Assembly (NCBI RefSeq): GCF_001049895.1
Contig: NZ_CVPE01000006.1
Coordinates: forward strand, 828,503 to 892,502
Reading direction: 5' to 3'
Length of the DNA: 64,000 nucleotides
Origin: Rubeoparvulum massiliense
GTDB taxonomy: Bacteria > Bacillota > Bacilli > Rubeoparvulales > Rubeoparvulaceae
A model generated the notes under the pieces. It saw only the letters and a list, made by a program, of their open reading frames with translations. It was not told the DNA's origin and made no database searches. The position numbers and the translations under genes were made by a program. Positions 1-64,000 of the stretch are shown here, in pieces. Position 1 is the first letter of the stretch. Every line of letters starts with the position of its first letter.

Positions 1-228
1 CTCTCCTATCGACATTATAGAACAGAATTATCAATTGAGAAAACAGAATTTATAAAATTGTTAATCACTTGAAACGAACTGGAGAAAAAAGACTTATAAT
101 TACTATAACAGATTGATTTTACTATTGATACAGTTTTATTATATGATCTCCAATACCTTATCTGCAACTATTTTCCACCATTTACACTGCCTATATGCTA
201 CAATATTGAAAGATAAGGAGGTTGTCTA

Positions 229-723
229 ATGACACAGACCAAAAAGAGCATTTTCCGAATCATAGCCCTCTTCATGTTTAGCTTGCTCATTATTTCTGGC
301 TGTAGTAGTCAAGATGAGAGCACTCCGATCATTCCTAATCAATTTAATGAAGGCACCCATCTGATTTTTCTCTTTACCGCACCTGGCTGAACACAATGCC
401 AAGGGCAACTGGTGCAGTTGCAAGAAGAATGGGAGCAGCTCCAACGCAAAGGGGTGCAGTTCCACGTATGGAATGCTGGTACCAGTGAAGAGAATCGACT
501 TCTTGAGGAACAGCTGAAGATCACCGCCTTTACCATTCAAGGCGATCCTGATCTGACACTTCATCGAACATTTGGCCTTACAGAGATTGAGAACAACTAT
601 GAATATGCATTACGAGGATATGCGATCATCCACCAAGGCACGCTCATTGAGGCGAAGGCAGTCCCACTCCTTTCTGATATGGCCGTACATATCGCTGATA
701 AGGCAGCGAAGCAGCAAAATTAG
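229..723 (+). CDS. Candidate selenocysteine-containing thioredoxin/peroxiredoxin-like lipoprotein (in-frame UGA = Sec54)
   Basis: The gene starts at ATG 229 behind AAGGAGG (215-221) and reads in one frame to TAG 721-723, interrupted only by TGA at 388-390 (codon 54). Residues 1-25 form a lipoprotein signal ending in I-S-G-C25. After it comes a beta strand ending in APG, then U54-T-Q-C57, which lines up with the CxxC/UxxC redox site of thioredoxin-fold and AhpC/TSA-like proteins. The downstream sequence (QLVQLQ, an FHVWNAG strand, a GDPDLTLHRTFGL helix) continues the same fold with no frameshift. A perfect 7-bp hairpin with loop GUG lies 15 nt after the UGA. Likely role: membrane-anchored thiol/selenol redox enzyme facing the outside. 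A plain nonsense mutation, or restart at GTG 412 behind AAGGG, is the alternative. A standard gene caller would report only the second half. Confidence 0.6.
405..421 (+). promoter_or_regulatory. Candidate bacterial SECIS hairpin
   Basis: Bases 405-411 (GCAACTG) pair perfectly with 415-421 (CAGTTGC), leaving the loop GTG at 412-414. The loop G lies 21 nt after the UGA at 388-390. Known bacterial SECIS elements sit immediately downstream of the UGA and have a short stem and a small apical loop with a G in its first two positions. This hairpin meets those rules. The lower stem is not convincing by eye. Confidence 0.5.
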
Positions 724-756
724 TAAAAATTGAATTATAGAATACTACTAAATAGC

Positions 757-800
757 AAAAAAGCTGTTCCCCAAAATCATCTTGGGTAGCAGCTTTTTTT
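757..800. terminator. Bidirectional intrinsic terminator
   Basis: AAAAAAGCTG at 757-766 pairs with CAGCTTTTTT at 790-799, with an inner CCCAA/TTGGG helix. It has A- and T-runs on both sides and lies between two convergent genes. Confidence 0.85.
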
Positions 801-807
801 GTTTGAA

Positions 808-1791
808 TTATGCTCGTACCATCTCTTTTTTGCTCTTACGTTCTGGAAGAACCCGTTCAATGCGCTCAATAAACTGGTTGATCCAGAGTTGAAAGGTAGG
901 ACGTGCGACTACCCAATCGCCTATCTTCACTGCAGACCAGCCTAGTAAAATACCACCAATCAGATCCAAAATCCAATGGATTCCAAGATATACGGTGGTA
1001 AAGATTACCGTCACATTAAAGATCACCATAATCCATCTGAAAAACCGATTTTTTTCTCGTAAAGCCATGATAATAATGGCTGTAGCAATGGATGTATGCA
1101 TGCTTGGAAATGCGTGATTAAAGCTAGGTACCTTCGCTCCTGATACTAGCCAATGGCGATAATTAACGATAGGGTCTGTAAAGAATGTACCATCAAACAT
1201 GTTTTGTACTTGCCAAACCTGATAGGATTCGACCCAGAAGTGGAAGGGTAAAATCATCACATATTGTAGAGCATGGAAGGCAAAAATAGCCTGTACCACT
1301 TTTACTGGTTGTTTCGTTGCCACATAGTAGACTGCCATGACTGCAGCTGGAACCACAAAGCCATGAACATAGATCGGCACTAAAATCTGATCCAGCCAAG
1401 GTGTAGCGAACTGACGAATAAACATCCCATCATTGAAAGGAATGCTGTGTAAAAAATGATTCATTGGAATCAAAAAGTCAAACAATCCATTGGGATGTAC
1501 CAATTCATATTTTAGCTGCCAAACATGCATCTTAAAAACAAGCATATTGAGAACGTAATAGGCAATTCCTAAAATTGCAGCAGCCCAAAAATAACTACGT
1601 GATCGCTCTTCTGCCTTAATCATGGCAGGTATACAGGGAATGAGCAAGAAAATAAAAAATTGAGCGCGCTCATGTTCGGGTGACAAGATTAACGCGATGC
1701 AAAAAAGCAGGAGAGCAAGCGGCAGATACCAGCGGATCCAGTTATTTCTCTGAATCACACTCTTTTCATAAAGTTCCATTTGCAATCCCAT
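808..1791 (-). CDS. PAP2-superfamily integral membrane phosphatase/phosphotransferase
   Basis: A 327-residue polytopic membrane protein with about eight hydrophobic segments. Two signature motifs of the PAP2 (lipid phosphate phosphatase / inositolphosphotransferase) fold are visible: PSMHTS near residue 228 and GIHWILDLIGG near residue 267, holding the paired catalytic histidines. The long N-terminal membrane part and the wide spacing resemble the PAP2_3 (Aur1/Ipt1-like) subgroup more than short PgpB/YodM types. Likely substrate: a lipid phosphate or phospholipid headgroup at the cell membrane, not identifiable from sequence. Start choice is uncertain: ATG 1791 has a poor ribosome site, and the Met at residue 5 follows a GGGA. 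It stands alone and faces away from the UbiD-family gene. Confidence 0.75.
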   Translation of the reverse strand: MGLQMELYEKSVIQRNNWIRWYLPLALLLFCIALILSPEHERAQFFIFLLIPCIPAMIKAEERSRSYFWAAAILGIAYYVLNMLVFKMHVWQLKYELVHPNGLFDFLIPMNHFLHSIPFNDGMFIRQFATPWLDQILVPIYVHGFVVPAAVMAVYYVATKQPVKVVQAIFAFHALQYVMILPFHFWVESYQVWQVQNMFDGTFFTDPIVNYRHWLVSGAKVPSFNHAFPSMHTSIATAIIIMALREKNRFFRWIMVIFNVTVIFTTVYLGIHWILDLIGGILLGWSAVKIGDWVVARPTFQLWINQFIERIERVLPERKSKKEMVRA

Positions 1792-2002
1792 CCTAATCGA
1801 AGAATATAGTTAGGCATCATAGCTTTTGAATACCAGCCATGAAGCCATAAAAACATTTTACCTCCAAATCAGCCTCCATCGCAACAAAAAATATTACAGC
1901 TTTGTTGCAAGCATGCTGGATTCTCTTTCCTTATGTATTGATGTTTGTCACATGATCGTTTAGGATGATTAAAGATGGCGAAGAAAAGAGTGAGGTGCAA
2001 AC

Positions 2003-3760
2003 ATGCATACCAATCTACGTTCGTTTATAGAAGTTTTGCAACAGGAAGGGGAACTGGTAACCATTGATGCACCAGTGGATCCCTACCTTGAACTGGCAGA
2101 AATCCACCGCCGAGTCATCACTGAGGAAGGACCTGCCCTTCTCTTCACCAATGTGAAAGGAAGCCCATTTCCTGTCATTACCAATATGTTTGGAACCATG
2201 AGACGGGTTGATCTCTGCTTTGGCCCGAAGCCAGAGGCCTTTGTTCGACAGCTTGTAGGAGCTGTAGATCATCTAATGCCTCCACGACCCTCTGCATTGT
2301 GGCAGGAACGGAAGCTCTTCTATGACTTATTAAAAATCGGTACGAAGAGAGTTTCAGCCAATCGTGCTCCCATTTCCGAAGTTCGTTCTGAGCAGGTACA
2401 GCTCACAAAGCTTCCCGCTCTCACCAGCTGGTCTGAGGATGGAGGCCCTTTTGTTACACTTCCTTTAGTCTATACAGAAGATCCCCATACAAAGCAGCAT
2501 AACCTGGGGATGTATCGGATTCAAATCTATGATGATCAGCACACCGGGATACATTGGCAAATCCATAAGGGTGGCGGTTTCCATTACTATGAGGCCGAGC
2601 AGATGAACCAACCACTACCTCTGACCTTAATGCTTGGTGGTCCACCTGCCCTAATCATCACTGCCATCGCCCCATTACCAGAAAAGGTGCCTGAACTGGT
2701 CTTTACATCGCTCTTAATGAACGATAAGGTTCATCTCTATCAAGAAGAAGGATATCCTCATCCCCTCGTAGCAGAGGCTGAATTTGCTTTTGGCGGCTTG
2801 GTTCCTCCCCATGAGCGAAGGCTAGAAGGGCCATTTGGCGACCATTATGGCTATTACTCCCTCGCCCATGATTTTCCCATCTTCCACGTAAAGAAGATGT
2901 GGAGACGTAAGGATGCCATCTATCCTGCTACTGTGGTAGGTAAACCGATTCAAGAGGATTATCATATCGGTGACTATCTGCAACGCTTAATTTCACCACT
3001 CTTCCCCATGGTGATGCCTGGTGTAAAGGCTCTGAAGGCCTATGCAGATACGGGGGTCCATGCCCTTGCAGGTGCCATCGTGCGTGAAAGCTATTACCGT
3101 GAAGCATTAGCTACAGGCTTTCGGATCTTAGGGGAGGGTCAACTCACACTAACCAAGTTCTTAATGCTAACCGATGTTCCGTGTAATCTAGAAAAGTTTG
3201 ATACATTACTAGAGAGTATTCTTGCTCGTTTTCAACCAGCGCGCGATCTGATGATCATCAATGATACATCCATGGATACCTTGGATTATACAGGACGCCA
3301 ATTCAATAAGGGTAGCAAGGCCATCATGATCGGGATCGGACAACCAATCCGTCAGCTCTCCCGCGAGTATCGTGGTGGTCAATTACCTGGGGTTCATGAT
3401 GCCCAAGTATACTGTGGTGGTTGTCTCGTTGTTTCCGGTCCTACCTATGAAGAAGATCCAGAGTTTGCTCAGCATCTTGTTGACGAAGCTCAAGAGCAGT
3501 TGACAGGCTGGCCCTTGGTGATTCTTACAGATGATGCGAGCATCGCACAGCGTAGCGATCTCTTCCTCTGGAGTGTCTTCACACGTTTTGATCCAGCCTA
3601 TGATATCTATGCTCGTTCCGAGATTCGGCGGAATAAAATCTGCTATGAAGGGGCGATTATAATCGATGCAAGAATGAAACCCTTCTATCCTGATACCGTT
3701 GAAACCGATCCTGCTACAAAAGCACTAGTTGATGAACGGTGGAATCAATACTTTAAATAA
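2003..3760 (+). CDS. UbiD-family prenylated-FMN decarboxylase
   Basis: A 585-residue UbiD-family protein. The GMYRIQIYDD...TGIHWQIHKGGG stretch and the EGPFGDHYGYYS motif near residue 275 match the substrate/prFMN-binding core, including the catalytic Glu. The family uses prenylated FMN to decarboxylate aromatic or unsaturated acids, as in ubiquinone or futalosine-route menaquinone synthesis and aromatic acid breakdown. At 585 residues it is longer than E. coli UbiD (about 497), like some menaquinone-pathway members. No ubiX or mqn gene is next to it, so the substrate cannot be assigned. The start ATG 2003 follows GAGGTG. It is a single-gene unit closed by a strong terminator. Confidence 0.8.
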   Translation: MHTNLRSFIEVLQQEGELVTIDAPVDPYLELAEIHRRVITEEGPALLFTNVKGSPFPVITNMFGTMRRVDLCFGPKPEAFVRQLVGAVDHLMPPRPSALWQERKLFYDLLKIGTKRVSANRAPISEVRSEQVQLTKLPALTSWSEDGGPFVTLPLVYTEDPHTKQHNLGMYRIQIYDDQHTGIHWQIHKGGGFHYYEAEQMNQPLPLTLMLGGPPALIITAIAPLPEKVPELVFTSLLMNDKVHLYQEEGYPHPLVAEAEFAFGGLVPPHERRLEGPFGDHYGYYSLAHDFPIFHVKKMWRRKDAIYPATVVGKPIQEDYHIGDYLQRLISPLFPMVMPGVKALKAYADTGVHALAGAIVRESYYREALATGFRILGEGQLTLTKFLMLTDVPCNLEKFDTLLESILARFQPARDLMIINDTSMDTLDYTGRQFNKGSKAIMIGIGQPIRQLSREYRGGQLPGVHDAQVYCGGCLVVSGPTYEEDPEFAQHLVDEAQEQLTGWPLVILTDDASIAQRSDLFLWSVFTRFDPAYDIYARSEIRRNKICYEGAIIIDARMKPFYPDTVETDPATKALVDERWNQYFK

Positions 3761-3763
3761 TGG

Positions 3764-3808
3764 AAAGAGCGATGCACCCCTGCTTTGGGAGCATCGCTCT
3801 TTCGTTTT
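3764..3808. terminator. Intrinsic terminator
   Basis: AAAGAGCGATGC at 3764-3775 pairs with GCATCGCTCTTT at 3791-3802, followed by CGTTTT. It lies between the convergent UbiD-family and DUF1450 genes. Confidence 0.85.
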
Positions 3809-3827
3809 AACTACTGACTCGGTCCGC

Positions 3828-4061
3828 TTATGGACGTGGCACCTTAATAAAACGTGCTACCTTCTTCAACACGGTCTCCTCGTCAGGACCTGTGACATAC
3901 ATGTTATTCACAACGACAAATGGCTTTTTATATCCAATTCCACAATAGGATTGACAGCCGATCTTGATCTCCGCCTCTGGGTCAAGTTCACGTAATTTGG
4001 GGAGCAGTGTTTTCATATTAATACTTTTGCAGGTATCACAAATTCTAAATTCGTTCGCCAT
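3828..4061 (-). CDS. DUF1450 (YuzB-like) small protein
   Basis: A 77-residue protein starting MANEFRICDTC. It shows a CxxC near the N terminus, then IGCQSYCGIGYKKPF, VVVNNMYVTG and VLKKVARFI, the pattern of DUF1450 (YuzB-like) proteins of Bacillales. Four cysteines in two pairs suggest a thioredoxin-like [2Fe-2S] ferredoxin fold, but no function is known. The start at ATG 4061 is preferred over an upstream start because conserved sequence begins there and AAAGGG lies upstream. Confidence 0.7.
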   Translation of the reverse strand: MANEFRICDTCKSINMKTLLPKLRELDPEAEIKIGCQSYCGIGYKKPFVVVNNMYVTGPDEETVLKKVARFIKVPRP

Positions 4062-4176
4062 GCTCCATACCCTTTCTCTTCTTGTCACTTTACGTGTACA
4101 ATTCATTTCATAGAGTCTATTATAACAGAAGCAAGGAAAAACTACAGCCTAAGCCATCTGAAAGGAGCTGTCACCA

Positions 4177-4767
4177 TTGAATCGTGAACCTCATTATTTC
4201 TTGGCCATTCCTATTCCACCAGCACAGCGTCTTCTCATGAAGCAACTCATGGAGCAATTGGCTGCCCGCTTCCCGTTTCAGACGTGGGTACATCCTGACG
4301 ATACACATATTACACTTCATTTCTTTGGTAATCGGACAAGCATGGAGCTCGAGAGGATTGTGGCGGCATTCTCTCAAGAGTTTCAAGAAAGATCCTTTCC
4401 CCCTTTTTATTTACGGGTAAGTCATGGGGGAACCTTTGGACAACCAGAGAAACCACGCATTCTCTGGTTAGGTTTGAAGGGTGATCTCCCGCCGATCCAT
4501 CGCCTCCATGCTCGGCTCGAACAGCGGATTATCCAGCTTGGCTTTCCCCACGAAGAACGGGCTTATCGCCCTCATATTACCATAGCACGCCGTTTTGCCG
4601 GGGATCGCTTTCAGCTCGAACAGCTTCAGCATACCTTAAGCAAGTGGCCAGCTATCCCACAGCTTGAGGAGCCCTTTCTCGTAGATCATTTTGTGCTTTA
4701 TCAAACCTGCTTCGATCAGCTTCCCATGTATCGACAGCTTCATACATTTGAGCTCCGACAAGGCTAG
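4177..4767 (+). CDS. thpR: RNA 2',3'-cyclic phosphodiesterase (2'-5' RNA ligase family)
   Basis: A 196-residue 2H phosphoesterase. The two HxTxx motifs are visible as HITLHFFG (near residue 46) and HITIAR (near residue 131), the paired catalytic histidines of the LigT/ThpR family. It opens 2',3'-cyclic phosphates on RNA ends; the older name reflects ligase activity seen in vitro. The start is TTG 4177, set by AAAGGAG at 4161-4167. It is monocistronic, with a terminator at 4788. Confidence 0.85.
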   Translation: MNREPHYFLAIPIPPAQRLLMKQLMEQLAARFPFQTWVHPDDTHITLHFFGNRTSMELERIVAAFSQEFQERSFPPFYLRVSHGGTFGQPEKPRILWLGLKGDLPPIHRLHARLEQRIIQLGFPHEERAYRPHITIARRFAGDRFQLEQLQHTLSKWPAIPQLEEPFLVDHFVLYQTCFDQLPMYRQLHTFELRQG

Positions 4768-4787
4768 AAGTAAATCGATCGTTGAAT

Positions 4788-4820
4788 AAGCTGAACTCCA
4801 GCAAGGAGTTCAGCTTTCTT
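4788..4820. terminator. Intrinsic terminator
   Basis: AAGCTGAACTCC (4788-4799) pairs with GGAGTTCAGCTT (4805-4816), with loop AGCAA and T-rich flanks. It sits between convergent thpR and pepF. Confidence 0.85.
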
Positions 4821-4850
4821 ATCTTCATTCATTGCCTGCTCTTTTGAACC

Positions 4851-6656
4851 TTATTCCTCCATCAATGCTTCCATCTGGTCAAGGATATCCGTAAATACAT
4901 CAAGGGCTGCTGCAATGGGCTGGGTAGAGGTCATATCCACACCTGCTCTTTGTAGAAGCTGAATAGAGTAAGCGCTACCGCCGCTCTTTAAGAATTGTAA
5001 GTACGCTGCTACAGCATGCTCACCCTTCTGTAAGATGCCTTGTGCCAAGGCAGTTGCTGCGGAGAAGCCTGTAGCGTACTTATACACATAAAAATTATTG
5101 TAGAAATGGGGGATCCTTGACCATTCTACAGCGATCAATGGATCACTCACCATGTCTGGTCCATAATATTTTTGATTGAGCTCCAAATAGAATTGATTGA
5201 GGATCTCCGCTGTGAGAGAACCACCCGCTTCAACATGGGCATGGATGAGCTTTTCAAACTCTGCAAACATGGTTTGGCGGAAAACGGTTCCCTTAAATTG
5301 ATCGAGATAATGATTGAGTAGATACATCTTTAACTGCCGATCATTGGTTTGCTCCAATAAGTGGTGAATCAAAAGCGATTCATTAGTGGTCGATGCCACC
5401 TCTGCCACAAAGATGGTGTAATCGGAATAGACGAATGGTTGAGTCGCTCTGGAATAATACGAGTGAACAGAGTGACCCATCTCATGGGCTAAGGTGAACA
5501 TGCTATCGAGATTATCCATTTGGTTCAATAAGATGTAGGGTGCTGTGCCATAGGTACCACTGGAATAGGCTCCACCACGCTTGCCTGGGGTCTCATAGAC
5601 GTCTATCCAACGGGATTCATAGGCTTTACGTACCACCTGAAGGTATTCCTCACCTAATGGTTGTAAGCCCTCTACAACCTTCTCCTTGGCTTCTTCGTAT
5701 GGGATGACCAGGTCCACATCCTTCACCATGGACGTATAGATATCATACATATGTAGCTCATCTACACCTAGCAATTGCTTACGAAGACGAATATAACGAT
5801 GCATTTGTGGCAGATATTTTTCCACCGTCTCTAATAGATTACTATAAACCTCAACAGGAATATTATCCTCATCAAGGGCTGCTTCTAATGCGGAGCTGTA
5901 TTTCCGAACTCGCGCATTGAATACCGTTCTCTTCACCGCTGCATTGAGCATGGCAGCAAAGGTATTATTGTAATTCTTATAACGCTCATAGAAGGTGTGG
6001 AAAACTTCCTTCCGTACTTCACGATCAGGGGATTGTTGAAGGGGTACGAAATTTCCCTTGGTTAATGGAATCTCTTTGCCTTCTTCATCGTGAACATTGG
6101 GAAATTGCAGGTCAGCATTATTCAACATGTTATAAATATTGTTGGGCGCTAAGGCAATCTCTCCTGCCTGTGCTAGTAACGCCTCTTCTTCCTTGGAGAG
6201 GACATGTGCCTTCAACCGTGTAACCTGTTCAATGGCATGGCGATAGAGGCTGAGCTCTGGCTGCTGTAAGTATTGCTCTAGGGTTTCATCAGGGATGGCT
6301 AGGAGCTCTGGTGTCATGTAAGAGATGGCTGCACCAAATTGTACATAGAGGCCCATTGCACGATCCACAAGTCCTTGGTAGGTGGAATTGGCTGTATCCT
6401 GATCACTACTCATATGGGCATAATTATACAAGCGTAAAATATGCTCCAAGAGATAATCCTTCAATTGTAAGGCTTCTAGTAATGTTTTTGCAGAACTGGC
6501 TAGCTTCCCTTCATATTCCTTCAATTCAGGAAGCCTACGTTTCATCTCTTCAAATTTTTGCTCCCATGCTGCATCAGACTCATACATCTTCTGTAGATCC
6601 CACTTATACTTTTCTGGTATTTCTGTTCGTGAATGATAACGTACGGCATTTCCCAT
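4851..6656 (-). CDS. pepF: Oligoendopeptidase F (M3B zinc metallopeptidase)
   Basis: A 601-residue M3-family peptidase. The zinc site AHEMGHSVHSYY (HExxH) lies near residue 391, and the downstream Glu helix (FVAEVASTTNE) gives the third ligand. Length and the N-terminal helical region match PepF, a cytoplasmic enzyme that cleaves peptides of roughly 7-17 residues. The start at ATG 6656 follows AAAGGAGG. It is monocistronic, with 90 bp between it and the HAD gene upstream. Confidence 0.92.
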   Translation of the reverse strand: MGNAVRYHSRTEIPEKYKWDLQKMYESDAAWEQKFEEMKRRLPELKEYEGKLASSAKTLLEALQLKDYLLEHILRLYNYAHMSSDQDTANSTYQGLVDRAMGLYVQFGAAISYMTPELLAIPDETLEQYLQQPELSLYRHAIEQVTRLKAHVLSKEEEALLAQAGEIALAPNNIYNMLNNADLQFPNVHDEEGKEIPLTKGNFVPLQQSPDREVRKEVFHTFYERYKNYNNTFAAMLNAAVKRTVFNARVRKYSSALEAALDEDNIPVEVYSNLLETVEKYLPQMHRYIRLRKQLLGVDELHMYDIYTSMVKDVDLVIPYEEAKEKVVEGLQPLGEEYLQVVRKAYESRWIDVYETPGKRGGAYSSGTYGTAPYILLNQMDNLDSMFTLAHEMGHSVHSYYSRATQPFVYSDYTIFVAEVASTTNESLLIHHLLEQTNDRQLKMYLLNHYLDQFKGTVFRQTMFAEFEKLIHAHVEAGGSLTAEILNQFYLELNQKYYGPDMVSDPLIAVEWSRIPHFYNNFYVYKYATGFSAATALAQGILQKGEHAVAAYLQFLKSGGSAYSIQLLQRAGVDMTSTQPIAAALDVFTDILDQMEALMEE

Positions 6657-6746
6657 GGAAATCCTCCTTTAATTAACATTAGATATATTTTCTGTTTTTA
6701 ATTCCTTACTTCCTGCTACAGAATACTTATGTACCCAAATTGATCA

Positions 6747-7214
6747 TTATTTACGTAGTGTAGCGATTAAGCGATTGGTCTGAAAGAAGAGTTCCAAAGC
6801 ATTCTCCATGGCAGGAACCACCATATCACTCTGTAATAATGTGGATGTGGCACACCCTTCCGTACCCAAGATGGCAATGGCTAACGCTGCCTCCTGAAAC
6901 ATCAGTTCATCATTACTTCCATTACCAAAGACCACCACATCACCAGATAAGTCCTTAATATAGGCTGCTTTTTGCTCAGCCTGTTGACCAGGAGCAATCA
7001 CATGAATATGAATAGGTAAATCAGCACACTCCTCCGCCACCGTACCATTGGTATCTGCTGTAATCACATGGAGCTGGATGGAATGTGCCAATTGCTTGAT
7101 CCCTTCCCGAACAGTAAGGGGCACCTTCCCATCCATCGCCAATGTACCATTAAAATCAAAGACCGCATGTTGAAGCTCTAAGGTTTCACGGCCTGGTATG
7201 GTTATTCTTAACAC
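6747..7214 (-). CDS. Soluble HAD-family protein resembling the P-type ATPase P-domain
   Basis: A 155-residue HAD-fold protein. Motif I is D20-F-N22-G-T24. The nucleophile Asp is present, but the usual +2 acid is Asn, as is typical for members close to P-type ATPases (DKTGT) rather than phosphatases (DxD). Motif II is probably VITADTNGT, and motif IV is GNGSNDELM. No cap domain or membrane segment is visible. It may be a soluble phosphatase-like or regulatory domain; the substrate is unknown. Confidence 0.7.
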   Translation of the reverse strand: MLRITIPGRETLELQHAVFDFNGTLAMDGKVPLTVREGIKQLAHSIQLHVITADTNGTVAEECADLPIHIHVIAPGQQAEQKAAYIKDLSGDVVVFGNGSNDELMFQEAALAIAILGTEGCATSTLLQSDMVVPAMENALELFFQTNRLIATLRK

Positions 7215-7269
7215 GTTCTCTCACCCCCTATTTTTTTATTATAGCAAAATCCAGCACCCTTGCTCTTAC

Positions 7270-7635
7270 TTAACGAAAAACAAAATGAAAGAGGTTCCCA
7301 TCTGCATCCTCAAAATTCTCTCGGTATGCATGATGTCCTGCTAATGTAAGATACTCGTTCCATGCTTCCTGTTGCTCCTTCGAGATGATGAACTCCAGAT
7401 GGGAGATCCCTTTCTTCGCACCCTCTAAGCGTTTACTTCCCTCTCTGTGATGGCTCTGTTCAAACAGCGCGATCTTCTGATCCCCACAGCGATAAAAGAT
7501 GGCATCACCATAATCACCTTCCACTTCAAGCCCCAAGATGTCCCCATAAAAATGTTTCTGCTTCTCTAAATCCTTCACAAAAATCACAACCGCATGGAGC
7601 CCCTGAATGGGTGATGGTTGCTTCATCCAATCCAA
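7270..7635 (-). CDS. VOC (glyoxalase/bleomycin resistance/dioxygenase) superfamily protein
   Basis: A 121-residue single-module vicinal-oxygen-chelate protein: LHAVVIFVKDLEKQKHFYGDILGLEVEGD at the start, HLEFIISKE in the middle and DADGNLFHFVFR at the end. A His in the first strand and a C-terminal F-H could be metal ligands. It probably dimerises. Substrate unknown; such small VOC proteins act as lyases, dioxygenases or binding proteins. Confidence 0.75.
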   Translation of the reverse strand: MDWMKQPSPIQGLHAVVIFVKDLEKQKHFYGDILGLEVEGDYGDAIFYRCGDQKIALFEQSHHREGSKRLEGAKKGISHLEFIISKEQQEAWNEYLTLAGHHAYRENFEDADGNLFHFVFR

Positions 7636-7820
7636 CCACTTTTCATAATTTTCTTTTTATTATAATATATTCGATCCCCACCGGCTAGAGAAGAGGATTG
7701 GATCACACCTTCCATGTAGGCCAAGGCACAATCTGACGCTCTTCGGTAGCCAAATGGCTAGGGGCACATATACTAGGACAAAAGCCGAATTCAAGTACCT
7801 CACAGAAAGGTTGGAGTCCT

Positions 7821-8423
7821 ATGACTGCGTATCTCCGTCTTCTTCATGCATCGCCTGGTGCACCTGCTGTAGATGTTTATGCCAATGGCTTAAAAATAGC
7901 CAGTAATCTAGACTACCGAGAATTTACTCCCTATCTCGCCTTACCAACAGGCTCATACAATATCCAGGTCTTTCCTGCTGGTCGTCGTACCAATCCCGTC
8001 TTAACAAGTAATCTAACTGTCCCTCCCAATTCCATTCAGACTGTTGCTGTCATCGATCAGCTCCCCCATCTCCGTTTACTACCTATGCCTGAACCAAGAA
8101 TGGAACGACGGCCCAATCTCGTTCATCTCCGTTTTGCCCAGCTCTCTCCCAATGCCCCTGCCATCGACCTCCGCCTCTCCCATGGCGCTACACTATTTCG
8201 AAATATTCACTTTGGCCAGGTGACACCGTATATTTCACTCCATCCTGGAACATATACGCTAGATCTCTATCGAGCGGGGACCAATGAACGTCTTCTTCAT
8301 GTTCCTAATGTACATCTCCATGGAAATCGCTTTTATACCGTCGATGCCATCGGCCTTGTCGGCGGTCGTCCTCCATTAGAGGTATTGATTCCGCTGGATG
8401 GCAACTCTTATTTAACCTCGTAA
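7821..8423 (+). CDS. DUF4397-domain protein, two tandem repeats
   Basis: A 200-residue protein with two similar halves. Each starts LRLLHASPGAPAVDVYANG / LRFAQLSPNAPAIDLRLSH and continues with a TPYLALPTGSYNIQVF / TPYISLHPGTYTLDLY strand pair, the pattern of DUF4397. It has no signal peptide, although many DUF4397 proteins are exported; in Bacillales they are often small proteins of unknown role. The start ATG 7821 follows AAAGGTTGGAG. A terminator at 8459 closes the unit. Confidence 0.75.
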   Translation: MTAYLRLLHASPGAPAVDVYANGLKIASNLDYREFTPYLALPTGSYNIQVFPAGRRTNPVLTSNLTVPPNSIQTVAVIDQLPHLRLLPMPEPRMERRPNLVHLRFAQLSPNAPAIDLRLSHGATLFRNIHFGQVTPYISLHPGTYTLDLYRAGTNERLLHVPNVHLHGNRFYTVDAIGLVGGRPPLEVLIPLDGNSYLTS

Positions 8424-8458
8424 AGCTGCAAAGATGAAAGCGATGAATTAGATTAAGA

Positions 8459-8497
8459 AAAAGCACAGGATCAAGTGGCGATCCTGTGCCTCTTTTT
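8459..8497. terminator. Intrinsic terminator
   Basis: GCACAGGATC (8463-8472) pairs with GATCCTGTGC (8480-8489), with A-rich and T-rich flanks on the two sides. It lies between convergent genes and probably works both ways. Confidence 0.85.
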
Positions 8498-8510
8498 GGT
8501 TCTGAATTAC

Positions 8511-10595
8511 TTACTTCGCTTCTGGTGTTGCTTCATTTAGGATTGTAATCCGTCCCTCATTTTGTGGGGCCATATTCGTATGCTTTTGTAAATATTCAAC
8601 GAAGGCATCACGAAGATAATGTTTCGTTGTTAATTGAAGCGTGGTATCCTCTTTCATCATGGTGAAGCCATCGCCACCGCCCGTGATAAAATCATTGGTT
8701 ACGACGGTATAGGTTTTCTCAAGATCGATGGGTTGGCCATTAACCTTCACATCAACAACACGAGAGCCTGCTTCCTTCGAGGCATCAAAGGTATAGGACA
8801 AGCCAGAAACTTGGAGGAAGCAACCAGCTGCTGCTGGATATTGAGCTACACCATTTTCTAAGGCTGCCCAGATCGTCTTACCAGTTGCTTTCACTACTAC
8901 AACGGTATTGTCAAAGGGAAGGGTAGCATAAACTTCTGCCATGGTAATATCACCAGCATCAATGGAGGCGCGTACACCACCACCATTTTGCAGAGCGATA
9001 TCGGCGCCTGTTAATTCACGTAGACTATCGGCAATCACATTGGCGAGATTGGATTCTTTTAACCGAGCAGTTTGTCGCTCACCATCCAGTTCAACCGTTG
9101 TGGTTCCTACTACTTCTTGCATCTTATTCCCTAATTGCTCGTCATACTTATCAACAATGGCTTTCACTGCTGGATCCTCAGGTAGATTGTAGGTCATAAA
9201 GAGTGGTGCAAAGTTTAGACCAACCATTTTACCTTGATACATCGTAATATTGATTTGATTCAATAACTCTGCATGCTTACCTGGGGAGATGAGATAGGTA
9301 TCATTGATCAATTGGGGATAACCAACTACGTCTTGACCTCCCCCAATCTCAATATCAATACCATTCACCTTGGTTGGGAGGACAGGGTTATCACCATGTA
9401 AATGGGCTAAAGCGATAACAACATCCGCTTCCTTACGAACTTGATCTACTGCTTTTTGCGCTGCTTCCATTTCATTGTCGAATGTGACACCCTTCACATT
9501 GCGAGGATGTGTATATAGCGCACTTTGGTCATCAGTAATCCCAACGATGGCAATCTTCACACCATCGATTTCTTTCATGACAGATGGTTGAATAAAGGAG
9601 GGTGTTTTTCCTTCATACTTGGTGTTGGCTGATAAGAATGGGAAGTTTGCAGTCTTCGCATTCCGTTCCATCACCGTGAGTGGGAAGTCAAAATCATGAT
9701 TTCCAATGGCCATGGCATCATACTGCATTTGATTCATCACTTCTATGGCAGATGCACCTTCAAATAGGTTGGTGATATTGGTATTATAGGGCGCATCACC
9801 GCAATCGATAAGCAATGTATTGGGCTGATAAGCACGCATCTCATTGATCACTTGGCTCATCTTAGCTAATGCACCAATCTCATGCTGGGCACCACGGGGA
9901 GTATAAGGTTGCAGATGGCCATGAATGTCAGAAGTAGCAAAGATAGTAACTACCTTGAATTCAGGGTTATTCAAAATCTTGGCAAGCATCCCTGCTGCCT
10001 CTGCCCGTGTGATCGCTTCAGTGGAGGTAGCCACCGTTGCATCGATGAAGCCTGCTTCTACAGCAGCCTTCACCACATCCTTCGATTGATCTACACCGAA
10101 GATAACATTGGCTAGCATTTTACTCCATTCTGCTTTCGTAACAGAAGTGCTTGGAGTAAAGGTCTTACCTTCTACCTCCACTGCACGAACCTTGATCAAG
10201 CCTTCCACATATTGTATGCCCCAGTGGCCTACAAGATCCGCTGCCGATGGAATAGAGAAGGAATCATCAATCACTTGTAAGGGGTCTGTATATGTGAATG
10301 ATTTTTCCATAGTAGGATCTTCTGCTGGAATGGGTTGAACCTTGGAGAGATGAAATCCCCGGATCAATAAAGCAGTAGCTTCTGCCTTCGTTAGCTTATC
10401 CTCTGGTCGGAATAAATGATCAGGAGCGGAACTAACGACGCCCATTTCATGCAATGAAACAATGGCTTCCTGATAAGTTGATTGGCTAATATCTGTAAAG
10501 TACTGTGTATCATTACTTGCCATGGCTGGTAATGAGAATGTTACCAACAAGACTAGCGCAAGTAAGAGACTGGTTATGCGTTTGCTTTTAGCCAT
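8511..10595 (-). CDS. SLH-anchored 5'-nucleotidase / metallophosphoesterase
   Basis: A 694-residue exported protein. A signal peptide (MAKSKRITSLLLALVLLV...) is followed by three S-layer homology modules (about residues 28-215). A calcineurin-like metallophosphatase domain follows, with FATSDIHGH near residue 222 and AIGNHDFDF near residue 298. Last is a 5'-nucleotidase C-terminal domain carrying NGGGVRASI and a substrate-stacking F region. It should hydrolyse nucleotides or cyclic nucleotides at the cell surface, held to cell-wall polysaccharide by SLH. The start at 10595 is set by AAAGGAGG upstream. Confidence 0.88.
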   Translation of the reverse strand: MAKSKRITSLLLALVLLVTFSLPAMASNDTQYFTDISQSTYQEAIVSLHEMGVVSSAPDHLFRPEDKLTKAEATALLIRGFHLSKVQPIPAEDPTMEKSFTYTDPLQVIDDSFSIPSAADLVGHWGIQYVEGLIKVRAVEVEGKTFTPSTSVTKAEWSKMLANVIFGVDQSKDVVKAAVEAGFIDATVATSTEAITRAEAAGMLAKILNNPEFKVVTIFATSDIHGHLQPYTPRGAQHEIGALAKMSQVINEMRAYQPNTLLIDCGDAPYNTNITNLFEGASAIEVMNQMQYDAMAIGNHDFDFPLTVMERNAKTANFPFLSANTKYEGKTPSFIQPSVMKEIDGVKIAIVGITDDQSALYTHPRNVKGVTFDNEMEAAQKAVDQVRKEADVVIALAHLHGDNPVLPTKVNGIDIEIGGGQDVVGYPQLINDTYLISPGKHAELLNQINITMYQGKMVGLNFAPLFMTYNLPEDPAVKAIVDKYDEQLGNKMQEVVGTTTVELDGERQTARLKESNLANVIADSLRELTGADIALQNGGGVRASIDAGDITMAEVYATLPFDNTVVVVKATGKTIWAALENGVAQYPAAAGCFLQVSGLSYTFDASKEAGSRVVDVKVNGQPIDLEKTYTVVTNDFITGGGDGFTMMKEDTTLQLTTKHYLRDAFVEYLQKHTNMAPQNEGRITILNEATPEAK

Positions 10596-10999
10596 ACTAA
10601 TTCCTCCTTTAATATATCTTTTTTTCTCCCCATTTCTTATTCTACATGGCACGATTATCCTTCCACAGGGAAGTTCTGATGGCATTTTACGCAGGATAAG
10701 ATAAATTTGAGTTTTTTCCCTTAGATCATGTCCATATCCTATCGTTACAATCTACTACTGCTTTTTTTAGCGATGATATACCTCTTCATATTAGCAAGCT
10801 AATATGAAGAAAGGTGAGGATCTTTGTTATGTATTGTAAATTTTTAAAACATTCTGTATTGACATTCCCAACCATTCCTGTATATTTAAAATAATATTTT
10901 TTCGTGGGAGCTTACCAGACTCCCGCTTCTTCAGGGGAGAACGACGTACAATCTACCACAGGCTAGATACCATCTACCTCGTACAAATAAGATAAGAGG
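10596..10999. other. Intergenic region between the SLH-nucleotidase and azlC
   Basis: No gene is seen. The region should hold the two divergent promoters. Two structures stand out: a near-perfect palindrome at 10783-10810 and a short hairpin at 10904-10926 (GTGGGAG/CTCCCGC). Neither is followed by a U-run, so neither looks like a terminator. Confidence 0.5.
10783..10810. promoter_or_regulatory. 28-bp palindrome, possible operator
   Basis: TCTTCATATTAG (10783-10794) is followed by CAAG and then CTAATATGAAGA (10799-10810), a perfect 12-bp inverted repeat. It lies 190 bp upstream of azlC with no U-run on either strand, so an operator or an RNA stem is more likely than a terminator. Confidence 0.35.
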
Positions 11000-11743
11000 G
11001 TGAGAACTATCGATAGTAAATCAATTCAAGTGCATACAGATATCACCGCTTCCCGGTGGATCGATTTCCGTAAAGGAATAATCGATTGTCTTCCTACTGT
11101 ATTAGGCTATTTAAGCATCGGTTTTGCTGCAGGTGTTGTAGAACGAACTGCTGGTTTTAGCATGCTGGAGATCGCTCTCTTCTCTCTCCTCCTCTATGCT
11201 GGATCTGCACAGTTTATTGCAGCAGGCATGTGGGCATCAGGTGCCTCCATTACTGCCATTATCTTTACGATCTTTCTCGCCAATCTCCGTTATCTACTTT
11301 TAAGTGCAGCGCTTGCCCCTTATTTTAAGGGACAACCTGTGTGGAAAAATTCACTCCTAGGTTATCAACTAACCGATGAAACCTTTGCTGTAGCTGCGAA
11401 TAATCTCACACGTCATGGTAGTCTCAACACCACCTGGATGTTTGGACTCAATCTCACTGCTTATCTCAACTGGTTTATCGCCAACATTGCCGGTGGCTTC
11501 GTGGGCGAATGGATCGGGGATCCGAAGGTCTATGGATTGGACTTTGCCTTACCTGCCATGTTCATTGGGCTTATCGTTCTGCAGATGCAAGAGCGAAAGG
11601 AGTGGCCACTGGATCTCAGTGTGGCTGCCATCGCTATTATACTTACGCTTCTCTTTACCATTTTCATGCCTGTGGGCTTCAGCGTTATTCTTGCCACCTT
11701 ATGTGCTGCCACCTGGGGAATGGGGGTGGAACGATGGAGATGA
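11000..11743 (+). CDS. azlC: AzlC-family branched-chain amino acid exporter, large subunit
   Basis: About 247 residues with many membrane segments. The family signature is clear: LGYLSIGFAAGVVE, LLLYAGSAQFIAAGM, FLANLRYLLLSAAL, LTDETFAVA. With AzlD it exports branched-chain amino acids or their analogues. The start is uncertain: GTG 11000 has its ribosome site (AAGAGGG) almost touching it. azlD overlaps the 3' end by a few bases, so the two are translated together. Confidence 0.88.
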   Translation: MRTIDSKSIQVHTDITASRWIDFRKGIIDCLPTVLGYLSIGFAAGVVERTAGFSMLEIALFSLLLYAGSAQFIAAGMWASGASITAIIFTIFLANLRYLLLSAALAPYFKGQPVWKNSLLGYQLTDETFAVAANNLTRHGSLNTTWMFGLNLTAYLNWFIANIAGGFVGEWIGDPKVYGLDFALPAMFIGLIVLQMQERKEWPLDLSVAAIAIILTLLFTIFMPVGFSVILATLCAATWGMGVERWR

Positions 11744-12060
11744 GCACATCCTTCCTCCTCCTTGTTCTTGGTGGCACCATGATGACTGCTATTCCTAGAA
11801 TCTTACCCCTAGCCGTCCTAAGCCAGTTCGATCTACCAAGATGGATGCTACAATGGCTTCGCCATATTCCCATCGCCATCATGGCAGCACTACTAGCACA
11901 AGAACTGTTTGTCCCAACCGAGGAATTCCCCTCCCTGTGGGGGAACTGGCGACTCCTCGCTGCTCTCCCTGCTCTATTGGTTGCCCTCTTTACCCGCAGT
12001 CTGATGGGAACCGTTATGGTTGGTGTCATCACCTTGATGATTCTACGGGGGATGTTTTAG
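11734..12060 (+). CDS. azlD: AzlD-family branched-chain amino acid exporter, small subunit
   Basis: A 108-residue protein with four hydrophobic segments. The motif TAIPRILPLAVL and the closing ALFTRSLMGTVMVGVITLMILR stretch match AzlD. Two close ATGs (11734 and 11740) follow GGGGGTGGA. The first overlaps azlC by 10 bp, and the second makes an ATGA stop-start overlap. It partners AzlC. Confidence 0.88.
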   Translation: MEMSTSFLLLVLGGTMMTAIPRILPLAVLSQFDLPRWMLQWLRHIPIAIMAALLAQELFVPTEEFPSLWGNWRLLAALPALLVALFTRSLMGTVMVGVITLMILRGMF

Positions 12061-12082
12061 ATTGTATTCTATCAAAAACAGT

Positions 12083-12124
12083 AAAAAAGAGAGAGCTCCT
12101 AACAAAATGGAGCCCTCTCTTTTT
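12083..12124. terminator. Intrinsic terminator
   Basis: A GAGAGCTCC stem pairs with GGAGCCCTCTC (one extra C), flanked by an A-run and a T-run. It closes azlCD and faces the convergent Ena-like gene. Confidence 0.8.
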
Positions 12125-12165
12125 CAGAAATCAATATTTTATTTTTTCTGCTGACAATATAATGC

Positions 12166-12588
12166 TTAGTGAGTAGTAAAGTTAGGGGTAATACAGAACT
12201 CACCAGAAAGAGTGAAACGACCAGGGTCTTCGCTTACCCGAGACACCTGAATCTTATCAAACTTAGCAGCAGTGAAGGAAATACAGCTTCCTAAATATAC
12301 TTGTTGAGTCTCAACTACTTGTTGGCCGCGTAAAAATTGTACGAGCACGCTTAGAGGTGCTACTCTACCAGTAGCATCTTCACCTGGCCAGTTCGCTGTA
12401 CAATATTTAATTTTACCTGAAACAATGGGGCATAGTCCGTTTACAGTATAAATAATTTGGCTTAATACAGTATTTTCCGTCGGAGAACCTACACTTGAAT
12501 TCTCATCACCTTGTAATGTCCAATCACATGCGACACAGTTAGAAACTACTTCCATGTTACAACAGGAATCACCTTTTTTGCAGCTCAT
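12166..12588 (-). CDS. DUF3992 / endospore-appendage (Ena)-like cysteine-rich protein
   Basis: A 140-residue protein starting MSCKKGDSCC. Read by eye it follows the layout of Ena1-type appendage subunits: an N-terminal connector with a CC pair, a CxACDWT motif near residue 19, beta-rich core strands (PLSVLVQFLRG, LGSCISFTAAKFDKIQV) and a closing FTLSGEFCITPNF. In known Ena proteins (DUF3992) the jellyroll core stacks into fibres and the N-terminal cysteines cross-link subunits. The start ATG 12588 is 7 nt after GGAGG; the ATG six bases earlier is too close to it. There is no signal peptide, as expected for mother-cell-made spore proteins. Family assignment is from pattern only. Confidence 0.55.
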   Translation of the reverse strand: MSCKKGDSCCNMEVVSNCVACDWTLQGDENSSVGSPTENTVLSQIIYTVNGLCPIVSGKIKYCTANWPGEDATGRVAPLSVLVQFLRGQQVVETQQVYLGSCISFTAAKFDKIQVSRVSEDPGRFTLSGEFCITPNFTTH

Positions 12589-12822
12589 TCTCATTCCTCC
12601 CAGAAAAGTATTCTCCGGTTGAACGTGTTGAAGAAGTCTTATACAGAAAAGTGTGCACAATTACCATGGCCTTTTCTACACGTATCTTCACTCATATCTC
12701 GTTCAACCTGCTAATATCAAATGCGTTAAGACTCGTTTTTGCATCAGCGCTTGTCTGCAAGATTATGAAATGTGTTATTGTTACTAGATTGCCATCGCAT
12801 GATGTTGCCTCATGTACATATG

Positions 12823-13422
12823 TCAATGTAGTGGAATATGAATAAATAGACTAAAAAACCCACAGCATTCTTCGTTCGCCGTGCCTTGGCAAGAGATTTC
12901 AACCTTTTGAAGATTGTCTGCTGTAATAATTGCAACACCATCAGGCAATATCACTTGTGATGATGCCGAAGCATCCTGAGAGCGGTGTACAGATAATACC
13001 ATATTACAGGCTGATTTATTCTCCACTTTAATTGTTACAATAGGGCATACTCCAATGGCTTGCCATAACACCTTTGCTCCAGAATTACAACGCAATGTGA
13101 AATCTTCACAGATCTTTTCTGATAGTGTCTGTTTGGATGTTCGCTTCAAGATTTCTTCAAACCGTTGATCGATGGTAGAAATGTTGTTGATGGCATTGGA
13201 TGTCGCAGTTGAGGTTGAGTCAGAACCAGTAACCGTGAGTGGCACATTAATATTAGGCAGTTTAATTGTGGGGATTTTGATAATTGGTTGTTTTCTTTTT
13301 ATGAGCTTTTTTCTCTTGACTTTTTTGCATTTAACTTCCTTTTTTTTTCTTATAGGGCAGTTAATATTAACTGCGACTTTGGAAGTGGCTTTTGCTTTAT
13401 TGCTAATCACTTGTGTTTTCAC
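12823..13422 (-). CDS. Lys/Arg-rich N-terminal stalk fused to a DUF3992-like domain
   Basis: A 199-residue protein. Residues about 20-48 are extremely basic (runs of K/R with a few Cys), and 48-90 are Pro/Ser/Thr/Asn-rich. From about 100 on there is a beta-rich domain with paired cysteines: CEDFTLRC, IGVCPIVTIKVENKSAC, DNLQKVEISC and ECCGFFSLFIHI. The order of C-x-DFT, a PIVTI strand and a closing C-G-F-F-x-L resembles the 12166 protein and DUF3992. The basic N terminus resembles that of the divergently transcribed collagen-like protein, so both may dock on the same partner. The start is GTG 13422 behind GGAGGG. Probably a spore-surface or appendage subunit. Confidence 0.45.
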   Translation of the reverse strand: MKTQVISNKAKATSKVAVNINCPIRKKKEVKCKKVKRKKLIKRKQPIIKIPTIKLPNINVPLTVTGSDSTSTATSNAINNISTIDQRFEEILKRTSKQTLSEKICEDFTLRCNSGAKVLWQAIGVCPIVTIKVENKSACNMVLSVHRSQDASASSQVILPDGVAIITADNLQKVEISCQGTANEECCGFFSLFIHIPLH

Positions 13423-14510
<1,088 letters not shown>

Positions 14511-14635
14511 ATGTTGCAAAAGTTTGATGTAAATACCATGTTCTGTGGGTAGATGTAGCCTAGATACAATTCATTGATGCGAAATAAATGTGCTTTTCCT
14601 TACTTGTACATCCCCATGCACTCAAAAAAAACGAA

Positions 14636-14644
14636 CATATTATA
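14636..14644 (+). promoter_or_regulatory. Possible sigma-K type -10 element
   Basis: CATATTATA fits CATAnnnTA, the sigma-K -10 pattern, 57 bp upstream of the beta-propeller gene. The expected AC -35 is off-spacing (14 nt), so support is weak. Confidence 0.25.
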
Positions 14645-14700
14645 TTGCTAGCTAGATAAATAAAATAAATCTCAAATTAATGCAAGGAAGGGGTTCAGTG

Positions 14701-15921
14701 ATGGCTACGTTTAACAGGGGAGATGTTTTTGTCGCAGTTGAAGATGGAAAAGTACAGTGGAGAGATAAAAATGGTGTTTTGGTTGCTACCCTTGATACTG
14801 GCAGACCAGGGACCTTTACTACAGGCATGGCCTTTGACAGCTTGAATCGATTATATGTAACTAACTTTTCTGATCAATCCGTTCAAGTATTCGATTCTAG
14901 TGGAAATCTATTAGGCAATTTTGGTAGTGGATATGATGCAGATCCAGAATCAATTCTCTTCGATGCTAATGTAAATGCTTATGTTGGCCAAGCAAATGGT
15001 ACTGGAGATATTCTTAAATTCGATGCAGCAGGTAATCCTCTCACAGCTTTTGATGTAGCAAGAGAAGCTCGTGGCTCAGACTGGATCGACCTCGCTTCTG
15101 ATCAGTGTACCATGTTCTACACCTCTGAAGGTTTCCTTGTAAAGCGTTTTGATGTCTGTAATAACACACAGCTGCCTGACTTTGCAACGCTTCCCAACAG
15201 CCCAGCTTTTGCACTAAGAATTCTACCTGATGGTGGTGTCCTGGTAGCAGACAGTGCTGAAATTGTTCGTCTAAACGCTGCAGGTGCTGTTATTCAGACC
15301 TATGATGCACCGGGAGAGGATAATTGGTTTGCGTTAAACCTCGACCCTGATGGCACTTCCTTTTGGAGCGCAGATTTCTCTACTGCAAATGTCTATAAGT
15401 TTGATATTGCTAGTGGAAATATTCTCTTAAGCTTTAACACTGGAACTGGAGCTGACACTGTTTTTGGTTTGGCAATTAATGGTGAGATCACAGCTGCCAA
15501 TATATGTCCTATCGTCAATTCACAATCATGTTGTCAGGTTATTGTCGAACAGAAGACACAGTTAGTCCCACCTGCACAAAGGGGGAGTGTCACGCACGAA
15601 AAAACAGTGGAAGCAAGTGTTGAAAAGGTCTGTCCAGAAAAAGTAGTCATCTGTGGGCTTGTTCGCAAGATTATCACCTATCTAGATGCAGAGAACCAGT
15701 CTCAAACTAGATATGATGACATACCATTCCTATGTTTCATCGATCGTGACGATGCGAATGAAAATGATGAATTCCATGTAACAGGCGCCACGATTCTCTG
15801 TACTATTTTTGCCCGTGAGGCCAATTTTGGTGGACCTAACAATTCGTTAGCGTATAAGTTCATCGAAAAAGAGATCGTTAAAGTATGTATACGGAAGGGG
15901 CCTGCTCCAAATAACAGCTAA
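14701..15921 (+). CDS. Beta-propeller (NHL/SMP-30-like) protein with SPOCS-like C-terminal domain
   Basis: 406 residues. Residues 1-270 are a repeated beta-propeller: blades such as GMAFDSLNRLYVTNFSDQSV, ILFDANVNAYVGQANGTG, RILPDGGVLVADSAEIVRL and LNLDPDGTSFWSADFSTANV, of the kind seen in NHL/SMP-30-like proteins. From about 275 on, a CPIVNSQSCCQV start leads into the same domain as the flanking genes: KVCPEKVVICGLVRKIITY, DDIPFLCFIDRDDANEND, AREANFGG. It has no signal peptide. The start ATG 14701 follows GGAAGGGG. The propeller may bind a ligand or partner on the spore, while the C-terminal domain anchors it; both are inference. Confidence 0.7.
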   Translation: MATFNRGDVFVAVEDGKVQWRDKNGVLVATLDTGRPGTFTTGMAFDSLNRLYVTNFSDQSVQVFDSSGNLLGNFGSGYDADPESILFDANVNAYVGQANGTGDILKFDAAGNPLTAFDVAREARGSDWIDLASDQCTMFYTSEGFLVKRFDVCNNTQLPDFATLPNSPAFALRILPDGGVLVADSAEIVRLNAAGAVIQTYDAPGEDNWFALNLDPDGTSFWSADFSTANVYKFDIASGNILLSFNTGTGADTVFGLAINGEITAANICPIVNSQSCCQVIVEQKTQLVPPAQRGSVTHEKTVEASVEKVCPEKVVICGLVRKIITYLDAENQSQTRYDDIPFLCFIDRDDANENDEFHVTGATILCTIFAREANFGGPNNSLAYKFIEKEIVKVCIRKGPAPNNS

Positions 15922-15955
15922 GATAGTCCACTTAATGTGATTAGGAGGTAACCAA

Positions 15956-16375
15956 ATGACAGATTTATGTCCAATCGCTAATCCACAAACTTGTTGTCAG
16001 GTTGTCATTGAACGTAAGACACAATTAGTTCCACCAGCGCAAAGAGGAACTACCTCTCATACTAAAACAGTAGAAGCTCGAATTGAAAAAGTCTGCCCAG
16101 AAAAAGTAATTGTCTGCGGAGTGGTTCGCAAGACCATCACCTATACTAAAGTGGATGGTTCTTCTAATACCATTTATGATGACGTTCCCTTTCAGTGCTT
16201 TATTGATCGGGATGATGCTAATGAGAATGATCCATTTATTGTTACAGGCGCCACAATTCTCTGTACTGTTTTTGCCCGTGAAGCTAATTTTGGTGGATCA
16301 GACAATTCATTAGCCTATAAGTTTGTTGAAAAAGAGATCATCAAGGTTTGTATTCGAAAAGTAAACGCTGGATAA
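15956..16375 (+). CDS. Stand-alone SPOCS-like (DUF3794-like) domain protein
   Basis: 139 residues, the same domain as the C-terminal part of the preceding gene (roughly 80% alike by eye) without the propeller: MTDLCPIANPQTCCQV, KVCPEKVIVCGVVRKTITY, DDVPFQCFIDRDDANENDPF, AREANFGG. The core V-x-G-x-V-x(3)-x-T-Y ... D-x-x-P-F-x-x-F-I-D resembles SPOCS/DUF3794. Four conserved Cys, including a CC pair, suggest disulfide cross-linking. It lies 34 bp after the propeller gene with its own GGAGG, so the two form one operon and probably arose by duplication. Confidence 0.7.
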   Translation: MTDLCPIANPQTCCQVVIERKTQLVPPAQRGTTSHTKTVEARIEKVCPEKVIVCGVVRKTITYTKVDGSSNTIYDDVPFQCFIDRDDANENDPFIVTGATILCTVFAREANFGGSDNSLAYKFVEKEIIKVCIRKVNAG

Positions 16376-16394
16376 TAGTTGGATAAAATAATAC

Positions 16395-16427
16395 AGTCCT
16401 CCATCGGTATCATACTGACGGAGGACT
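16395..16427 (+). terminator. Intrinsic terminator-like hairpin
   Basis: AGTCCTCC (16395-16402) pairs with GGAGGACT (16420-16427). The U-run is weak. It separates the SPOCS operon from cotJB. Confidence 0.6.
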
Positions 16428-16476
16428 TCGCTATTAAAAATAGGCCACTACCCTGTCTCATCCACCTATGCCCCTA

Positions 16477-16485
16477 CATAGGCTA
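16477..16485 (+). promoter_or_regulatory. Possible mother-cell sigma factor -10 upstream of cotJB
   Basis: CATAGGCTA lies 32 bp before the cotJB start. It fits CATAnnnTA (sigma-K) and partly CATACAnT (sigma-E, the known regulator of cotJ in B. subtilis). No clear -35 is seen. Confidence 0.25.
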
Positions 16486-16516
16486 GTAGGGAAGACGCAC
16501 AGAGTGAGGTGACAGC

Positions 16517-16834
16517 ATGTATCAGCCAATGAAGCAGGCACCTTTACAAATGCCTGAATATCAGATGCCTGTTTGTGAAACCATGGATTGGCGCAAAACC
16601 CTTATGGAGCTACAAACTGTGGAATTTGCCCTGGTGGAATTACAGCTCTATCTGGATACACATCCCCAAGATGGGCGAGCAGTTATGCAGTACAATGCCC
16701 TTTCTCAGCAGCTACATCAGTTGAAATGCCGGTATGAGCAGGAATTTGGTCAGTTAATGCATTATGGATTCTCTCCAGCAACCATGCCCTATGATTGGAT
16801 CAAAACACCATGGCCGTGGGAAATTGAGTACTAG
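16517..16834 (+). CDS. cotJB: Spore coat protein CotJB
   Basis: 105 residues, with LMELQTVEFALVELQLYLDTHPQD in the middle and closing PYDWIKTPWPWEIEY, the CotJB hallmark. The N-terminal 20 residues are Met/Pro/Gln-rich. It is a coat component made in the mother cell, with CotJC directly downstream (26 bp, strong AAAGGAGG between). Confidence 0.85.
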   Translation: MYQPMKQAPLQMPEYQMPVCETMDWRKTLMELQTVEFALVELQLYLDTHPQDGRAVMQYNALSQQLHQLKCRYEQEFGQLMHYGFSPATMPYDWIKTPWPWEIEY

Positions 16835-16860
16835 GGGAAAGAAAGGAGGAGAAAAGCAAG

Positions 16861-17508
16861 ATGTGGATTTATGAGAAGAAATTACAAATCCCTGTGCGGG
16901 TAGAAAAATGCAATCTAGAGATTGCAAAATATCTCATCACCCAATACGGTGGACCTGATGGTGAATTATCAGCAGCTTTACGCTACCTGAATCAACGCTA
17001 TAGCATGCCCAATGAACGGGCCAAGGCTTTGTTAACCGATATCGGTACAGAAGAGATGGCTCACTTAGAAGTGATCGCTACCTTAGTCTATAAGCTGGTG
17101 AAGGATGCAACACCCGATGAGATGAAGGCAGCAGGTCTCGGTGCTCATTTTGCTGATCATGAGCGGGCGCTCTTTTATACCGATGCAAGTGGTAATCCCT
17201 GGACTGCTACTTATATACAAGCAAAAGGGGATCCCATCGCGGATCTGGCTGAGGATATTGCCGCAGAAGAAAAGGCCCGAGCTACCTATGAGGCCTTGAT
17301 CAAGCTTACCGATGACCGCGGTGTGATCGATGCGCTTACCTACTTACGAGAGCGAGAGGTCGTCCATTCCCAACGCTTCCGCGAAGCACTCTACTTAGTA
17401 GAAGAGCATTATGCTAAATATAAATACGATCCAAGGGCATTCGAGCCCTATGGAGATACAGAACTATTCTATACTACGAACTTCACACCTGATGAGTTTA
17501 CCAGTTAG
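16861..17508 (+). CDS. cotJC: Spore coat protein CotJC (manganese catalase-like)
   Basis: 215 residues of the manganese-catalase family. MWIYEKKLQIPVRV, YLITQYGGPDGELSAALRYLNQR and TDIGTEEMAHLEV, with a later AEEKARATYE and REVVHSQRF, supply the Glu/His ligands of a di-manganese four-helix bundle. It sits in the spore coat, where it may dispose of peroxide. It is translated from the cotJB transcript. Confidence 0.92.
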   Translation: MWIYEKKLQIPVRVEKCNLEIAKYLITQYGGPDGELSAALRYLNQRYSMPNERAKALLTDIGTEEMAHLEVIATLVYKLVKDATPDEMKAAGLGAHFADHERALFYTDASGNPWTATYIQAKGDPIADLAEDIAAEEKARATYEALIKLTDDRGVIDALTYLREREVVHSQRFREALYLVEEHYAKYKYDPRAFEPYGDTELFYTTNFTPDEFTS

Positions 17509-17539
17509 GTTAAGCGACTAAACTAATGGAGGTGAGATG

Positions 17540-17755
17540 ATGGCAGGTCGTTCTGTAAGAAAGCAGAAACAACTGCATAAGCATATGAAGGGAAAGGAGC
17601 TAGAGCCGTCTGCATACCCACCTATGCCCGTCTGCCCAGTTCGTCCCATGCCCTTCGACCAGCTATATCCGCAATTTCCACTGCCAGAGGCAATCATGCG
17701 TGGTACGCTGTTTCCTTGGCTCTATGATCCGTATCATCCCGAGCATTGCAGCTAA
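17540..17755 (+). CDS. cotJA: CotJA-like small spore coat protein
   Basis: 71 residues. The C-terminal FPLPEAIMRGTLFPWLYDPY is the CotJA signature; the N terminus is unusually basic (MAGRSVRKQKQLHKHMKGKE). The start ATG 17540 is 7 nt after GGAGG, and ATG 17537 is too close to it. Position is odd: cotJA normally leads a cotJABC operon, but here it is last. Confidence 0.7.
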   Translation: MAGRSVRKQKQLHKHMKGKELEPSAYPPMPVCPVRPMPFDQLYPQFPLPEAIMRGTLFPWLYDPYHPEHCS

Positions 17756-17884
17756 TCTGTTTATAATTGTAATAAAGATTTCATGATTCCATAGGTATAG
17801 GCATTCTCCCCTAGCTATAATGAAGATAGGCAAATTTTGCTGATTCTTCTGGGATAAAGTTCCCGATGCTAGGGAGAGATGTCT

Positions 17885-18262
17885 ATGAATCGCATATTGC
17901 ATTATATTTTTAAATGGAGTGAATGGCTTATCGCCACCTTACTCTTTGCTGTTATCCTCTTCAGCTTCATTGAAATGATCATGGTTCTTGGCGACAATGT
18001 GCAACAGCACTCCTTGATCAATAATTACAAGATGATCCTCTCTGAGGTTCTCCTCCTTGCTGTTGGCTTGGAGCTGATCCTGCTCATCATTCGTAAGGAT
18101 GTCTATCTCGTTATCGACATTCTAATCCTCGCCATTAGTCGAAAATTAATCTTCTACGAAGAGAGTGTGGATATGCTGATCAGCGTATTTGCCATCTTAC
18201 TCTTGCTGCTCTTTAAATATTTGATCCAACGAGGGAATAAACAGAAGCGTTCAGATGCATAG
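17885..18262 (+). CDS. PsiE-family (phosphate-starvation-inducible E-like) membrane protein
   Basis: 125 residues with four hydrophobic segments and LLAVGLELILLIIRKDVYLVIDILILAISRKLI in the middle, the PsiE-like pattern (the E/L...I-x-R...L-I-x-R-K-L-I core). Function unknown. ATG 17885 follows AGGGAGAG at a good distance; the ATG six bases earlier is too close. Confidence 0.6.
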   Translation: MNRILHYIFKWSEWLIATLLFAVILFSFIEMIMVLGDNVQQHSLINNYKMILSEVLLLAVGLELILLIIRKDVYLVIDILILAISRKLIFYEESVDMLISVFAILLLLLFKYLIQRGNKQKRSDA

Positions 18263-18297
18263 TACATATAAACTGAAAAAGAGCCAATGAGAAAAAT

Positions 18298-18347
18298 GCC
18301 CCAGATGGATTGAACTGAGGAGTTCAATCCATCTGGGGCTGTTCTTT
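18298..18347 (+). terminator. Strong intrinsic terminator
   Basis: An 18-bp perfect stem, CCCCAGATGGATTGAACT paired with its complement, with loop GAGG and a short T-rich tail. It closes the PsiE-like gene and faces the convergent gene at 18361. Confidence 0.85.
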
Positions 18348-18360
18348 AGTCTTCTTCATT

Positions 18361-18732
18361 CTAATGTGATAGCTGTTGCGACGCTTGAATTAATCGTTCC
18401 ATCATGTGCCTGAGGTAGGGATGCTTATAACCAGCTTTATGCTCCCAATAATAGACCTGAGACCAAGCATCATTATAGGCTGTACGATAAAGATGAGGAA
18501 CTAGATCGCCAAATTGATGTTGAAGTTGTACCAAACGGCGAAGGACATACTTCCGTGTCGTACAGGAATTTTCCTCTTCACCTACACGAATCTTACGTAG
18601 TTGTTCATAGACCTCTGCCAATAACTGTTCAGCCATTTCATCTAGACTCTCATACGTGACATCAGCAAAAGCAAGATGAGGTTCCTTCTTGATCATATCT
18701 TCGGCTCCTATCATCGCTGTTCTAATTCCCAA
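18361..18732 (-). CDS. Hypothetical protein, helical
   Basis: 123 residues, not recognised. It is mainly helical and charged, with a SLDEMAEQLLAEVYEQLRKI helix, YVLRRLVQLQHQFGDLVPHLYRTAYNDA and a closing YLRHMMERLIQASQQLSH. No signal peptide, membrane segment or metal motif. It lies downstream of hemAT on the same strand, 119 bp apart. The length and stable codon use favour a real gene. Confidence 0.5.
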   Translation of the reverse strand: MGIRTAMIGAEDMIKKEPHLAFADVTYESLDEMAEQLLAEVYEQLRKIRVGEEENSCTTRKYVLRRLVQLQHQFGDLVPHLYRTAYNDAWSQVYYWEHKAGYKHPYLRHMMERLIQASQQLSH

Positions 18733-18851
18733 GAGATTATTGAAAAATTCAATGATAACTATTATCAGCTTGTCACATTCTTTTCACATAATCAAGAGGG
18801 GAATTACCTACGACAGAGCCATATTTATATGATTAATATAGTATCTGTGGA

Positions 18852-20237
18852 CTACTTCTCTTGCTGTTGGAATTTATCGTTGAGCTGACCGCTTAATTCA
18901 CTTAACTCTTCTGCCATCTCTGCTACCTGTTGAGAAGCACCACCGATCTCCTCAAAGGTAGTACGGAAGCCATAGATATACTCTGCAACCCTATCGATCT
19001 GAGAACCGCTATGACGCACACGCTCTGAGGAGCTGCTCATCACTTCCATGATCCGTTGATTAACCTGGCGATATTGATTGGTTTGATTCACGATGGAGGC
19101 GAAGGATTCCTCGAATAGATTCACATGCTGTAACACATTGGCTACCTGCTCTTCAATATGCGTTAAGGCCTTCTGTGTCTGCATGGCCAAATTACGCACT
19201 TCACTGGCCACAATATTGAAGCCACGTCCATGTTCTCCTGCGCGTGCTGCTTCAATGGTGGCATTTAATGAAAGAACATTGGTCTTCTTCGAGATATCTT
19301 GAATCACCTTCACCACTTCACCAATCCGTTGGGTGCTTTGAATTAATTGGGTGGATGTTTCCTTGGTTTGGTCCATAAATTGGATTAAATGCTTCATCTC
19401 CTCTAGAGCATTGCTTACATCTGCCTTCCCACGTTCTACCTCGCTAACAGTAGCCTTGGCATCCTCTTGGATAAATCGGGTACTTTCGAGAATGGAATCC
19501 ACATGCTGCTGTTTCTCCATGATGGAAGCTGTGGTCTCCTCCACACTAGCAAGCATGGTCTCTGAGGATTTATTCAGACGTTCTTGAATCTCTTCAATCT
19601 CATTCAGCTTCATCATGGATGCAGTATAGGATTCAATATATGTATTAATAGCGATTTGCATATCGAAGGAGCAGAGACGCATGAACGCTTGATAAGTAAG
19701 AATCGCTTCTTCCTTAGGCATTTCTGTAAAGAGAATCTTAGCCACTTCATTCTGAATATTGGCATACGCTCCTAAATACCATTCTGGAAATAAGCCAATG
19801 CGATTATGTACATTACCAATCACTTTACGTCGTATAATATAGTCCTGACCAATTTCACCTGAGACCATGTCCAGTAAATATTGCTTTAGCGTCTTTTTAA
19901 GACGATCGATGGTAGAGTACTTGTTGATAATCCGCATCAATTCACGGTTTGTCTCAATTTTCGCATAAAAAACATCTACCATTTGCATTACATAGCGTTC
20001 AAAAATGGGACGTATGGCTACAAGGCGTTGAAGATCCTCTGCTGTTAAGCCAACAAAAGAACTATTAGCGCCTTCTGAACTCCGCTGTAATTGTTGGAAA
20101 TAATCCTTGACTTCAGCTGAGATTTCACCCATTCCACTACGCTTGGTTCCCATATCCTCTACCTGCTCTTTACTAGAAAAGAGTCGGATGGCCCCATGTT
20201 CGTTTTTTAACCAATGTTGTACTGGGCATTTACTCAT
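18852..20237 (-). CDS. hemAT: Heme-based aerotaxis transducer HemAT (globin-coupled sensor)
   Basis: 461 residues. The N-terminal globin sensor domain (about 55-220) has a [20 protein letters not shown] helix carrying the likely proximal heme His near residue 142. The C-terminal part is a soluble chemoreceptor signalling domain with the hairpin tip [22 protein letters not shown] and [21 protein letters not shown]. It senses oxygen and signals to CheA. The start ATG 20237 follows GGGGGAGG by 8 nt. No transmembrane segment, as in B. subtilis HemAT. Confidence 0.9.
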
Positions 20238-20396
20238 TGAATAGTCCTCCCCCAAAGTTGCATCTTTACTCCTATATTACACGTTCTTGTATAAAAAACA
20301 ATTGATTCACTAATATCTTTACAAAGATTATACATATTAGATTAATCTGAACGGTGTTTATCTGCAAGTTGATTATCTACACAAGTTGAAACGCCA

Positions 20397-20430
20397 AAAA
20401 ACGGGATAGCTTTAACTAACCCGTTTTCCC
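20397..20430 (-). terminator. Intrinsic terminator of hfq
   Basis: AAAACGGG (20397-20404) pairs with CCCGTTTT (20420-20427), with a U-run when read on the minus strand. It lies between hfq and hemAT. Confidence 0.75.
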
Positions 20431-20459
20431 TAATACTCTATGCATCCCTTATTGGACAA

Positions 20460-20693
20460 TTATTCTTCGCTAGGTGCCATCAATGAAACATTCCGCTGTG
20501 GCGTAAAGGTGGAGATAGCATGCTTATAAACTAATTGTTGTTTACCCTCTACCTCAATAACTACTGTAAAGTTATCGAACGCTTTAACAAAGCCGCGCAG
20601 TTGAAAACCATTCACCAAATAGATCGTTACAGCAATATTCTCCTTACGTAACTGGTTCAAGAATGTATCCTGAATATTAATTGAAGTTTTCAA
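20460..20693 (-). CDS. hfq: RNA chaperone Hfq
   Basis: 77 residues: [43 protein letters not shown], the Sm1 motif, and [11 protein letters not shown], the Sm2 motif with the YKHA uridine-binding box. It forms a hexameric ring that binds small RNAs and poly-A stretches. It lies 39 bp downstream of miaA, as in most bacteria. Confidence 0.95.
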
Positions 20694-20732
20694 GGAAATG
20701 ACCCCCTATATATCTGTTCTATATGAATATAT

Positions 20733-21680
20733 TCAACGACAGCAAAAACTTTCCTGCACCTCATGCAAAATTGTTTGCTGAAGTTGTTCCCATTGTTCTA
20801 GATTGGTCACATCATACCAATGGATTCCCGTAAATTGATGCCGAAACCAAGTATATTGCCGCTTGGCAAATCTTCGGGTGTTCTGTTTCAATTGGGCAAC
20901 GCACGCTTCTAAGGATGCCTCACCTCGAAAGTATGGAAGGAACTCTTTATAGCCAATGCTCTGCATGGCGGTATAATGCTCATCATAGCCCTGATGTAGA
21001 AGATTCTCTACCTCCTGAAGCAATCCCTCCTCCATCATACCATCCACCCGCTGAGCAATGCGCTGGTACAATTGCGAACGTTCCATGGTTAGACCAATGA
21101 GCCAAAGCTCATAAGGTGACTCGTCAGGAGTAGAATGAGATACTTGCTGTGAGATAGGAACGCCTGTAAGCTGATAAACTTCGAGGGCACGAATCACCCG
21201 ACGTAGGTTATTGGGATGAACCTGCTGAGCTGTTGTTGGATCTACTTGGTTCAATCGCTGCCAAATAGCTTCATTCCCTTCTCGCTTCGCTTTCTCCTCC
21301 ATCTCCTTACGAAAAAGTGGGTCTTCTACTACTTCAGAAAACTGATAATCATAAATGATGGAACGAACATAGAGGCCTGTGCCCCCTACTAAAATCGGGA
21401 GATGTCCACGTTGTTGAATCTCTTGAATGGCTTGCCTTGCTAATTGTTGAAATTGAACAACAGAGAAATCTTGATCAGGCTTCAATATATCAATCATGTG
21501 ATGAGGAGCCAGCGCCCTTTCCTCTAAAGTAGCTTTTGCGGTTCCAATATCCATCCCTCGATATACCTGCATAGAATCTCCTGAAACAATCTCTCCTCCT
21601 AGCTGTTGAGCAAGAAACAGACTTAAGCTGGTTTTTCCCACAGCAGTGGGTCCAATGATCGTTACTAATGGCGCCTTCAT
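20733..21680 (-). CDS. miaA: tRNA dimethylallyltransferase MiaA
   Basis: 315 residues. GPTAVGKTSLSLFLAQQ (P-loop, residues 10-18), SGDSMQVYRGMDIGTAK, VGGTGLYVRSI and AIEVYQLTG-type motifs are all present. It adds the isopentenyl group to A37 of UNN-reading tRNAs, which MiaB (29008) later methylthiolates. It lies directly after mutL with no gap, so they are one operon. Confidence 0.95.
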   Translation of the reverse strand: MKAPLVTIIGPTAVGKTSLSLFLAQQLGGEIVSGDSMQVYRGMDIGTAKATLEERALAPHHMIDILKPDQDFSVVQFQQLARQAIQEIQQRGHLPILVGGTGLYVRSIIYDYQFSEVVEDPLFRKEMEEKAKREGNEAIWQRLNQVDPTTAQQVHPNNLRRVIRALEVYQLTGVPISQQVSHSTPDESPYELWLIGLTMERSQLYQRIAQRVDGMMEEGLLQEVENLLHQGYDEHYTAMQSIGYKEFLPYFRGEASLEACVAQLKQNTRRFAKRQYTWFRHQFTGIHWYDVTNLEQWEQLQQTILHEVQESFCCR

Positions 21681-21681
21681 C

Positions 21682-23589
21682 TCACATCACCCGCTTAAAC
21701 ATTTTCTCAATTTCATAGGTAGAAAAATGGATGATGATCGGTCGCCCGTGTGGACAAGTAAATGGTGAACGTGTTCGTCTGAGATCTTCAATCAATTGGA
21801 CCATCTCATCTTTTCGGAGAAAGCGATTGGCCTTGATCGCACCCTTACACGCCATGGACGCGGCAGCTGTTTCCCGAAATTGAAGTGATTGAACGTCACG
21901 CTCAGCTTGTAAAAGATCAATCATCTCGTAGACAATGGCCCGCTCTTCTCCTGGAGGAAACCAGTAGGGATGAGCACGGAGTACATAGGATTGATGGCCG
22001 AATGGTTCCAGAAAGACACCCATCTGCTCAAATAGTGATCGATGTAGCTCCACCGTTTGAACCTGTTCTACCGTTAACTCAAAGAGATCTGGCACCAATA
22101 AGGGCTGTAAGACAAGCTCTTCTTCGCTCATTTTCAGTAAAATATATTCATAGAAAATACGTTCTTGGGCAGCATGCTGATCGATAATATATAAGCCTTC
22201 CTCATTCTGACAGAGCAGGTAGGTGCCATGTAGCTGGGCTAAAGGTTCTAATGGAGGGATCTGTGGTGGAAGCTCCTGATGAAGTGAAGCCAATACAGAT
22301 TGATATCCTCGGACTTCGCCCGTTGCGTACGGGGAAGGCTGTTCTGCGATCTGTACTTGTTTGCTTACACCCATGAAATCATGCGGTTGCTTCTCTTTCT
22401 CTACCTCCTCCTTCCCCTCTCGCTCATCAGAATCGGAATCGATCCGCTCAGGCTGAGCGTCACCATGTTTACCAGTATTGACAATTTCTTGATTTTTTAT
22501 AGCTGGAGGTGATTGAAACCAATCTCGTCTCTCTAGAAGTTCCTCCTGATGATAGCGATTGCGCTCCTTATCTGGATTAATGATGGGACGAGCAATGAGT
22601 GAAACTTCCATTAAACCTTGGTGCACCATCTCCTCGACCCAAGCGACCAATTCTCGCTCCTTACTAAAACGTACCTCTAGCTTCGCAGGATGCACATTCA
22701 CATCGAGAAGATGAGGATCCATGGTAAGGTAAAGCACACCAATCGGGTAGCGATTGATGGGTAGTAGCGTATGGTATGCGCGCAGAATCGCTTGAACCAG
22801 CGCTGGATTTTTAATATATCTTCCATTGACAAAGAATGAGAGATAGCTTCGGTTTGAACGATTCAGTTCCGGTGCCACCATGAGGCCGTCCAATTGAAAG
22901 TCGAAGGATTCCTCATGAATTGCCAGTGATTTTTTGGCCACCTCTGTACCATAAATGGAGGCAAAGACCTGAAGTCGATCACCATTGCCATAGGTTTGGA
23001 TCAGCTGCCTTCCTTCATGAATGAGGAGGAAAGCGATCTCTGCATGGGCTAGCGCAATTCGATTGACAAAATCGATGATATGCCCTAATTCCGTATGGAG
23101 AGATTTCATATATTTCAAACGAGCTGGAGTGTTATAGAAAAGATCACGAACTGTAATCTCCGTACCTGGAGGCATCCCTACTGGACCTTCCTCAACCACC
23201 GTCCCTCCCTCTACAATGAGGTGAAAGCCTGCTTGACCGGCTTCTTCACAGCTTTTACATTCTACCTTGGCTACAGATGCAATGCTGGGAAGTGCTTCAC
23301 CACGGAAGCCAAGGGTCTGAATCTGTTGAAGATCACGGGGGCGGGAGATTTTGCTGGTGGCATGCCTTTCAAAAGCCAGACGGACATCTGCTTCACTCAT
23401 CCCACAGCCATCATCCCGAACCTGAATCAGTTTGAGCCCCCCCTCCTCAACAAGGATCTGGATCCTCCGACTACCAGCATCGATGGCATTCTCCACTAAT
23501 TCCTTTACAACGGAGACCGGGCGCTCAACCACTTCACCAGCGGCAATCTGATTGATTAAATGCTGATCGAGTCGCTGAATACGGCTCAT
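21682..23589 (-). CDS. mutL: DNA mismatch repair protein MutL (endonuclease type)
   Basis: 635 residues. The N-terminal GHKL ATPase has ENAIDAGS, RDDGCGM and GFRGEALPSIASV. The C-terminal dimerisation/nuclease part has DQHAAQERIFYE (the DQHAxxExxxxE endonuclease motif), ACKGAIKANR and CPHGRPIIIHF, so this is a nicking MutL as in organisms lacking MutH. The middle linker (about 345-430) is charged and variable. The start ATG 23589 follows AAGGAGGTG. Confidence 0.95.
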   Translation of the reverse strand: MSRIQRLDQHLINQIAAGEVVERPVSVVKELVENAIDAGSRRIQILVEEGGLKLIQVRDDGCGMSEADVRLAFERHATSKISRPRDLQQIQTLGFRGEALPSIASVAKVECKSCEEAGQAGFHLIVEGGTVVEEGPVGMPPGTEITVRDLFYNTPARLKYMKSLHTELGHIIDFVNRIALAHAEIAFLLIHEGRQLIQTYGNGDRLQVFASIYGTEVAKKSLAIHEESFDFQLDGLMVAPELNRSNRSYLSFFVNGRYIKNPALVQAILRAYHTLLPINRYPIGVLYLTMDPHLLDVNVHPAKLEVRFSKERELVAWVEEMVHQGLMEVSLIARPIINPDKERNRYHQEELLERRDWFQSPPAIKNQEIVNTGKHGDAQPERIDSDSDEREGKEEVEKEKQPHDFMGVSKQVQIAEQPSPYATGEVRGYQSVLASLHQELPPQIPPLEPLAQLHGTYLLCQNEEGLYIIDQHAAQERIFYEYILLKMSEEELVLQPLLVPDLFELTVEQVQTVELHRSLFEQMGVFLEPFGHQSYVLRAHPYWFPPGEERAIVYEMIDLLQAERDVQSLQFRETAAASMACKGAIKANRFLRKDEMVQLIEDLRRTRSPFTCPHGRPIIIHFSTYEIEKMFKRVM

Positions 23590-23616
23590 ACGTTCACCTC
23601 CTTGCTTCACAGATGA

Positions 23617-26175
23617 TCATTCCCCATCTTTCATCATCTGCTGTAAGCGATAGAGCCATTGCAGTGCATCCAATGGCGTAGTGGTAATCAGCTCCAACTG
23701 AGCTAATTGCTTCAGTACTTCTCGTTCTTTCTGCCCTAATTGTGTCTCACGAGGTTCCAACGGTTTCGTTCGTTCAACCTGTTCCTGAATCGTCATCACT
23801 TGTGGCACCGCAACAGGATGGGTTTCCCGATAATGCTGTAATAATTCACGGGCACGTGCAACGATGGAAATCGGTAACTTTGCGATTTCCGCACAGTAAA
23901 TCCCATAGCTTTCATTGGTTGCCCCAGGGACCAGCTTCCGTAAAAAGATCACTTCATCCTGCCGCTCCTCCACAGCCATATGCACATTGCGTAAGTGGGG
24001 AAGATGCTGTTCAAGAGCTGCCAGCTCATGATAGTGGGTAGAAATTAGTGTTTTACAGCCCAGCTGATGAAAATACTCTACCACTGCTTGGGCGATGGCC
24101 ATTCCGTCAGCAGTAGATGTACCACGACCGATTTCATCGATGAGCACCAGACTCCGTCCTGTAGCAGCTGTGGTTGATTTAATCTCCGCCATCTCCACCA
24201 TAAAAGTACTCTGACCAGCCACGAGATCATCGGCAGCACCAATGCGGGTAAAGAGCTGATCTACTAAGGGGATGGTTGCCTCTGCTGCAGGAACATAGCT
24301 TCCCATCTGCGCTAAGATGACGATCAATGCCACCTGTCGCATATACGTACTCTTACCAGCCATGTTAGGCCCTGTGATTAACAGAGTGGATTGTTCCTGA
24401 TCTAGGAAAGTATCATTGGCAATAAATTGACCTTTCCCTACCACTGCTTCTACCACCGGATGACGACCTTGTTCAATGATCAAAGCACCATCGTCCACGA
24501 TATGAGGGCGAATCCAGCCTTCACCTTCTGCAATCTGTGCTAAACCCTGTAGAACATCGAGGGCTGCAATCTGATGGGCGATGGACTGGATCAGCTCCAC
24601 ATACTCCTTCACCTGATCACGTAGCTTGATAAATAATTCATATTCCAAATCAATGATCTTCTCTTCAGCACCAAGGATCAATGCTTCCTTCTCTTTCAGT
24701 TCAGGCGTAATGAAACGCTCACTATTGGTCAGGGTCTGCTTCCGCTCATATCTGCCCTCTTCTAGATGCTTCAAATTCCCCTTCGTTATTTCAATATAGT
24801 AGCCAAACACCTTATTAAAGCCAACTTTAAGATTCTTTATTCCCGTCCGTGTTCGTTCTTCTGCCTCGAGTTGGGCAATCCATGTCTTTCCATTGGTTCG
24901 TGCATCATGAAGCTTGTCCAGCTCTTCATGATAGCCTCTGCGGATGAGTCCCCCTTCCTTAAGACTGATGGGAGGCTCATCCACGAGAGCTACATCTAAT
25001 CGTTCAACAAGCTCAGGTATCTCGGAGACGGACTGGGCAATCTCCTGAATGATTGGATCCTCTTGGGTACTTAACATCTGCTTGATGACAGGAATCAGCT
25101 TCAATGATTCCCGTAAGTGCACCATTTCTCTGCCATTGACCATCCCTACAGCGACTCTTCCCAAAAGGCGTTCTAAATCATACATCTGGCTGAGATAGCC
25201 ACGGAGCTCTTCCCGTTCAAAAAAGTGGTGTAAAAAGAAGTGAACCACTTCTTGTCGTCTTGTGATCTCAGGAATGGAGCGAAGCGGTTTCTCTAACCAT
25301 TGGCGCAGGAGACGTCCACCCATCGCTGTCCTTGTACCATCGATTAACCAGAGCAGGGAGCCACGCTTCTTTTTCTCACGAATGGTCTCAAACAATTCAA
25401 GGTTGCGACGGGCTGACACATCCATGGCTAAGTATTGCTCCCGTTCATACTGCTTAACAGGCTGTAGATGATCCAATGATTTTCGTTGTGTCTCTTCGAG
25501 ATAATAGAGGAGCCCCGCTGTCACCTGTTGGAGCAATGGTGTAGCGAGGTGACTCGTAAATCGCTCATAGCTTTGTACATCAGGCCATTCCTTCAATGGG
25601 CTTAGTACTAGCCGATTCTGCACCAGTGCCGCAGGAGTTACCCAATCTTTATCTACCACTAGTTCCGCAGGATTGATCGCCAAAATCTCTTCGACACAAA
25701 TCTCCATGCTCTGTACCTGAGTCACGGAAATTTCTCCAGTGGTGATATCGCAATGAGCGATTGCATAATTCTTCTCATCACCTAGAACTGCAGCAATGAA
25801 ACGATTCTCCTTCTCATGACCTATCTCTTCATCGAAATAGGTGCCTGGGGTGATTAAGCGAACGATCTCCCGTTTCACAACCCCTTTGGCTTCCCGTGGG
25901 TCCTCGACCTGCTCACAAATGGCTACCTTATATCCTTTTTCAATTAATTTTTTCACATAGGGTTGGTAGGAATGATACGGTACACCACACATGGGGATCC
26001 GTTCTTTCAACCCGCCATCTCTACCCGTTAATGTGATCTCTAGCTCTTGAGCAGCTAGTTTGGCATCATCGAAAAAAAGCTCATAAAAGTCACCTAGGCG
26101 AAAAAAAAGAAGGAAACCTGGTACACTCTCCTTCAGTGCTAGGTATTGCTGAATCATTGGCGTATACGTTTCCAT
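23617..26175 (-). CDS. mutS: DNA mismatch repair protein MutS
   Basis: 852 residues. The N terminus carries METYTPMIQQYL and FFRLGDFYELFFDDA (the Phe-x-Glu mismatch wedge region), and the ATPase has TGPNMAGKSTYMRQ and DEIGRGTSTADGMAIA with THYHEL. The N terminus matches other MutS proteins from ATG 26175, although an in-frame ATG exists at 26235. No good ribosome site is near 26175, so translation may be coupled to the preceding gene. The mutL start follows 28 bp after mutS ends. Confidence 0.95.
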   Translation of the reverse strand: METYTPMIQQYLALKESVPGFLLFFRLGDFYELFFDDAKLAAQELEITLTGRDGGLKERIPMCGVPYHSYQPYVKKLIEKGYKVAICEQVEDPREAKGVVKREIVRLITPGTYFDEEIGHEKENRFIAAVLGDEKNYAIAHCDITTGEISVTQVQSMEICVEEILAINPAELVVDKDWVTPAALVQNRLVLSPLKEWPDVQSYERFTSHLATPLLQQVTAGLLYYLEETQRKSLDHLQPVKQYEREQYLAMDVSARRNLELFETIREKKKRGSLLWLIDGTRTAMGGRLLRQWLEKPLRSIPEITRRQEVVHFFLHHFFEREELRGYLSQMYDLERLLGRVAVGMVNGREMVHLRESLKLIPVIKQMLSTQEDPIIQEIAQSVSEIPELVERLDVALVDEPPISLKEGGLIRRGYHEELDKLHDARTNGKTWIAQLEAEERTRTGIKNLKVGFNKVFGYYIEITKGNLKHLEEGRYERKQTLTNSERFITPELKEKEALILGAEEKIIDLEYELFIKLRDQVKEYVELIQSIAHQIAALDVLQGLAQIAEGEGWIRPHIVDDGALIIEQGRHPVVEAVVGKGQFIANDTFLDQEQSTLLITGPNMAGKSTYMRQVALIVILAQMGSYVPAAEATIPLVDQLFTRIGAADDLVAGQSTFMVEMAEIKSTTAATGRSLVLIDEIGRGTSTADGMAIAQAVVEYFHQLGCKTLISTHYHELAALEQHLPHLRNVHMAVEERQDEVIFLRKLVPGATNESYGIYCAEIAKLPISIVARARELLQHYRETHPVAVPQVMTIQEQVERTKPLEPRETQLGQKEREVLKQLAQLELITTTPLDALQWLYRLQQMMKDGE

Positions 26176-26234
26176 CCGTCTTTTCCGTCCCTCCAAGGCA
26201 TTACTTTTTATCACATTATACCATATCTCATTCA

Positions 26235-27662
26235 TTATCTTCGATTAAGACGTGTTTTTTGTTTATGGAAGGGAGGGAGCTTCCAAGCGGGACGAATATC
26301 CTCCTTTTCATCCCAGCGGTATTCCGAATCGATCAATTCTTTAAAAGGATCAAGATAGTGTCGATATGTTCGATACTCTGCTGTGGCTTCTAGCTCTGCC
26401 CATAACTCTTGTACGATGGGCTTAATCAGACGATAATTCCCCTGATAGTACGCATCGTTCACATGAACCCTCAGCAAAGGCTGCTGGCGAAGTTGTGGAT
26501 AATTATGCAGAATCACCTTTGCTAAGGCGATGACACCCTTGGTGATTCGAGGTGTAACCAGCCAGCTCGGTGGTGTACGATATTCAAAGCCACCATGAAA
26601 CTTCATGCGAAAATCACCTAACCAGCCATAGCGGGGGCGACGATGCTGTGCAGCTATATCCTCCAATAAAAAAAGCGGTAAGGTCAAATAATTATCCAGC
26701 GCTCGGAGCAAGCGAAAATTGCATGGAACATGGCTAAAGTGTAAGTGTCCACCAATGGGATACTCTTTTAATGGAGCGCTTCCTGCTAACCATTTGATCG
26801 ATGAATTATTGATTTTTCGGATCCCTGCTAGCATCGCTTGATAGAGATTAAGAATAAGCTGTCGCGGCTCTTTCGCTGGTAGTGGTCGTAATTCTGCCAA
26901 TGGTAATTTTACGTGTGTGCTATCCCCACGTAGCCAGATAGAGTCACAGCCAACCTGGCCTTTCTTCGGAAAATACTTCGATGCTAACACTAACTGATTC
27001 GTCCCTGAGAACAGGACAAACTCTGGATCAGCACCGATGAGCAATCGTTCAGCATTGCGACCATGTTGCTTCAACTGCCCAATATACTTTTGAAATGCTC
27101 TCGCATAGTTTCTGGTCAACAATGGGGTTAAGGGTGGTGTGGGATCGATTTGAATGACACAACTCCTACGTTCAGGTAATATTCCGATCACCACCATACC
27201 AAAATCCAGTCCACAGCTATAGATTGCACGAATGGCTAATCGTTTTACTCTTCCAAGTTCAGCTCCACCACTTGTTAAAGGAATGGTTTCCAGATGTTTA
27301 TTGGCATTAAATTGTGAGGATTGGAGCCATGCTTTCGATTTTTTCTGACGGTAAAGAGCAAGGATCTCCGTTTGAAAGAGATGAACGATATAGACTCGCT
27401 GCACATGCTGCTGAGAAGATGCTACTTGAATACCGCTTTGTTGGAGGAGATGACGCATCGTATAAGCATTCTCTACATGCTGTTTAGCTTCCCGACAGTT
27501 TAATACCTGCCTAGACTCCTGAAATGAGAGAAAATCACTATCCCATTGCATAAGAACCTGCTTGGAAGGCTCTTGATGATATGATTCCTGCTGTAAGATG
27601 GGAAGATAAGACTTCCATTGATTCGCAAATTCAGGTTGTTGGATCAGCACGCCATAGTCCAA
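26235..27662 (-). CDS. Putative amidoligase (COOH-NH2 ligase type 2) domain protein
   Basis: 475 residues. The C-terminal half shows LLIGADPEFVLFS (about 217-229), a YPIGGHLHFSH motif and RMKFHGGFEYRTPPSWL, the pattern of the phiEco32-like amidoligase type 2 family. That family has an ATP-grasp-like/glutamine-synthetase-like fold predicted to join carboxyl and amino groups. The N-terminal half is unrecognised. It is 163 bp from cotE and directly upstream of mutS. A role in cross-linking a peptide or coat component is possible but unproven. Confidence 0.65.
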   Translation of the reverse strand: MDYGVLIQQPEFANQWKSYLPILQQESYHQEPSKQVLMQWDSDFLSFQESRQVLNCREAKQHVENAYTMRHLLQQSGIQVASSQQHVQRVYIVHLFQTEILALYRQKKSKAWLQSSQFNANKHLETIPLTSGGAELGRVKRLAIRAIYSCGLDFGMVVIGILPERRSCVIQIDPTPPLTPLLTRNYARAFQKYIGQLKQHGRNAERLLIGADPEFVLFSGTNQLVLASKYFPKKGQVGCDSIWLRGDSTHVKLPLAELRPLPAKEPRQLILNLYQAMLAGIRKINNSSIKWLAGSAPLKEYPIGGHLHFSHVPCNFRLLRALDNYLTLPLFLLEDIAAQHRRPRYGWLGDFRMKFHGGFEYRTPPSWLVTPRITKGVIALAKVILHNYPQLRQQPLLRVHVNDAYYQGNYRLIKPIVQELWAELEATAEYRTYRHYLDPFKELIDSEYRWDEKEDIRPAWKLPPFHKQKTRLNRR

Positions 27663-27779
27663 TTTATTCTCTTCCCTTCACATGGCTTCATCACAGGATA
27701 TGCTTAGAGGAAAGAAGAAGTGATTTTACTGAACTCCACCAACTATTAAGGTGGAGGTATTCATAACACTGCAAAGATA

Positions 27780-27808
27780 AAAAGAAAAAAGGGAGATGTT
27801 TTCTCCCC
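27780..27808 (-). terminator. Intrinsic terminator of cotE
   Basis: On the minus strand GGGAGA and TCTCCC form a short stem, followed by TTTTTTCTTTTT. It lies 18 bp after the cotE stop. Confidence 0.7.
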
Positions 27809-27825
27809 AGAGGTACCGATGAACC

Positions 27826-28392
27826 TTAATCTAAGTCATCAATGATTAAGTCTGGATCTAAGTCATTGTAGTAGTCGTCATAGATTGGTGCTAAGGTATC
27901 CACGTGCTTATCCATCTCCTCATCTACATTGCAGACGATGACACATAGCTTCGTTTCACCGATAATCTCTGCTTCCATCTCCCGTTCTACTTCCACAATC
28001 ACCGTGTCTCCCGTTGAGAGTAGAACTGCTTTCACACAATTAGGCTCCTGAACAACGCGTGCATACACTTCCATTTCATCTTCGCGGCAATAGGCATCCA
28101 GTTCTGTAAGGGGGATCTGATCGGTATAGCCAACTCGCTGCTTCGCAACATCGGTATCTCGATTCTCAGCAGTAGAGAACCAGATGTTGATTTCATAGGA
28201 ACCAGCTATGTGTACATAATTCCCTTCCTTGTGGGCTTCATAACGATGATTAATAATCCAACACCCCAGAATACTGGAAGGCTTTGCTTCGGGAACCACG
28301 TGATGTGTGGTGGATGAATACTTTCGACCCTTCCCGCATACCGCCTTCGTAACAATTTCACGGTAGCTAAGAGCTTGATCGGTCAATGACAT
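27826..28392 (-). CDS. cotE: Outer spore coat morphogenetic protein CotE
   Basis: 188 residues. YREIVTKAVCGKGRKYSSTTH, ILGCWIINHRYEA and a very acidic C-terminal tail (YDDYYNDLDPDLIIDDLD) are typical of CotE, the mother-cell protein that organises the outer coat. The start ATG 28392 follows GGAGGAGGGAG. In B. subtilis cotE lies between ricA (ymcA) and mutS, as here apart from the extra amidoligase gene. Confidence 0.95.
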   Translation of the reverse strand: MSLTDQALSYREIVTKAVCGKGRKYSSTTHHVVPEAKPSSILGCWIINHRYEAHKEGNYVHIAGSYEINIWFSTAENRDTDVAKQRVGYTDQIPLTELDAYCREDEMEVYARVVQEPNCVKAVLLSTGDTVIVEVEREMEAEIIGETKLCVIVCNVDEEMDKHVDTLAPIYDDYYNDLDPDLIIDDLD

Positions 28393-28451
28393 GAAGCTCC
28401 CTCCTCCTATACTGTTCATTACATTCGTATGCAGGACATTCGTCTAGGGTG

Positions 28452-28485
28452 CAAAAAAGCCGTTGAGAATTTCTCAACGGCTTTA
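28452..28485 (-). terminator. Intrinsic terminator of ricA
   Basis: AAGCCGTTGAGAA pairs with TTCTCAACGGCTT, followed on the minus strand by TTTTTTGC. Confidence 0.85.
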
Positions 28486-28573
28486 CCCGTTCCAACATCC
28501 TCATATGCCATCATATGAGAAATGCCTAGAGGGTGTTCATCTAACCTTATTGACTTCGTTTCGATGAATCAAT

Positions 28574-28993
28574 TTATTCTCCCTCACAGTTGACACAAGG
28601 AACAGGGCCTCCCCCATTCTCTTTAAAAACCTTCTCTGTGAGCTGAATGGTGATCATATTGGTCACGATTTGTAGCAGATCATTTAATTCCTGCTGCGAC
28701 TGCTTAAATTCTTGAACCAAAGGAACTTCATCTAATTGCGCCATCATAGCATCGATCTCTTCATCCTTCTGTTTCGCCATGTCTTCCCGATTAAAGGCAT
28801 GCTCGAGATGAGTAGCTTCCTTCTGCTTCCGTTTAATCTGCGCGATCATTTGCTGAACATGCTGACTTTGTTGGATCTTTTTTTCTGCCTGCTGAAAGAA
28901 TTGGACCTCTTGGGACTGTGCCAACATACTGGCTAATTCTTTGGTTTTTGCCATAATCTCTTCTTTACTATATGACTGTGTTGTTTTTGTCAT
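28574..28993 (-). CDS. ricA: RicA/YmcA, subunit of the RicAFT (YmcA-YlbF-YaaT) complex
   Basis: 139 residues, almost all helical, of the YlbF/YmcA family, ending PVPCVNCEGE. The two C-terminal cysteines fit the iron-sulfur cluster ligands reported for RicAFT. The complex speeds the sporulation phosphorelay, competence and biofilm formation and guides RNase Y (rny is also in this window) in maturing polycistronic mRNAs. The start ATG 28993 is 7 nt after GGAGG. It lies directly after miaB, 15 bp apart. Confidence 0.88.
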   Translation of the reverse strand: MTKTTQSYSKEEIMAKTKELASMLAQSQEVQFFQQAEKKIQQSQHVQQMIAQIKRKQKEATHLEHAFNREDMAKQKDEEIDAMMAQLDEVPLVQEFKQSQQELNDLLQIVTNMITIQLTEKVFKENGGGPVPCVNCEGE

Positions 28994-29007
28994 CACTAGC
29001 CCTCCCT

Positions 29008-30504
29008 CTACTCTGTAAAAACCTGCTCACCATTCAATGTCCAAGTAAGTGGATCGGTGATACGTACATAGACAAATTGACCAATACTGGAGGTATCCCC
29101 CTTAAAATGAACCAATTTATTGGTACGTGTGCGACCAGCTAGTACATCAGGATTGGTCTTGGACTCTCCCTCAACCAGGACTTCAAGAACTTGATCACGG
29201 AGTGCTTCATTTTTGCGGCGACTAATCTCATTCTGCACATCAAGTAGATGTTGAAGACGCTCTTTCTTCACCTCTTCGGAGATATCATCCTGCATCTTCG
29301 CAGCAGGGGTGCCCTCCCGTGGCGAATAGATAAAGGTGAAGGCGGAATCATATTCTACCTCTTTAACTAAGGAGAGTGTTTCTTCAAACATCTCGTCCGT
29401 TTCACCCGGAAAGCCTACGATAATATCTGTTGTAAGTGATACATCAGGAATGGCCTCCTTAATTCGGTGAACGAGATCAAGATAAGTCTCCCGCGTATAT
29501 TTCCGAGCCATCAGCTTGAGCATGGCATTGCTCCCTGATTGAACGGGAAGATGGATATGCTCCATGAGATTCCCCTTCTTGGCAAGCACATCGATGAGAT
29601 GTTGGTCGAAATCGCTAGGATAACTGGTGGTGAACCGCACCCTTGGTATGCCAATCTTACGAATCTCATCCATTAAATCTCCGAAGCCATATTGGATATG
29701 GGAGAAATCCTTCCCATAAGCATTCACATTCTGCCCCAGCAGCGTCACCTCTTGATAGCCAAGGCGAGCGAGCTCACGAACTTCAGCGATAACGTCCTCA
29801 GGATGACGACTCCGTTCCTTGCCACGGGTATAGGGTACGATACAATAGGTGCAGAACTTATCGCAGCCATACATAATATTGACCCAGGCCTTCAAGCCAT
29901 CTTGTCTGACCTTGGGGAGGTTTTCGACGATATCCCCCTCTTTCGACCAAACCTCTACCACCATCTCCTTGGAATAGAGTGCTTCTTGAAGTAAATAGGG
30001 AAGGCGATGGATATTATGGGTGCCTAGAATCAAGTCAATATGTTGATATTTTTGCATAATGGTGTTGACCACAGATTCCTCTTGGGACATACATCCGGCT
30101 ACACCAACAATTAAGTGGGGACGTTCCCGCTTTAGCGTCTTCATTCGGCCTAGATGGCCAAATACTTTATCTTCAGCGTTTTCACGGATGGCGCAGGTAT
30201 TAAATAGAATGACATCGGCATCCTCTTCTTGCTCCGTTGCAGTATATCCCATATTCTCAAGAATACCTGCCATCACTTCTGAATCATGTTCATTCATTTG
30301 ACAACCAAATGTACGGATTAAATAGTGCTTTCCTTCTCCTAATCGGTGCAACTCTTGCGGTAAATCACCAAATTGCACTACTTCAATCTCTTCTTTCCCC
30401 CGCCGTTTCCCCAGTGAAAGATTGGGAGTGGAGAGTACTTTAAATTTATTTGACCGGATAGATTTTGAGTCTTGGGTCAAATTGTTACGATCGGTCGTTG
30501 TCAC
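29008..30504 (-). CDS. miaB: tRNA-2-methylthio-N6-dimethylallyladenosine synthase MiaB
   Basis: 498 residues. The N-terminal MTTase domain has [17 protein letters not shown], the radical-SAM domain has [16 protein letters not shown] (CxxxCxxC), and a C-terminal TRAM domain ends the protein. It adds the methylthio group to i6A37 made by MiaA. It carries an N-terminal extension of about 60 residues before the MTTase domain. The start is GTG 30504, set by GGAGG 7 nt upstream. Confidence 0.95.
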
Positions 30505-30601
30505 ACTGGAACCTCCTTTTACAACATCTGCATGGGATTAATGTCTTAGTTATTATAGCAAAATCTTCACAGCATCACCAAGTAAAAGCACTTGGTATCT
30601 G

Positions 30602-30877
30602 TCATGGCGCATCCCTGTAATCATGCTCATCTCCAAAAGGAAATGAAAAGCTTCGATTGAACTGTTGTTGACCCCAATCTCGTAGGAATTGCTGTAAGCA
30701 ATGAAGAAATTCCTTGCGCCAGCTATATTCAATCTGTAGCTGGTAGATCATATCTATCTCATTGCAGGTAAATGCTACAAGGACTTCATGTTCGATCTGG
30801 GTTAATGCATCCTCCTGCTGATGAATCACCTGAGATATCCGTTGAAAGCGGTTCTCTAGATCGGTGGGCTGTATCAT
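30602..30877 (-). CDS. Hypothetical small helical protein
   Basis: 91 residues, not recognised. It is helical (LENRFQRISQVIHQQEDALTQIEHEVLVAF) with a short tail rich in Phe and Asp. Its start overlaps the stop of the next gene upstream (ATGA type), so the two are translated together. The layout 'coiled coil, then hub of short helices' resembles the C-terminal part of that neighbour. Confidence 0.5.
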   Translation of the reverse strand: MIQPTDLENRFQRISQVIHQQEDALTQIEHEVLVAFTCNEIDMIYQLQIEYSWRKEFLHCLQQFLRDWGQQQFNRSFSFPFGDEHDYRDAP

Positions 30878-31791
30878 TGCTGATTCATATCACCCTTCCA
30901 CTGCTGAAGAACTTGCTCAAGATCATGAAGTGCTTGCTCATTCTGCTGCTTCTCTGCCATTAAGCGTTGAATCTCTCCCATATTATTCGTAGTGAAGGAT
31001 TGAAGCACCTCTTCCTGCATGGCTTGATTCCGCTCCTTCAGCAATTGAACAGAGTGCTCAAGCTGTTGAACCACGGTTGTAAATACTGGCTGTTGATTTT
31101 CTAGATTCTCCATATGATAATTCTCTCCTTTATTCTGTATCTTTACTTCTTCAACAATATCCTCATCGTCAATTAAGAACTGCTCTTCCCATACTTTAAA
31201 GCGTGAATCAGCCTCAGGTAGGAAGAGATAACGTTCCCGTGGCATTTGCCAACGTTGCTCCATCATCCGTACAATCTCTTGGAGCCTTCCGCCCTTCATC
31301 CCTTCAGCACGTAATAATTGATAGATCTGATCATTACAGATAAACCACGAACGCAGAAACCAGCGCTCATCGCCTTCAACCTGAAGAAAGCGGATATCTT
31401 CTTCTAGGGGAAGGGATGCTTTCATATGTCCGATGAGATGGCGTTTCCACAAATGCTGACGGATCTGCTCGGTGGTTAAAGGATGTTTTCTTTGCTGAAA
31501 TAGAAGGATGATTCGATCAGCTAATGGATTTTGAGACTGCTTTAATTGGACAATGGCTTGGGAGGTACCGTACATAATCGGTCCTTCCTCCTTGACCAAA
31601 ACATCCTGGATGATTTGATGGGAGGGGAGTTCTTTCAACGGATTGGACACAAATTGAGGAAACTCCTCCTTCAATTGCTCCAAGCGTAGCTCTAGTTCTG
31701 CCATGGATAAGGAAAGCTCACCTGAACGAAAGGCTAACTTCACTAGACTGCTTATGGTATAACAGGGACGTCTCATGGCTGTTCTCCTCAC
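30874..31791 (-). CDS. Hypothetical protein with C-terminal coiled coil
   Basis: 305 residues, not recognised. The region 60-160 (HQIIQDVLVKEEGPIMYGTSQAIVQ, LTTEQIRQHLWKRHLIGHM) looks like winged-helix-type helices. The last 80 residues form a coiled coil (VVQQLEHSVQLLKERNQAMQEEVLQSF). No signal peptide. It lies between kbl and miaB with the 91-residue partner; in B. subtilis these two genes are adjacent, so this pair is an insertion in the block. Confidence 0.5.
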   Translation of the reverse strand: MRRTAMRRPCYTISSLVKLAFRSGELSLSMAELELRLEQLKEEFPQFVSNPLKELPSHQIIQDVLVKEEGPIMYGTSQAIVQLKQSQNPLADRIILLFQQRKHPLTTEQIRQHLWKRHLIGHMKASLPLEEDIRFLQVEGDERWFLRSWFICNDQIYQLLRAEGMKGGRLQEIVRMMEQRWQMPRERYLFLPEADSRFKVWEEQFLIDDEDIVEEVKIQNKGENYHMENLENQQPVFTTVVQQLEHSVQLLKERNQAMQEEVLQSFTTNNMGEIQRLMAEKQQNEQALHDLEQVLQQWKGDMNQQ

Positions 31792-31817
31792 TTTTTACTT
31801 TTTTATCATGATGATCG

Positions 31818-31856
31818 AAAAAAACAGTAGCAGTAGGCTGCTACTGTTTTTATTAT
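31818..31856 (-). terminator. Intrinsic terminator of kbl
   Basis: AAAAACAGTAGCAG pairs with CTGCTACTGTTTTT (14 bp, loop TAGG), with A- and T-runs on both sides. Confidence 0.9.
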
Positions 31857-31899
31857 ACAAAGAAATCCTTCATAGACAAAGGCTTGATCGCAAAAACAC

Positions 31900-33075
31900 T
31901 TAGATTACCTTTTCTTCCTTCCCAACCTTAGCAAAGATCGCAAGGGCCTCGCTTAAATCTGCCTTCGAATGCACTGCAGATACGATGGCGCGGATCCGTG
32001 CTTTTCCTTTAGCCACGGTTGGGTAAGCAATTCCTTGCGCAAAAACACCGTTTGCAAGGAGGCGATCTGAGAAGCGCATGGTCATGGCTTCATCACCCAA
32101 GAGCACAGGTGTAATAGGGGATTCACTGGTACCAATATCAAAGCCTAGATCCTTCAGCCCAGCCTTAAAGAAGCGCGTATTCTCCCACAGTCTCTCAATC
32201 CATTCTGGCTCCGTCAATAAGACATCAATGGCAGCCAGATTGGCAGCAACTACAGCAGGAGGATGGGAGGTGCTGAACAAGAAGGGCCGACCACGGTGAA
32301 TTAAGTACTCACGAACCACTTGAGCACTGGCAATATAGCCACCTAATACACCGATGGCTTTCGAAAGTGTACCTACTTGGATATGAACACGTCCATGCAA
32401 ATGAAAATGATCCACTGTGCCTCGACCATTTTCTCCGAATACTCCACTGGCATGGGCATCATCTACCATCACTAAGGCATCATAGTTCTCACACAGCTCC
32501 ACAATCTCTGGGAGGCGTGCCACATCACCGTCCATACTAAAGACCCCATCTGTAACAACAAGGCGCTTCCGATAATGCTGGGTCTCTTGAAGAGCCTTCT
32601 CTAAATCCTTCAGATCGGAATGTCGATAAATCCGACGGGCTGCTTTGGTTAAGCGGATCCCATCGATGATGGAAGCATGATTCAGCTCATCACTAATCAC
32701 CACATCTTGTTCATCTAATAGAGCTGATAGCACTCCCACATTGGCAGTGAAGCCTGACTGAAATACGAGCGTAGCTTCAGTCTGTTTGAAGTTAGCCAGC
32801 TTCCGTTCAAGCTCCTCATGCATCTCCATCGTACCAGCGATGGTACGAACCGAGCCTGTTCCAACACCATATGCTTCCACTGCCTGCTTCGCTGCTTCAA
32901 CCAAGCGCGGATGGTTGGTTAATCCCAAGTAGTTATTGGAAGAGAGCTGTATGAGTTCCTTTCCATCAATAATAATACGACCTCCTTGGGGAGATTGAAG
33001 CGGAACCAAGGAACGAAATACGCCTTGCTCCTTCATGTCATTTAGCTCCACTTCTAAATATTCGAATCCTTTCAT
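31900..33075 (-). CDS. kbl: Glycine C-acetyltransferase (2-amino-3-ketobutyrate CoA ligase)
   Basis: 391 residues, alpha-oxoamine synthase family. QLSSNNYLGLTNHPRL, GTGSVRTIAGTMEMHEELE, VMVDDAHASGVFGENGRG and VGTLSKAIGVLGGY (PLP Lys) are present. It splits 2-amino-3-ketobutyrate to glycine and acetyl-CoA. It is downstream of tdh (12 bp), which makes the substrate, so the two form the threonine-degradation operon. Confidence 0.93.
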   Translation of the reverse strand: MKGFEYLEVELNDMKEQGVFRSLVPLQSPQGGRIIIDGKELIQLSSNNYLGLTNHPRLVEAAKQAVEAYGVGTGSVRTIAGTMEMHEELERKLANFKQTEATLVFQSGFTANVGVLSALLDEQDVVISDELNHASIIDGIRLTKAARRIYRHSDLKDLEKALQETQHYRKRLVVTDGVFSMDGDVARLPEIVELCENYDALVMVDDAHASGVFGENGRGTVDHFHLHGRVHIQVGTLSKAIGVLGGYIASAQVVREYLIHRGRPFLFSTSHPPAVVAANLAAIDVLLTEPEWIERLWENTRFFKAGLKDLGFDIGTSESPITPVLLGDEAMTMRFSDRLLANGVFAQGIAYPTVAKGKARIRAIVSAVHSKADLSEALAIFAKVGKEEKVI

Positions 33076-33087
33076 CTTAGAATTCCC

Positions 33088-34149
33088 TCACTCTCCATTG
33101 GGTAGTAAGACCACTTTTCCTGCCTTTCCTTCTTTGATTAAGGTAAAAGCCTCTTCAAAGCGTTCTAAAGACAAACGATGGGTGATTAATGGTGTCAAAT
33201 CAACACGGCCAGACTGAAGCAATGCCGCAGTCTGTTGCCAAGTAGAGAACATACGACGGCCGGTGATGCCCTGAACCGTAATTCCTTTAAACACGAGCTC
33301 ATTGGCAATGTCTAGGACGACCTCCTGCGCGGGAATACCCAGCATGGAGATCCGTCCACCATTGGTTACCATCTGGAACCCTTGGCGAATCGCTTGCGGA
33401 TGACCTGACATCTCTAACACCACATCGACTCCATGGCCATCTGTTAGCTCTAAAACCCGCTCTACAGGGTTCTCTTTCGTAGATAGGATCAGATGATCAG
33501 CACCTAACCGCTTCGCTAGCTCTAAACGAAATGGGTTAATATCGATGGCGATGACTTGATGTGCACCTGCTGCCTGTGCAACGGGAACACTCATGATGCC
33601 AATCGGACCACAACCAATGACCGCTACACTCTTCCCTACCACTTCCCCAGCTAGCGTTGTATGAACAGCATTCCCCATTGGTTCCTGAATGGAAGCGATT
33701 TCAAAAGAGAGTGTTTTAGAATTTTTCCAAATATTTCGTGCAGGTACTTTTACATATTGCGCAAAGCACCCGGGAATGTCCACACCGAGGATCTGAGTCT
33801 CCTTACAGATATGAAAATCACCTTGTAAGCATTGAGGACACCGGCCGCAGACCACATGGGTCTCAGCTGAGACATAGTCACCGATGGCTACATGAGTAAC
33901 CTGCTCCCCGATCGCCACCACAACACCAGCAAATTCATGGCCAAAGATCATCGGTACTTGTCCAAATCGCCGTTCTGCCCAAGCATCCCACGTGTAGATA
34001 TGATAATCTGTGCCACAGATGGAGGCAGCCTTTACTTCAACTAAGACCTCATCATGACCAATCCTTGGTATTGGAACCTTTTCTAAACGAGCACCTGGAC
34101 CCCGTTCATGTTTCACGATGGCTTGCATCAATTCTGCCAACCGTCTCAC
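33088..34149 (-). CDS. tdh: L-threonine 3-dehydrogenase
   Basis: About 345-353 residues, zinc-dependent MDR family. The catalytic zinc site is CGTDYHIYTWD with GHEFAG, the structural zinc site is CGRCPQCLQGDFHIC, and the NAD fold is VIGCGPIGIM. It oxidises threonine to 2-amino-3-ketobutyrate. The start is unclear: GTG 34149 is very close to GAGGAG, TTG 34140 is better spaced, and ATG 34128 aligns best with B. subtilis Tdh. Confidence 0.92.
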   Translation of the reverse strand: MRRLAELMQAIVKHERGPGARLEKVPIPRIGHDEVLVEVKAASICGTDYHIYTWDAWAERRFGQVPMIFGHEFAGVVVAIGEQVTHVAIGDYVSAETHVVCGRCPQCLQGDFHICKETQILGVDIPGCFAQYVKVPARNIWKNSKTLSFEIASIQEPMGNAVHTTLAGEVVGKSVAVIGCGPIGIMSVPVAQAAGAHQVIAIDINPFRLELAKRLGADHLILSTKENPVERVLELTDGHGVDVVLEMSGHPQAIRQGFQMVTNGGRISMLGIPAQEVVLDIANELVFKGITVQGITGRRMFSTWQQTAALLQSGRVDLTPLITHRLSLERFEEAFTLIKEGKAGKVVLLPNGE

Positions 34150-34227
34150 CCTCTCCTCAACATGACTAACCTATGATCACCTTCTAAGGCGAATTATACC
34201 ATTGAAGGGAAAAATATGACAAGGAGA

Positions 34228-34809
34228 TCAATCTCTTCGTTCAATGGCGATCAAGTAAGGTGGACAATTGATTTGATTCATAAACTGATAGCGTAGGACA
34301 GAGAATGCCTGCTGTGGTAGAGAAGCGACAAATTCCTCAACCTCTTTACGTTCCGCTTCGCCACCCTCATGCCCCCAATAGACAACAAGGAGAATAATAC
34401 CACCCTTCTCTAGAAGGGTAAGGGCTGATTTAATGGCAGCAACAGTGGTCTCACCACGGGTAATTATGTTCTTATCTGATCCTGGTAGGTACCCAAGATT
34501 AAACATAACCGCTTCAATGGGCTCATTAACATACTCTAGCAACTGCTCATGCCCAGCCCGAATAAGTTGTACCTGTTCTGAGAGTCCTCTAGCTTGGAGA
34601 TGCTTGCTGGCATTGGTTAATGCAAGCTCCTGTATATCAAAGCCATAAACCTGGCCCTTCTCCCCTACAAGCTGAGCGAGGAAGACAGTATCGTGTCCAT
34701 TCCCTACTGTAGCATCAATCACAGTTGCACCTGGTTTCACATGGGTCATCACTAATTTTTTTGCCATCTCCAAAACAGTGGGAATCCATTGAATTTGCTC
34801 TTTTTCCAT
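34228..34809 (-). CDS. mnmM: tRNA (mnm5s2U34)-methyltransferase MnmM (YtqB-like)
   Basis: 193 residues, class I SAM methyltransferase. VIDATVGNGHDTVFLA (SAM loop), FNLGYLPGSDK (family hallmark in place of NPPY) and a VYWGHEGGEAE motif match YtqB. YtqB completes mnm5(s2)U34 by methylating the aminomethyl group. It is read away from helD. Confidence 0.85.
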   Translation of the reverse strand: MEKEQIQWIPTVLEMAKKLVMTHVKPGATVIDATVGNGHDTVFLAQLVGEKGQVYGFDIQELALTNASKHLQARGLSEQVQLIRAGHEQLLEYVNEPIEAVMFNLGYLPGSDKNIITRGETTVAAIKSALTLLEKGGIILLVVYWGHEGGEAERKEVEEFVASLPQQAFSVLRYQFMNQINCPPYLIAIERRD

Positions 34810-34845
34810 CTTGCTCTCTCCTTCGTTACGATCCTGAATTCATAG

Positions 34846-34876
34846 AAAAAACGGAGACGTCATTGGCGTCCCCGTT
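34846..34876 (-). terminator. Terminator-like hairpin in the mnmM leader
   Basis: AACGGAGACG (34850-34859) pairs with CGTCCCCGTT (34867-34876) with one mismatch, and reads into UUUUUC on the minus strand. No minus-strand gene ends upstream of it, so it would act inside the mnmM leader. Confidence 0.5.
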
Positions 34877-34906
34877 CGATGTACGTCAATCCATAATAAA
34901 AAAGCA

Positions 34907-34935
34907 TTGTCTTCTATAAAGCTCTATGGTACAAT
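34907..34935 (+). promoter_or_regulatory. Sigma-A promoter of helD
   Basis: TTGTCT (34907-34912), a 17-nt spacer, then TACAAT (34930-34935). The transcript would have a leader of about 100 nt containing the palindrome at 34963-34990. Confidence 0.7.
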
Positions 34936-34962
34936 CAAAAATGGTCACATTTTTAATGAATT

Positions 34963-34990
34963 TAATATATATTTATCCAAATATATATTA
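34963..34990. repeat. Perfect AT-only inverted repeat in the helD leader
   Basis: TAATATATATTT (34963-34974), loop ATCC, then AAATATATATTA (34979-34990). It lies between the helD promoter and its ribosome site and could fold in the mRNA or bind a dimeric regulator. Confidence 0.5.
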
Positions 34991-35041
34991 ACACAAAATA
35001 AGTACTCGTGTCAATACTTGTTTCAAAAGAGGGGTGTTTTT

Positions 35042-37390
35042 TTGAATAAGAAGACGTATGAGTGGCAGAAAGAGCAAGCACGTGTGGATCAAGTTGTCCA
35101 GGAAATCCATGACCAAATTGATTCTCTTCAGGTACAGGTGGGGCAAATCACAACCACGATTGTAGATATTCGAAAAAATTTCTGGAGCGATGTGACGGTT
35201 AATCTTGAGGATCAATATGAGTTTGCTGAAACTTACGCTAGTATAAAACAGCAAGCAGAGCTACTTTCCGAACGAGAAAGAATGCATCGCCATGCACAAA
35301 ATCGCTTACGGACACTAAAGCGTCTTGAGCAATCACCCTATTTTGGTCGGATCGATTTCAGTGAAGACGATTCCAATCCATTCGAATCCATCTATCTGGG
35401 GATCTCCTCGCTCCGCCATGAGGAGACTGGTCAATTCCTCATCTACGATTGGCGCGCTCCTATCTGTAGTATTTATTATGATTTCCCCCCTGGTCCGGTC
35501 CATTATGAAGCACCTAGCGGCACGATTACAGGAAGACTAGAACGGAAACGCCAATATATGATTCGCCATGGTGAAATTCTAAGTATGTTTGATACAGGAA
35601 TCACCATCGGTGACGAACTTCTGCAGGAGGTATTAGGCAAGCAGGCTGACCCACAGATGAAGAGCATCGTCTCCACCATTCAGAAGGAACAAAATCAGAT
35701 CATACGTAATGAGCATAGCCAATTAATCATTGTACAAGGTGCAGCTGGAAGTGGCAAAACCTCTGCTGCCTTACAAAGAATCGCCTATCTCCTCTATCGA
35801 TACCGAAAGAGCTTACATGCAGAGAATATTCTCCTTTTTTCGCCCAATCCATTATTTAGCACCTATGTATCCACGGTGCTGCCAGAATTAGGCGAGGAGA
35901 ATATGCAGCAGACCACCTTTCAAGAATATCTAGAGTATCACCTCGCCAATTCATATCATGTAGAGGATCCCTATGACCAGCTGGAATATCTCTATTCTTC
36001 CTACACTGATCCAGGGTATGAAGCACGCCTCGAAGGCATCCGCTTTAAGGCGAGTACCCAGTTCCTCCATCTAATGGATGAATATCTTCGTACCCTCGCG
36101 AAGGATGGTATCATCTTTAACCATATCCTCTTTCGTGGGAAACCCTTCATTACAGCAGAGCAGATCAGGGAATACTTTGATTCCATTGATTCATCCCTCA
36201 CCCTTCCTAATCGCATTAGCCTATTGGTGGAATGGCTGCACAAAGAACTGAAGCGAAAAACCAAGTTGGAGAAGAAATCACCCTGGGTAGAGGAAGAAAT
36301 CCAACTCCTTGACCGTGAAGACTTCCTTAAGTCCTATCAAAAATTGCAGAAGAAAAAAGGATACACTGGCGAGCAGTTCAATGATTTCCAACGGGAAGAA
36401 GACATTCTACGAACCATGGTGATTCGAAGACGCTTTAAGCCATTGCATCGCCATGTAGAACAGATGCAGTTTATTAACTATCTAGCCATCTATCGAGCGC
36501 TTTTTACCAATGATCAGCTACTGCAAATCCTCAACAAAGAGCAGCTTCCTCTCCATTGGAAGATGATCTGTGAGCAGACCATTGGCAAACTAGATCAGAA
36601 AATCCTCTCCTACGAAGATGCAACACCTTTTCTTTATCTGAAAGAACGGATGGAAGGCTTTCATAGCAACCATCAGATTCGCCATGTTTTCATCGACGAG
36701 GCGCAAGATTATTCTCCCTTCCAAATAGCCTTGATACGCCATCTTTTTCCCAGAAGTAAGATGACGGTATTAGGCGATGAGAACCAAGGGATCTCTGCCC
36801 ATTCCTCTTCCAATCTTGCCACCCTTGTCAGTCTTTTTGCACCAGAAGAGCAGGAACATTATCATCTGCAGCAAAGCTATCGCTCCACCCAACCGATCGT
36901 GCAGTTTACCCGGCAGCTTCTTCCACAGAACCAAGGGATCATCCCCTTTCAACGGGAAGGTAAAATGCCTACGATAAGTGCTGTAGTAAATCAACATCAC
37001 TTGATCGAACAGATCGTAAGGCGTGTTCAGCAATTACAGGAGCATGGTCATCGAACCATCGCCATCATCTGCAAAACAACAGAAGAGTCAAGGGAAGCTT
37101 ACGCAGCATTGAGCGCACAACTCACCATCCAGCATGTGCAAAAGGCTACGCAAGCCTTTCAGCAGGGTATTGTGCTCATACCAGCATATCTGGCCAAAGG
37201 AATTGAATTCGATGCAGTGATCATTTATAACGCTTCGAGAAGCATCTATGGGAATGCACAAGAAGAAATGGAAAGAAAACTGCTATATACCGCTTGCACA
37301 CGAGCTATGCATGAACTATATCTCTATTATCTAGGAGAGATAAGTCCCTACTTAGCTGAGATATCTGCTAATACCTATGTAAAAGAATAA
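35042..37390 (+). CDS. helD: RNA polymerase recycling motor HelD (UvrD-like helicase)
   Basis: 782 residues. An N-terminal coiled-coil arm (WQKEQARVDQVVQEIHDQIDSLQ) comes before a superfamily 1 motor split by an insertion. Walker A is GAAGSGKTSAALQRIAYLLY near residue 235, motif II is HVFIDEAQDYSPFQ, and motifs LQQSYRSTQPI and TACTRAMHELYLY are also present. It binds RNA polymerase and clears it from DNA. Start is TTG 35042, 7 nt after GAGGGGTG; the longer open frame upstream is leader. The gene has lost its own terminator to the transposon that starts 7 bp after its stop. Confidence 0.92.
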   Translation: MNKKTYEWQKEQARVDQVVQEIHDQIDSLQVQVGQITTTIVDIRKNFWSDVTVNLEDQYEFAETYASIKQQAELLSERERMHRHAQNRLRTLKRLEQSPYFGRIDFSEDDSNPFESIYLGISSLRHEETGQFLIYDWRAPICSIYYDFPPGPVHYEAPSGTITGRLERKRQYMIRHGEILSMFDTGITIGDELLQEVLGKQADPQMKSIVSTIQKEQNQIIRNEHSQLIIVQGAAGSGKTSAALQRIAYLLYRYRKSLHAENILLFSPNPLFSTYVSTVLPELGEENMQQTTFQEYLEYHLANSYHVEDPYDQLEYLYSSYTDPGYEARLEGIRFKASTQFLHLMDEYLRTLAKDGIIFNHILFRGKPFITAEQIREYFDSIDSSLTLPNRISLLVEWLHKELKRKTKLEKKSPWVEEEIQLLDREDFLKSYQKLQKKKGYTGEQFNDFQREEDILRTMVIRRRFKPLHRHVEQMQFINYLAIYRALFTNDQLLQILNKEQLPLHWKMICEQTIGKLDQKILSYEDATPFLYLKERMEGFHSNHQIRHVFIDEAQDYSPFQIALIRHLFPRSKMTVLGDENQGISAHSSSNLATLVSLFAPEEQEHYHLQQSYRSTQPIVQFTRQLLPQNQGIIPFQREGKMPTISAVVNQHHLIEQIVRRVQQLQEHGHRTIAIICKTTEESREAYAALSAQLTIQHVQKATQAFQQGIVLIPAYLAKGIEFDAVIIYNASRSIYGNAQEEMERKLLYTACTRAMHELYLYYLGEISPYLAEISANTYVKE

Positions 37391-37396
37391 AATAAA
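37389..37396. repeat. Target-site duplication, left copy
   Basis: AAAATAAA, identical to 45571-45578, directly abutting the left terminal repeat. It overlaps the helD stop codon by two bases. An 8-bp AT-rich duplication is typical of ISL3-family insertion. Confidence 0.85.
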
Positions 37397-37419
37397 GGGT
37401 ATTCGGATTTTGTGGTGGA
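37397..37419 (+). repeat. Left terminal inverted repeat
   Basis: 23 bp beginning GGGTATTCGGATTT, matching the right end except base 14 (T here, A there). Confidence 0.85.
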
Positions 37420-37605
37420 AAATTAATCAAAATAAATTCCGCCTTGATTCAAATTTTGGGTGGAATTTTGTTATTACATGAATCAATTTCATAAATCTAA
37501 GCCCAACGGGCTCAAGGGTTTTAAAGATAGTAAAAAGGAGTACCTCCCCAAAATCTCGAAATAGTTAAGTGTGAACAAAACCATGAGATTGGAGGAAGAC
37601 TCCCT

Positions 37606-38961
37606 ATGCCTATTATACGACAAGGAGGCCTATTTGGGGTACAAGATTTATTCGACATGGAACCTCCCCAACGCTTTAAAGCGATATTTTCTACCCTGGA
37701 CTTGGCTCCGATTCTTCATATGATCTCGAAAAAGTCCCTCTATGGAGCTCCAACGGAGCTCCATTATGAGGCGATGTTGTACTCGTTGGCTGCTCGAATC
37801 ATCGAACGGATTCCCACGGTGAAAGACTTGTGGAGAAGGCTACAACATGACTTGATCTTTCGAATGGAATGTGGCTTCCTATTTTCTGATCCCATTCCTT
37901 CCGAAGCCTCTTATTCTCGTCTCATTCAGAAAATTTCTGAAACTACGATTCTCGAAAGAGTGCAAGATACATTCTTGTTTCAAGCGATCCAAGAAGGGTT
38001 TGTGGAGGATGAAGTGGTAGCCATCGATGTCACTCACTTTAAATCCCGTGATCATGGACAGGCTCAGGAAAAAAAGTCAAAACCGGCACCCAAAAAACGG
38101 GGTCGAAAATCCAAGGCTAAGAAAGGAGCTGACGAGAAGCGCAAGCAAGAAGAAGAATCCCAAAAGTCTTTGTACGAGAAAACCATCGCAGCTCAACTGG
38201 ATGTTTCCTTAGAAGAATTATGTTCCCAAGTTCCCTTGCAACCACAGTGGGGCATCAAGAAAAACAGTGAAGGAAAGAATATATTTTGGTACGGATACAA
38301 GGCACATCTTGCGGTCGGTACAAAAAGTCAATCTATTCTGCGCGCCATGATGTCATCCGGGAATATGAACGATGGGAAAGCCGCCATTCCTTTACTAAAA
38401 GGCATTCAATCCATTCTACCCCACCGGGTTCGCTATGCGCTCATGGATGCAGGCGATGACTACCTGCCCATCTACCAACAGATTCATCGTATGAACGCAC
38501 AAGCGATCATGGCCTATAACAAGCGAAATGAGAGGAAGATCAACGGATTGGATGAACATTTTGCACCAACTTGTGTTCGGGAGCATTCCTATCGTTACGA
38601 TAGTTACGACAAAAAGTATACAACCTTGAAGTATGTACGACCTAAAGAATGCAGAGACTGCCCCTTAGCCCACGACTCCCTCTGCCAGAAGGTCTATAAG
38701 ATGAAGGTAGACGCCGATCTACGCAAGTACACCGCACCAGCAAGAGGTACTCAAGCCTGGGAGAAGTTATATGACCAACGAACTGCGGTGGAGCGAGTGA
38801 ATGCATACGTAAAGCAGTTTTTTCAGTTAAACAACGTTCGCTATCGTACTGGCAAGAAAGCCAAAGTCCATTTTGATTGGGTCATGCTGATTTACAATGC
38901 CTCGAAGTTGGCTGTTGATCGTATTCGTAAAGCGTTTAATGAAAGTATAGCTGCTGCATAG
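37606..38961 (+). CDS. DDE transposase, DUF772/IS1182-like, intact
   Basis: 451 residues. The N-terminal DUF772-type part (LHYEAMLYSLAARIIERIPTVKDLWRRL) is followed by a DDE domain with AIDVTHFKSRD, ALMDAGDDYLPI and TAVERVNAYVKQFFQLNNVRYR giving D, D and E. A basic linker (KKSKPAPKKRGRKSKAKKG) sits between the first and second acid, with a C-x2-C-x6-C pair later. The frame is uninterrupted. I could not define terminal repeats or a target duplication by eye, so its borders inside the large element are unknown (somewhere in 37.45-37.6 and 38.96-39.1 kb). Confidence 0.85.
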   Translation: MPIIRQGGLFGVQDLFDMEPPQRFKAIFSTLDLAPILHMISKKSLYGAPTELHYEAMLYSLAARIIERIPTVKDLWRRLQHDLIFRMECGFLFSDPIPSEASYSRLIQKISETTILERVQDTFLFQAIQEGFVEDEVVAIDVTHFKSRDHGQAQEKKSKPAPKKRGRKSKAKKGADEKRKQEEESQKSLYEKTIAAQLDVSLEELCSQVPLQPQWGIKKNSEGKNIFWYGYKAHLAVGTKSQSILRAMMSSGNMNDGKAAIPLLKGIQSILPHRVRYALMDAGDDYLPIYQQIHRMNAQAIMAYNKRNERKINGLDEHFAPTCVREHSYRYDSYDKKYTTLKYVRPKECRDCPLAHDSLCQKVYKMKVDADLRKYTAPARGTQAWEKLYDQRTAVERVNAYVKQFFQLNNVRYRTGKKAKVHFDWVMLIYNASKLAVDRIRKAFNESIAAA

Positions 38962-39320
38962 ACCTTAAAAACCATCCAGTTAACTAAGGGATAGTCTGCT
39001 CTTTTTCTGGTAGACCCATAATAGGCTCCACAAAAAATGGTTATATAAAATTCTAAAAAAGATGCTTTAGATATTCTGCTCTTGCGAGCATTTTTTTAAA
39101 GGTTAATTTTGAAATTGATTCTCATATTTAAAGTTTCATTTTTATCTATTGATTCCGAGAGTTAAAGCAATCATCATTAAGTAGAATTATTAACTTTCGG
39201 GGAATGGATGATGCATTGCTGAACCAAACCAAAAATAATAATTCAGAGTGGAGTTAGTATAGTTTCATGGACACTACTTCGTTAACTCTCTACAATACAA
39301 TGTGAGAGGAAGTGTCCTAA
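38962..39320. other. Non-coding stretch between two insertion sequences
   Basis: AT-rich, with no gene. It holds a small terminator-like hairpin at 39077-39097 (TGCTC/GAGCA then seven Ts) and the left end of the IS3 element from 39268. Confidence 0.6.
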
Positions 39321-39593
39321 ATGAAACAAGGGAAATCCAAGAAATACAACAACGATTTTAAAAGAACAGTGGTCAAACTGTATCACATGAGTAGCTCTGT
39401 GAGTTCATTAAGTAGCGAATATGGTGTTTCTGAAGTAACGATTTATAAATGGATTAAAGCTTTAACACCAATAAGCCAGGAGGCTGGTGGGCTGACGCCC
39501 CAGGACATCGCCGAAATCCAAAAAGAGAACCTTCGTCTGAAGCAAGAGGTAGAAATCTTAAAAAAGGCGATGACCATATTCGCCAAAAAGTAA
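39321..39593 (+). CDS. IS3-family transposase OrfA
   Basis: 90 residues: a helix-turn-helix (VVKLYHMSSSVSSLSSEYGVSEVTIYKWIKAL) and a C-terminal leucine zipper (ENLRLKQEVEILKKAM). Near its end a run of six A followed by G (39560-39566) is the usual -1 frameshift site that makes the OrfAB fusion in IS3 elements. OrfA itself is intact, but OrfB is not. Confidence 0.85.
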   Translation: MKQGKSKKYNNDFKRTVVKLYHMSSSVSSLSSEYGVSEVTIYKWIKALTPISQEAGGLTPQDIAEIQKENLRLKQEVEILKKAMTIFAKK

Positions 39594-40321
39594 CCGATGC
39601 AGAGCTAACCAAATTGATCACAGAACAGAAGCACCCGTTTCCCATCCAGCTTTTGTGTGAGGTGCTGGATATCCCTCGGAGTACGTACTATCAGACATTC
39701 ACCAAATCTGCTTCCCACCGTGATAAGGAAAATCAGGTATTGACTGAAAAAATTCCGCCCACAATCGAATCGTGGTGAAGTTATATCCCGTGATAATCAC
39801 TTAAATCAAGATTTCACAACGACCACGTTAAACTAAAAATGGGTGGCGGATATCACATATATTCACACCGTTAAGGATGGCTGGTGTTACTTGGCATCTG
39901 TTTTAGACCTGCATTCAAAAAAGATCGTTGGATATTCTTTCTCTCGTTCCATGACAACTGAACTCGTACTTCAAGCCTTAAATAATGCGATGACGACACA
40001 AAAACCGAATTCAGGGCTTATATTACATACTGATTTAGGCACTCAGTACACCAGTGAAGCCTTTACAAATACCGTACACGAACGTGGAATGATACAATCC
40101 TTCAGCCGAAAAGGCTGCCCATATGACAATGCGTGTATCGAATCATTCCATGCGATTTTAAAGAAAGAGGAAGTTCATCAGGTAAATATTTGGATTTTGA
40201 AGCTGACAAATGGGCACTGTTTCAATAGATTGAGGGTTGGTATAACCGAAAGCGAATTCATAGCCAACTTGGCTACCAAACACCTCAAGAAGTGGAAGAT
40301 AAAATCAGACATTCAGCTTGA
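39560..40321 (+). pseudogene. IS3-family transposase OrfB, broken
   Basis: Reading on in the -1 frame gives DAELTKLITEQKHPFPIQLL and RSTYYQ. A deletion with frameshift after LTEKI (about 39750) then removes the middle of the protein. Beyond it the rve domain is readable (WVADITYIHTVKDGWCY, HTDLGTQYTSEAF, NACIESFHAILKKEE), but with TAA at 39834 (LN*KWVADI, expected Gln), a 1-base shift near 40180 and TAG near 40237. It cannot make an active integrase. Confidence 0.8.
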
Positions 40322-40493
40322 AAGTTAACTTCTTTGTGTCCAAGATATTGACTCAGATCCAGAGAGAGGAGAGAGACATTTATTGCTGCTGATTGTATTC
40401 CATCAAGGGCTACAGAAGGGGAATATAATTTTTAAGCTTGGGTGGCTGCTGACCTATAGATTAGAAAATCACAACATGATATTTTCTTGTCCC

Positions 40494-40526
40494 TCAAAAC
40501 AAAGACCGTGAGAAATTCTCCCACGG
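40494..40526 (-). terminator. Terminator-like hairpin
   Basis: CCGTGGGAG pairs with the opposite arm ending CACGG on the minus strand, followed by TCTTTGTTTT. It lies just after the small gene at 40541. Confidence 0.55.
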
Positions 40527-40540
40527 CGATAAGAATATCA

Positions 40541-40837
40541 TTACATTGGTCGATCAAGAGGATCATATAATACATAAACCGGGAAAAATTTTGGCGTAAC
40601 CGTAAAACTAATATTTTCTCCGTTTTTATCTTTAAATGTAACAAAATAATCTCCAAATCCAGGGACATATTCAACATACTGATATTCGAATTCTCTATCA
40701 CTATACTTGATATTTACATAAAGTGATGTAGATAATATCGCTAACGTTCTTGGTAGAATATTAGTAACCTGGAGTACAGTGATTACTATAATTAATAATA
40801 AGATTGTTTTTTTGGGGGTTATAATAAAATTACTCAT
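40541..40837 (-). CDS. Small membrane-anchored hypothetical protein
   Basis: 98 residues. One N-terminal hydrophobic segment (TILLLIIVITVLQVTNIL) precedes a short outside domain: FEYQYVEYVPGFGDYFVTFKDKNG and PKFFPVYVLYDPLD. Not recognised. It begins 2 bp after the Amidase_6 gene ends, so they share one transcript and probably one job at the cell surface. Confidence 0.55.
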   Translation of the reverse strand: MSNFIITPKKTILLLIIVITVLQVTNILPRTLAILSTSLYVNIKYSDREFEYQYVEYVPGFGDYFVTFKDKNGENISFTVTPKFFPVYVLYDPLDRPM

Positions 40838-40839
40838 AT

Positions 40840-41901
40840 TTACAAGTCATATGGAATTTCAAGAATTTCTATATAACTATAGTCATAAATAGCAGTTAAT
40901 AATGGTAAAGCTTGTCTTTCATTTGAATGACCTGCTAGTTTAAAATCTTTATCAACAGTATCATAAGCGGATATTATCATTAGGTGTGTTGGAATTGTTA
41001 CCCAACCGGCTACTCCCTTATGGAAAACAACTACATCACCTTTATAAATTGAGCGCCCATAGACTGATTTATGATTTTCGACATAATAATCATGCGACAT
41101 GCTATGGACAGTAGATTTTGGTACCCAATATTTTCTAAATTGGCTGACACTTATCCAAGGGCTTGGATCGGATAAATCCCAACTATAATTTAATTGGTCT
41201 GCATTTTCTGGTTCCCAGTATACTGAGTTCTTCTTTATGATATACCAAGTTCCTTCCATTGCATTGCTTCCACCGACATGGATAGCTTGTGATACAAAAT
41301 TTGCACAATCACTTCCCCATACTGAGAACTTAGGATAATCAAGACTATATTTGTTATAATTGTTATAAGCCCAATCACCTGCAGCAGTTCCATAAACAGC
41401 TTGTATGTTAACTGACTCTGATTCCGATTGTGTAGTGTTTTTATCTAAAAAATTAATTGCTTTTTTATCTCCAGAACTACGTGCATACCTTTCAATATAG
41501 TCTCTTAAAACTTCTTGGTCACTTGGATCTTTAACAGAAGAATAAATATCCATAATTTTGTGCATAACTTCCACTTTATCTTCCTTTATTAAAGACATCG
41601 TTTTTTCATATAAATCTGAATCATTGTAAAACTGTACAAGTGCACTAGCCACCTTTAGGTCTTCTTCATAGTAATAACTTAGCGTTTCCAATATAATTTG
41701 TTCTTCTACTTGTGGGTCAACCAAATTATTATTTTCTTCACTATTACTTTCATTTTTCTTTTCTTTTTTTTCTTTAAAGTATTGCTCGGTGTATTTATTT
41801 TGAGGTTTTTTTTCACTTACGCCCTCTTGACCATATGCTGGAACACTAGACAAAATCAAAATAGAACAAAGTAGACCAAATAAAAAATTTCTCCAGTTCA
41901 T
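40840..41901 (-). CDS. Secreted Amidase_6-domain protein
   Basis: 353 residues. The signal peptide is MNWRNFLFGLLCSILILSSVPAYG, then a charged helical linker (30-165), then a C-terminal Amidase_6-type domain. That domain has YGTAAGDWAYNNYNKYSLDYP and SDCANFVSQAIHVGG (nucleophile Cys after Asp) with a later VVFHKG and HLMIISAY, giving the Cys/His pair of an NlpC/P60-like fold. Such proteins are secreted cysteine hydrolases of peptides or cell wall, common in Bacillota. It is carried as cargo and appears intact. Confidence 0.75.
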   Translation of the reverse strand: MNWRNFLFGLLCSILILSSVPAYGQEGVSEKKPQNKYTEQYFKEKKEKKNESNSEENNNLVDPQVEEQIILETLSYYYEEDLKVASALVQFYNDSDLYEKTMSLIKEDKVEVMHKIMDIYSSVKDPSDQEVLRDYIERYARSSGDKKAINFLDKNTTQSESESVNIQAVYGTAAGDWAYNNYNKYSLDYPKFSVWGSDCANFVSQAIHVGGSNAMEGTWYIIKKNSVYWEPENADQLNYSWDLSDPSPWISVSQFRKYWVPKSTVHSMSHDYYVENHKSVYGRSIYKGDVVVFHKGVAGWVTIPTHLMIISAYDTVDKDFKLAGHSNERQALPLLTAIYDYSYIEILEIPYDL

Positions 41902-42409
41902 ATTAACATCTCTCCTCTAAATTTAGTAAAACTCTTCATTATTAAAACATGGCTTTTTGGATTATTCATGAAAATATGAATATTACTAATATTATATTAA
42001 CCTATCCAAATATTTATACACAGATTGATTCCTGTCGATAGTCGCTTCCTGACTATTCACGACTTACAACACAAAATAATTAGAACATAACCACCTTCCT
42101 TTTTTGAAAATTCCCATGACAAGTTCATAGGTGTACAGGATTTGACGCTTACACAGTTACGACTTTAATTGAAAATTTAAGTGTGCAATAAACTCTCCTT
42201 TTTGGGTTATATTGACCCGAATTCGAGTGCTAGTCTATTTACATAAATACTCATACTGGTTAAAATCTACTAAGATTCATGTGAAAAATGGTCACCCAAT
42301 GCCATCACCATTGGCTGGTCCAATCAATTTTGTGATGGCTTTCTATTTATAATAACGAACCATTTTTCAATAACGATTCGATTTTTTCAAATATTTTTTA
42401 TTATATTAA
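41902..42409. other. Non-coding stretch inside the transposon
   Basis: 508 very AT-rich bases upstream of the Amidase_6 gene, presumably holding its promoter. A GCCATCAC/GTGATGGC hairpin (42301-42339), followed by TTTCTATTT on the plus strand, looks like a terminator, but no plus-strand gene ends there. No gene is seen. Confidence 0.55.
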
Positions 42410-43465
42410 TCATTTTTTTACTTTACCTTTATTGCCTGAATTACTCCCACTAGAGTTTACTGCCTCCTAAGCATTCACTAGCCCATTTCCATAAGAAATA
42501 GAATCCCCTAAAACAGCAGCTGATTCATTTAATGTAGTTCGTATCTGAACATTGTCTAATTCGGGGTATGTCTCCCAAACCAATGCCGCCACTCCGGTAA
42601 CGTGAGGGGCCGCCATCGAAGTACCGTTATAAGTAGAATATCCTCCTGGCACAGTGCTTTGGATACTCACTCCTGTGCCATTAGTTCCAATTCTCTGCCA
42701 ACACTTGAGAAACTGGCTCTCCTATTCTGTTAATCCACGGCTCCCACCGTAATTACTGAGTAATATTCGGCTGGATATGTAATTGTTCCTTTTCTGTCAT
42801 ATCCGTTATTACCGGCAGCAGCAACAAGAAGAATTCCAGCATTATAGGCGTTATTTACTGCTCATATTCACGATGTCCATATGATTTATAATTGCCCTCT
42901 CAATGCCTGCAAAAACATCACTGTAATTCTCGCTTCCGTATTGATTGAGTACCTTTATCGCGTAGAGATTCGCTTGTGGGGCAACGCCTAAAACACCCAA
43001 TGTGTTATCTGGCGCAGCTATCATTCCGGCAACGGTTTGTTTTTGGACCCCTTCCAAGCTCATTTTTTCTGACGTAATTTCTGACCCTTCTATAATTACA
43101 AAATCCTCATACGTTGGCGTGTTTTCATCTTTGCCGGGCAGGTTACCTACATTAACAAATAATTGAACGATCGTACTCTGTACTTTATGAAACATTTCTG
43201 TCAGTTTGGCAAATGATGATACGTTATCAGGTTTCCAAAACATTAGCATTAAAGCTATTATTATACCGGCTGTATAATAAGGTTTTAATGTATAGAAAAA
43301 TCTCTTCTTTTTGGTATCCTGATGTTGGTGATTCTCATTTAATCTCTTACTTAATTGCACCCCTGCCTCCTGAGTGGTTAAAGGGGGGAGAGGACTATTT
43401 TGGTTATCTTGTCGGATCGTCTCTTTAATTCATTGATCGATATCACGATCAGTTGATTTTCTCAT
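42410..43465 (-). pseudogene. Broken anti-sigma / subtilisin-type protease fusion
   Basis: Starts ATG 43465 inside the end of the sigma gene (MRKSTDRDIDQ), then TGA where Trp is expected. The frame reopens with an anti-sigma-like part: a basic stretch, one membrane segment ([14 protein letters not shown]) and [13 protein letters not shown]. At residue VQKQ the sequence jumps into the middle of a subtilase ([30 protein letters not shown]), losing the catalytic Asp and His. It then runs through a deletion/frameshift after NMS, a TAA in VD*QNRRASFSS, a frameshift after ELELMA, the Ser region YNGTSMAAPHVTG, and TAG in NA*EAV before the final TGA. Not functional. Confidence 0.8.
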
Positions 43466-44027
43466 GATTGACCACATCCCTTACATCTGGGTTGTTTTCT
43501 AATAATTTTTTCAGTGTTATTTTTGCCCGGTGAAGCCGTGATTTAACAGCACTAACACTCATTTCTAATACTTGAGCAATTTCTTTATCATGTAAATCGT
43601 ACTCATATTTTAATACAATGACTTGTTTGTATTCAGCTTTTAGCCCGGCAATGTTTTGTTGTATCAGGTTTTTCAAGAATTGTTCCTCAATAACTTGCTC
43701 GACGGAAGATTCCTTTGCATGGTTTATAGTTTCATCTATCATGACGTTTTCTGCAACAAAATCGTTTCTTTTTTTTACTTTTCTTAAAAAATCAATAGCA
43801 GTCCTAGTGGCAATGATTCCCAACCATGCTCCTAACTTATGACCGTCCTCAACCTTGTGCATGTTCTGAAATGCTTTAAAAAAGGTTTCCTGCACAACAT
43901 CCTGTGCTAAATGTCGATCCTGTATGATAAAATAAGCTGTGTTGTATACACGATGATAGAACATTTCGAATATGACTCGTCCTAACTGTTGTTTTTCTGA
44001 TTGAAACTGGAGTATAGAAGCTTTCAT
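43449..44027 (-). CDS. ECF-type RNA polymerase sigma factor
   Basis: 192 residues, sigma-70 ECF group. Region 2 is FYHRVYNTAYFIIQDRHLAQDVVQETFFKAF, and region 4 is LKAEYKQVIVLKYEYDLHDKEIAQVLEMSVSAVKSRLHRAKITLKKLL. It overlaps the start of the (broken) anti-sigma gene by 17 bp, the usual sigma/anti-sigma pairing. The reading frame is intact, while its presumed antagonist is destroyed. It is cargo of the transposon. Confidence 0.88.
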   Translation of the reverse strand: MKASILQFQSEKQQLGRVIFEMFYHRVYNTAYFIIQDRHLAQDVVQETFFKAFQNMHKVEDGHKLGAWLGIIATRTAIDFLRKVKKRNDFVAENVMIDETINHAKESSVEQVIEEQFLKNLIQQNIAGLKAEYKQVIVLKYEYDLHDKEIAQVLEMSVSAVKSRLHRAKITLKKLLENNPDVRDVVNHEKIN

Positions 44028-44090
44028 TATAAACCAGTCCCCCCGTTAAGTTTATGTAATCGTCTTTTTAAAAATATGCGACATAAAAGA

Positions 44091-45419
44091 TTATAATTTT
44101 TCTTCCTGCAACTTTTTCATTAACATTTCTATATCTATATCAAAGTTTAATATTTTATGGTTTATAGAGGTCATATGAAGGAAGTCAGGTGGAATATCCC
44201 GCAATTGATGATCATAAATATCAGATTTACGATAGATGGGTGTCTTTTTTTTATGTAATCCTTCTGTAAATAGGACCTTTGCTCTTAAGGCTTCAAAAGA
44301 ATACCCTCTGCCTAATCGATTCATCACTCTGATTAGACTATTGATAGATTCGGTATAGGCGTTTGTAATAGGATGATCAAAATAGGAAAATATTACATTC
44401 CTCCAATTCTGAACGGCTTTTAACAAAGGATTACAGGCATAATGAATCTCTACCGGCAACTTTGATTCCCATACTTTGTATCTAGTAAATAGACCTACTT
44501 TTTGTGAAGAGTTGTCCCATATTTCAAAGAAAGATTCCTTGGCGTGATAGGCTTTCCCAAGGGCTTCATAGTAGTTCACCCAGGTATCAAGTATTAATTG
44601 TTCCCGTTCATCTAAATCGTGTTTTCATTTCACTAAAATGAATCGATCATGCATGAATGTTCTTCTTTCTTTTGCCGATAATTGAGACATTATCTCTCTT
44701 CTCACGATTTCCAGAGCATCATTTGCCATCCGTACCGCATGAAATTTATCGACAATAATCTGAGCTTGTGGCAGGATTTGTCTAACAGCATCTCGATACG
44801 GCTTCCACATGTCCATGGTGACATATTGAATGCGGTTTATATTAGCAAATTTGGATAGGTATTGAATCACCTTGTCTTTATTTCAGTTCGGCAAGATATC
44901 TAGCATCGTTCGCTCTTTAATATTGGTAAAGATACAGCGTGGTTTTATTACATGAATTTCATCAATTCCTAGCCATTGTGGTGTCTCAAATATAATCTTT
45001 TCCTCCAAACGGTTGACATAATCTCGAAAGATATTCCGTACTGTTTTCTCGTCTATACTGATTTCTTCAGCAATACTGAAAAATGTATGGCTAAGGGATT
45101 GTTTTTCAATATATACAACCAATTTTTTAGTGCTTGCCCGTTTTTCATCCATAACATTATTCAAACGTATTCAAAATGTTTTATTGCATTCCCGGCATTT
45201 ATAACGTTGTCGACTGACCACTATTCCGACTCGCTTGCCATGCATCGGTAAATCCATGTATAACTGTTTTCTATTATCATGTTAATATAGATTGGCTACA
45301 CATCCACAATGAGGACAAAAAGAAGGTGGGAAGGCAGACTCCGCTAGTATTTGATAGTTATTTTTATCTTCAACAACGTTTAATATCTTTAATTGTGATA
45401 GATTCAAGATGTTCATCAT
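44091..45419 (-). pseudogene. ISL3-family transposase with four in-frame stops
   Basis: Read from ATG 45419 there are 443 codons in one frame with no frameshift and four stops: TAA 45282-45284, TGA 45171-45173, TGA 44883-44885 and TGA 44625-44627. Domain order is that of ISL3: zinc ribbon (CPHCGC and YKCRECNKTF), helix-turn-helix (SHTFFSIAEEISIDEKTVRNIFRDYV), DDE core (WLGIDEIHV, YVTMDMWKPYRDAV, IIVDKFHAVRM) and a C-terminal NAYTESINSLIRVMNRLGRGYSFEALRAKVLF. At least two TGAs fall where ISL3 proteins have Arg (LPN*NKD, LVK*KHDLDERE), as expected from CGA to TGA changes. Confidence 0.88.
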
Positions 45420-45547
45420 ATTGCCTCAAATCTATTCAAAACAAGAATAAATTGTAACTAATAATATATTATACCAAAATTACTCATTGCCTTCCACCAA
45501 AAATCCGATTTATAGGGATTAGGTAAAATGTTTGTCTTAAACTGAAA

Positions 45548-45570
45548 TCCACCACATAATCCGAATACCC
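45548..45570 (-). repeat. Right terminal inverted repeat
   Basis: Read on the minus strand it begins GGGTATTCGGATTATG, matching the left end over 22 of 23 bases. A looser internal copy (ATCGGATTTTTGGTGG on the minus strand) lies at about 45492-45507. Confidence 0.85.
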
Positions 45571-45578
45571 AAAATAAA
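45571..45578. repeat. Target-site duplication, right copy
   Basis: AAAATAAA, identical to 37389-37396. It is part of the U-tract of the korB terminator. Confidence 0.85.
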
Positions 45579-45618
45579 AAGCCTGTATCTAATGATGTGC
45601 ACATTAGATACAGGCTTT
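45578..45618. terminator. Intrinsic terminator of korB (formerly shared with helD)
   Basis: AAAGCCTGTATCTAATG pairs with CATTAGATACAGGCTTT, a 17-bp stem. The minus-strand U-run reads TTTTTATTTT into the duplication. Confidence 0.9.
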
Positions 45619-45646
45619 GAATCTTTAATCGACTTCGAGAAATTAA

Positions 45647-46513
45647 TTAACGGAAATCACGCATCAATTTTTGGAAGTCCTCATCACTCATCTTAAGCTC
45701 AGCTTCAGTGAGTGGCTTCTCACTAAAGTTATTGACTAGCTTTTGATAGCTTGGACGTTCCTTATCTTGATAGATGATACCTGTAACCAGACCATCATAC
45801 TCTTCTACTGTATTGATCGCCTTAATTCGATCCGTTGGATCATAGCCTTCAATATCATCCAGAGAGGTTAGGTGCTCTTTAAACCAATCATAGGTATTCA
45901 CCTTATTATAGGTTACACAAGGGCTAAATACGTTAATGAACGCAAAGCCATCATGCTTGAGACCCTCTTCAATGATGTGAGTCAAGCCCTTAAGATCCGT
46001 GGAGAAGCCTTGGGCAACAAAGGTAGCACCACTAGCTAGAGCCAATTGCAATGGTTTCACTGGTGGCTCAATGGAACCTTTTGGTGTATATTTGGTCACA
46101 AACCCCAATTGCGAACGGGGAGAGGTTTGGCCCTTGGTTAAACCATAAATTTGGTTATCCATCACCACATAGGTAATATCCATATTGCGGCGAATTGCAT
46201 TGATAGTGTGGCTCAAACCGATGGCATAACCATCCCCATCGCCACCTGCAACCAATACCTTTAGATTACGATTCGCCATTTTAACCCCTTGAGCAATAGG
46301 TAATGCCCGTCCATGAATACCATGGAAGCCATAGGCATTCACATAGCCAGAGATCCGACCGGAACAGCCAATTCCTGAAATTAAGGCCAATTCATTAGGC
46401 TCTAAACCTACATTGGCAGCTGCCCGTTGAATTGCAGCCTGTACAGAGAAATCCCCACAGCCTGGGCACCAGTTAGGTTTTACGTCATTACGGAAATCTT
46501 TGAACGTTGCCAT
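45647..46513 (-). CDS. korB: 2-oxoacid:ferredoxin oxidoreductase, beta subunit
   Basis: 288 residues, TPP-binding subunit. WCPGCGDFSVQAA, SGIGCSGRISGY, HGIHGRALPIAQG and AGGDGDGYAIGLSHTINAIRRN (GDG...N TPP motif) are clear. With the alpha subunit it oxidises a 2-oxoacid with CoA and ferredoxin. Two-subunit enzymes of this type in Bacillales usually act on 2-oxoglutarate or pyruvate; which one cannot be told here. It lies 1 bp after korA. Confidence 0.9.
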   Translation of the reverse strand: MATFKDFRNDVKPNWCPGCGDFSVQAAIQRAAANVGLEPNELALISGIGCSGRISGYVNAYGFHGIHGRALPIAQGVKMANRNLKVLVAGGDGDGYAIGLSHTINAIRRNMDITYVVMDNQIYGLTKGQTSPRSQLGFVTKYTPKGSIEPPVKPLQLALASGATFVAQGFSTDLKGLTHIIEEGLKHDGFAFINVFSPCVTYNKVNTYDWFKEHLTSLDDIEGYDPTDRIKAINTVEEYDGLVTGIIYQDKERPSYQKLVNNFSEKPLTEAELKMSDEDFQKLMRDFR

Positions 46514-46514
46514 A

Positions 46515-48257
46515 TTACATCAGCCCCTTACATTCATTGTAGACTTCGCCCGGTAAGAATGGTGTACCGTTATATTTAACCACACGATGCAGCTTATCTG
46601 CCATACCCACATTCATTTGAATCAATTGGGCAATCTGACCTGTAGCATTATTCTCTACTACAGCAACATGTTTAGCACGCTTCATCAGTGCCTCCACTTC
46701 CGCTTTCGGGAATGGATGAAGGAGGTGGATATGCGCTTGGTTCACCTTATACCCTTCGGCAACTAACTGTTCCTTCGCTTCGAGAATGGTCCCCTTCGTG
46801 GAACCCACACCGATGATTAATAAGTCTGCATCTTCATAAGGAGCATCCTCATATACCTTGTTAGTAAAATTGATAGATTCTAGCTTCTTCATCCGCTTAT
46901 CCATCATTTTCTTACGAACATCGGGCGCTTCAGAAGGACGACCTACTTCATTATGTTCAACACCCGTTACAGCATGAAGGCCGTATTTTTGACCTGGTAT
47001 GCTACGTGGTGAAATGCCATCTTCAGTCAACTCATAACGCTTATAGAGACCATCTGTCTCCGGTAATTCCTGATCACCCATATATTTACCACGACGGATC
47101 TCCACTTTATTAATGTCGAATGGCTCCGTAGTCATCTTTCCAAGGGATAAGGAAAGGTCAGAAAGAAGGATAACAGGTACTTGTAGCTCTTCTGCAATGT
47201 TGAAGGCTTCAGTGGTCATGTAGAATGCTTCCTCTGCACTGGATGGAGCGAGAACCACTTTAGGAATCTCACCATGGGTTCCATAAATCATGGCCATAAT
47301 ATCAGACTGTTCCTGCTTCGTTGGCAGACCTGTACTTGGACCACCACGTTGTGTATTCACGATCACGATGGGGGTCTCTGTCATACCGCTCAAGCCGATG
47401 GCTTCCATCATTAATGAGAGTCCAGGGCCTGCTGAAGCTGTCATGGCTCGAATTCCACCATAGCCAGCACCAATTGCCATGGTTACGGCAGCCATTTCAT
47501 CCTCTGTTTGAATAACTGCACCACCAAATTGAGGAAGACGCTTGATCAGATATTCCATAATCTCTGAGGCTGGAGTGATTGGATAGGCAGGCATGAAGCG
47601 GCAACCTGCAGCAATGGCCCCTAGAGCAATGGCATCATTACCAATCATAAAGAGACGCTTTTTACCATCTGCTGGATTTAACTTAAATTGTGAGAAATCA
47701 TTATCCGTTGCATCGTGTAAGTATTGCGCACCACGTGAAAGCGCTTCAATATTTTTGGCGACTACTTCTTCACCTTTACGTGTAAACATTTCACGGATAA
47801 TCTCATTAAATGGGTCAAGTGATAATCCTAAAACCACGCTGGTCGCGCCTACAGCAACCATGTTTTTCATAAGGGAGTTGCCCAATTCTGTTGCAATATC
47901 GCTAAAAGGAATTGCAAATAAACGAGCATCTAATCCTTCTGGTAGTTTCGGTTCAAACTTCGCATCTGCTAGGATGATCCCGCCGGGGCGTAAGTCCTTC
48001 GTGTCCACATCGATTGTCTCTTGGTCAAAAGCCAATAGTACATCTAGATGATCGGAGATGGCAGCACGTTCTTTGGTACTTACACGAATTTTGTTGGAGG
48101 TATGTCCGCCCTTGATACGCGATGAAAAATGGCGATAACCGTATAAATGATAGCCCATGCGCGCCATAACTGTAGCAAACAGTTCCCCCGTACTTTCAAT
48201 ACCTTCTCCTTGCTGTCCTCCAACTTTCCATGAAAGTTGATCGATCATGAGAACCAC
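46515..48257 (-). CDS. korA: 2-oxoacid:ferredoxin oxidoreductase, alpha (gamma-alpha fused) subunit
   Basis: 580 residues. The gamma domain comes first (WKVGGQQGEGIESTGELFATVMARMGYHLYGYRHFSSRIKGGH, about 10-190), then the alpha domains with AGCRFMPAYPITPASEIMEYL, GAGYGGIRAMTASAGPGLSLM and QRGGPSTGLPTKQEQSD. The gamma-alpha fusion is typical of the two-subunit type without its own ferredoxin-like delta subunit, so an outside ferredoxin is needed. Genes of this pair often follow spoVS in Bacillales; here spoVS is 270 bp upstream. Confidence 0.9.
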   Translation of the reverse strand: MVLMIDQLSWKVGGQQGEGIESTGELFATVMARMGYHLYGYRHFSSRIKGGHTSNKIRVSTKERAAISDHLDVLLAFDQETIDVDTKDLRPGGIILADAKFEPKLPEGLDARLFAIPFSDIATELGNSLMKNMVAVGATSVVLGLSLDPFNEIIREMFTRKGEEVVAKNIEALSRGAQYLHDATDNDFSQFKLNPADGKKRLFMIGNDAIALGAIAAGCRFMPAYPITPASEIMEYLIKRLPQFGGAVIQTEDEMAAVTMAIGAGYGGIRAMTASAGPGLSLMMEAIGLSGMTETPIVIVNTQRGGPSTGLPTKQEQSDIMAMIYGTHGEIPKVVLAPSSAEEAFYMTTEAFNIAEELQVPVILLSDLSLSLGKMTTEPFDINKVEIRRGKYMGDQELPETDGLYKRYELTEDGISPRSIPGQKYGLHAVTGVEHNEVGRPSEAPDVRKKMMDKRMKKLESINFTNKVYEDAPYEDADLLIIGVGSTKGTILEAKEQLVAEGYKVNQAHIHLLHPFPKAEVEALMKRAKHVAVVENNATGQIAQLIQMNVGMADKLHRVVKYNGTPFLPGEVYNECKGLM

Positions 48258-48481
48258 TCCTTCTTTCCCTACTTTGCCATATTGGTTGACAAGGAACTCT
48301 ACTTCTAACCATCAAATCTTATTCTACCATTATTTGCAGAAAGTGTCACAGCCTCTTTGTCTGACCAACAATTTGTGAACAAATTTTGAAATAAACCTCG
48401 GCATATGTAATTGTAGACAACCATTCGAGAAAAATCAACACCAAAGGTCCTATAAGAATAGAAAAAGAATACTATGTACAC

Positions 48482-48515
48482 AAAAACACCTACCTATCAT
48501 CAGATAGGTAGGTGT
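48482..48515 (-). terminator. Intrinsic terminator of spoVS
   Basis: ACACCTACCTATC pairs with GATAGGTAGGTGT (13 bp), followed on the minus strand by TTTTG. Confidence 0.9.
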
Positions 48516-48526
48516 CGTCCTCTCAT

Positions 48527-48787
48527 TTATCGAGGTTCTACGATTAATTTAATTGCGGTTCGTTCTTCCCCATCGATAACGATGTCCGTGAAAGCAGGAA
48601 TACAGATTAGGTCAACACCACTAGGAGCAACAAATCCTCGAGCAATCGCTACTGCTTTAACCGATTGATTAAGTGCCCCAGCTCCAATCGCTTGAATTTC
48701 TGCTGCACCGCGTTCACGCAACACCCCTGCGAGGGCCCCTGCAACAGCATTTGGGCTAGATTGTGCAGAAACTTTTAATACTTCCAT
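48527..48787 (-). CDS. spoVS: Stage V sporulation protein S
   Basis: 86 residues: MEVLKVSAQSSPNAVAGALAG, IQAIGAGALNQSVKAVAIARGFVAPSGVDL and IPAFTDIVIDGEERTAIKL, nearly invariant in SpoVS. It is an Alba-like protein needed for coat assembly and heat resistance, probably nucleic-acid binding. The start ATG 48787 follows AAGGAGG. Confidence 0.95.
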   Translation of the reverse strand: MEVLKVSAQSSPNAVAGALAGVLRERGAAEIQAIGAGALNQSVKAVAIARGFVAPSGVDLICIPAFTDIVIDGEERTAIKLIVEPR

Positions 48788-48969
48788 TAAGTAGACCTCC
48801 TTGTACATAGATTCGATCCATCTTTTTCTTTTTCATGCTTGATACAATATATTCTTGCTGCGTGAAAAACATTCCTGCCTATTATTTTCAATTTTCAAAT
48901 AATTCTTGATATGACAGGGTTGCTTTTATTGTACATGGATTACACCATCTAGACAAGGGAAAACATACA

Positions 48970-49011
48970 AGGCATTATTCCTATTTATTGGAATAATGCC
49001 TTGCGTTTTTA
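48970..49011. terminator. Intrinsic terminator hairpin
   Basis: AAGGCATTATTCC pairs with GGAATAATGCCTT, between ymdB and spoVS. The T-run is better on the plus strand (GCGTTTTT). Confidence 0.7.
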
Positions 49012-49022
49012 GAAGAAATCTA

Positions 49023-49814
49023 CTATATTTCTTCAATAACCTGAATGCGTTCCATTCGAAGGGCCCGCTTGGTCTTGGGGTCAAAGGTTACACTCACAGC
49101 ATTGAGCTGTGCTGGTCCAGAAGCCACTTCAAAACGGATAGGAAGTTGAGTAATAAAGCGCTTCAACACTTGTTCTGTCTCCATTCCTAGCACACTGTCC
49201 CGTGGTCCTGTCATGCCAACATCAGTAAGGTAAGCGGTTCCTTTGGGTAGAATTCGTTCGTCTGCTGTCTGTACATGAGTATGAGTGCCGATCACCATAT
49301 GAACGCGCCCATCGAGATACCAACCCATGGCCTCTTTTTCCGAGGTGGTTTCGGCATGAAAGTCGACGATAATATAATCTGCTTTCCCCTTGATTTCCTC
49401 CAATAGGTGATCCATGGCGCGAAAGGGATCATCCATCGGTTGCATAAATGAACGGCCTAAGAGATTAACCACTGCAATATGAGTTCCATTCATATTCACA
49501 ATGGTATATCCATGGCCTGGTGTGTCTGGTGGATAGTTTAGTGGGCGTACGATGGTCTTCGATTCATCAATAAAATCAAAGAGTTCTCGATTATCAAAAG
49601 CATGATTCCCTAAGGTGATTACTTGTGTGCCCCATTCCATCATCTGCTGGGCAATCTTCTTATTAATTCCTCTACCCCCAGCTGCATTTTCACCGTTGAC
49701 GATGGTTAAGAGTGGGGAATAGGTCTTTCGTAGTTGAGATAATTCTGCTTCCAAAATACGGCGCCCAGGCTGTCCACATACATCACCAATCATCAAAATA
49801 TTCAAGCCTTCCAC
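49023..49814 (-). CDS. ymdB: YmdB-type 2',3'-cyclic nucleotide phosphodiesterase
   Basis: 263 residues, calcineurin-like fold. NILMIGDVCGQPGRRILEAEL, IVNGENAAGGRGI, ITLGNHAFDNREL, IIVDFHAETTSEK and IGTHTHVQTADE give the di-metal ligands. In B. subtilis YmdB governs the choice between motility and biofilm gene expression. It is downstream of rny, as in related genomes. Confidence 0.93.
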   Translation of the reverse strand: MEGLNILMIGDVCGQPGRRILEAELSQLRKTYSPLLTIVNGENAAGGRGINKKIAQQMMEWGTQVITLGNHAFDNRELFDFIDESKTIVRPLNYPPDTPGHGYTIVNMNGTHIAVVNLLGRSFMQPMDDPFRAMDHLLEEIKGKADYIIVDFHAETTSEKEAMGWYLDGRVHMVIGTHTHVQTADERILPKGTAYLTDVGMTGPRDSVLGMETEQVLKRFITQLPIRFEVASGPAQLNAVSVTFDPKTKRALRMERIQVIEEI

Positions 49815-49883
49815 TCCTAACTCTATTCTCTACACTACAAATCGTTACCATGCTTGATCTATCATAAACCATTCTCCTTAAAA

Positions 49884-49912
49884 AACAAAGGCGACTCATG
49901 GCCGCCCTTGTT
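49884..49912 (-). terminator. Intrinsic terminator of rny
   Basis: On the minus strand AACAAGGGCG and CGCCTTTGTT pair (one bulge), then TTTTTAAGG. Confidence 0.75.
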
Positions 49913-51454
49913 CTATTTCGCATATTCAATTGCTCTTGTTTCACGAATTACCGTTACCTTGATATGACCTGGATAATCCAATTCATCCTCAATGCGTTTG
50001 GCAATATCTCTTGCAAGTAAATATGCGTTATCATCAGTAATCTCATCTGGTTGAACCATAATACGCAATTCCCGACCAGCTTGGATGGCATATGATTTTT
50101 CAACACCTGTAAAGGATTCTGAAATCTCTTCTAGCCGTTCCAAACGTTTCATGTATGTTTCTAACGTCTCTCTTCTTGCTCCCGGACGTGCTGCGGATAA
50201 GGCATCAGCTGCTGCAACAAGTACAGCAATTACAGATGTTGCCGGTACATCCCCATGATGGGAAGCAATACTATTGATGACGACTGGATGTTCACGATAT
50301 TTCTTGGCCAGTTCTTCCCCAATTTCCACATGAGAGCCTTCCACTTCATGATCTAAAGCTTTGCCAATATCATGGAGAAGCCCTGCCCGTTTAGCGAGTG
50401 CAATATCTTCGCCTAACTCTGCTGCCATCATGCCCGTTAAATACGCAACCTCCATGGAATGCTTGAGAACATTTTGACCATAACTTGTACGGAAACGTAG
50501 ACGCCCCATGATTTTGATTAAATCAGGATGCAATCCATGTACGCCAGTTTCAAATGTGGCCTGTTCACCGTACTCGCGTATCCTTTCGTCAACCTCTTTT
50601 CTTGCTTTTTCCACCATCTCTTCGATCCGTGCAGGGTGTATCCGACCATCTGCAACCAATTTTTCAAGTGCTGTCTTCGCAATTTCCCGACGAATGGGAT
50701 CAAAGCCTGAAAGAATGACAGCCTCAGGCGTATCATCGATAATTAGATCGATCCCCGTAAGTGTTTCCAATGCACGAATATTCCGTCCTTCACGGCCAAT
50801 AATTCGTCCTTTCATCTCATCATTGGGCAATGTGACAACTGAAACGGTTGTTTCAGCTACGTGGTCAGCAGCACAACGCTGAATCGCATCAGTAATAATC
50901 TCTTTTGCTCTTTTATCAGCCTCTTCTTTAGCCTTCTGTTCAATATCCTTTAACATAATGGCCATCTCATGTTTTGCTTCTTGTTCCACATTGGTTAGAA
51001 TAATCTGTCGTGCATCTTCCTCTGTTAAGCCAGAAATTCGTTCTAGCTCCAAACGCTGTTGGTCGATAAGTTCTTGAATTTGTGACTCTTTTTCTTGAAG
51101 TAAGTGCTCTTGATTCGTAAGCTGACTCTCCTTCTCTTCGAGGCGATCCAACTTTTGATCAAGGGTTTCTTCCTTATTAACCAACCTTCGTTCCAGCCGC
51201 TGTACTTCACTCCGTTGTTCCCGGATATCTCTCTCTGCCTCTGCTCTCAGTTGATGAACCTCATCTTTCGCTTCAAGAATCAATTCCTTCTTGGTTGCTT
51301 CCGCTTCCAAGCGAGAGTTTTCCAGAATTTTTGCCGCTGCTTCTTCAGCACTTGAAATTTTTGCTTCGCCGATTTTTTTCCGAATTAAATATCCGATACC
51401 TACACCAACAAGACCGGAGGCTATGACGGAGGAAACAATGATAATTGTATTCAT
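49913..51454 (-). CDS. rny: Ribonuclease Y
   Basis: 513 residues. One N-terminal membrane segment ([21 protein letters not shown]), a long coiled coil (30-190), a KH domain with [15 protein letters not shown], and an HD domain with [24 protein letters not shown]. It starts mRNA decay at the membrane. RicA (28574) belongs to its specificity complex. Confidence 0.95.
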
Positions 51455-51608
51455 TCCTCTCTCACCTCCTTGCTACATTCAATTGTCAACATGGGGGAAA
51501 CATCCCCGCGAACAAACGAAAAGTATTACATTTACAAGTATTAGAAAATGTATAATTGTCTTTTAAACAAATATACTATTTTATTGTATCTATATGATCC
51601 CATTCTTG

Positions 51609-52277
51609 TCAAGAAAGCCATTCCTCATTCGACGATCCTGCCATTTCCTTTTCTAAATCTGTGAGAGCACGTTGAATGATTGAATAAGGGAAGCCCTTTC
51701 CTTGTAAATGGCGAATAGTCTTTATTTTTGCCCCTTTCCACCCTTCAGAATGGGGATCCTGCTTCCCTAATCTCTTCATCGCCAACTTCTTACACGCTTC
51801 TAATTCCTCTTCCTCTAGAATCTGAGCAAGAACTTGAGAAATGATTTCCCCGGAAATGCCTCGTTGCTTCAATTCTTCAGCCAAAAGATAACGACCGCGT
51901 GGCCGTACACGAAGACGCTCATTCACAAACTGCTTCGCATACTCCTCATCCTGGATATAGCCATGTTGTTCCAATTGTTCTATCGTGTTTTCTATGGTTC
52001 CTTGCGAGAATTCCTTCTCTCGTAAATACTTACGTACCTGAGCAGCTGTCCTAGCTTGGAATCCTAAATAATAGATGGCCATGCGTTCCGCTCGATTACC
52101 TTCAACAGCAAGTAATAATTCCCTCTTCACATCCTCGTTTAATACCATACCTTTATGTATCTGCATTCTGACTAAAATATCTTCATGCACAGTAAGCCAG
52201 TATTCCCCATCTAAGTCCAGATCATAATGCGCTTTCTCTGTAGAGGAAGTTGAAACTCTGGTTATGAGATAAGGCAT
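51609..52277 (-). CDS. recX: Regulatory protein RecX
   Basis: 222 residues: AIYYLGFQARTAAQVRKYLREKEF, QLEQHGYIQDEEYAKQFVNERL and YLLAEELKQRGIS give the three-helix RecX repeats. RecX modulates RecA filaments. It lies downstream of recA with a hairpin between them, so part of the transcription may stop before it. Confidence 0.88.
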   Translation of the reverse strand: MPYLITRVSTSSTEKAHYDLDLDGEYWLTVHEDILVRMQIHKGMVLNEDVKRELLLAVEGNRAERMAIYYLGFQARTAAQVRKYLREKEFSQGTIENTIEQLEQHGYIQDEEYAKQFVNERLRVRPRGRYLLAEELKQRGISGEIISQVLAQILEEEELEACKKLAMKRLGKQDPHSEGWKGAKIKTIRHLQGKGFPYSIIQRALTDLEKEMAGSSNEEWLS

Positions 52278-52299
52278 TGATTCACCCCCAGATTCAGAT

Positions 52300-52346
52300 A
52301 AAAATTAGCCTATAGCATATTTTAAAGAAAAATACGCTATAGGCTG
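52300..52346 (-). terminator. Intrinsic terminator of recA
   Basis: AGCCTATAGC pairs with GCTATAGGCT, with a long AT-rich loop and a U-rich end on the minus strand. Confidence 0.65.
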
Positions 52347-52384
52347 ACATTACTATATTTTTAAGTAGAGTTCGTTTACATTAA

Positions 52385-53440
52385 TTACTCTTCATCAATT
52401 AATTGAGCCTTGGGATCTTCCTTCTTGCCATCCTTTGCTGCGGCTGTCTCAACGGGTAAGCCATAATGCTGACGGATCTGCATCTCGATTTGTTCCATGA
52501 TTTCCGGATGTTCTTTCAGATATTGTTTCACATTCTCTCGGCCTTGACCTAAACGTTCGTTATTATAAGAATACCAAGCGCCACTCTTTTGAACCACATC
52601 GATATCTGCACCCATGTCCAGAATACTACCTTCTCGGGAGATACCTTCACCGAACATGATGTCTACCTCACATTGCTTGAAAGGTGGTGCTACCTTGTTC
52701 TTCACCACTTTAATCTTGGTACGGTTCCCTACTAATTCCTCACCTTGCTTCAAGGATTCCATGCGTCGTACTTCAAGACGAACAGAGGAATAGAACTTCA
52801 GGGCACGACCACCAGGTGTAGTTTCCGGATTACCAAACATAACACCCACTTTTTCCCGAATCTGATTGATGAAGATAGCGATGGTCTTTGACTTATTGAT
52901 GGCACCAGATAATTTCCGTAAAGCTTGGGACATTAAGCGTGCCTGTAAGCCAACATGGGAATCACCCATTTCCCCTTCGATCTCTGCTTTTGGCACAAGT
53001 GCTGCTACAGAGTCGATAACAATGATCTCAATAGCACCACTACGAACGAGAGCCTCAGCAATCTCCAGCGCTTGTTCGCCTGTATCGGGTTGCGAAAGAA
53101 TTAACTCATCCACATCCACACCGAGCTTCTCCGCATAGTCTGGATCTAAGGCATGTTCCGCATCGATGAAAGCGGCTTGACCACCACGGCGTTGCACCTC
53201 GGCAATGGCGTGCAATGCTACCGTTGTCTTACCAGATGATTCTGGACCATAGACTTCAATCACGCGCCCACGAGGATATCCACCTACACCTAGGGCAATG
53301 TCCAACGCTAATGAACCACTAGGAATTGTAGAGACAGAGGGACGTCCTCCATCTCCCATCCGCATCACTGCTCCCTTACCAAACTGCTTCTCAATTTGGC
53401 GTAGAGCCATCTCTAGAGCTGCTTTACGATCTGCAGACAC
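52385..53440 (-). CDS. recA: Recombinase RecA
   Basis: 351 residues. [30 protein letters not shown] starts the protein. Walker A is [17 protein letters not shown], then [22 protein letters not shown] and [27 protein letters not shown]. The start is GTG 53440, 8 nt after GGAG; the GTG at 53458 is too far upstream for conserved sequence. It has a LexA-type box and a sigma-A promoter upstream. Confidence 0.97.
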
Positions 53441-53492
53441 AATACACTCTCCTCTCACTCATCCCATTACTTCCATGAGAACATCTACGATC

Positions 53493-53521
53493 ATCATACA
53501 TGTTTTTTTACATGAAAACAA
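53493..53521 (-). promoter_or_regulatory. Sigma-A promoter of recA
   Basis: On the minus strand, TTGTTT (53521-53516), a 17-nt spacer, then TATGAT (53498-53493). It lies about 55 nt upstream of the GTG start. Confidence 0.65.
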
Positions 53522-53530
53522 GTAAAAACG

Positions 53531-53544
53531 CGAACGTTTATTCG
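53531..53544. promoter_or_regulatory. LexA (DinR) operator
   Basis: CGAACGTTTATTCG is one base off the Bacillus SOS box CGAACnnnnGTTCG and lies about 10 bp upstream of the recA -35. This places recA under SOS control. Confidence 0.65.
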
Positions 53545-53550
53545 TAATTT

Positions 53551-55329
53551 TTAACTAGAGATTTTTTGGCCTTTAATTCCTTGATCTCTGTTTGTTTCAA
53601 GGGTGGGCTGAGATCCTTTGCTGCGGGATGAGTAGTTGCGGCGCTCTTGATGTGGCTTCCGCTCTTGTGTTTTGCGTTCCTGCGGCTTCCGATCATCTTT
53701 GTGAGTAGTATGTGCTTGGTCACCTTTGTGATTGTGTAATTTTTGACCATCGTTTGATTTGGGTAGTCTTGGTTTCGCAGGTTCGATATTGATGCGAATT
53801 CCTTGTAGACGACCGGATCGTAAGGATTCATAGACAAAAGGTGCTACCTCTTCTGCAACCTCAATGAAAGAGAATTTCTCAAAAATATCAATGCGCCCTA
53901 CCTCTTTAGCGGAAATGCCAATCCGTTCATTTAACTGTGTCACCAGTTGCTGTCTCTCTAATTTTACATTCTTACCAACATTCAGGAAGAAACGCACCAT
54001 TCCTTTAGAAGCTCCGGTGTCACCAAACTTATAGCCTTCATCGATACTATCTGGTTGGGTAAATGCTAATTTTATTGCCACAGCAGCTACTTCTAGTGGA
54101 GAATGCTGATGGGATAGATCCTCCACGATCTCTTCGAAGGGTTCTAAATTGCTCCGCTCACTCAGAGCATCGAGAATCCGTCGCTTCCACTCTTCTTGTA
54201 ATTTCTCTGTTACCTGTTCCTTAGATGGTAATGCCCGGGCATTGAGCTCCACCTGTGTCTCTTTTTGAATCATATGCAGATGTCGCATTTCACGGGGTGT
54301 AACAAACGTCAAGGCAATGCCTTTTTTACCTGCACGACCAGTTCGACCAATCCGATGAACATAGCTTTCTGGATCTTGTGGAATATCATAGTTGATTACA
54401 TGGGATACATTATCAACGTCAATTCCACGAGCAGCCACATCGGTGGCAACCAAAATTTCAATCTTACCTTCACGGAATTTCTTCATCACACGATCGCGCT
54501 GTACTTGGGAGAGATCGCCATGTAAACCATCGGCTAGGTAACCACGTGCTTGTAAGTTCTCTGTTACTTCGTCAACGTTTTTCTTTGTACGGCAGAAGAG
54601 AATTCCAAGCTGAACACCTTCGTCGTCGAGAACACGACATAGTGCATCAAACTTATCTTTCTCTAGCACACGATAATAGACCTGCTCAACCAATGGCGTT
54701 GTAACTTCACCACGGCTTACACTTACAGATTCTGGTTCTTGAAGATAACGCTGTGCTAATCGTTTGATCTCAGGTGGCATGGTTGCCGAGAAGAGCATGG
54801 TCTGGCGATGTACAGGGGTGTAAGATATGATCTTCTCAATATCTTCGATGAAGCCCATATCCAACATTTCATCGGCTTCATCCAGTACGAGCATCCGAAC
54901 ATTATCAAGGCGTAATGTTTTACGATGAAGATGATCAAGTATTCGTCCTGGTGTTCCAATTACAACCTGTACACCTTGACGAAGGGCACGAATCTGATGC
55001 TCAATGGATTGTCCGCCGTAAATGGGCAATGTACGAATCTGTTTATACTTCGCAATGCGTCGTAATTCACCGCTTACTTGAATGGCCAATTCTCTTGTTG
55101 GTGTTAAAACCAGAGCTTGAATGCGCGGAGCAGGTGTTGTCCGCTCAATCAAAGGGATCCCAAAAGCAGCGGTTTTACCAGTACCTGTTTGTGCTTGTCC
55201 GATAATATCCTTACCTTCTAGGATATGAGGGATAGAGACTTGCTGAATGGGAGATGGCTCTTCAAATCCCATATCATAAATGGCTTGCTGTATATCCTTG
55301 TGTAAATGAAATTCTCGAAAACTACTCAT
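53551..55329 (-). CDS. DEAD-box ATP-dependent RNA helicase with DbpA-type RNA-binding domain
   Basis: 592 residues. Motifs seen: GFEEPSPIQQ (Q motif), AQTGTGKTAAFGIP, PTRELAIQ, VLDEADEMLDMGF, FSATMPPEI, ATDVAARGID and HRIGRTGRAG. Residues about 470-550 (FFLNVGKNVKLERQQL...DIFEKFSFIEVAEEVAPFVYESL) are a DbpA-type RNA-binding domain. A basic, Gln/Lys/Arg-rich tail follows. It probably works in ribosome assembly or mRNA turnover. The start ATG 55329 follows AAGGA; it lies just after cinA. Confidence 0.92.
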   Translation of the reverse strand: MSSFREFHLHKDIQQAIYDMGFEEPSPIQQVSIPHILEGKDIIGQAQTGTGKTAAFGIPLIERTTPAPRIQALVLTPTRELAIQVSGELRRIAKYKQIRTLPIYGGQSIEHQIRALRQGVQVVIGTPGRILDHLHRKTLRLDNVRMLVLDEADEMLDMGFIEDIEKIISYTPVHRQTMLFSATMPPEIKRLAQRYLQEPESVSVSRGEVTTPLVEQVYYRVLEKDKFDALCRVLDDEGVQLGILFCRTKKNVDEVTENLQARGYLADGLHGDLSQVQRDRVMKKFREGKIEILVATDVAARGIDVDNVSHVINYDIPQDPESYVHRIGRTGRAGKKGIALTFVTPREMRHLHMIQKETQVELNARALPSKEQVTEKLQEEWKRRILDALSERSNLEPFEEIVEDLSHQHSPLEVAAVAIKLAFTQPDSIDEGYKFGDTGASKGMVRFFLNVGKNVKLERQQLVTQLNERIGISAKEVGRIDIFEKFSFIEVAEEVAPFVYESLRSGRLQGIRINIEPAKPRLPKSNDGQKLHNHKGDQAHTTHKDDRKPQERKTQERKPHQERRNYSSRSKGSQPTLETNRDQGIKGQKISS

Positions 55330-55340
55330 AAATATATCCT

Positions 55341-56582
55341 TCACCTTTCTGTCTTACTTGCTTGAAGTACCATGGAAAGTGCATGCTTTGCAGCTCGTAT
55401 CCGAATCTCTTCACGAACGCCAGCAAGATGCAGTGTATTCACAGTGGTCATTTTTCCTCTTTGAGCTAAACCTACATAAACGAGACCTGGATCCTTATTT
55501 TCCGATGGGGCAGGTCCTGCTACGCCTGTGATCGCTAAGGCATAATCAACCTGAAGGAGCTTACAGGTATTTTCTGCGAGGGTCGCAGCAGTTTCAGCAC
55601 TCACCGCGCCATGGACTTGCAGAATCTCCGCAGGAACACCACAGATGCGTTCTTTTACCTGATTAGTGTAACAAACGAAGCCCCCTTGGAAAACCTCTGA
55701 GCTACCCGGTATATTGGTGAGCATTTCTGCCAGTAATCCACCTGTACAGCTTTCGGCAACAGCAAGGGTACGCCCCTTTTTCGCCAATTGATGAATAACT
55801 ACCTCAGCTAGATCTTCATCCTGTGCACTATAGAGAAATACCCCTACACGTCGGATGATCTCCTGCTCCACTTGAGCCATAAGACGTTCAGCCTCATCAA
55901 TGCTAGCGGCAGATGCGGTAAGACGGATCTTCACTTCACCATCATTCGCTAACGGTGCTAAGGTTGGATTAGTTTGAATACTGATAAGATCCTGTAATTC
56001 TGTTTCCAATTGGGATTCTCCGATCCCAAAGAAGCGAAGCACGTGGGAATGAACGACGCCATTCTCTTCCTGCTGAAGAAGAAACGGTAGCGCTGAATTC
56101 ATAAACATGGGCTTCATCTCACGGGGAGGTCCCGGTAATAAAGCATAACGAATCCCATTGATTTCCAGACCCATCCCACAAGCTAAGCCATGGTTATTGA
56201 GAAATACCGTAGTATCTTTAGCTGTCAATGCCTGCTTACGATTATTGGGCGTCATTGGACGACCTGTCTTTTGAAAATAAGAAGTAATTCTCTCTTCGGT
56301 CTCTTTATCATATTGCAAGGGGAGACCCAATACCTCCGCAACTATCTCTTTGGTGAGATCATCTTGGGTAGGACCTAAGCCTCCAGTAAAAATAATTACA
56401 TCGGAGCGCTTCTGTGCTGTGAGGATAACTTGACGTAACCGCTGAGCATTATCCCCTACAACGGTATGATAATAGATTGGAATACCGTGAAGTGCACACT
56501 GTTGTGAAATAAACTGGGCATTGGTATTGGCAATTTGCCCCAACAAAAGTTCTGAACCAACAGCAATAATCTCACCTTTCAT
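55341..56582 (-). CDS. cinA: CinA-family competence/damage-inducible protein
   Basis: 413 residues. An N-terminal MoCF-type domain (GSELLLGQIANTNAQFIS, TGGLGPTQDDLTKEIVAE, PGPPREMKPM) is fused to a C-terminal amidohydrolase domain (AVAESCTGGLLAEMLTNIPGSSEVF, GVAGPAP). Family members act as ADP-ribose pyrophosphatase and/or nicotinamide-mononucleotide deamidase. It lies in the usual pgsA-cinA-recA order. Confidence 0.93.
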   Translation of the reverse strand: MKGEIIAVGSELLLGQIANTNAQFISQQCALHGIPIYYHTVVGDNAQRLRQVILTAQKRSDVIIFTGGLGPTQDDLTKEIVAEVLGLPLQYDKETEERITSYFQKTGRPMTPNNRKQALTAKDTTVFLNNHGLACGMGLEINGIRYALLPGPPREMKPMFMNSALPFLLQQEENGVVHSHVLRFFGIGESQLETELQDLISIQTNPTLAPLANDGEVKIRLTASAASIDEAERLMAQVEQEIIRRVGVFLYSAQDEDLAEVVIHQLAKKGRTLAVAESCTGGLLAEMLTNIPGSSEVFQGGFVCYTNQVKERICGVPAEILQVHGAVSAETAATLAENTCKLLQVDYALAITGVAGPAPSENKDPGLVYVGLAQRGKMTTVNTLHLAGVREEIRIRAAKHALSMVLQASKTER

Positions 56583-56606
56583 ATGGGCCCACCTTCAGTT
56601 AATTTC

Positions 56607-57188
56607 TTATTCTCGAATGACATCTTTATTTTTCACAAGATAATCCACGCCAGAAATAATTGTCATGACTAAAGCGATCCAGAGCATGAGCTGATCGAAG
56701 GGAATACCGATTAAGGAGAAAGGAAAATTATCAAGAATTAGGGCGGATACAGCAACGATCTGGGTAACGGTCTTCACTTTTCCCCATTTACTAGCTGCAA
56801 TTACTTTACCAGTAATCGCTGCCATACCGCGTAGACCTGTAATCGCAAATTCCCTTGCCAAAATCACAATCACCATCCAAGAAGGAACATCGCCTGTCTC
56901 AACTAATGCAATCAATGCCGCAGAGATCAACAGCTTATCTGCAAGGGGATCAAGAAATTTGCCCAAATTGGTCACTTGGTTATGCTTCCGAGCATAGTAG
57001 CCATCCAGTCCATCCGTACTAGAAGCCAGAATGAAAAGTAAGGTTCCAATAATCTGGGTAACAGAAAGTATTATTTCTTGGGTGACTTCAATCTTGCCCC
57101 ATGCAAAGTCAACGAGGATAAAGAGCACAACAAGCGGAATTAACATGATGCGAGTAATTGTAATTCGATTAGCTGTATTCACGCTCAC
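56607..57188 (-). CDS. pgsA: CDP-diacylglycerol-glycerol-3-phosphate 3-phosphatidyltransferase
   Basis: 193 residues, CDP-alcohol phosphotransferase. STDGLDGYYARKHNQVTNLG followed by KFLDPLADK gives the D-G-x2-A-R...G-x3-D-x3-D signature, with several membrane helices. It makes phosphatidylglycerol phosphate in the membrane. Its start overlaps the rimO stop by 4 bp. Confidence 0.94.
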   Translation of the reverse strand: MSVNTANRITITRIMLIPLVVLFILVDFAWGKIEVTQEIILSVTQIIGTLLFILASSTDGLDGYYARKHNQVTNLGKFLDPLADKLLISAALIALVETGDVPSWMVIVILAREFAITGLRGMAAITGKVIAASKWGKVKTVTQIVAVSALILDNFPFSLIGIPFDQLMLWIALVMTIISGVDYLVKNKDVIRE

Positions 57189-58525
57189 ATAGCCTCCCCA
57201 GCTAAGTCATAATCAAAACTGTGAGTAATGCGAACAGGTACGATACTTCCTAGAGGGCCTGAATAGCCACTCACATATACTTCACCATCAATTTCTGGTG
57301 CATCATATGGAGAACGACCAATATAGACATGATTCCGTCCATCATAACGCTCTAATAGTACAGGAAGAGTTCTCCCCACAAGGTGACTGTTCCTCTCACC
57401 CATAATCTCTCGCTGTACTTCCATTAAAATGTTTGCACGACGTTCCTTCACATCCTCAGGAACCTGTCCATCCATCAATGCAGCAGCAGTTCCTTCCTCC
57501 TGTGAGTAAGTAAAGACACCAAGGCGATCAAATTTGAGCTCTTTCACAAATTGGAGTAGTCTCGCAAAGTCTTCCTCTGTCTCACCTGGAAATCCCACAA
57601 TAATTGAGGTACGAATGGCCACATTGGGTATGGATTGACGAATTCGCTCTACTAATTTGCGGATATTACGTTGTCGTCCAGGACGTAACATGGCTTTCAA
57701 GAGGTGATCCTCTGAATGCTGCAGAGGCATGTCAATATAAGGGACTACCTTAGGATTATTGGCAATCTCTTCTATCAGTTCATCTTGAAAATATCCAGGA
57801 TAAGCATAGTGTAGACGAATCCACTCAATCCCCTCTACGTGAGAGACCTCTTGAATCACTTTGTGTAAACAGAACTCGCCATAAAGATCTTTCCCATAGT
57901 AGGTTAAGTCTTGAGCAATCAAGCAAACTTCTTTTACACCTTGAGCAGCTAGCTGCTCTGCTTCTTCCACAATGGAAGGGATGGAACGACTTCGAAATTT
58001 CCCACGTAACTGAGGAATGATACAGAAGGTACATTGATTATTACATCCTTCTGCAATTTTTAGGTAGGCAGTATAAGTGCCCTCTTTCACCGCACGTTGA
58101 CTCACTTGTTCGTATGCAAAAACCGGGTTCCCTACATAGATAGGCTTAGTTCCAGCAAGAGCTTCCTTCACAATACTAACAATGGAAGTAAAATCGCCTG
58201 TCCCTACAATGCCATCGATTTCCGGCATCTCCTTCATGAGCTCTTCCCGATATCGTTGGGTTAGACAACCTGCAACGATGAGAGCTTTTAAGGAACTAGA
58301 AGACTTGTAATCGGCGATCTCTAGGATGGTATTCACCGATTCTTCCTTTGCAGCATCGATAAAAGCACATGTATTCACAATTGCTACATCTGCATCTGCA
58401 GGTGTATCCACCAAGGTCCAATGATTCTTCTCGATCAAATTGGCCATGATATTGGAATCAACCAGGTTTTTTTCACATCCCAACGTTACGATGGCAACTT
58501 TTACTTGTTGTAACGAATTGGTCAT
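57185..58525 (-). CDS. rimO: Ribosomal protein S12 methylthiotransferase RimO
   Basis: 446 residues. The MTTase N-domain is VTLGCEKNLVDSNIM, the radical-SAM site is EGCNNQCTFCIIPQLRG, and the C-terminal TRAM domain is GRTLPVLLERYDGRNHVYIGRSPYDAPEIDG. The GxSPYDAPEIDG-type end distinguishes RimO from MiaB. It methylthiolates an Asp of ribosomal protein S12. Its presence between rodZ and pgsA differs from B. subtilis, which lacks it there. Confidence 0.92.
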   Translation of the reverse strand: MTNSLQQVKVAIVTLGCEKNLVDSNIMANLIEKNHWTLVDTPADADVAIVNTCAFIDAAKEESVNTILEIADYKSSSSLKALIVAGCLTQRYREELMKEMPEIDGIVGTGDFTSIVSIVKEALAGTKPIYVGNPVFAYEQVSQRAVKEGTYTAYLKIAEGCNNQCTFCIIPQLRGKFRSRSIPSIVEEAEQLAAQGVKEVCLIAQDLTYYGKDLYGEFCLHKVIQEVSHVEGIEWIRLHYAYPGYFQDELIEEIANNPKVVPYIDMPLQHSEDHLLKAMLRPGRQRNIRKLVERIRQSIPNVAIRTSIIVGFPGETEEDFARLLQFVKELKFDRLGVFTYSQEEGTAAALMDGQVPEDVKERRANILMEVQREIMGERNSHLVGRTLPVLLERYDGRNHVYIGRSPYDAPEIDGEVYVSGYSGPLGSIVPVRITHSFDYDLAGEAM

Positions 58526-58642
58526 GTTTGTCCTCCATTTACCTAAAGCTTAATTGTTTCACGTCCTAAAGTATAGTATACCAAGCGTATTATAGCAAAT
58601 CATTTGCACCGTAAACTACCCTATCTTCTTGATGTTTATAAT

Positions 58643-58677
58643 AAAAAAAGCCATGTCCTGCGATGATGACATGGCCT
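58643..58677 (-). terminator. Intrinsic terminator of rodZ
   Basis: GCCATGTC (58650-58657) pairs with GACATGGC (58668-58675), followed on the minus strand by TTTTTTTAT. Confidence 0.85.
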
Positions 58678-58683
58678 TCTTAT

Positions 58684-59556
58684 CTATTGTTTGGAGTTCT
58701 CTTCATCAGGTACAAGCTGAAAATGCCAGTACGTGAGATTAATAGGCATGGCTGATGTATCAATGGTCACACCATTTACGGTTAACTCAATCTCTTTGGC
58801 ATTACCCAGATGGAAATATGCGGGGCTTCCTTGAGGAAAGTCAAATGTGTAGCTCTGATTTTGCTTTGCGGTGAAGCTATCCTCAACAGATTTTCCATTC
58901 TTTCCTTCCTTGATTGCCATCCATACATCTCGGAGTGTTGGTTTCAATACCACTTGGATCTGATCCGCTCCATGAACCTCATAATAATAATTCTTATCCT
59001 CTTGCTTAGCCAATTGAACCGTTACAGGTAGGGGCTCTTCCTTTACGACCTCTTCGTTTTTTGGGGCACTTGTTTCTTTTGGATCATCTTTTGTATAGTT
59101 TTGATAGGACATGGAGCTCGGATTCGTTTGTTCCGATGTTACCGTTGATTCCTTTTGATTTTTATTCAATTGCCCGAGGTCATCGGCATAATAGTAAATC
59201 ACGCTGCCGACGATCACAAAGAAGAGAATCACTAGAAATCTAGGGATCCATTTGCCATCAATGGAGGATAACCAAGACTTTTTTGGTGGCGTAACATACT
59301 CAAAATCCTGCGGCTCATCATGGATATCTAATTCTTGAGCATACTCTTGAAATAATGGAGTGATCGGCAAACCCAATACCTCAGCGTAGCTTTTCACAAA
59401 AGCCCGTATGTAAAATTTACCAGGTAATACTTCGTATCTTCCTTCTTCAATGGCTTGAAGATAGCGTTTTTGAATTTTGGTCTTCTCTTGGATATCATCC
59501 AAGGTAAGCCCTTGTTCAAAACGTGCTTGTTGTAAGATATGGCCTAATTCAGACAA
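58684..59556 (-). CDS. rodZ: RodZ-like helix-turn-helix membrane protein (YmfM)
   Basis: 290 residues. The N-terminal HTH (LGHILQQARFEQGLTLDDIQEKTKIQKRYLQAIEEGRYEVLPG) is followed by a single membrane segment near residue 110 (FLVILFFVIVGSVIYYYA), a Ser/Lys/Glu linker and a C-terminal beta domain (VVLKPTLRDVWMAI, AYFHLGNAKEIELTVNGV). RodZ links MreB to the cell-wall elongation machinery. It lies downstream of ymfK. Confidence 0.88.
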   Translation of the reverse strand: MSELGHILQQARFEQGLTLDDIQEKTKIQKRYLQAIEEGRYEVLPGKFYIRAFVKSYAEVLGLPITPLFQEYAQELDIHDEPQDFEYVTPPKKSWLSSIDGKWIPRFLVILFFVIVGSVIYYYADDLGQLNKNQKESTVTSEQTNPSSMSYQNYTKDDPKETSAPKNEEVVKEEPLPVTVQLAKQEDKNYYYEVHGADQIQVVLKPTLRDVWMAIKEGKNGKSVEDSFTAKQNQSYTFDFPQGSPAYFHLGNAKEIELTVNGVTIDTSAMPINLTYWHFQLVPDEENSKQ

Positions 59557-59570
59557 AATTCACTCCCTCC

Positions 59571-60335
59571 TTAACTGAGCTCATATGAAGAAATGCCTTC
59601 TTTAACATGGTGATAATCAATGGTTTCATCAGGATGGTTACGCAACTCGATAACGTACGAAAAATCCTTCAGGGAATACTCTGTACGTTGGACAAAGATA
59701 TCCGGATGCTCAACTACGATGGGTGCTGGCAAATTCATCACCTGCCGCATCAATTGGTGGTGTTCTTCACCTGCACGCATGGTGGAAACAACACCATCAA
59801 TCATGTAGACATGATTCGGCCTAAGCTCTTCTTCTAATAAATCAACCCGGATGGTTTGTCGAATGAGGGTAGAAGAGATTAGAATCCAGCGCTTATTCGC
59901 TGCAACGCTGGCAGCGATCATCGATTCTGTTTTCCCGACACGAGGCATTCCCCGTATTCCAATGAGTAAATTCTCCTCGCTTTGTAAAAGCTCTGCCATA
60001 AAATCAATGAGGAGTCCGATTTCATCTCGGGTAAAGCGAATCACCTTTGCATCTATTCCATCTTTTTCCACAAAAGTTCCGTGGCGGATCGCTAAACGAT
60101 CGAACAGTGAAACTGGATGTAAAGCGGTGACAGTAATGGTGGGCATATGATGTAACACTTCTGCAAGACGGTTCATCTGGTCTTCATCATTACATTCTAA
60201 AAGGAAGGCGCGTTTCTCATCACTAACGCCATTGATGGTACGAATGTTAATGGAGAGCATTCCTAGTAACGTTGTAATATCTCCCAATAAGCCCGGCCGA
60301 TTCTTTGTTATGGAATATTCCAAATACCATTCCAT
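59571..60335 (-). CDS. ymfK: YmfK-like DUF3388 protein with ACT domain and P-loop
   Basis: 254 residues. An N-terminal ACT-type domain (YSITKNRPGLLGDITTLLGMLSINIRTING) is followed by a domain with IGIRGMPRVGKTES, a Walker A-like loop. DUF3388 proteins of this kind lie between ymfJ and ymfM in many Bacillales; function unknown. The start ATG 60335 is favoured by the spacing from AAGGAG (9 nt). Confidence 0.8.
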   Translation of the reverse strand: MEWYLEYSITKNRPGLLGDITTLLGMLSINIRTINGVSDEKRAFLLECNDEDQMNRLAEVLHHMPTITVTALHPVSLFDRLAIRHGTFVEKDGIDAKVIRFTRDEIGLLIDFMAELLQSEENLLIGIRGMPRVGKTESMIAASVAANKRWILISSTLIRQTIRVDLLEEELRPNHVYMIDGVVSTMRAGEEHHQLMRQVMNLPAPIVVEHPDIFVQRTEYSLKDFSYVIELRNHPDETIDYHHVKEGISSYELS

Positions 60336-60483
60336 CCCCATTCGCTCCTTACATGGCAATTACCGACCGAAAATGTACACAATGACTAAGGATTATTATT
60401 CGTGATGCGATTCCCAAAATCCTTTCTAGTACCAAAATTCTACAACATTTTTCATCAAATGTTAACATTCATTTTGCAAATAG

Positions 60484-60512
60484 AAAAGAAGTCCTCCCGT
60501 GATTGGAAGGAC
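60484..60512 (-). terminator. Intrinsic terminator of ymfJ
   Basis: GTCCTTCC and GGGAGGAC pair (one mismatch) on the minus strand, then TTCTTTTC. Confidence 0.65.
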
Positions 60513-60525
60513 CTATTGGGCATAG

Positions 60526-60777
60526 TTAACGATCGTGGCTAACGTACTTTACCATCAAATTGGCTAAAACCCGTTGTTCATCCTCATCGCCAGCGTCCCA
60601 TAGTTCCTTAAGCAGACGCTCCTCGCCATTCTTAGGATCAACTTGCTCAGCCAAATAATCGCCAATATGATAAGCTGCATTGCTCATAATATCGCTATCC
60701 ATGCCTGACTTTTCTGCTTGTTCGACACGTTCTGACAAAAATTGCTTCCAGCGATCAAACGATTCTAACACTGACAT
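60526..60777 (-). CDS. ymfJ: YmfJ-like DUF3243 protein
   Basis: 83 residues: ESFDRWKQFLSERVEQAEKSGMD, AYHIGDYLAEQVDPKNGEERLLKELW and LANLMVKYV, the DUF3243 pattern. A small helical cytoplasmic protein of unknown role. It keeps the ymfI-ymfJ-ymfK order. Confidence 0.85.
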   Translation of the reverse strand: MSVLESFDRWKQFLSERVEQAEKSGMDSDIMSNAAYHIGDYLAEQVDPKNGEERLLKELWDAGDEDEQRVLANLMVKYVSHDR

Positions 60778-60846
60778 TCATCTTTTCCTCCTTACTGAGC
60801 TAAGATCACTTTTACTATCTCTCAGTTGAAGGATTTCTATTCATAA

Positions 60847-61578
60847 TTATGGTGTAAGCCACCCGCCATTGATATGAAGCACTTGTCCTGTGATATAGGC
60901 AGATTCTTTTTGCATTAGATAGCAGATGAGGGAGGCAACCTCATTTGCTTTGCCAAGGCGTCGAGCTGGTATCTCCTCGGAAATCGTCGTCAGTTCTTCA
61001 TGACTGAAGCGTTGCATCATCTTCGTCTCAATGGCACCTGGTGCTACAGCATTCACTGTAACTCCACTGGATGTCACCTCTTTCCCAAGGGCTCTAACTA
61101 ACCCATTCATTCCGGATTTTACCGCAGAATATGCAGCCTCATATGCAGCACCTTCCGTTCCCCAAATGGAGGATAGATAGATGATACGCCCAAATTGCTG
61201 CTGAATCATCCAAGGGAGAAGAGATTGAATCAACATGAATGGTGCTGTTAAATGGAGCATTAATAGCTCATCCCATTCTTCCATGGAGAGATCCTGTAGC
61301 ATTCCATACTGATCCTTCCCAGCAGCATAGACCAGTCCTACTGGATGAGGGAGCTTCACTGCTTCTGCTAAATTTAGCACACTGGCCTTCACTGTCAGAT
61401 CTGCTTGATGAAGGAGCACTTGAACACCCATATCTCTACAACGTGCTGCAATCCGTTCTACAGCCTCTTTATTCTGATGATATTGAAGATGAAGATGATA
61501 ACCATTCTGAGCTAACCGTAATGCTGTAGCAGCTCCAATTCCTCCACTTGCTCCTGTGACTAAGACCCATTCTTCCAT
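60847..61578 (-). CDS. ymfI: SDR-family reductase YmfI (elongation factor P 5-aminopentanone reductase type)
   Basis: 243 residues, short-chain dehydrogenase. VTGASGGIGAATALRLA (NAD(P) loop), a YAAGK motif and SSIWGTEGAAYEAAYSAVKSG (Ser-Tyr-Lys) are present. By position next to ymfJ-ymfK it corresponds to B. subtilis YmfI, which reduces the 5-aminopentanone on EF-P. The family is otherwise FabG-like, so assignment rests on gene order. The start ATG 61578 follows GGAGG by 8 nt. Confidence 0.82.
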   Translation of the reverse strand: MEEWVLVTGASGGIGAATALRLAQNGYHLHLQYHQNKEAVERIAARCRDMGVQVLLHQADLTVKASVLNLAEAVKLPHPVGLVYAAGKDQYGMLQDLSMEEWDELLMLHLTAPFMLIQSLLPWMIQQQFGRIIYLSSIWGTEGAAYEAAYSAVKSGMNGLVRALGKEVTSSGVTVNAVAPGAIETKMMQRFSHEELTTISEEIPARRLGKANEVASLICYLMQKESAYITGQVLHINGGWLTP

Positions 61579-61648
61579 CAACCCTTCCTCCTTCTGTTTT
61601 TACACTCTAAATCAGCAGTTCCATAAAGTAAAACTGCTTAATGATCTG

Positions 61649-61682
61649 AAAAAAGTCAATGGCTGCTGCCAATGACTTTTTT
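61649..61682. terminator. Intrinsic terminator
   Basis: GAAAAAAGTCA pairs with TGACTTTTTTC around a CAGCAGCC-type loop. It ends the permease operon upstream of ymfI. Confidence 0.8.
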
Positions 61683-61706
61683 CAGATTCATTTTGCTTGT
61701 AAAGCA

Positions 61707-62678
61707 TCATTGTCCCTTAATATAGGGTTGACCATCTGCTGCTGGTGCTTCTGCTTTTCCAACAAAGCCAGCCAATACCAGAATGGTTAAGATATATGGG
61801 AACATGTAGACGAAGTCTGTAGGAATATATTGCGTCCAGCCATAAATCTGTAGAATGGAGTTGAGACCTTGTGCAATTCCGAAGAAGAGCGCTGCCCACA
61901 TGGCACCTACAGGATGCCACTTTCCAAAGATCATCGCTGCCAATGCAATAAACCCTTGACCAGATACCGTATTATGAGCAAAGTTTCCTGAAGTAGTTAA
62001 GGTGATGGTAGCCCCACCTAAAGCAGCGAGCGCACCGCTGAACATCACAGCAATATAACGCATCCGAGACACATTGATCCCTAATGTATCAGCAGCGGCA
62101 GGATGCTCACCTACAGAACGTAAACGTAAGCCAAATGGTGTTTTATAGAGTAAATACCAGGCAAGAAAAACAATAACAAATGCGATGATACTGGTTGGGT
62201 AGAGGATGAAGAATGCCTTCCCAATATAAGGAATATCAGATAGAAGTGGAATCTCTACCTTACTAAAAACAGTACTTAACGTTTTTGTTTGCTTGGACCC
62301 ACCAAAAAACTGCATAACCATGAAGATGGAGAAACCAAGGGCTAAGAAATTGATAGCCACACCACTTACCACCTGATCAGCATTAAAGGTAACGGAAGCA
62401 ACGGCATGCAATAGTGAGAAAAGTATTCCCAGCAATACAGCGGCCAATAAGCCAATCCATGGTGAGTATGCTGCACCCCCCGTGGCATCAGCAACGAAAT
62501 AGGTGACAACAGCGCTCGAAAATGCACCAATGACCATTAACCCTTCCAAACCAATGTTAACCACACCTGACCTTTCAGAGAAAACACCGCCAAGGGCTGC
62601 AAAGATGAGGGCTGTGGAAAAAACAATGGTACTCTGTATTAAGCTGGATAGATCGGATAACCACTGAATATCACTCAC
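61707..62678 (-). CDS. ABC transporter permease, NupQ/YufQ-like (nucleoside uptake)
   Basis: About 323 residues with some nine hydrophobic segments of the BPD_transp_2 family. LGGVFSERSGVVNIGLEGLMVIGAF, VSGVAINFLALG and RSVGEHPAAADTLGINVSRMRY are family signatures. Its start (GTG 62678) overlaps the stop of the first permease. Together with NupP- and NupO-like partners it forms a purine nucleoside (guanosine-type) importer. Confidence 0.86.
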   Translation of the reverse strand: MSDIQWLSDLSSLIQSTIVFSTALIFAALGGVFSERSGVVNIGLEGLMVIGAFSSAVVTYFVADATGGAAYSPWIGLLAAVLLGILFSLLHAVASVTFNADQVVSGVAINFLALGFSIFMVMQFFGGSKQTKTLSTVFSKVEIPLLSDIPYIGKAFFILYPTSIIAFVIVFLAWYLLYKTPFGLRLRSVGEHPAAADTLGINVSRMRYIAVMFSGALAALGGATITLTTSGNFAHNTVSGQGFIALAAMIFGKWHPVGAMWAALFFGIAQGLNSILQIYGWTQYIPTDFVYMFPYILTILVLAGFVGKAEAPAADGQPYIKGQ

Positions 62679-63798
62679 CTGTAACACCACCTTCACCAAG
62701 GTCACCCTGCTTCTTACCTTTTAGCTTCTTAAATGGCATACTCAAGGCCTTGATCACTGCCTTCACCATTGGTGATGCAGCAACGAAGAAGATGACGGAA
62801 GCAATAATGATTTTGATCATTTCCGGTGGAATTTTAGCCACCGCATCCATGGTATTGGCACCATATTTTAAGGCACCAAAGAGCATCGCTGCTAAAACCA
62901 CACCAATCGGTCCATTGGTTCCAATCAACGCCACAGCGATTCCATCAAATCCAAAGCCAGGTAGACCGGCATTCAATGCCCAATATCCATAAACACCAAG
63001 GGCTTCACTGGCACCACCTAGTCCAGCGATGAATCCAGAAATGACCATCGCTTTGACGATATTGGCTTTCACATTCATCCCAGCATATTCTGCTGCATCA
63101 GGGTTGAATCCTACTGCCCGTAATTCATACCCTGTTCTGGTCTTCCAGAGAATTAGATAGAAGACAAATGCCATGAGAAGAGCAACAAAAATACCCGTAT
63201 GTAAGCGAGCTCCTTCAAAAGTATCGCGTAACCAATCATTATAGAGGAGTGCAGAATCTTGAACACGCTCGGATCGCTCAGATGGTCCTTTTAAATAATA
63301 ACGGATCCAGTAGTTCGTAAAATAAAGGGCAATCCAATTCATCATAATGGTAGTAATAACCTCATGAACACCACGCCATGCCTTTAACAAACCGGGGATG
63401 ATGCCCCAGATTGCACCGAAGATTCCACCCATTAATACTGCTAAAGGTGCATGGATATACATGGGCAATCCATCTAAGGTGATCCCAATCCAGACAGCGC
63501 CCAGTGCACCTACCACAAATTGACCTTCCACACCGATATTAAAAAGGCCTGTTCGGAAGGCAAATGCCACGGCAAGACCTGTAAAGATCAAAGGTGTGAT
63601 GGCACGCAATGATTCACCCACATTATAGATATTACCAAACACCCCATCTAACAATGCACTATAGGCACGGATGGGATTATAACCTGCCAAAAGCATAATG
63701 ATTGCACCAAAGACAAGACCCATAATGATGGCGAAGATAGGGATGAGAACATTATCAGAGACAAACTTCCGATAGAGAAATGAAGTAACCCGATTCAT
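62671..63798 (-). CDS. ABC transporter permease, NupP/YufP-like
   Basis: 375 residues, BPD_transp_2 family. TGLAVAFAFRTGLFNIGVEGQFVVGALGAVW, HEVITTIMMNWIALY and LRAVGFNPDAAEYAGMNVKANI are conserved. The C-terminal tail (KKLKGKKQGDLGEGG) is basic and soluble. It overlaps both neighbours by a few bases, so the three are one operon. Confidence 0.86.
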   Translation of the reverse strand: MNRVTSFLYRKFVSDNVLIPIFAIIMGLVFGAIIMLLAGYNPIRAYSALLDGVFGNIYNVGESLRAITPLIFTGLAVAFAFRTGLFNIGVEGQFVVGALGAVWIGITLDGLPMYIHAPLAVLMGGIFGAIWGIIPGLLKAWRGVHEVITTIMMNWIALYFTNYWIRYYLKGPSERSERVQDSALLYNDWLRDTFEGARLHTGIFVALLMAFVFYLILWKTRTGYELRAVGFNPDAAEYAGMNVKANIVKAMVISGFIAGLGGASEALGVYGYWALNAGLPGFGFDGIAVALIGTNGPIGVVLAAMLFGALKYGANTMDAVAKIPPEMIKIIIASVIFFVAASPMVKAVIKALSMPFKKLKGKKQGDLGEGGVTGE

Positions 63799-64000
63799 TA
63801 TGAAGCATCCCCCTTCCGTTCCACTGTTCCACCAGCCATCATCAGTCCTAGTTCTTCTTGCGTCGTCTCTTTCGGGTCAACGATCCCTACGATCTTTCCT
63901 TCAAATATTACGGCGATACGGTCTGATAAGTTGAAGATCTCGTCCAATTCAAGAGAGAGTAACAATACAGCTTTTCCATGATCACGTTGTTCAACGAGTC
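63798..64000 (-). CDS. ABC transporter ATP-binding protein, NupO/YufO-like (3' end only)
   Basis: The window holds the last 66 or so codons: VEQRDHGKAVLLLSLELDEIFNLSDRIAVIFEGKIVGIVDP, the H-loop/D-loop-side end of an ATPase of the double-cassette sugar/nucleoside type (ordinarily about 510 residues). The stop overlaps the NupP-like start (TAATG). The rest lies beyond the window. Confidence 0.8.
   Translation of the reverse strand, partial: LVEQRDHGKAVLLLSLELDEIFNLSDRIAVIFEGKIVGIVDPKETTQEELGLMMAGGTVERKGDAS

Follow-up and report, generated by a model that had tools for sequence, protein, structure and literature searches.

A UGA-containing gene of Rubeoparvulum massiliense very likely encodes a small lipoprotein with selenocysteine in a UxxC motif, conserved among Bacillales

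The gene at positions 229–723 of the window, i.e. of the whole 64,000-nucleotide stretch of DNA that was analysed, almost certainly encodes a genuine selenium-containing small redox protein, predicted to be lipid-anchored. Insertion of selenocysteine (Sec) into an exported redox lipoprotein is the reading that we hold with high confidence, and the in-frame UGA at 388–390 is itself very likely the site of Sec insertion, as judged from the conservation of this codon, the hairpin that follows it and the Sec machinery of the host genome. The features of the locus are the following:

215–221, forward strand: Shine-Dalgarno sequence AAGGAGG, 7 nt before ATG 229 (direct sequence reading)
229–723, forward strand: predicted selenoprotein gene, 164 aa, lipoprotein with AhpC/TSA (peroxiredoxin) fold (translation; PF00578; structural model and PDB matches)
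229–303, forward strand: predicted signal peptide and lipobox ISG-C25 (Cys25 invariant in a 26-row alignment; helix 5–23 in the model)
388–390, forward strand: in-frame UGA, read as Sec54, first position of UxxC (UTQC) (translation; TGA at the aligned codon in relatives)
397–399, forward strand: Cys57, second UxxC position (invariant; placed at the peroxidatic Cys by HMMER alignments to AhpC/Bcp peroxiredoxin chains)
405–421, forward strand: SECIS-type hairpin, 7-bp stem 405–411/415–421 and loop GUG 412–414 (in agreement with the bSECIS rules of PMC13188914)
613–618, forward strand: codons of Arg129-Gly130, at the conserved peroxiredoxin Arg (invariant; aligned with the Arg of AhpC)

With TGA translated as Sec, the frame 229–723 yields 164 residues, with a single internal TGA at codon 54, in the context APG-U-TQ-C, and then ends at TAG. 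The sequence-only reading had described a frame open except for UGA 388–390 and a well-placed start; the translation bears out the former, and the position of AAGGAGG, 7 nt ahead of ATG 229, the latter. It is a solitary gene, flanked by a divergent ferredoxin-oxidoreductase-like operon on one side and by a convergent PAP2 gene on the other. A pattern scan of positions 1–900 reveals no terminator-like site, and no second in-frame UGA of the UxxC type stood out elsewhere in the window.

Regarding the machinery, the host genome (2.84 Mb, 6 contigs, 97% complete) contains all four genes, selA, selB, selC and selD, for which a search had been proposed on the basis of the sequence. The tRNA-Sec gene scores 62.6 bits against RF01852 and is reported by ARAGORN as SeC with anticodon tca; selB, located about 5 kb from it, reaches 371 bits against a cut-off of 242, selA reaches 579 bits, and selD reaches 390 bits with one in-frame TGA (KSGUGCK). 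Taking into account this complete machinery together with the TGA-bearing selD, the genome makes Sec, and the gene at 229–723 is therefore not its sole user. As a separate observation, selD (L096:12866–13903; C6:224865–225791 and on) lies directly upstream of selA, and SelD is itself a selenoprotein.

The distribution of tRNA-Sec in the class requires one correction to the sequence-only reading, which regarded selenoproteins as uncommon in Bacillales: tRNA-Sec is detected in 97 of 398 sampled class genomes, so that they are not very rare in the class. It is present in all eight TGA-bearing genomes obtained by profile search of this 398-genome sample, compared with the overall count given above, and in each of the 27 named genomes that were checked; none is detected in the genome of the Cys form (G085). 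In Alkalihalobacillus deserti (L090, G421), three tRNA-Sec genes score over the cut-off in one genome.

The first set of homologues was drawn from a sample of 399 class genomes, in which relatives occur in five other genomes. TGA is found at the same codon in divergent homologues with 23–34% identity: the relative in G019 (33% identity) reads FTSPT-U-PTC, and the copies in G255 and G095 read TYT-U-TLC and GVG-U-DFC, respectively. The relative in G085 (locus L028, SFTCSAC) carries Cys at the Sec position, SFT-C-SAC. Profile search of the class sample adds five further TGA-bearing copies; among the intact relatives in this sample, spread across several families, nine out of ten have TGA and one has Cys. 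An alignment of the Bacillaceae-type relatives, used as query against a named genome collection, retrieves 47 Bacillales loci from Bacillaceae, Fictibacillaceae and Paenibacillaceae, 46 of which show TGA at the aligned codon and the hairpin at the same place, a count that is not independent of that from the class sample because the two collections overlap in species. The remaining locus, L095, is degenerate. The window protein alone, used as a contig-search query, retrieves no relatives, and the host genome is the only one in its own family. Only one Cys homologue was found, with no further Cys forms in the order of the Cys-form genome; the searches gave no relatives on plasmids and no phage family. 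Position 54 of the homologues, at which Cys had been anticipated, is thus occupied exactly by Sec (TGA) or Cys and, as far as sequence comparison can do so, the homologues settle the selenoprotein reading. Neither of the two outcomes named beforehand as refuting it, a genome lacking selA/selB/selC or homologues with neither Cys nor Sec at this position, was obtained.

These counts bear directly on the interpretation of the locus as a pseudogene, that is, an ordinary redox lipoprotein hit by a nonsense mutation. Under the standard code a stop does interrupt the gene, and the family does include broken copies (L029, with a frameshift, and the degenerate L095). Nevertheless, TGA at one and the same codon in 46 of 47 named loci and in nine of ten intact sampled relatives from several families, followed by an open frame with conserved residues in genomes where tRNA-Sec is present, refutes a pseudogene and leaves it practically no probability. 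The earlier argument that a random nonsense mutation would not be expected here is upheld by this same-codon conservation and by the conserved protein downstream.

A few individual copies deserve mention. Ammoniphilus sp. YIM 78166 (G169, equated with it through its tRNA-Sec coordinates) has a second copy (L029:1346–1815) in which TGA occupies the Sec codon and the frame shifts by one base within the hairpin region, through either an error of sequencing or decay of the gene; an intact copy (L046/L088) is present alongside it, as are two tRNA-Sec genes. The degenerate locus of Fictibacillus nanhaiensis DSM 23009 (L095:3001–3442) lacks UxxC and contains stops, and intact Sec copies are present in two other F. 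nanhaiensis strains. In a tree of 11 clean sequences, the window protein groups with the G019 (Sec) and G085 (Cys) relatives with support of 100/99, apart from the Bacillaceae group; the Cys form is nested in an otherwise Sec-bearing set, in a tree with long branches and an arbitrary root. In a separate tree, built partly from gapped alignment rows, L051 falls within Cytobacillus although its record is titled Pseudomonas sp. ISL-84, which is probably a wrong label.

The hairpin proposed from the sequence, a perfect 7-bp stem with loop GUG 21 nt past the UGA, is borne out by both the letters and the folding. GCAACTG (405–411) and CAGTTGC (415–421) enclose GTG (412–414), with a UGA-to-loop spacing of 21 nt, and the element agrees with every bSECIS rule of PMC13188914: a stem of 4–16 bp, a loop of 3–9 nt, a UGA spacing of 16–37 nt, and G in the first two positions of the loop, usually followed by G or U. 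The total folding energy is ordinary (z −1.54; 19 of 200 shuffles equally good), and 18% of synonymous-codon shuffles match the folding energy of the hairpin; a mismatch-free stem of 7 pairs or longer appears in this stretch in only 0.3% of synonymous-codon randomisations. The hairpin alone is modest evidence for Sec, and it is the comparative evidence that decides.

Such comparative evidence is provided by 55 Sec sequences, which reduce to 23 distinct 21-mers. The stem occurs at the same site in all 23 and the loop begins with G in every one of them (GUU, GUG, GUC; GGU once). Across 22 distinct 42-mers, 90.3% of cells are paired, compared with 13–37% in slid registers, and the covariation score lies above 500 of 500 shuffles, which ignore relatedness. 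At stem columns 21/31, A-U is observed 10 times, G-C 10 times and G-U twice, with zero mismatches (Fisher p 7e-5 over distinct sequences, phylogeny uncorrected). These columns join the third base of a Gln codon to the first base of a Leu codon, and both changes are silent. The covariation rests mainly on this one pair, because four of the seven stem pairs are invariant and the QLVQL protein motif, which constrains the same bases, fixes part of the stem. In the Cys relative (G085) the hairpin is broken, with an A-C mismatch at columns 21/31 and the loop AUA.

Two further explanations can be weighed against the hairpin data. Translation could restart at GTG 412, giving a cytosolic protein of 103 aa and leaving the upstream part as a separate short ORF; a standard ORF does span 412–723, and automatic annotation may call it. 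This GUG is, however, the hairpin loop, at which most relatives have GUU or GUC and would be unable to start, and in all relatives the region ahead of it, with lipobox, core strand and UxxC, is conserved and stays in frame. According to the model, the domain would also be deprived of its first strand and of the active site. A restart is very improbable. Similarly, readthrough of the UGA as Trp or another amino acid, or general leakiness without Sec, would also result in a full-length protein. Other genes of the window terminate normally at UGA, the one relative lacking Sec has Cys in its place, TGA forms co-occur with tRNA-Sec and the hairpin is conserved, all of which makes readthrough highly unlikely compared with Sec insertion.

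Turning to the selenoprotein itself, the product matches PF00578 (AhpC/TSA) with 30.8 bits against a cut-off of 26; four of five relatives tested are also above the cut-off, and the Cys form is just below it (25.8). In 26 sequences the invariant residues are Cys25 of the lipobox, Phe47, Thr50, Sec54, Cys57, Gln60-Leu61, Leu64, Arg129-Gly130, Gly137 and Asp150. The AlphaFold2 model (pLDDT 84.5, pTM 0.72) has a confident core, in which Sec54 is located at the start of helix 55–72, and among solved structures AhpC and Bcp/PrxQ come closest, with TM of about 0.6–0.65. In profile alignments Sec54 coincides with the Thr/Ser of TxxC in peroxiredoxins, or with the equivalent residue; the peroxidatic Cys is matched by Cys57, and the conserved Arg by Arg129. 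The fold matches and the profile alignments therefore indicate a protein of peroxiredoxin fold whose active site is UxxC. The redox UxxC protein of the sequence-only reading is retained in its motif and, through PF00578, in its redox character, and its plain thioredoxin fold gives way to that of a peroxiredoxin, in which Sec takes the Thr position of TxxC. The lipoprotein assignment is likewise consistent with the conserved lipobox residue Cys25, at which the protein is likely lipid-anchored.

The peroxiredoxin fold raises the possibility that the selenoprotein is mainly a peroxidase, with Cys57 as the peroxidatic residue assisted by Arg129 and Sec54 as the resolving selenol, in line with the alignment of Cys57 and Arg129 with their peroxiredoxin counterparts. 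In every member, though, the Thr/Ser of TxxC is replaced by Sec or Cys, so that the peroxiredoxin TxxC/TxxU motif is absent; known peroxidatic Sec peroxiredoxins are of the TxxU type (PMC13188914), and Sec as the first residue of a CxxC-like motif resembles the nucleophile of thiol-disulfide reductases. A predominantly peroxidatic role thus appears rather unlikely, and we infer with moderate confidence a disulfide reductase rather than a peroxidase; judged from sequence, disulfide reduction is probably, by a modest degree, the main activity.

Some indication of possible partners comes from the gene neighbourhoods of the relatives. A SCO1/SenC lipoprotein gene lies directly upstream in five Halalkalibacter/Alkalihalobacillus loci (L089–L093), a cupredoxin lipoprotein gene with a CuA-like CSxPCGxxHAxM motif lies downstream in seven Fictibacillus loci (L082–L087, L094), and a small cytochrome c lipoprotein gene lies upstream in six Neobacillus-type loci (L059, L064, L067, L068, L073, L076). 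All three neighbours are extracytoplasmic proteins of the respiratory-chain type, and none of their genes is present at the window's own locus. These contexts are clade-specific raw counts and constitute a lead only; redox work for the respiratory chain outside the membrane is a tentative and rather doubtful role.

Collectively, these findings suggest the following mechanism. SelB would bring Sec-tRNA-Sec to the ribosome and recognise the hairpin 405–421, as the machinery and the hairpin imply, and UGA 388–390 would be decoded as Sec. The product, given its lipobox, would be exported and lipid-anchored via Cys25 on the outer side of the membrane. There, Sec54 and Cys57 may form the selenol/thiol pair of the Prx-fold domain, cycling via a selenenylsulfide and reducing disulfides, possibly also peroxides, of extracytoplasmic partners. 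The likeliest job would be thiol/selenol-disulfide exchange outside the cytoplasm, where copper or haem proteins may be the partners; more weakly, the neighbour genes in relatives hint that the partners include copper- or haem-binding respiratory proteins needing reduced thiols. A still more specific proposal, that the family works with SCO1 and CuA-type cupredoxins and that selenium assists in reducing or metallating outer copper (and haem) centres in the Bacillales respiratory chain, is speculative, and we consider it improbable rather than likely.

The same selenoprotein family is found in dozens of Bacillus-like genomes, which adds a conserved selenoprotein subfamily to Bacillales, the spore-formers and their kin, where the selenoproteins described so far are few. 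As UGA resembles a stop codon, gene finders can be expected to truncate the gene or overlook it in dozens of genomes; in the window, automatic annotation is likely to give, in place of the true gene, the ORF 412–723, whose start codon GTG 412 lies in the hairpin loop. The near-complete conservation of Sec, together with a single Cys form in a genome with no tRNA-Sec detected, offers a clean natural experiment for asking why selenium is retained by a bacterium in a redox protein at its surface, and the neighbour genes give a testable idea of the partners of the selenoprotein.

Among known families, no NCBIfam model scores above its cut-off for the window protein. The best NCBIfam match over the UxxC region is the SelL-related redox protein NF040769 (E 2.5e-7), at 30.5 bits against a cut-off of 120; this model is also among the best matches for most relatives, with 17–36 bits against the same cut-off. 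The TUGYCR motif thioredoxin-fold (seleno)protein NF053656 resembles the family in its thioredoxin fold and Sec-containing motif and gives 12–16 bits against a cut-off of 100. SCO1/SenC lipoproteins, which adjoin the gene in Halalkalibacter relatives, are likewise lipid-anchored members of the thioredoxin superfamily, but PF02630 gives no match to the window protein at E<=1, and the neighbouring SCO proteins carry CPxxCP, in contrast to the UxxC of the selenoprotein. AhpC and Bcp/PrxQ peroxiredoxins share with it the fold, the position of Cys57 at the peroxidatic Cys and the conserved Arg, and the window protein differs from them in being putatively lipid-anchored and in having Sec in place of the Thr/Ser of TxxC.

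The lipid-anchored Bacillales subfamily is absent from the lists of PMC9312934 and PMC13188914, the latter of which contains no occurrence of the words lipoprotein, Bacilli or Bacillales, and no description of this lipoprotein family was found in the open-licence literature. The broad kind to which it belongs, PF00578 selenoproteins with UxxC, is known, and the lipoprotein subfamily is unnamed. The closest counterparts are the Prx-like thiol:disulfide oxidoreductase selenoproteins, which combine PF00578 with UxxC or UxxU (PMC9312934, PMC13188914). Common to both are the PF00578 domain and a UxxC motif with Sec first, whereas the proteins described here form a predicted lipid-anchored Bacillales subfamily of about 160–180 aa.
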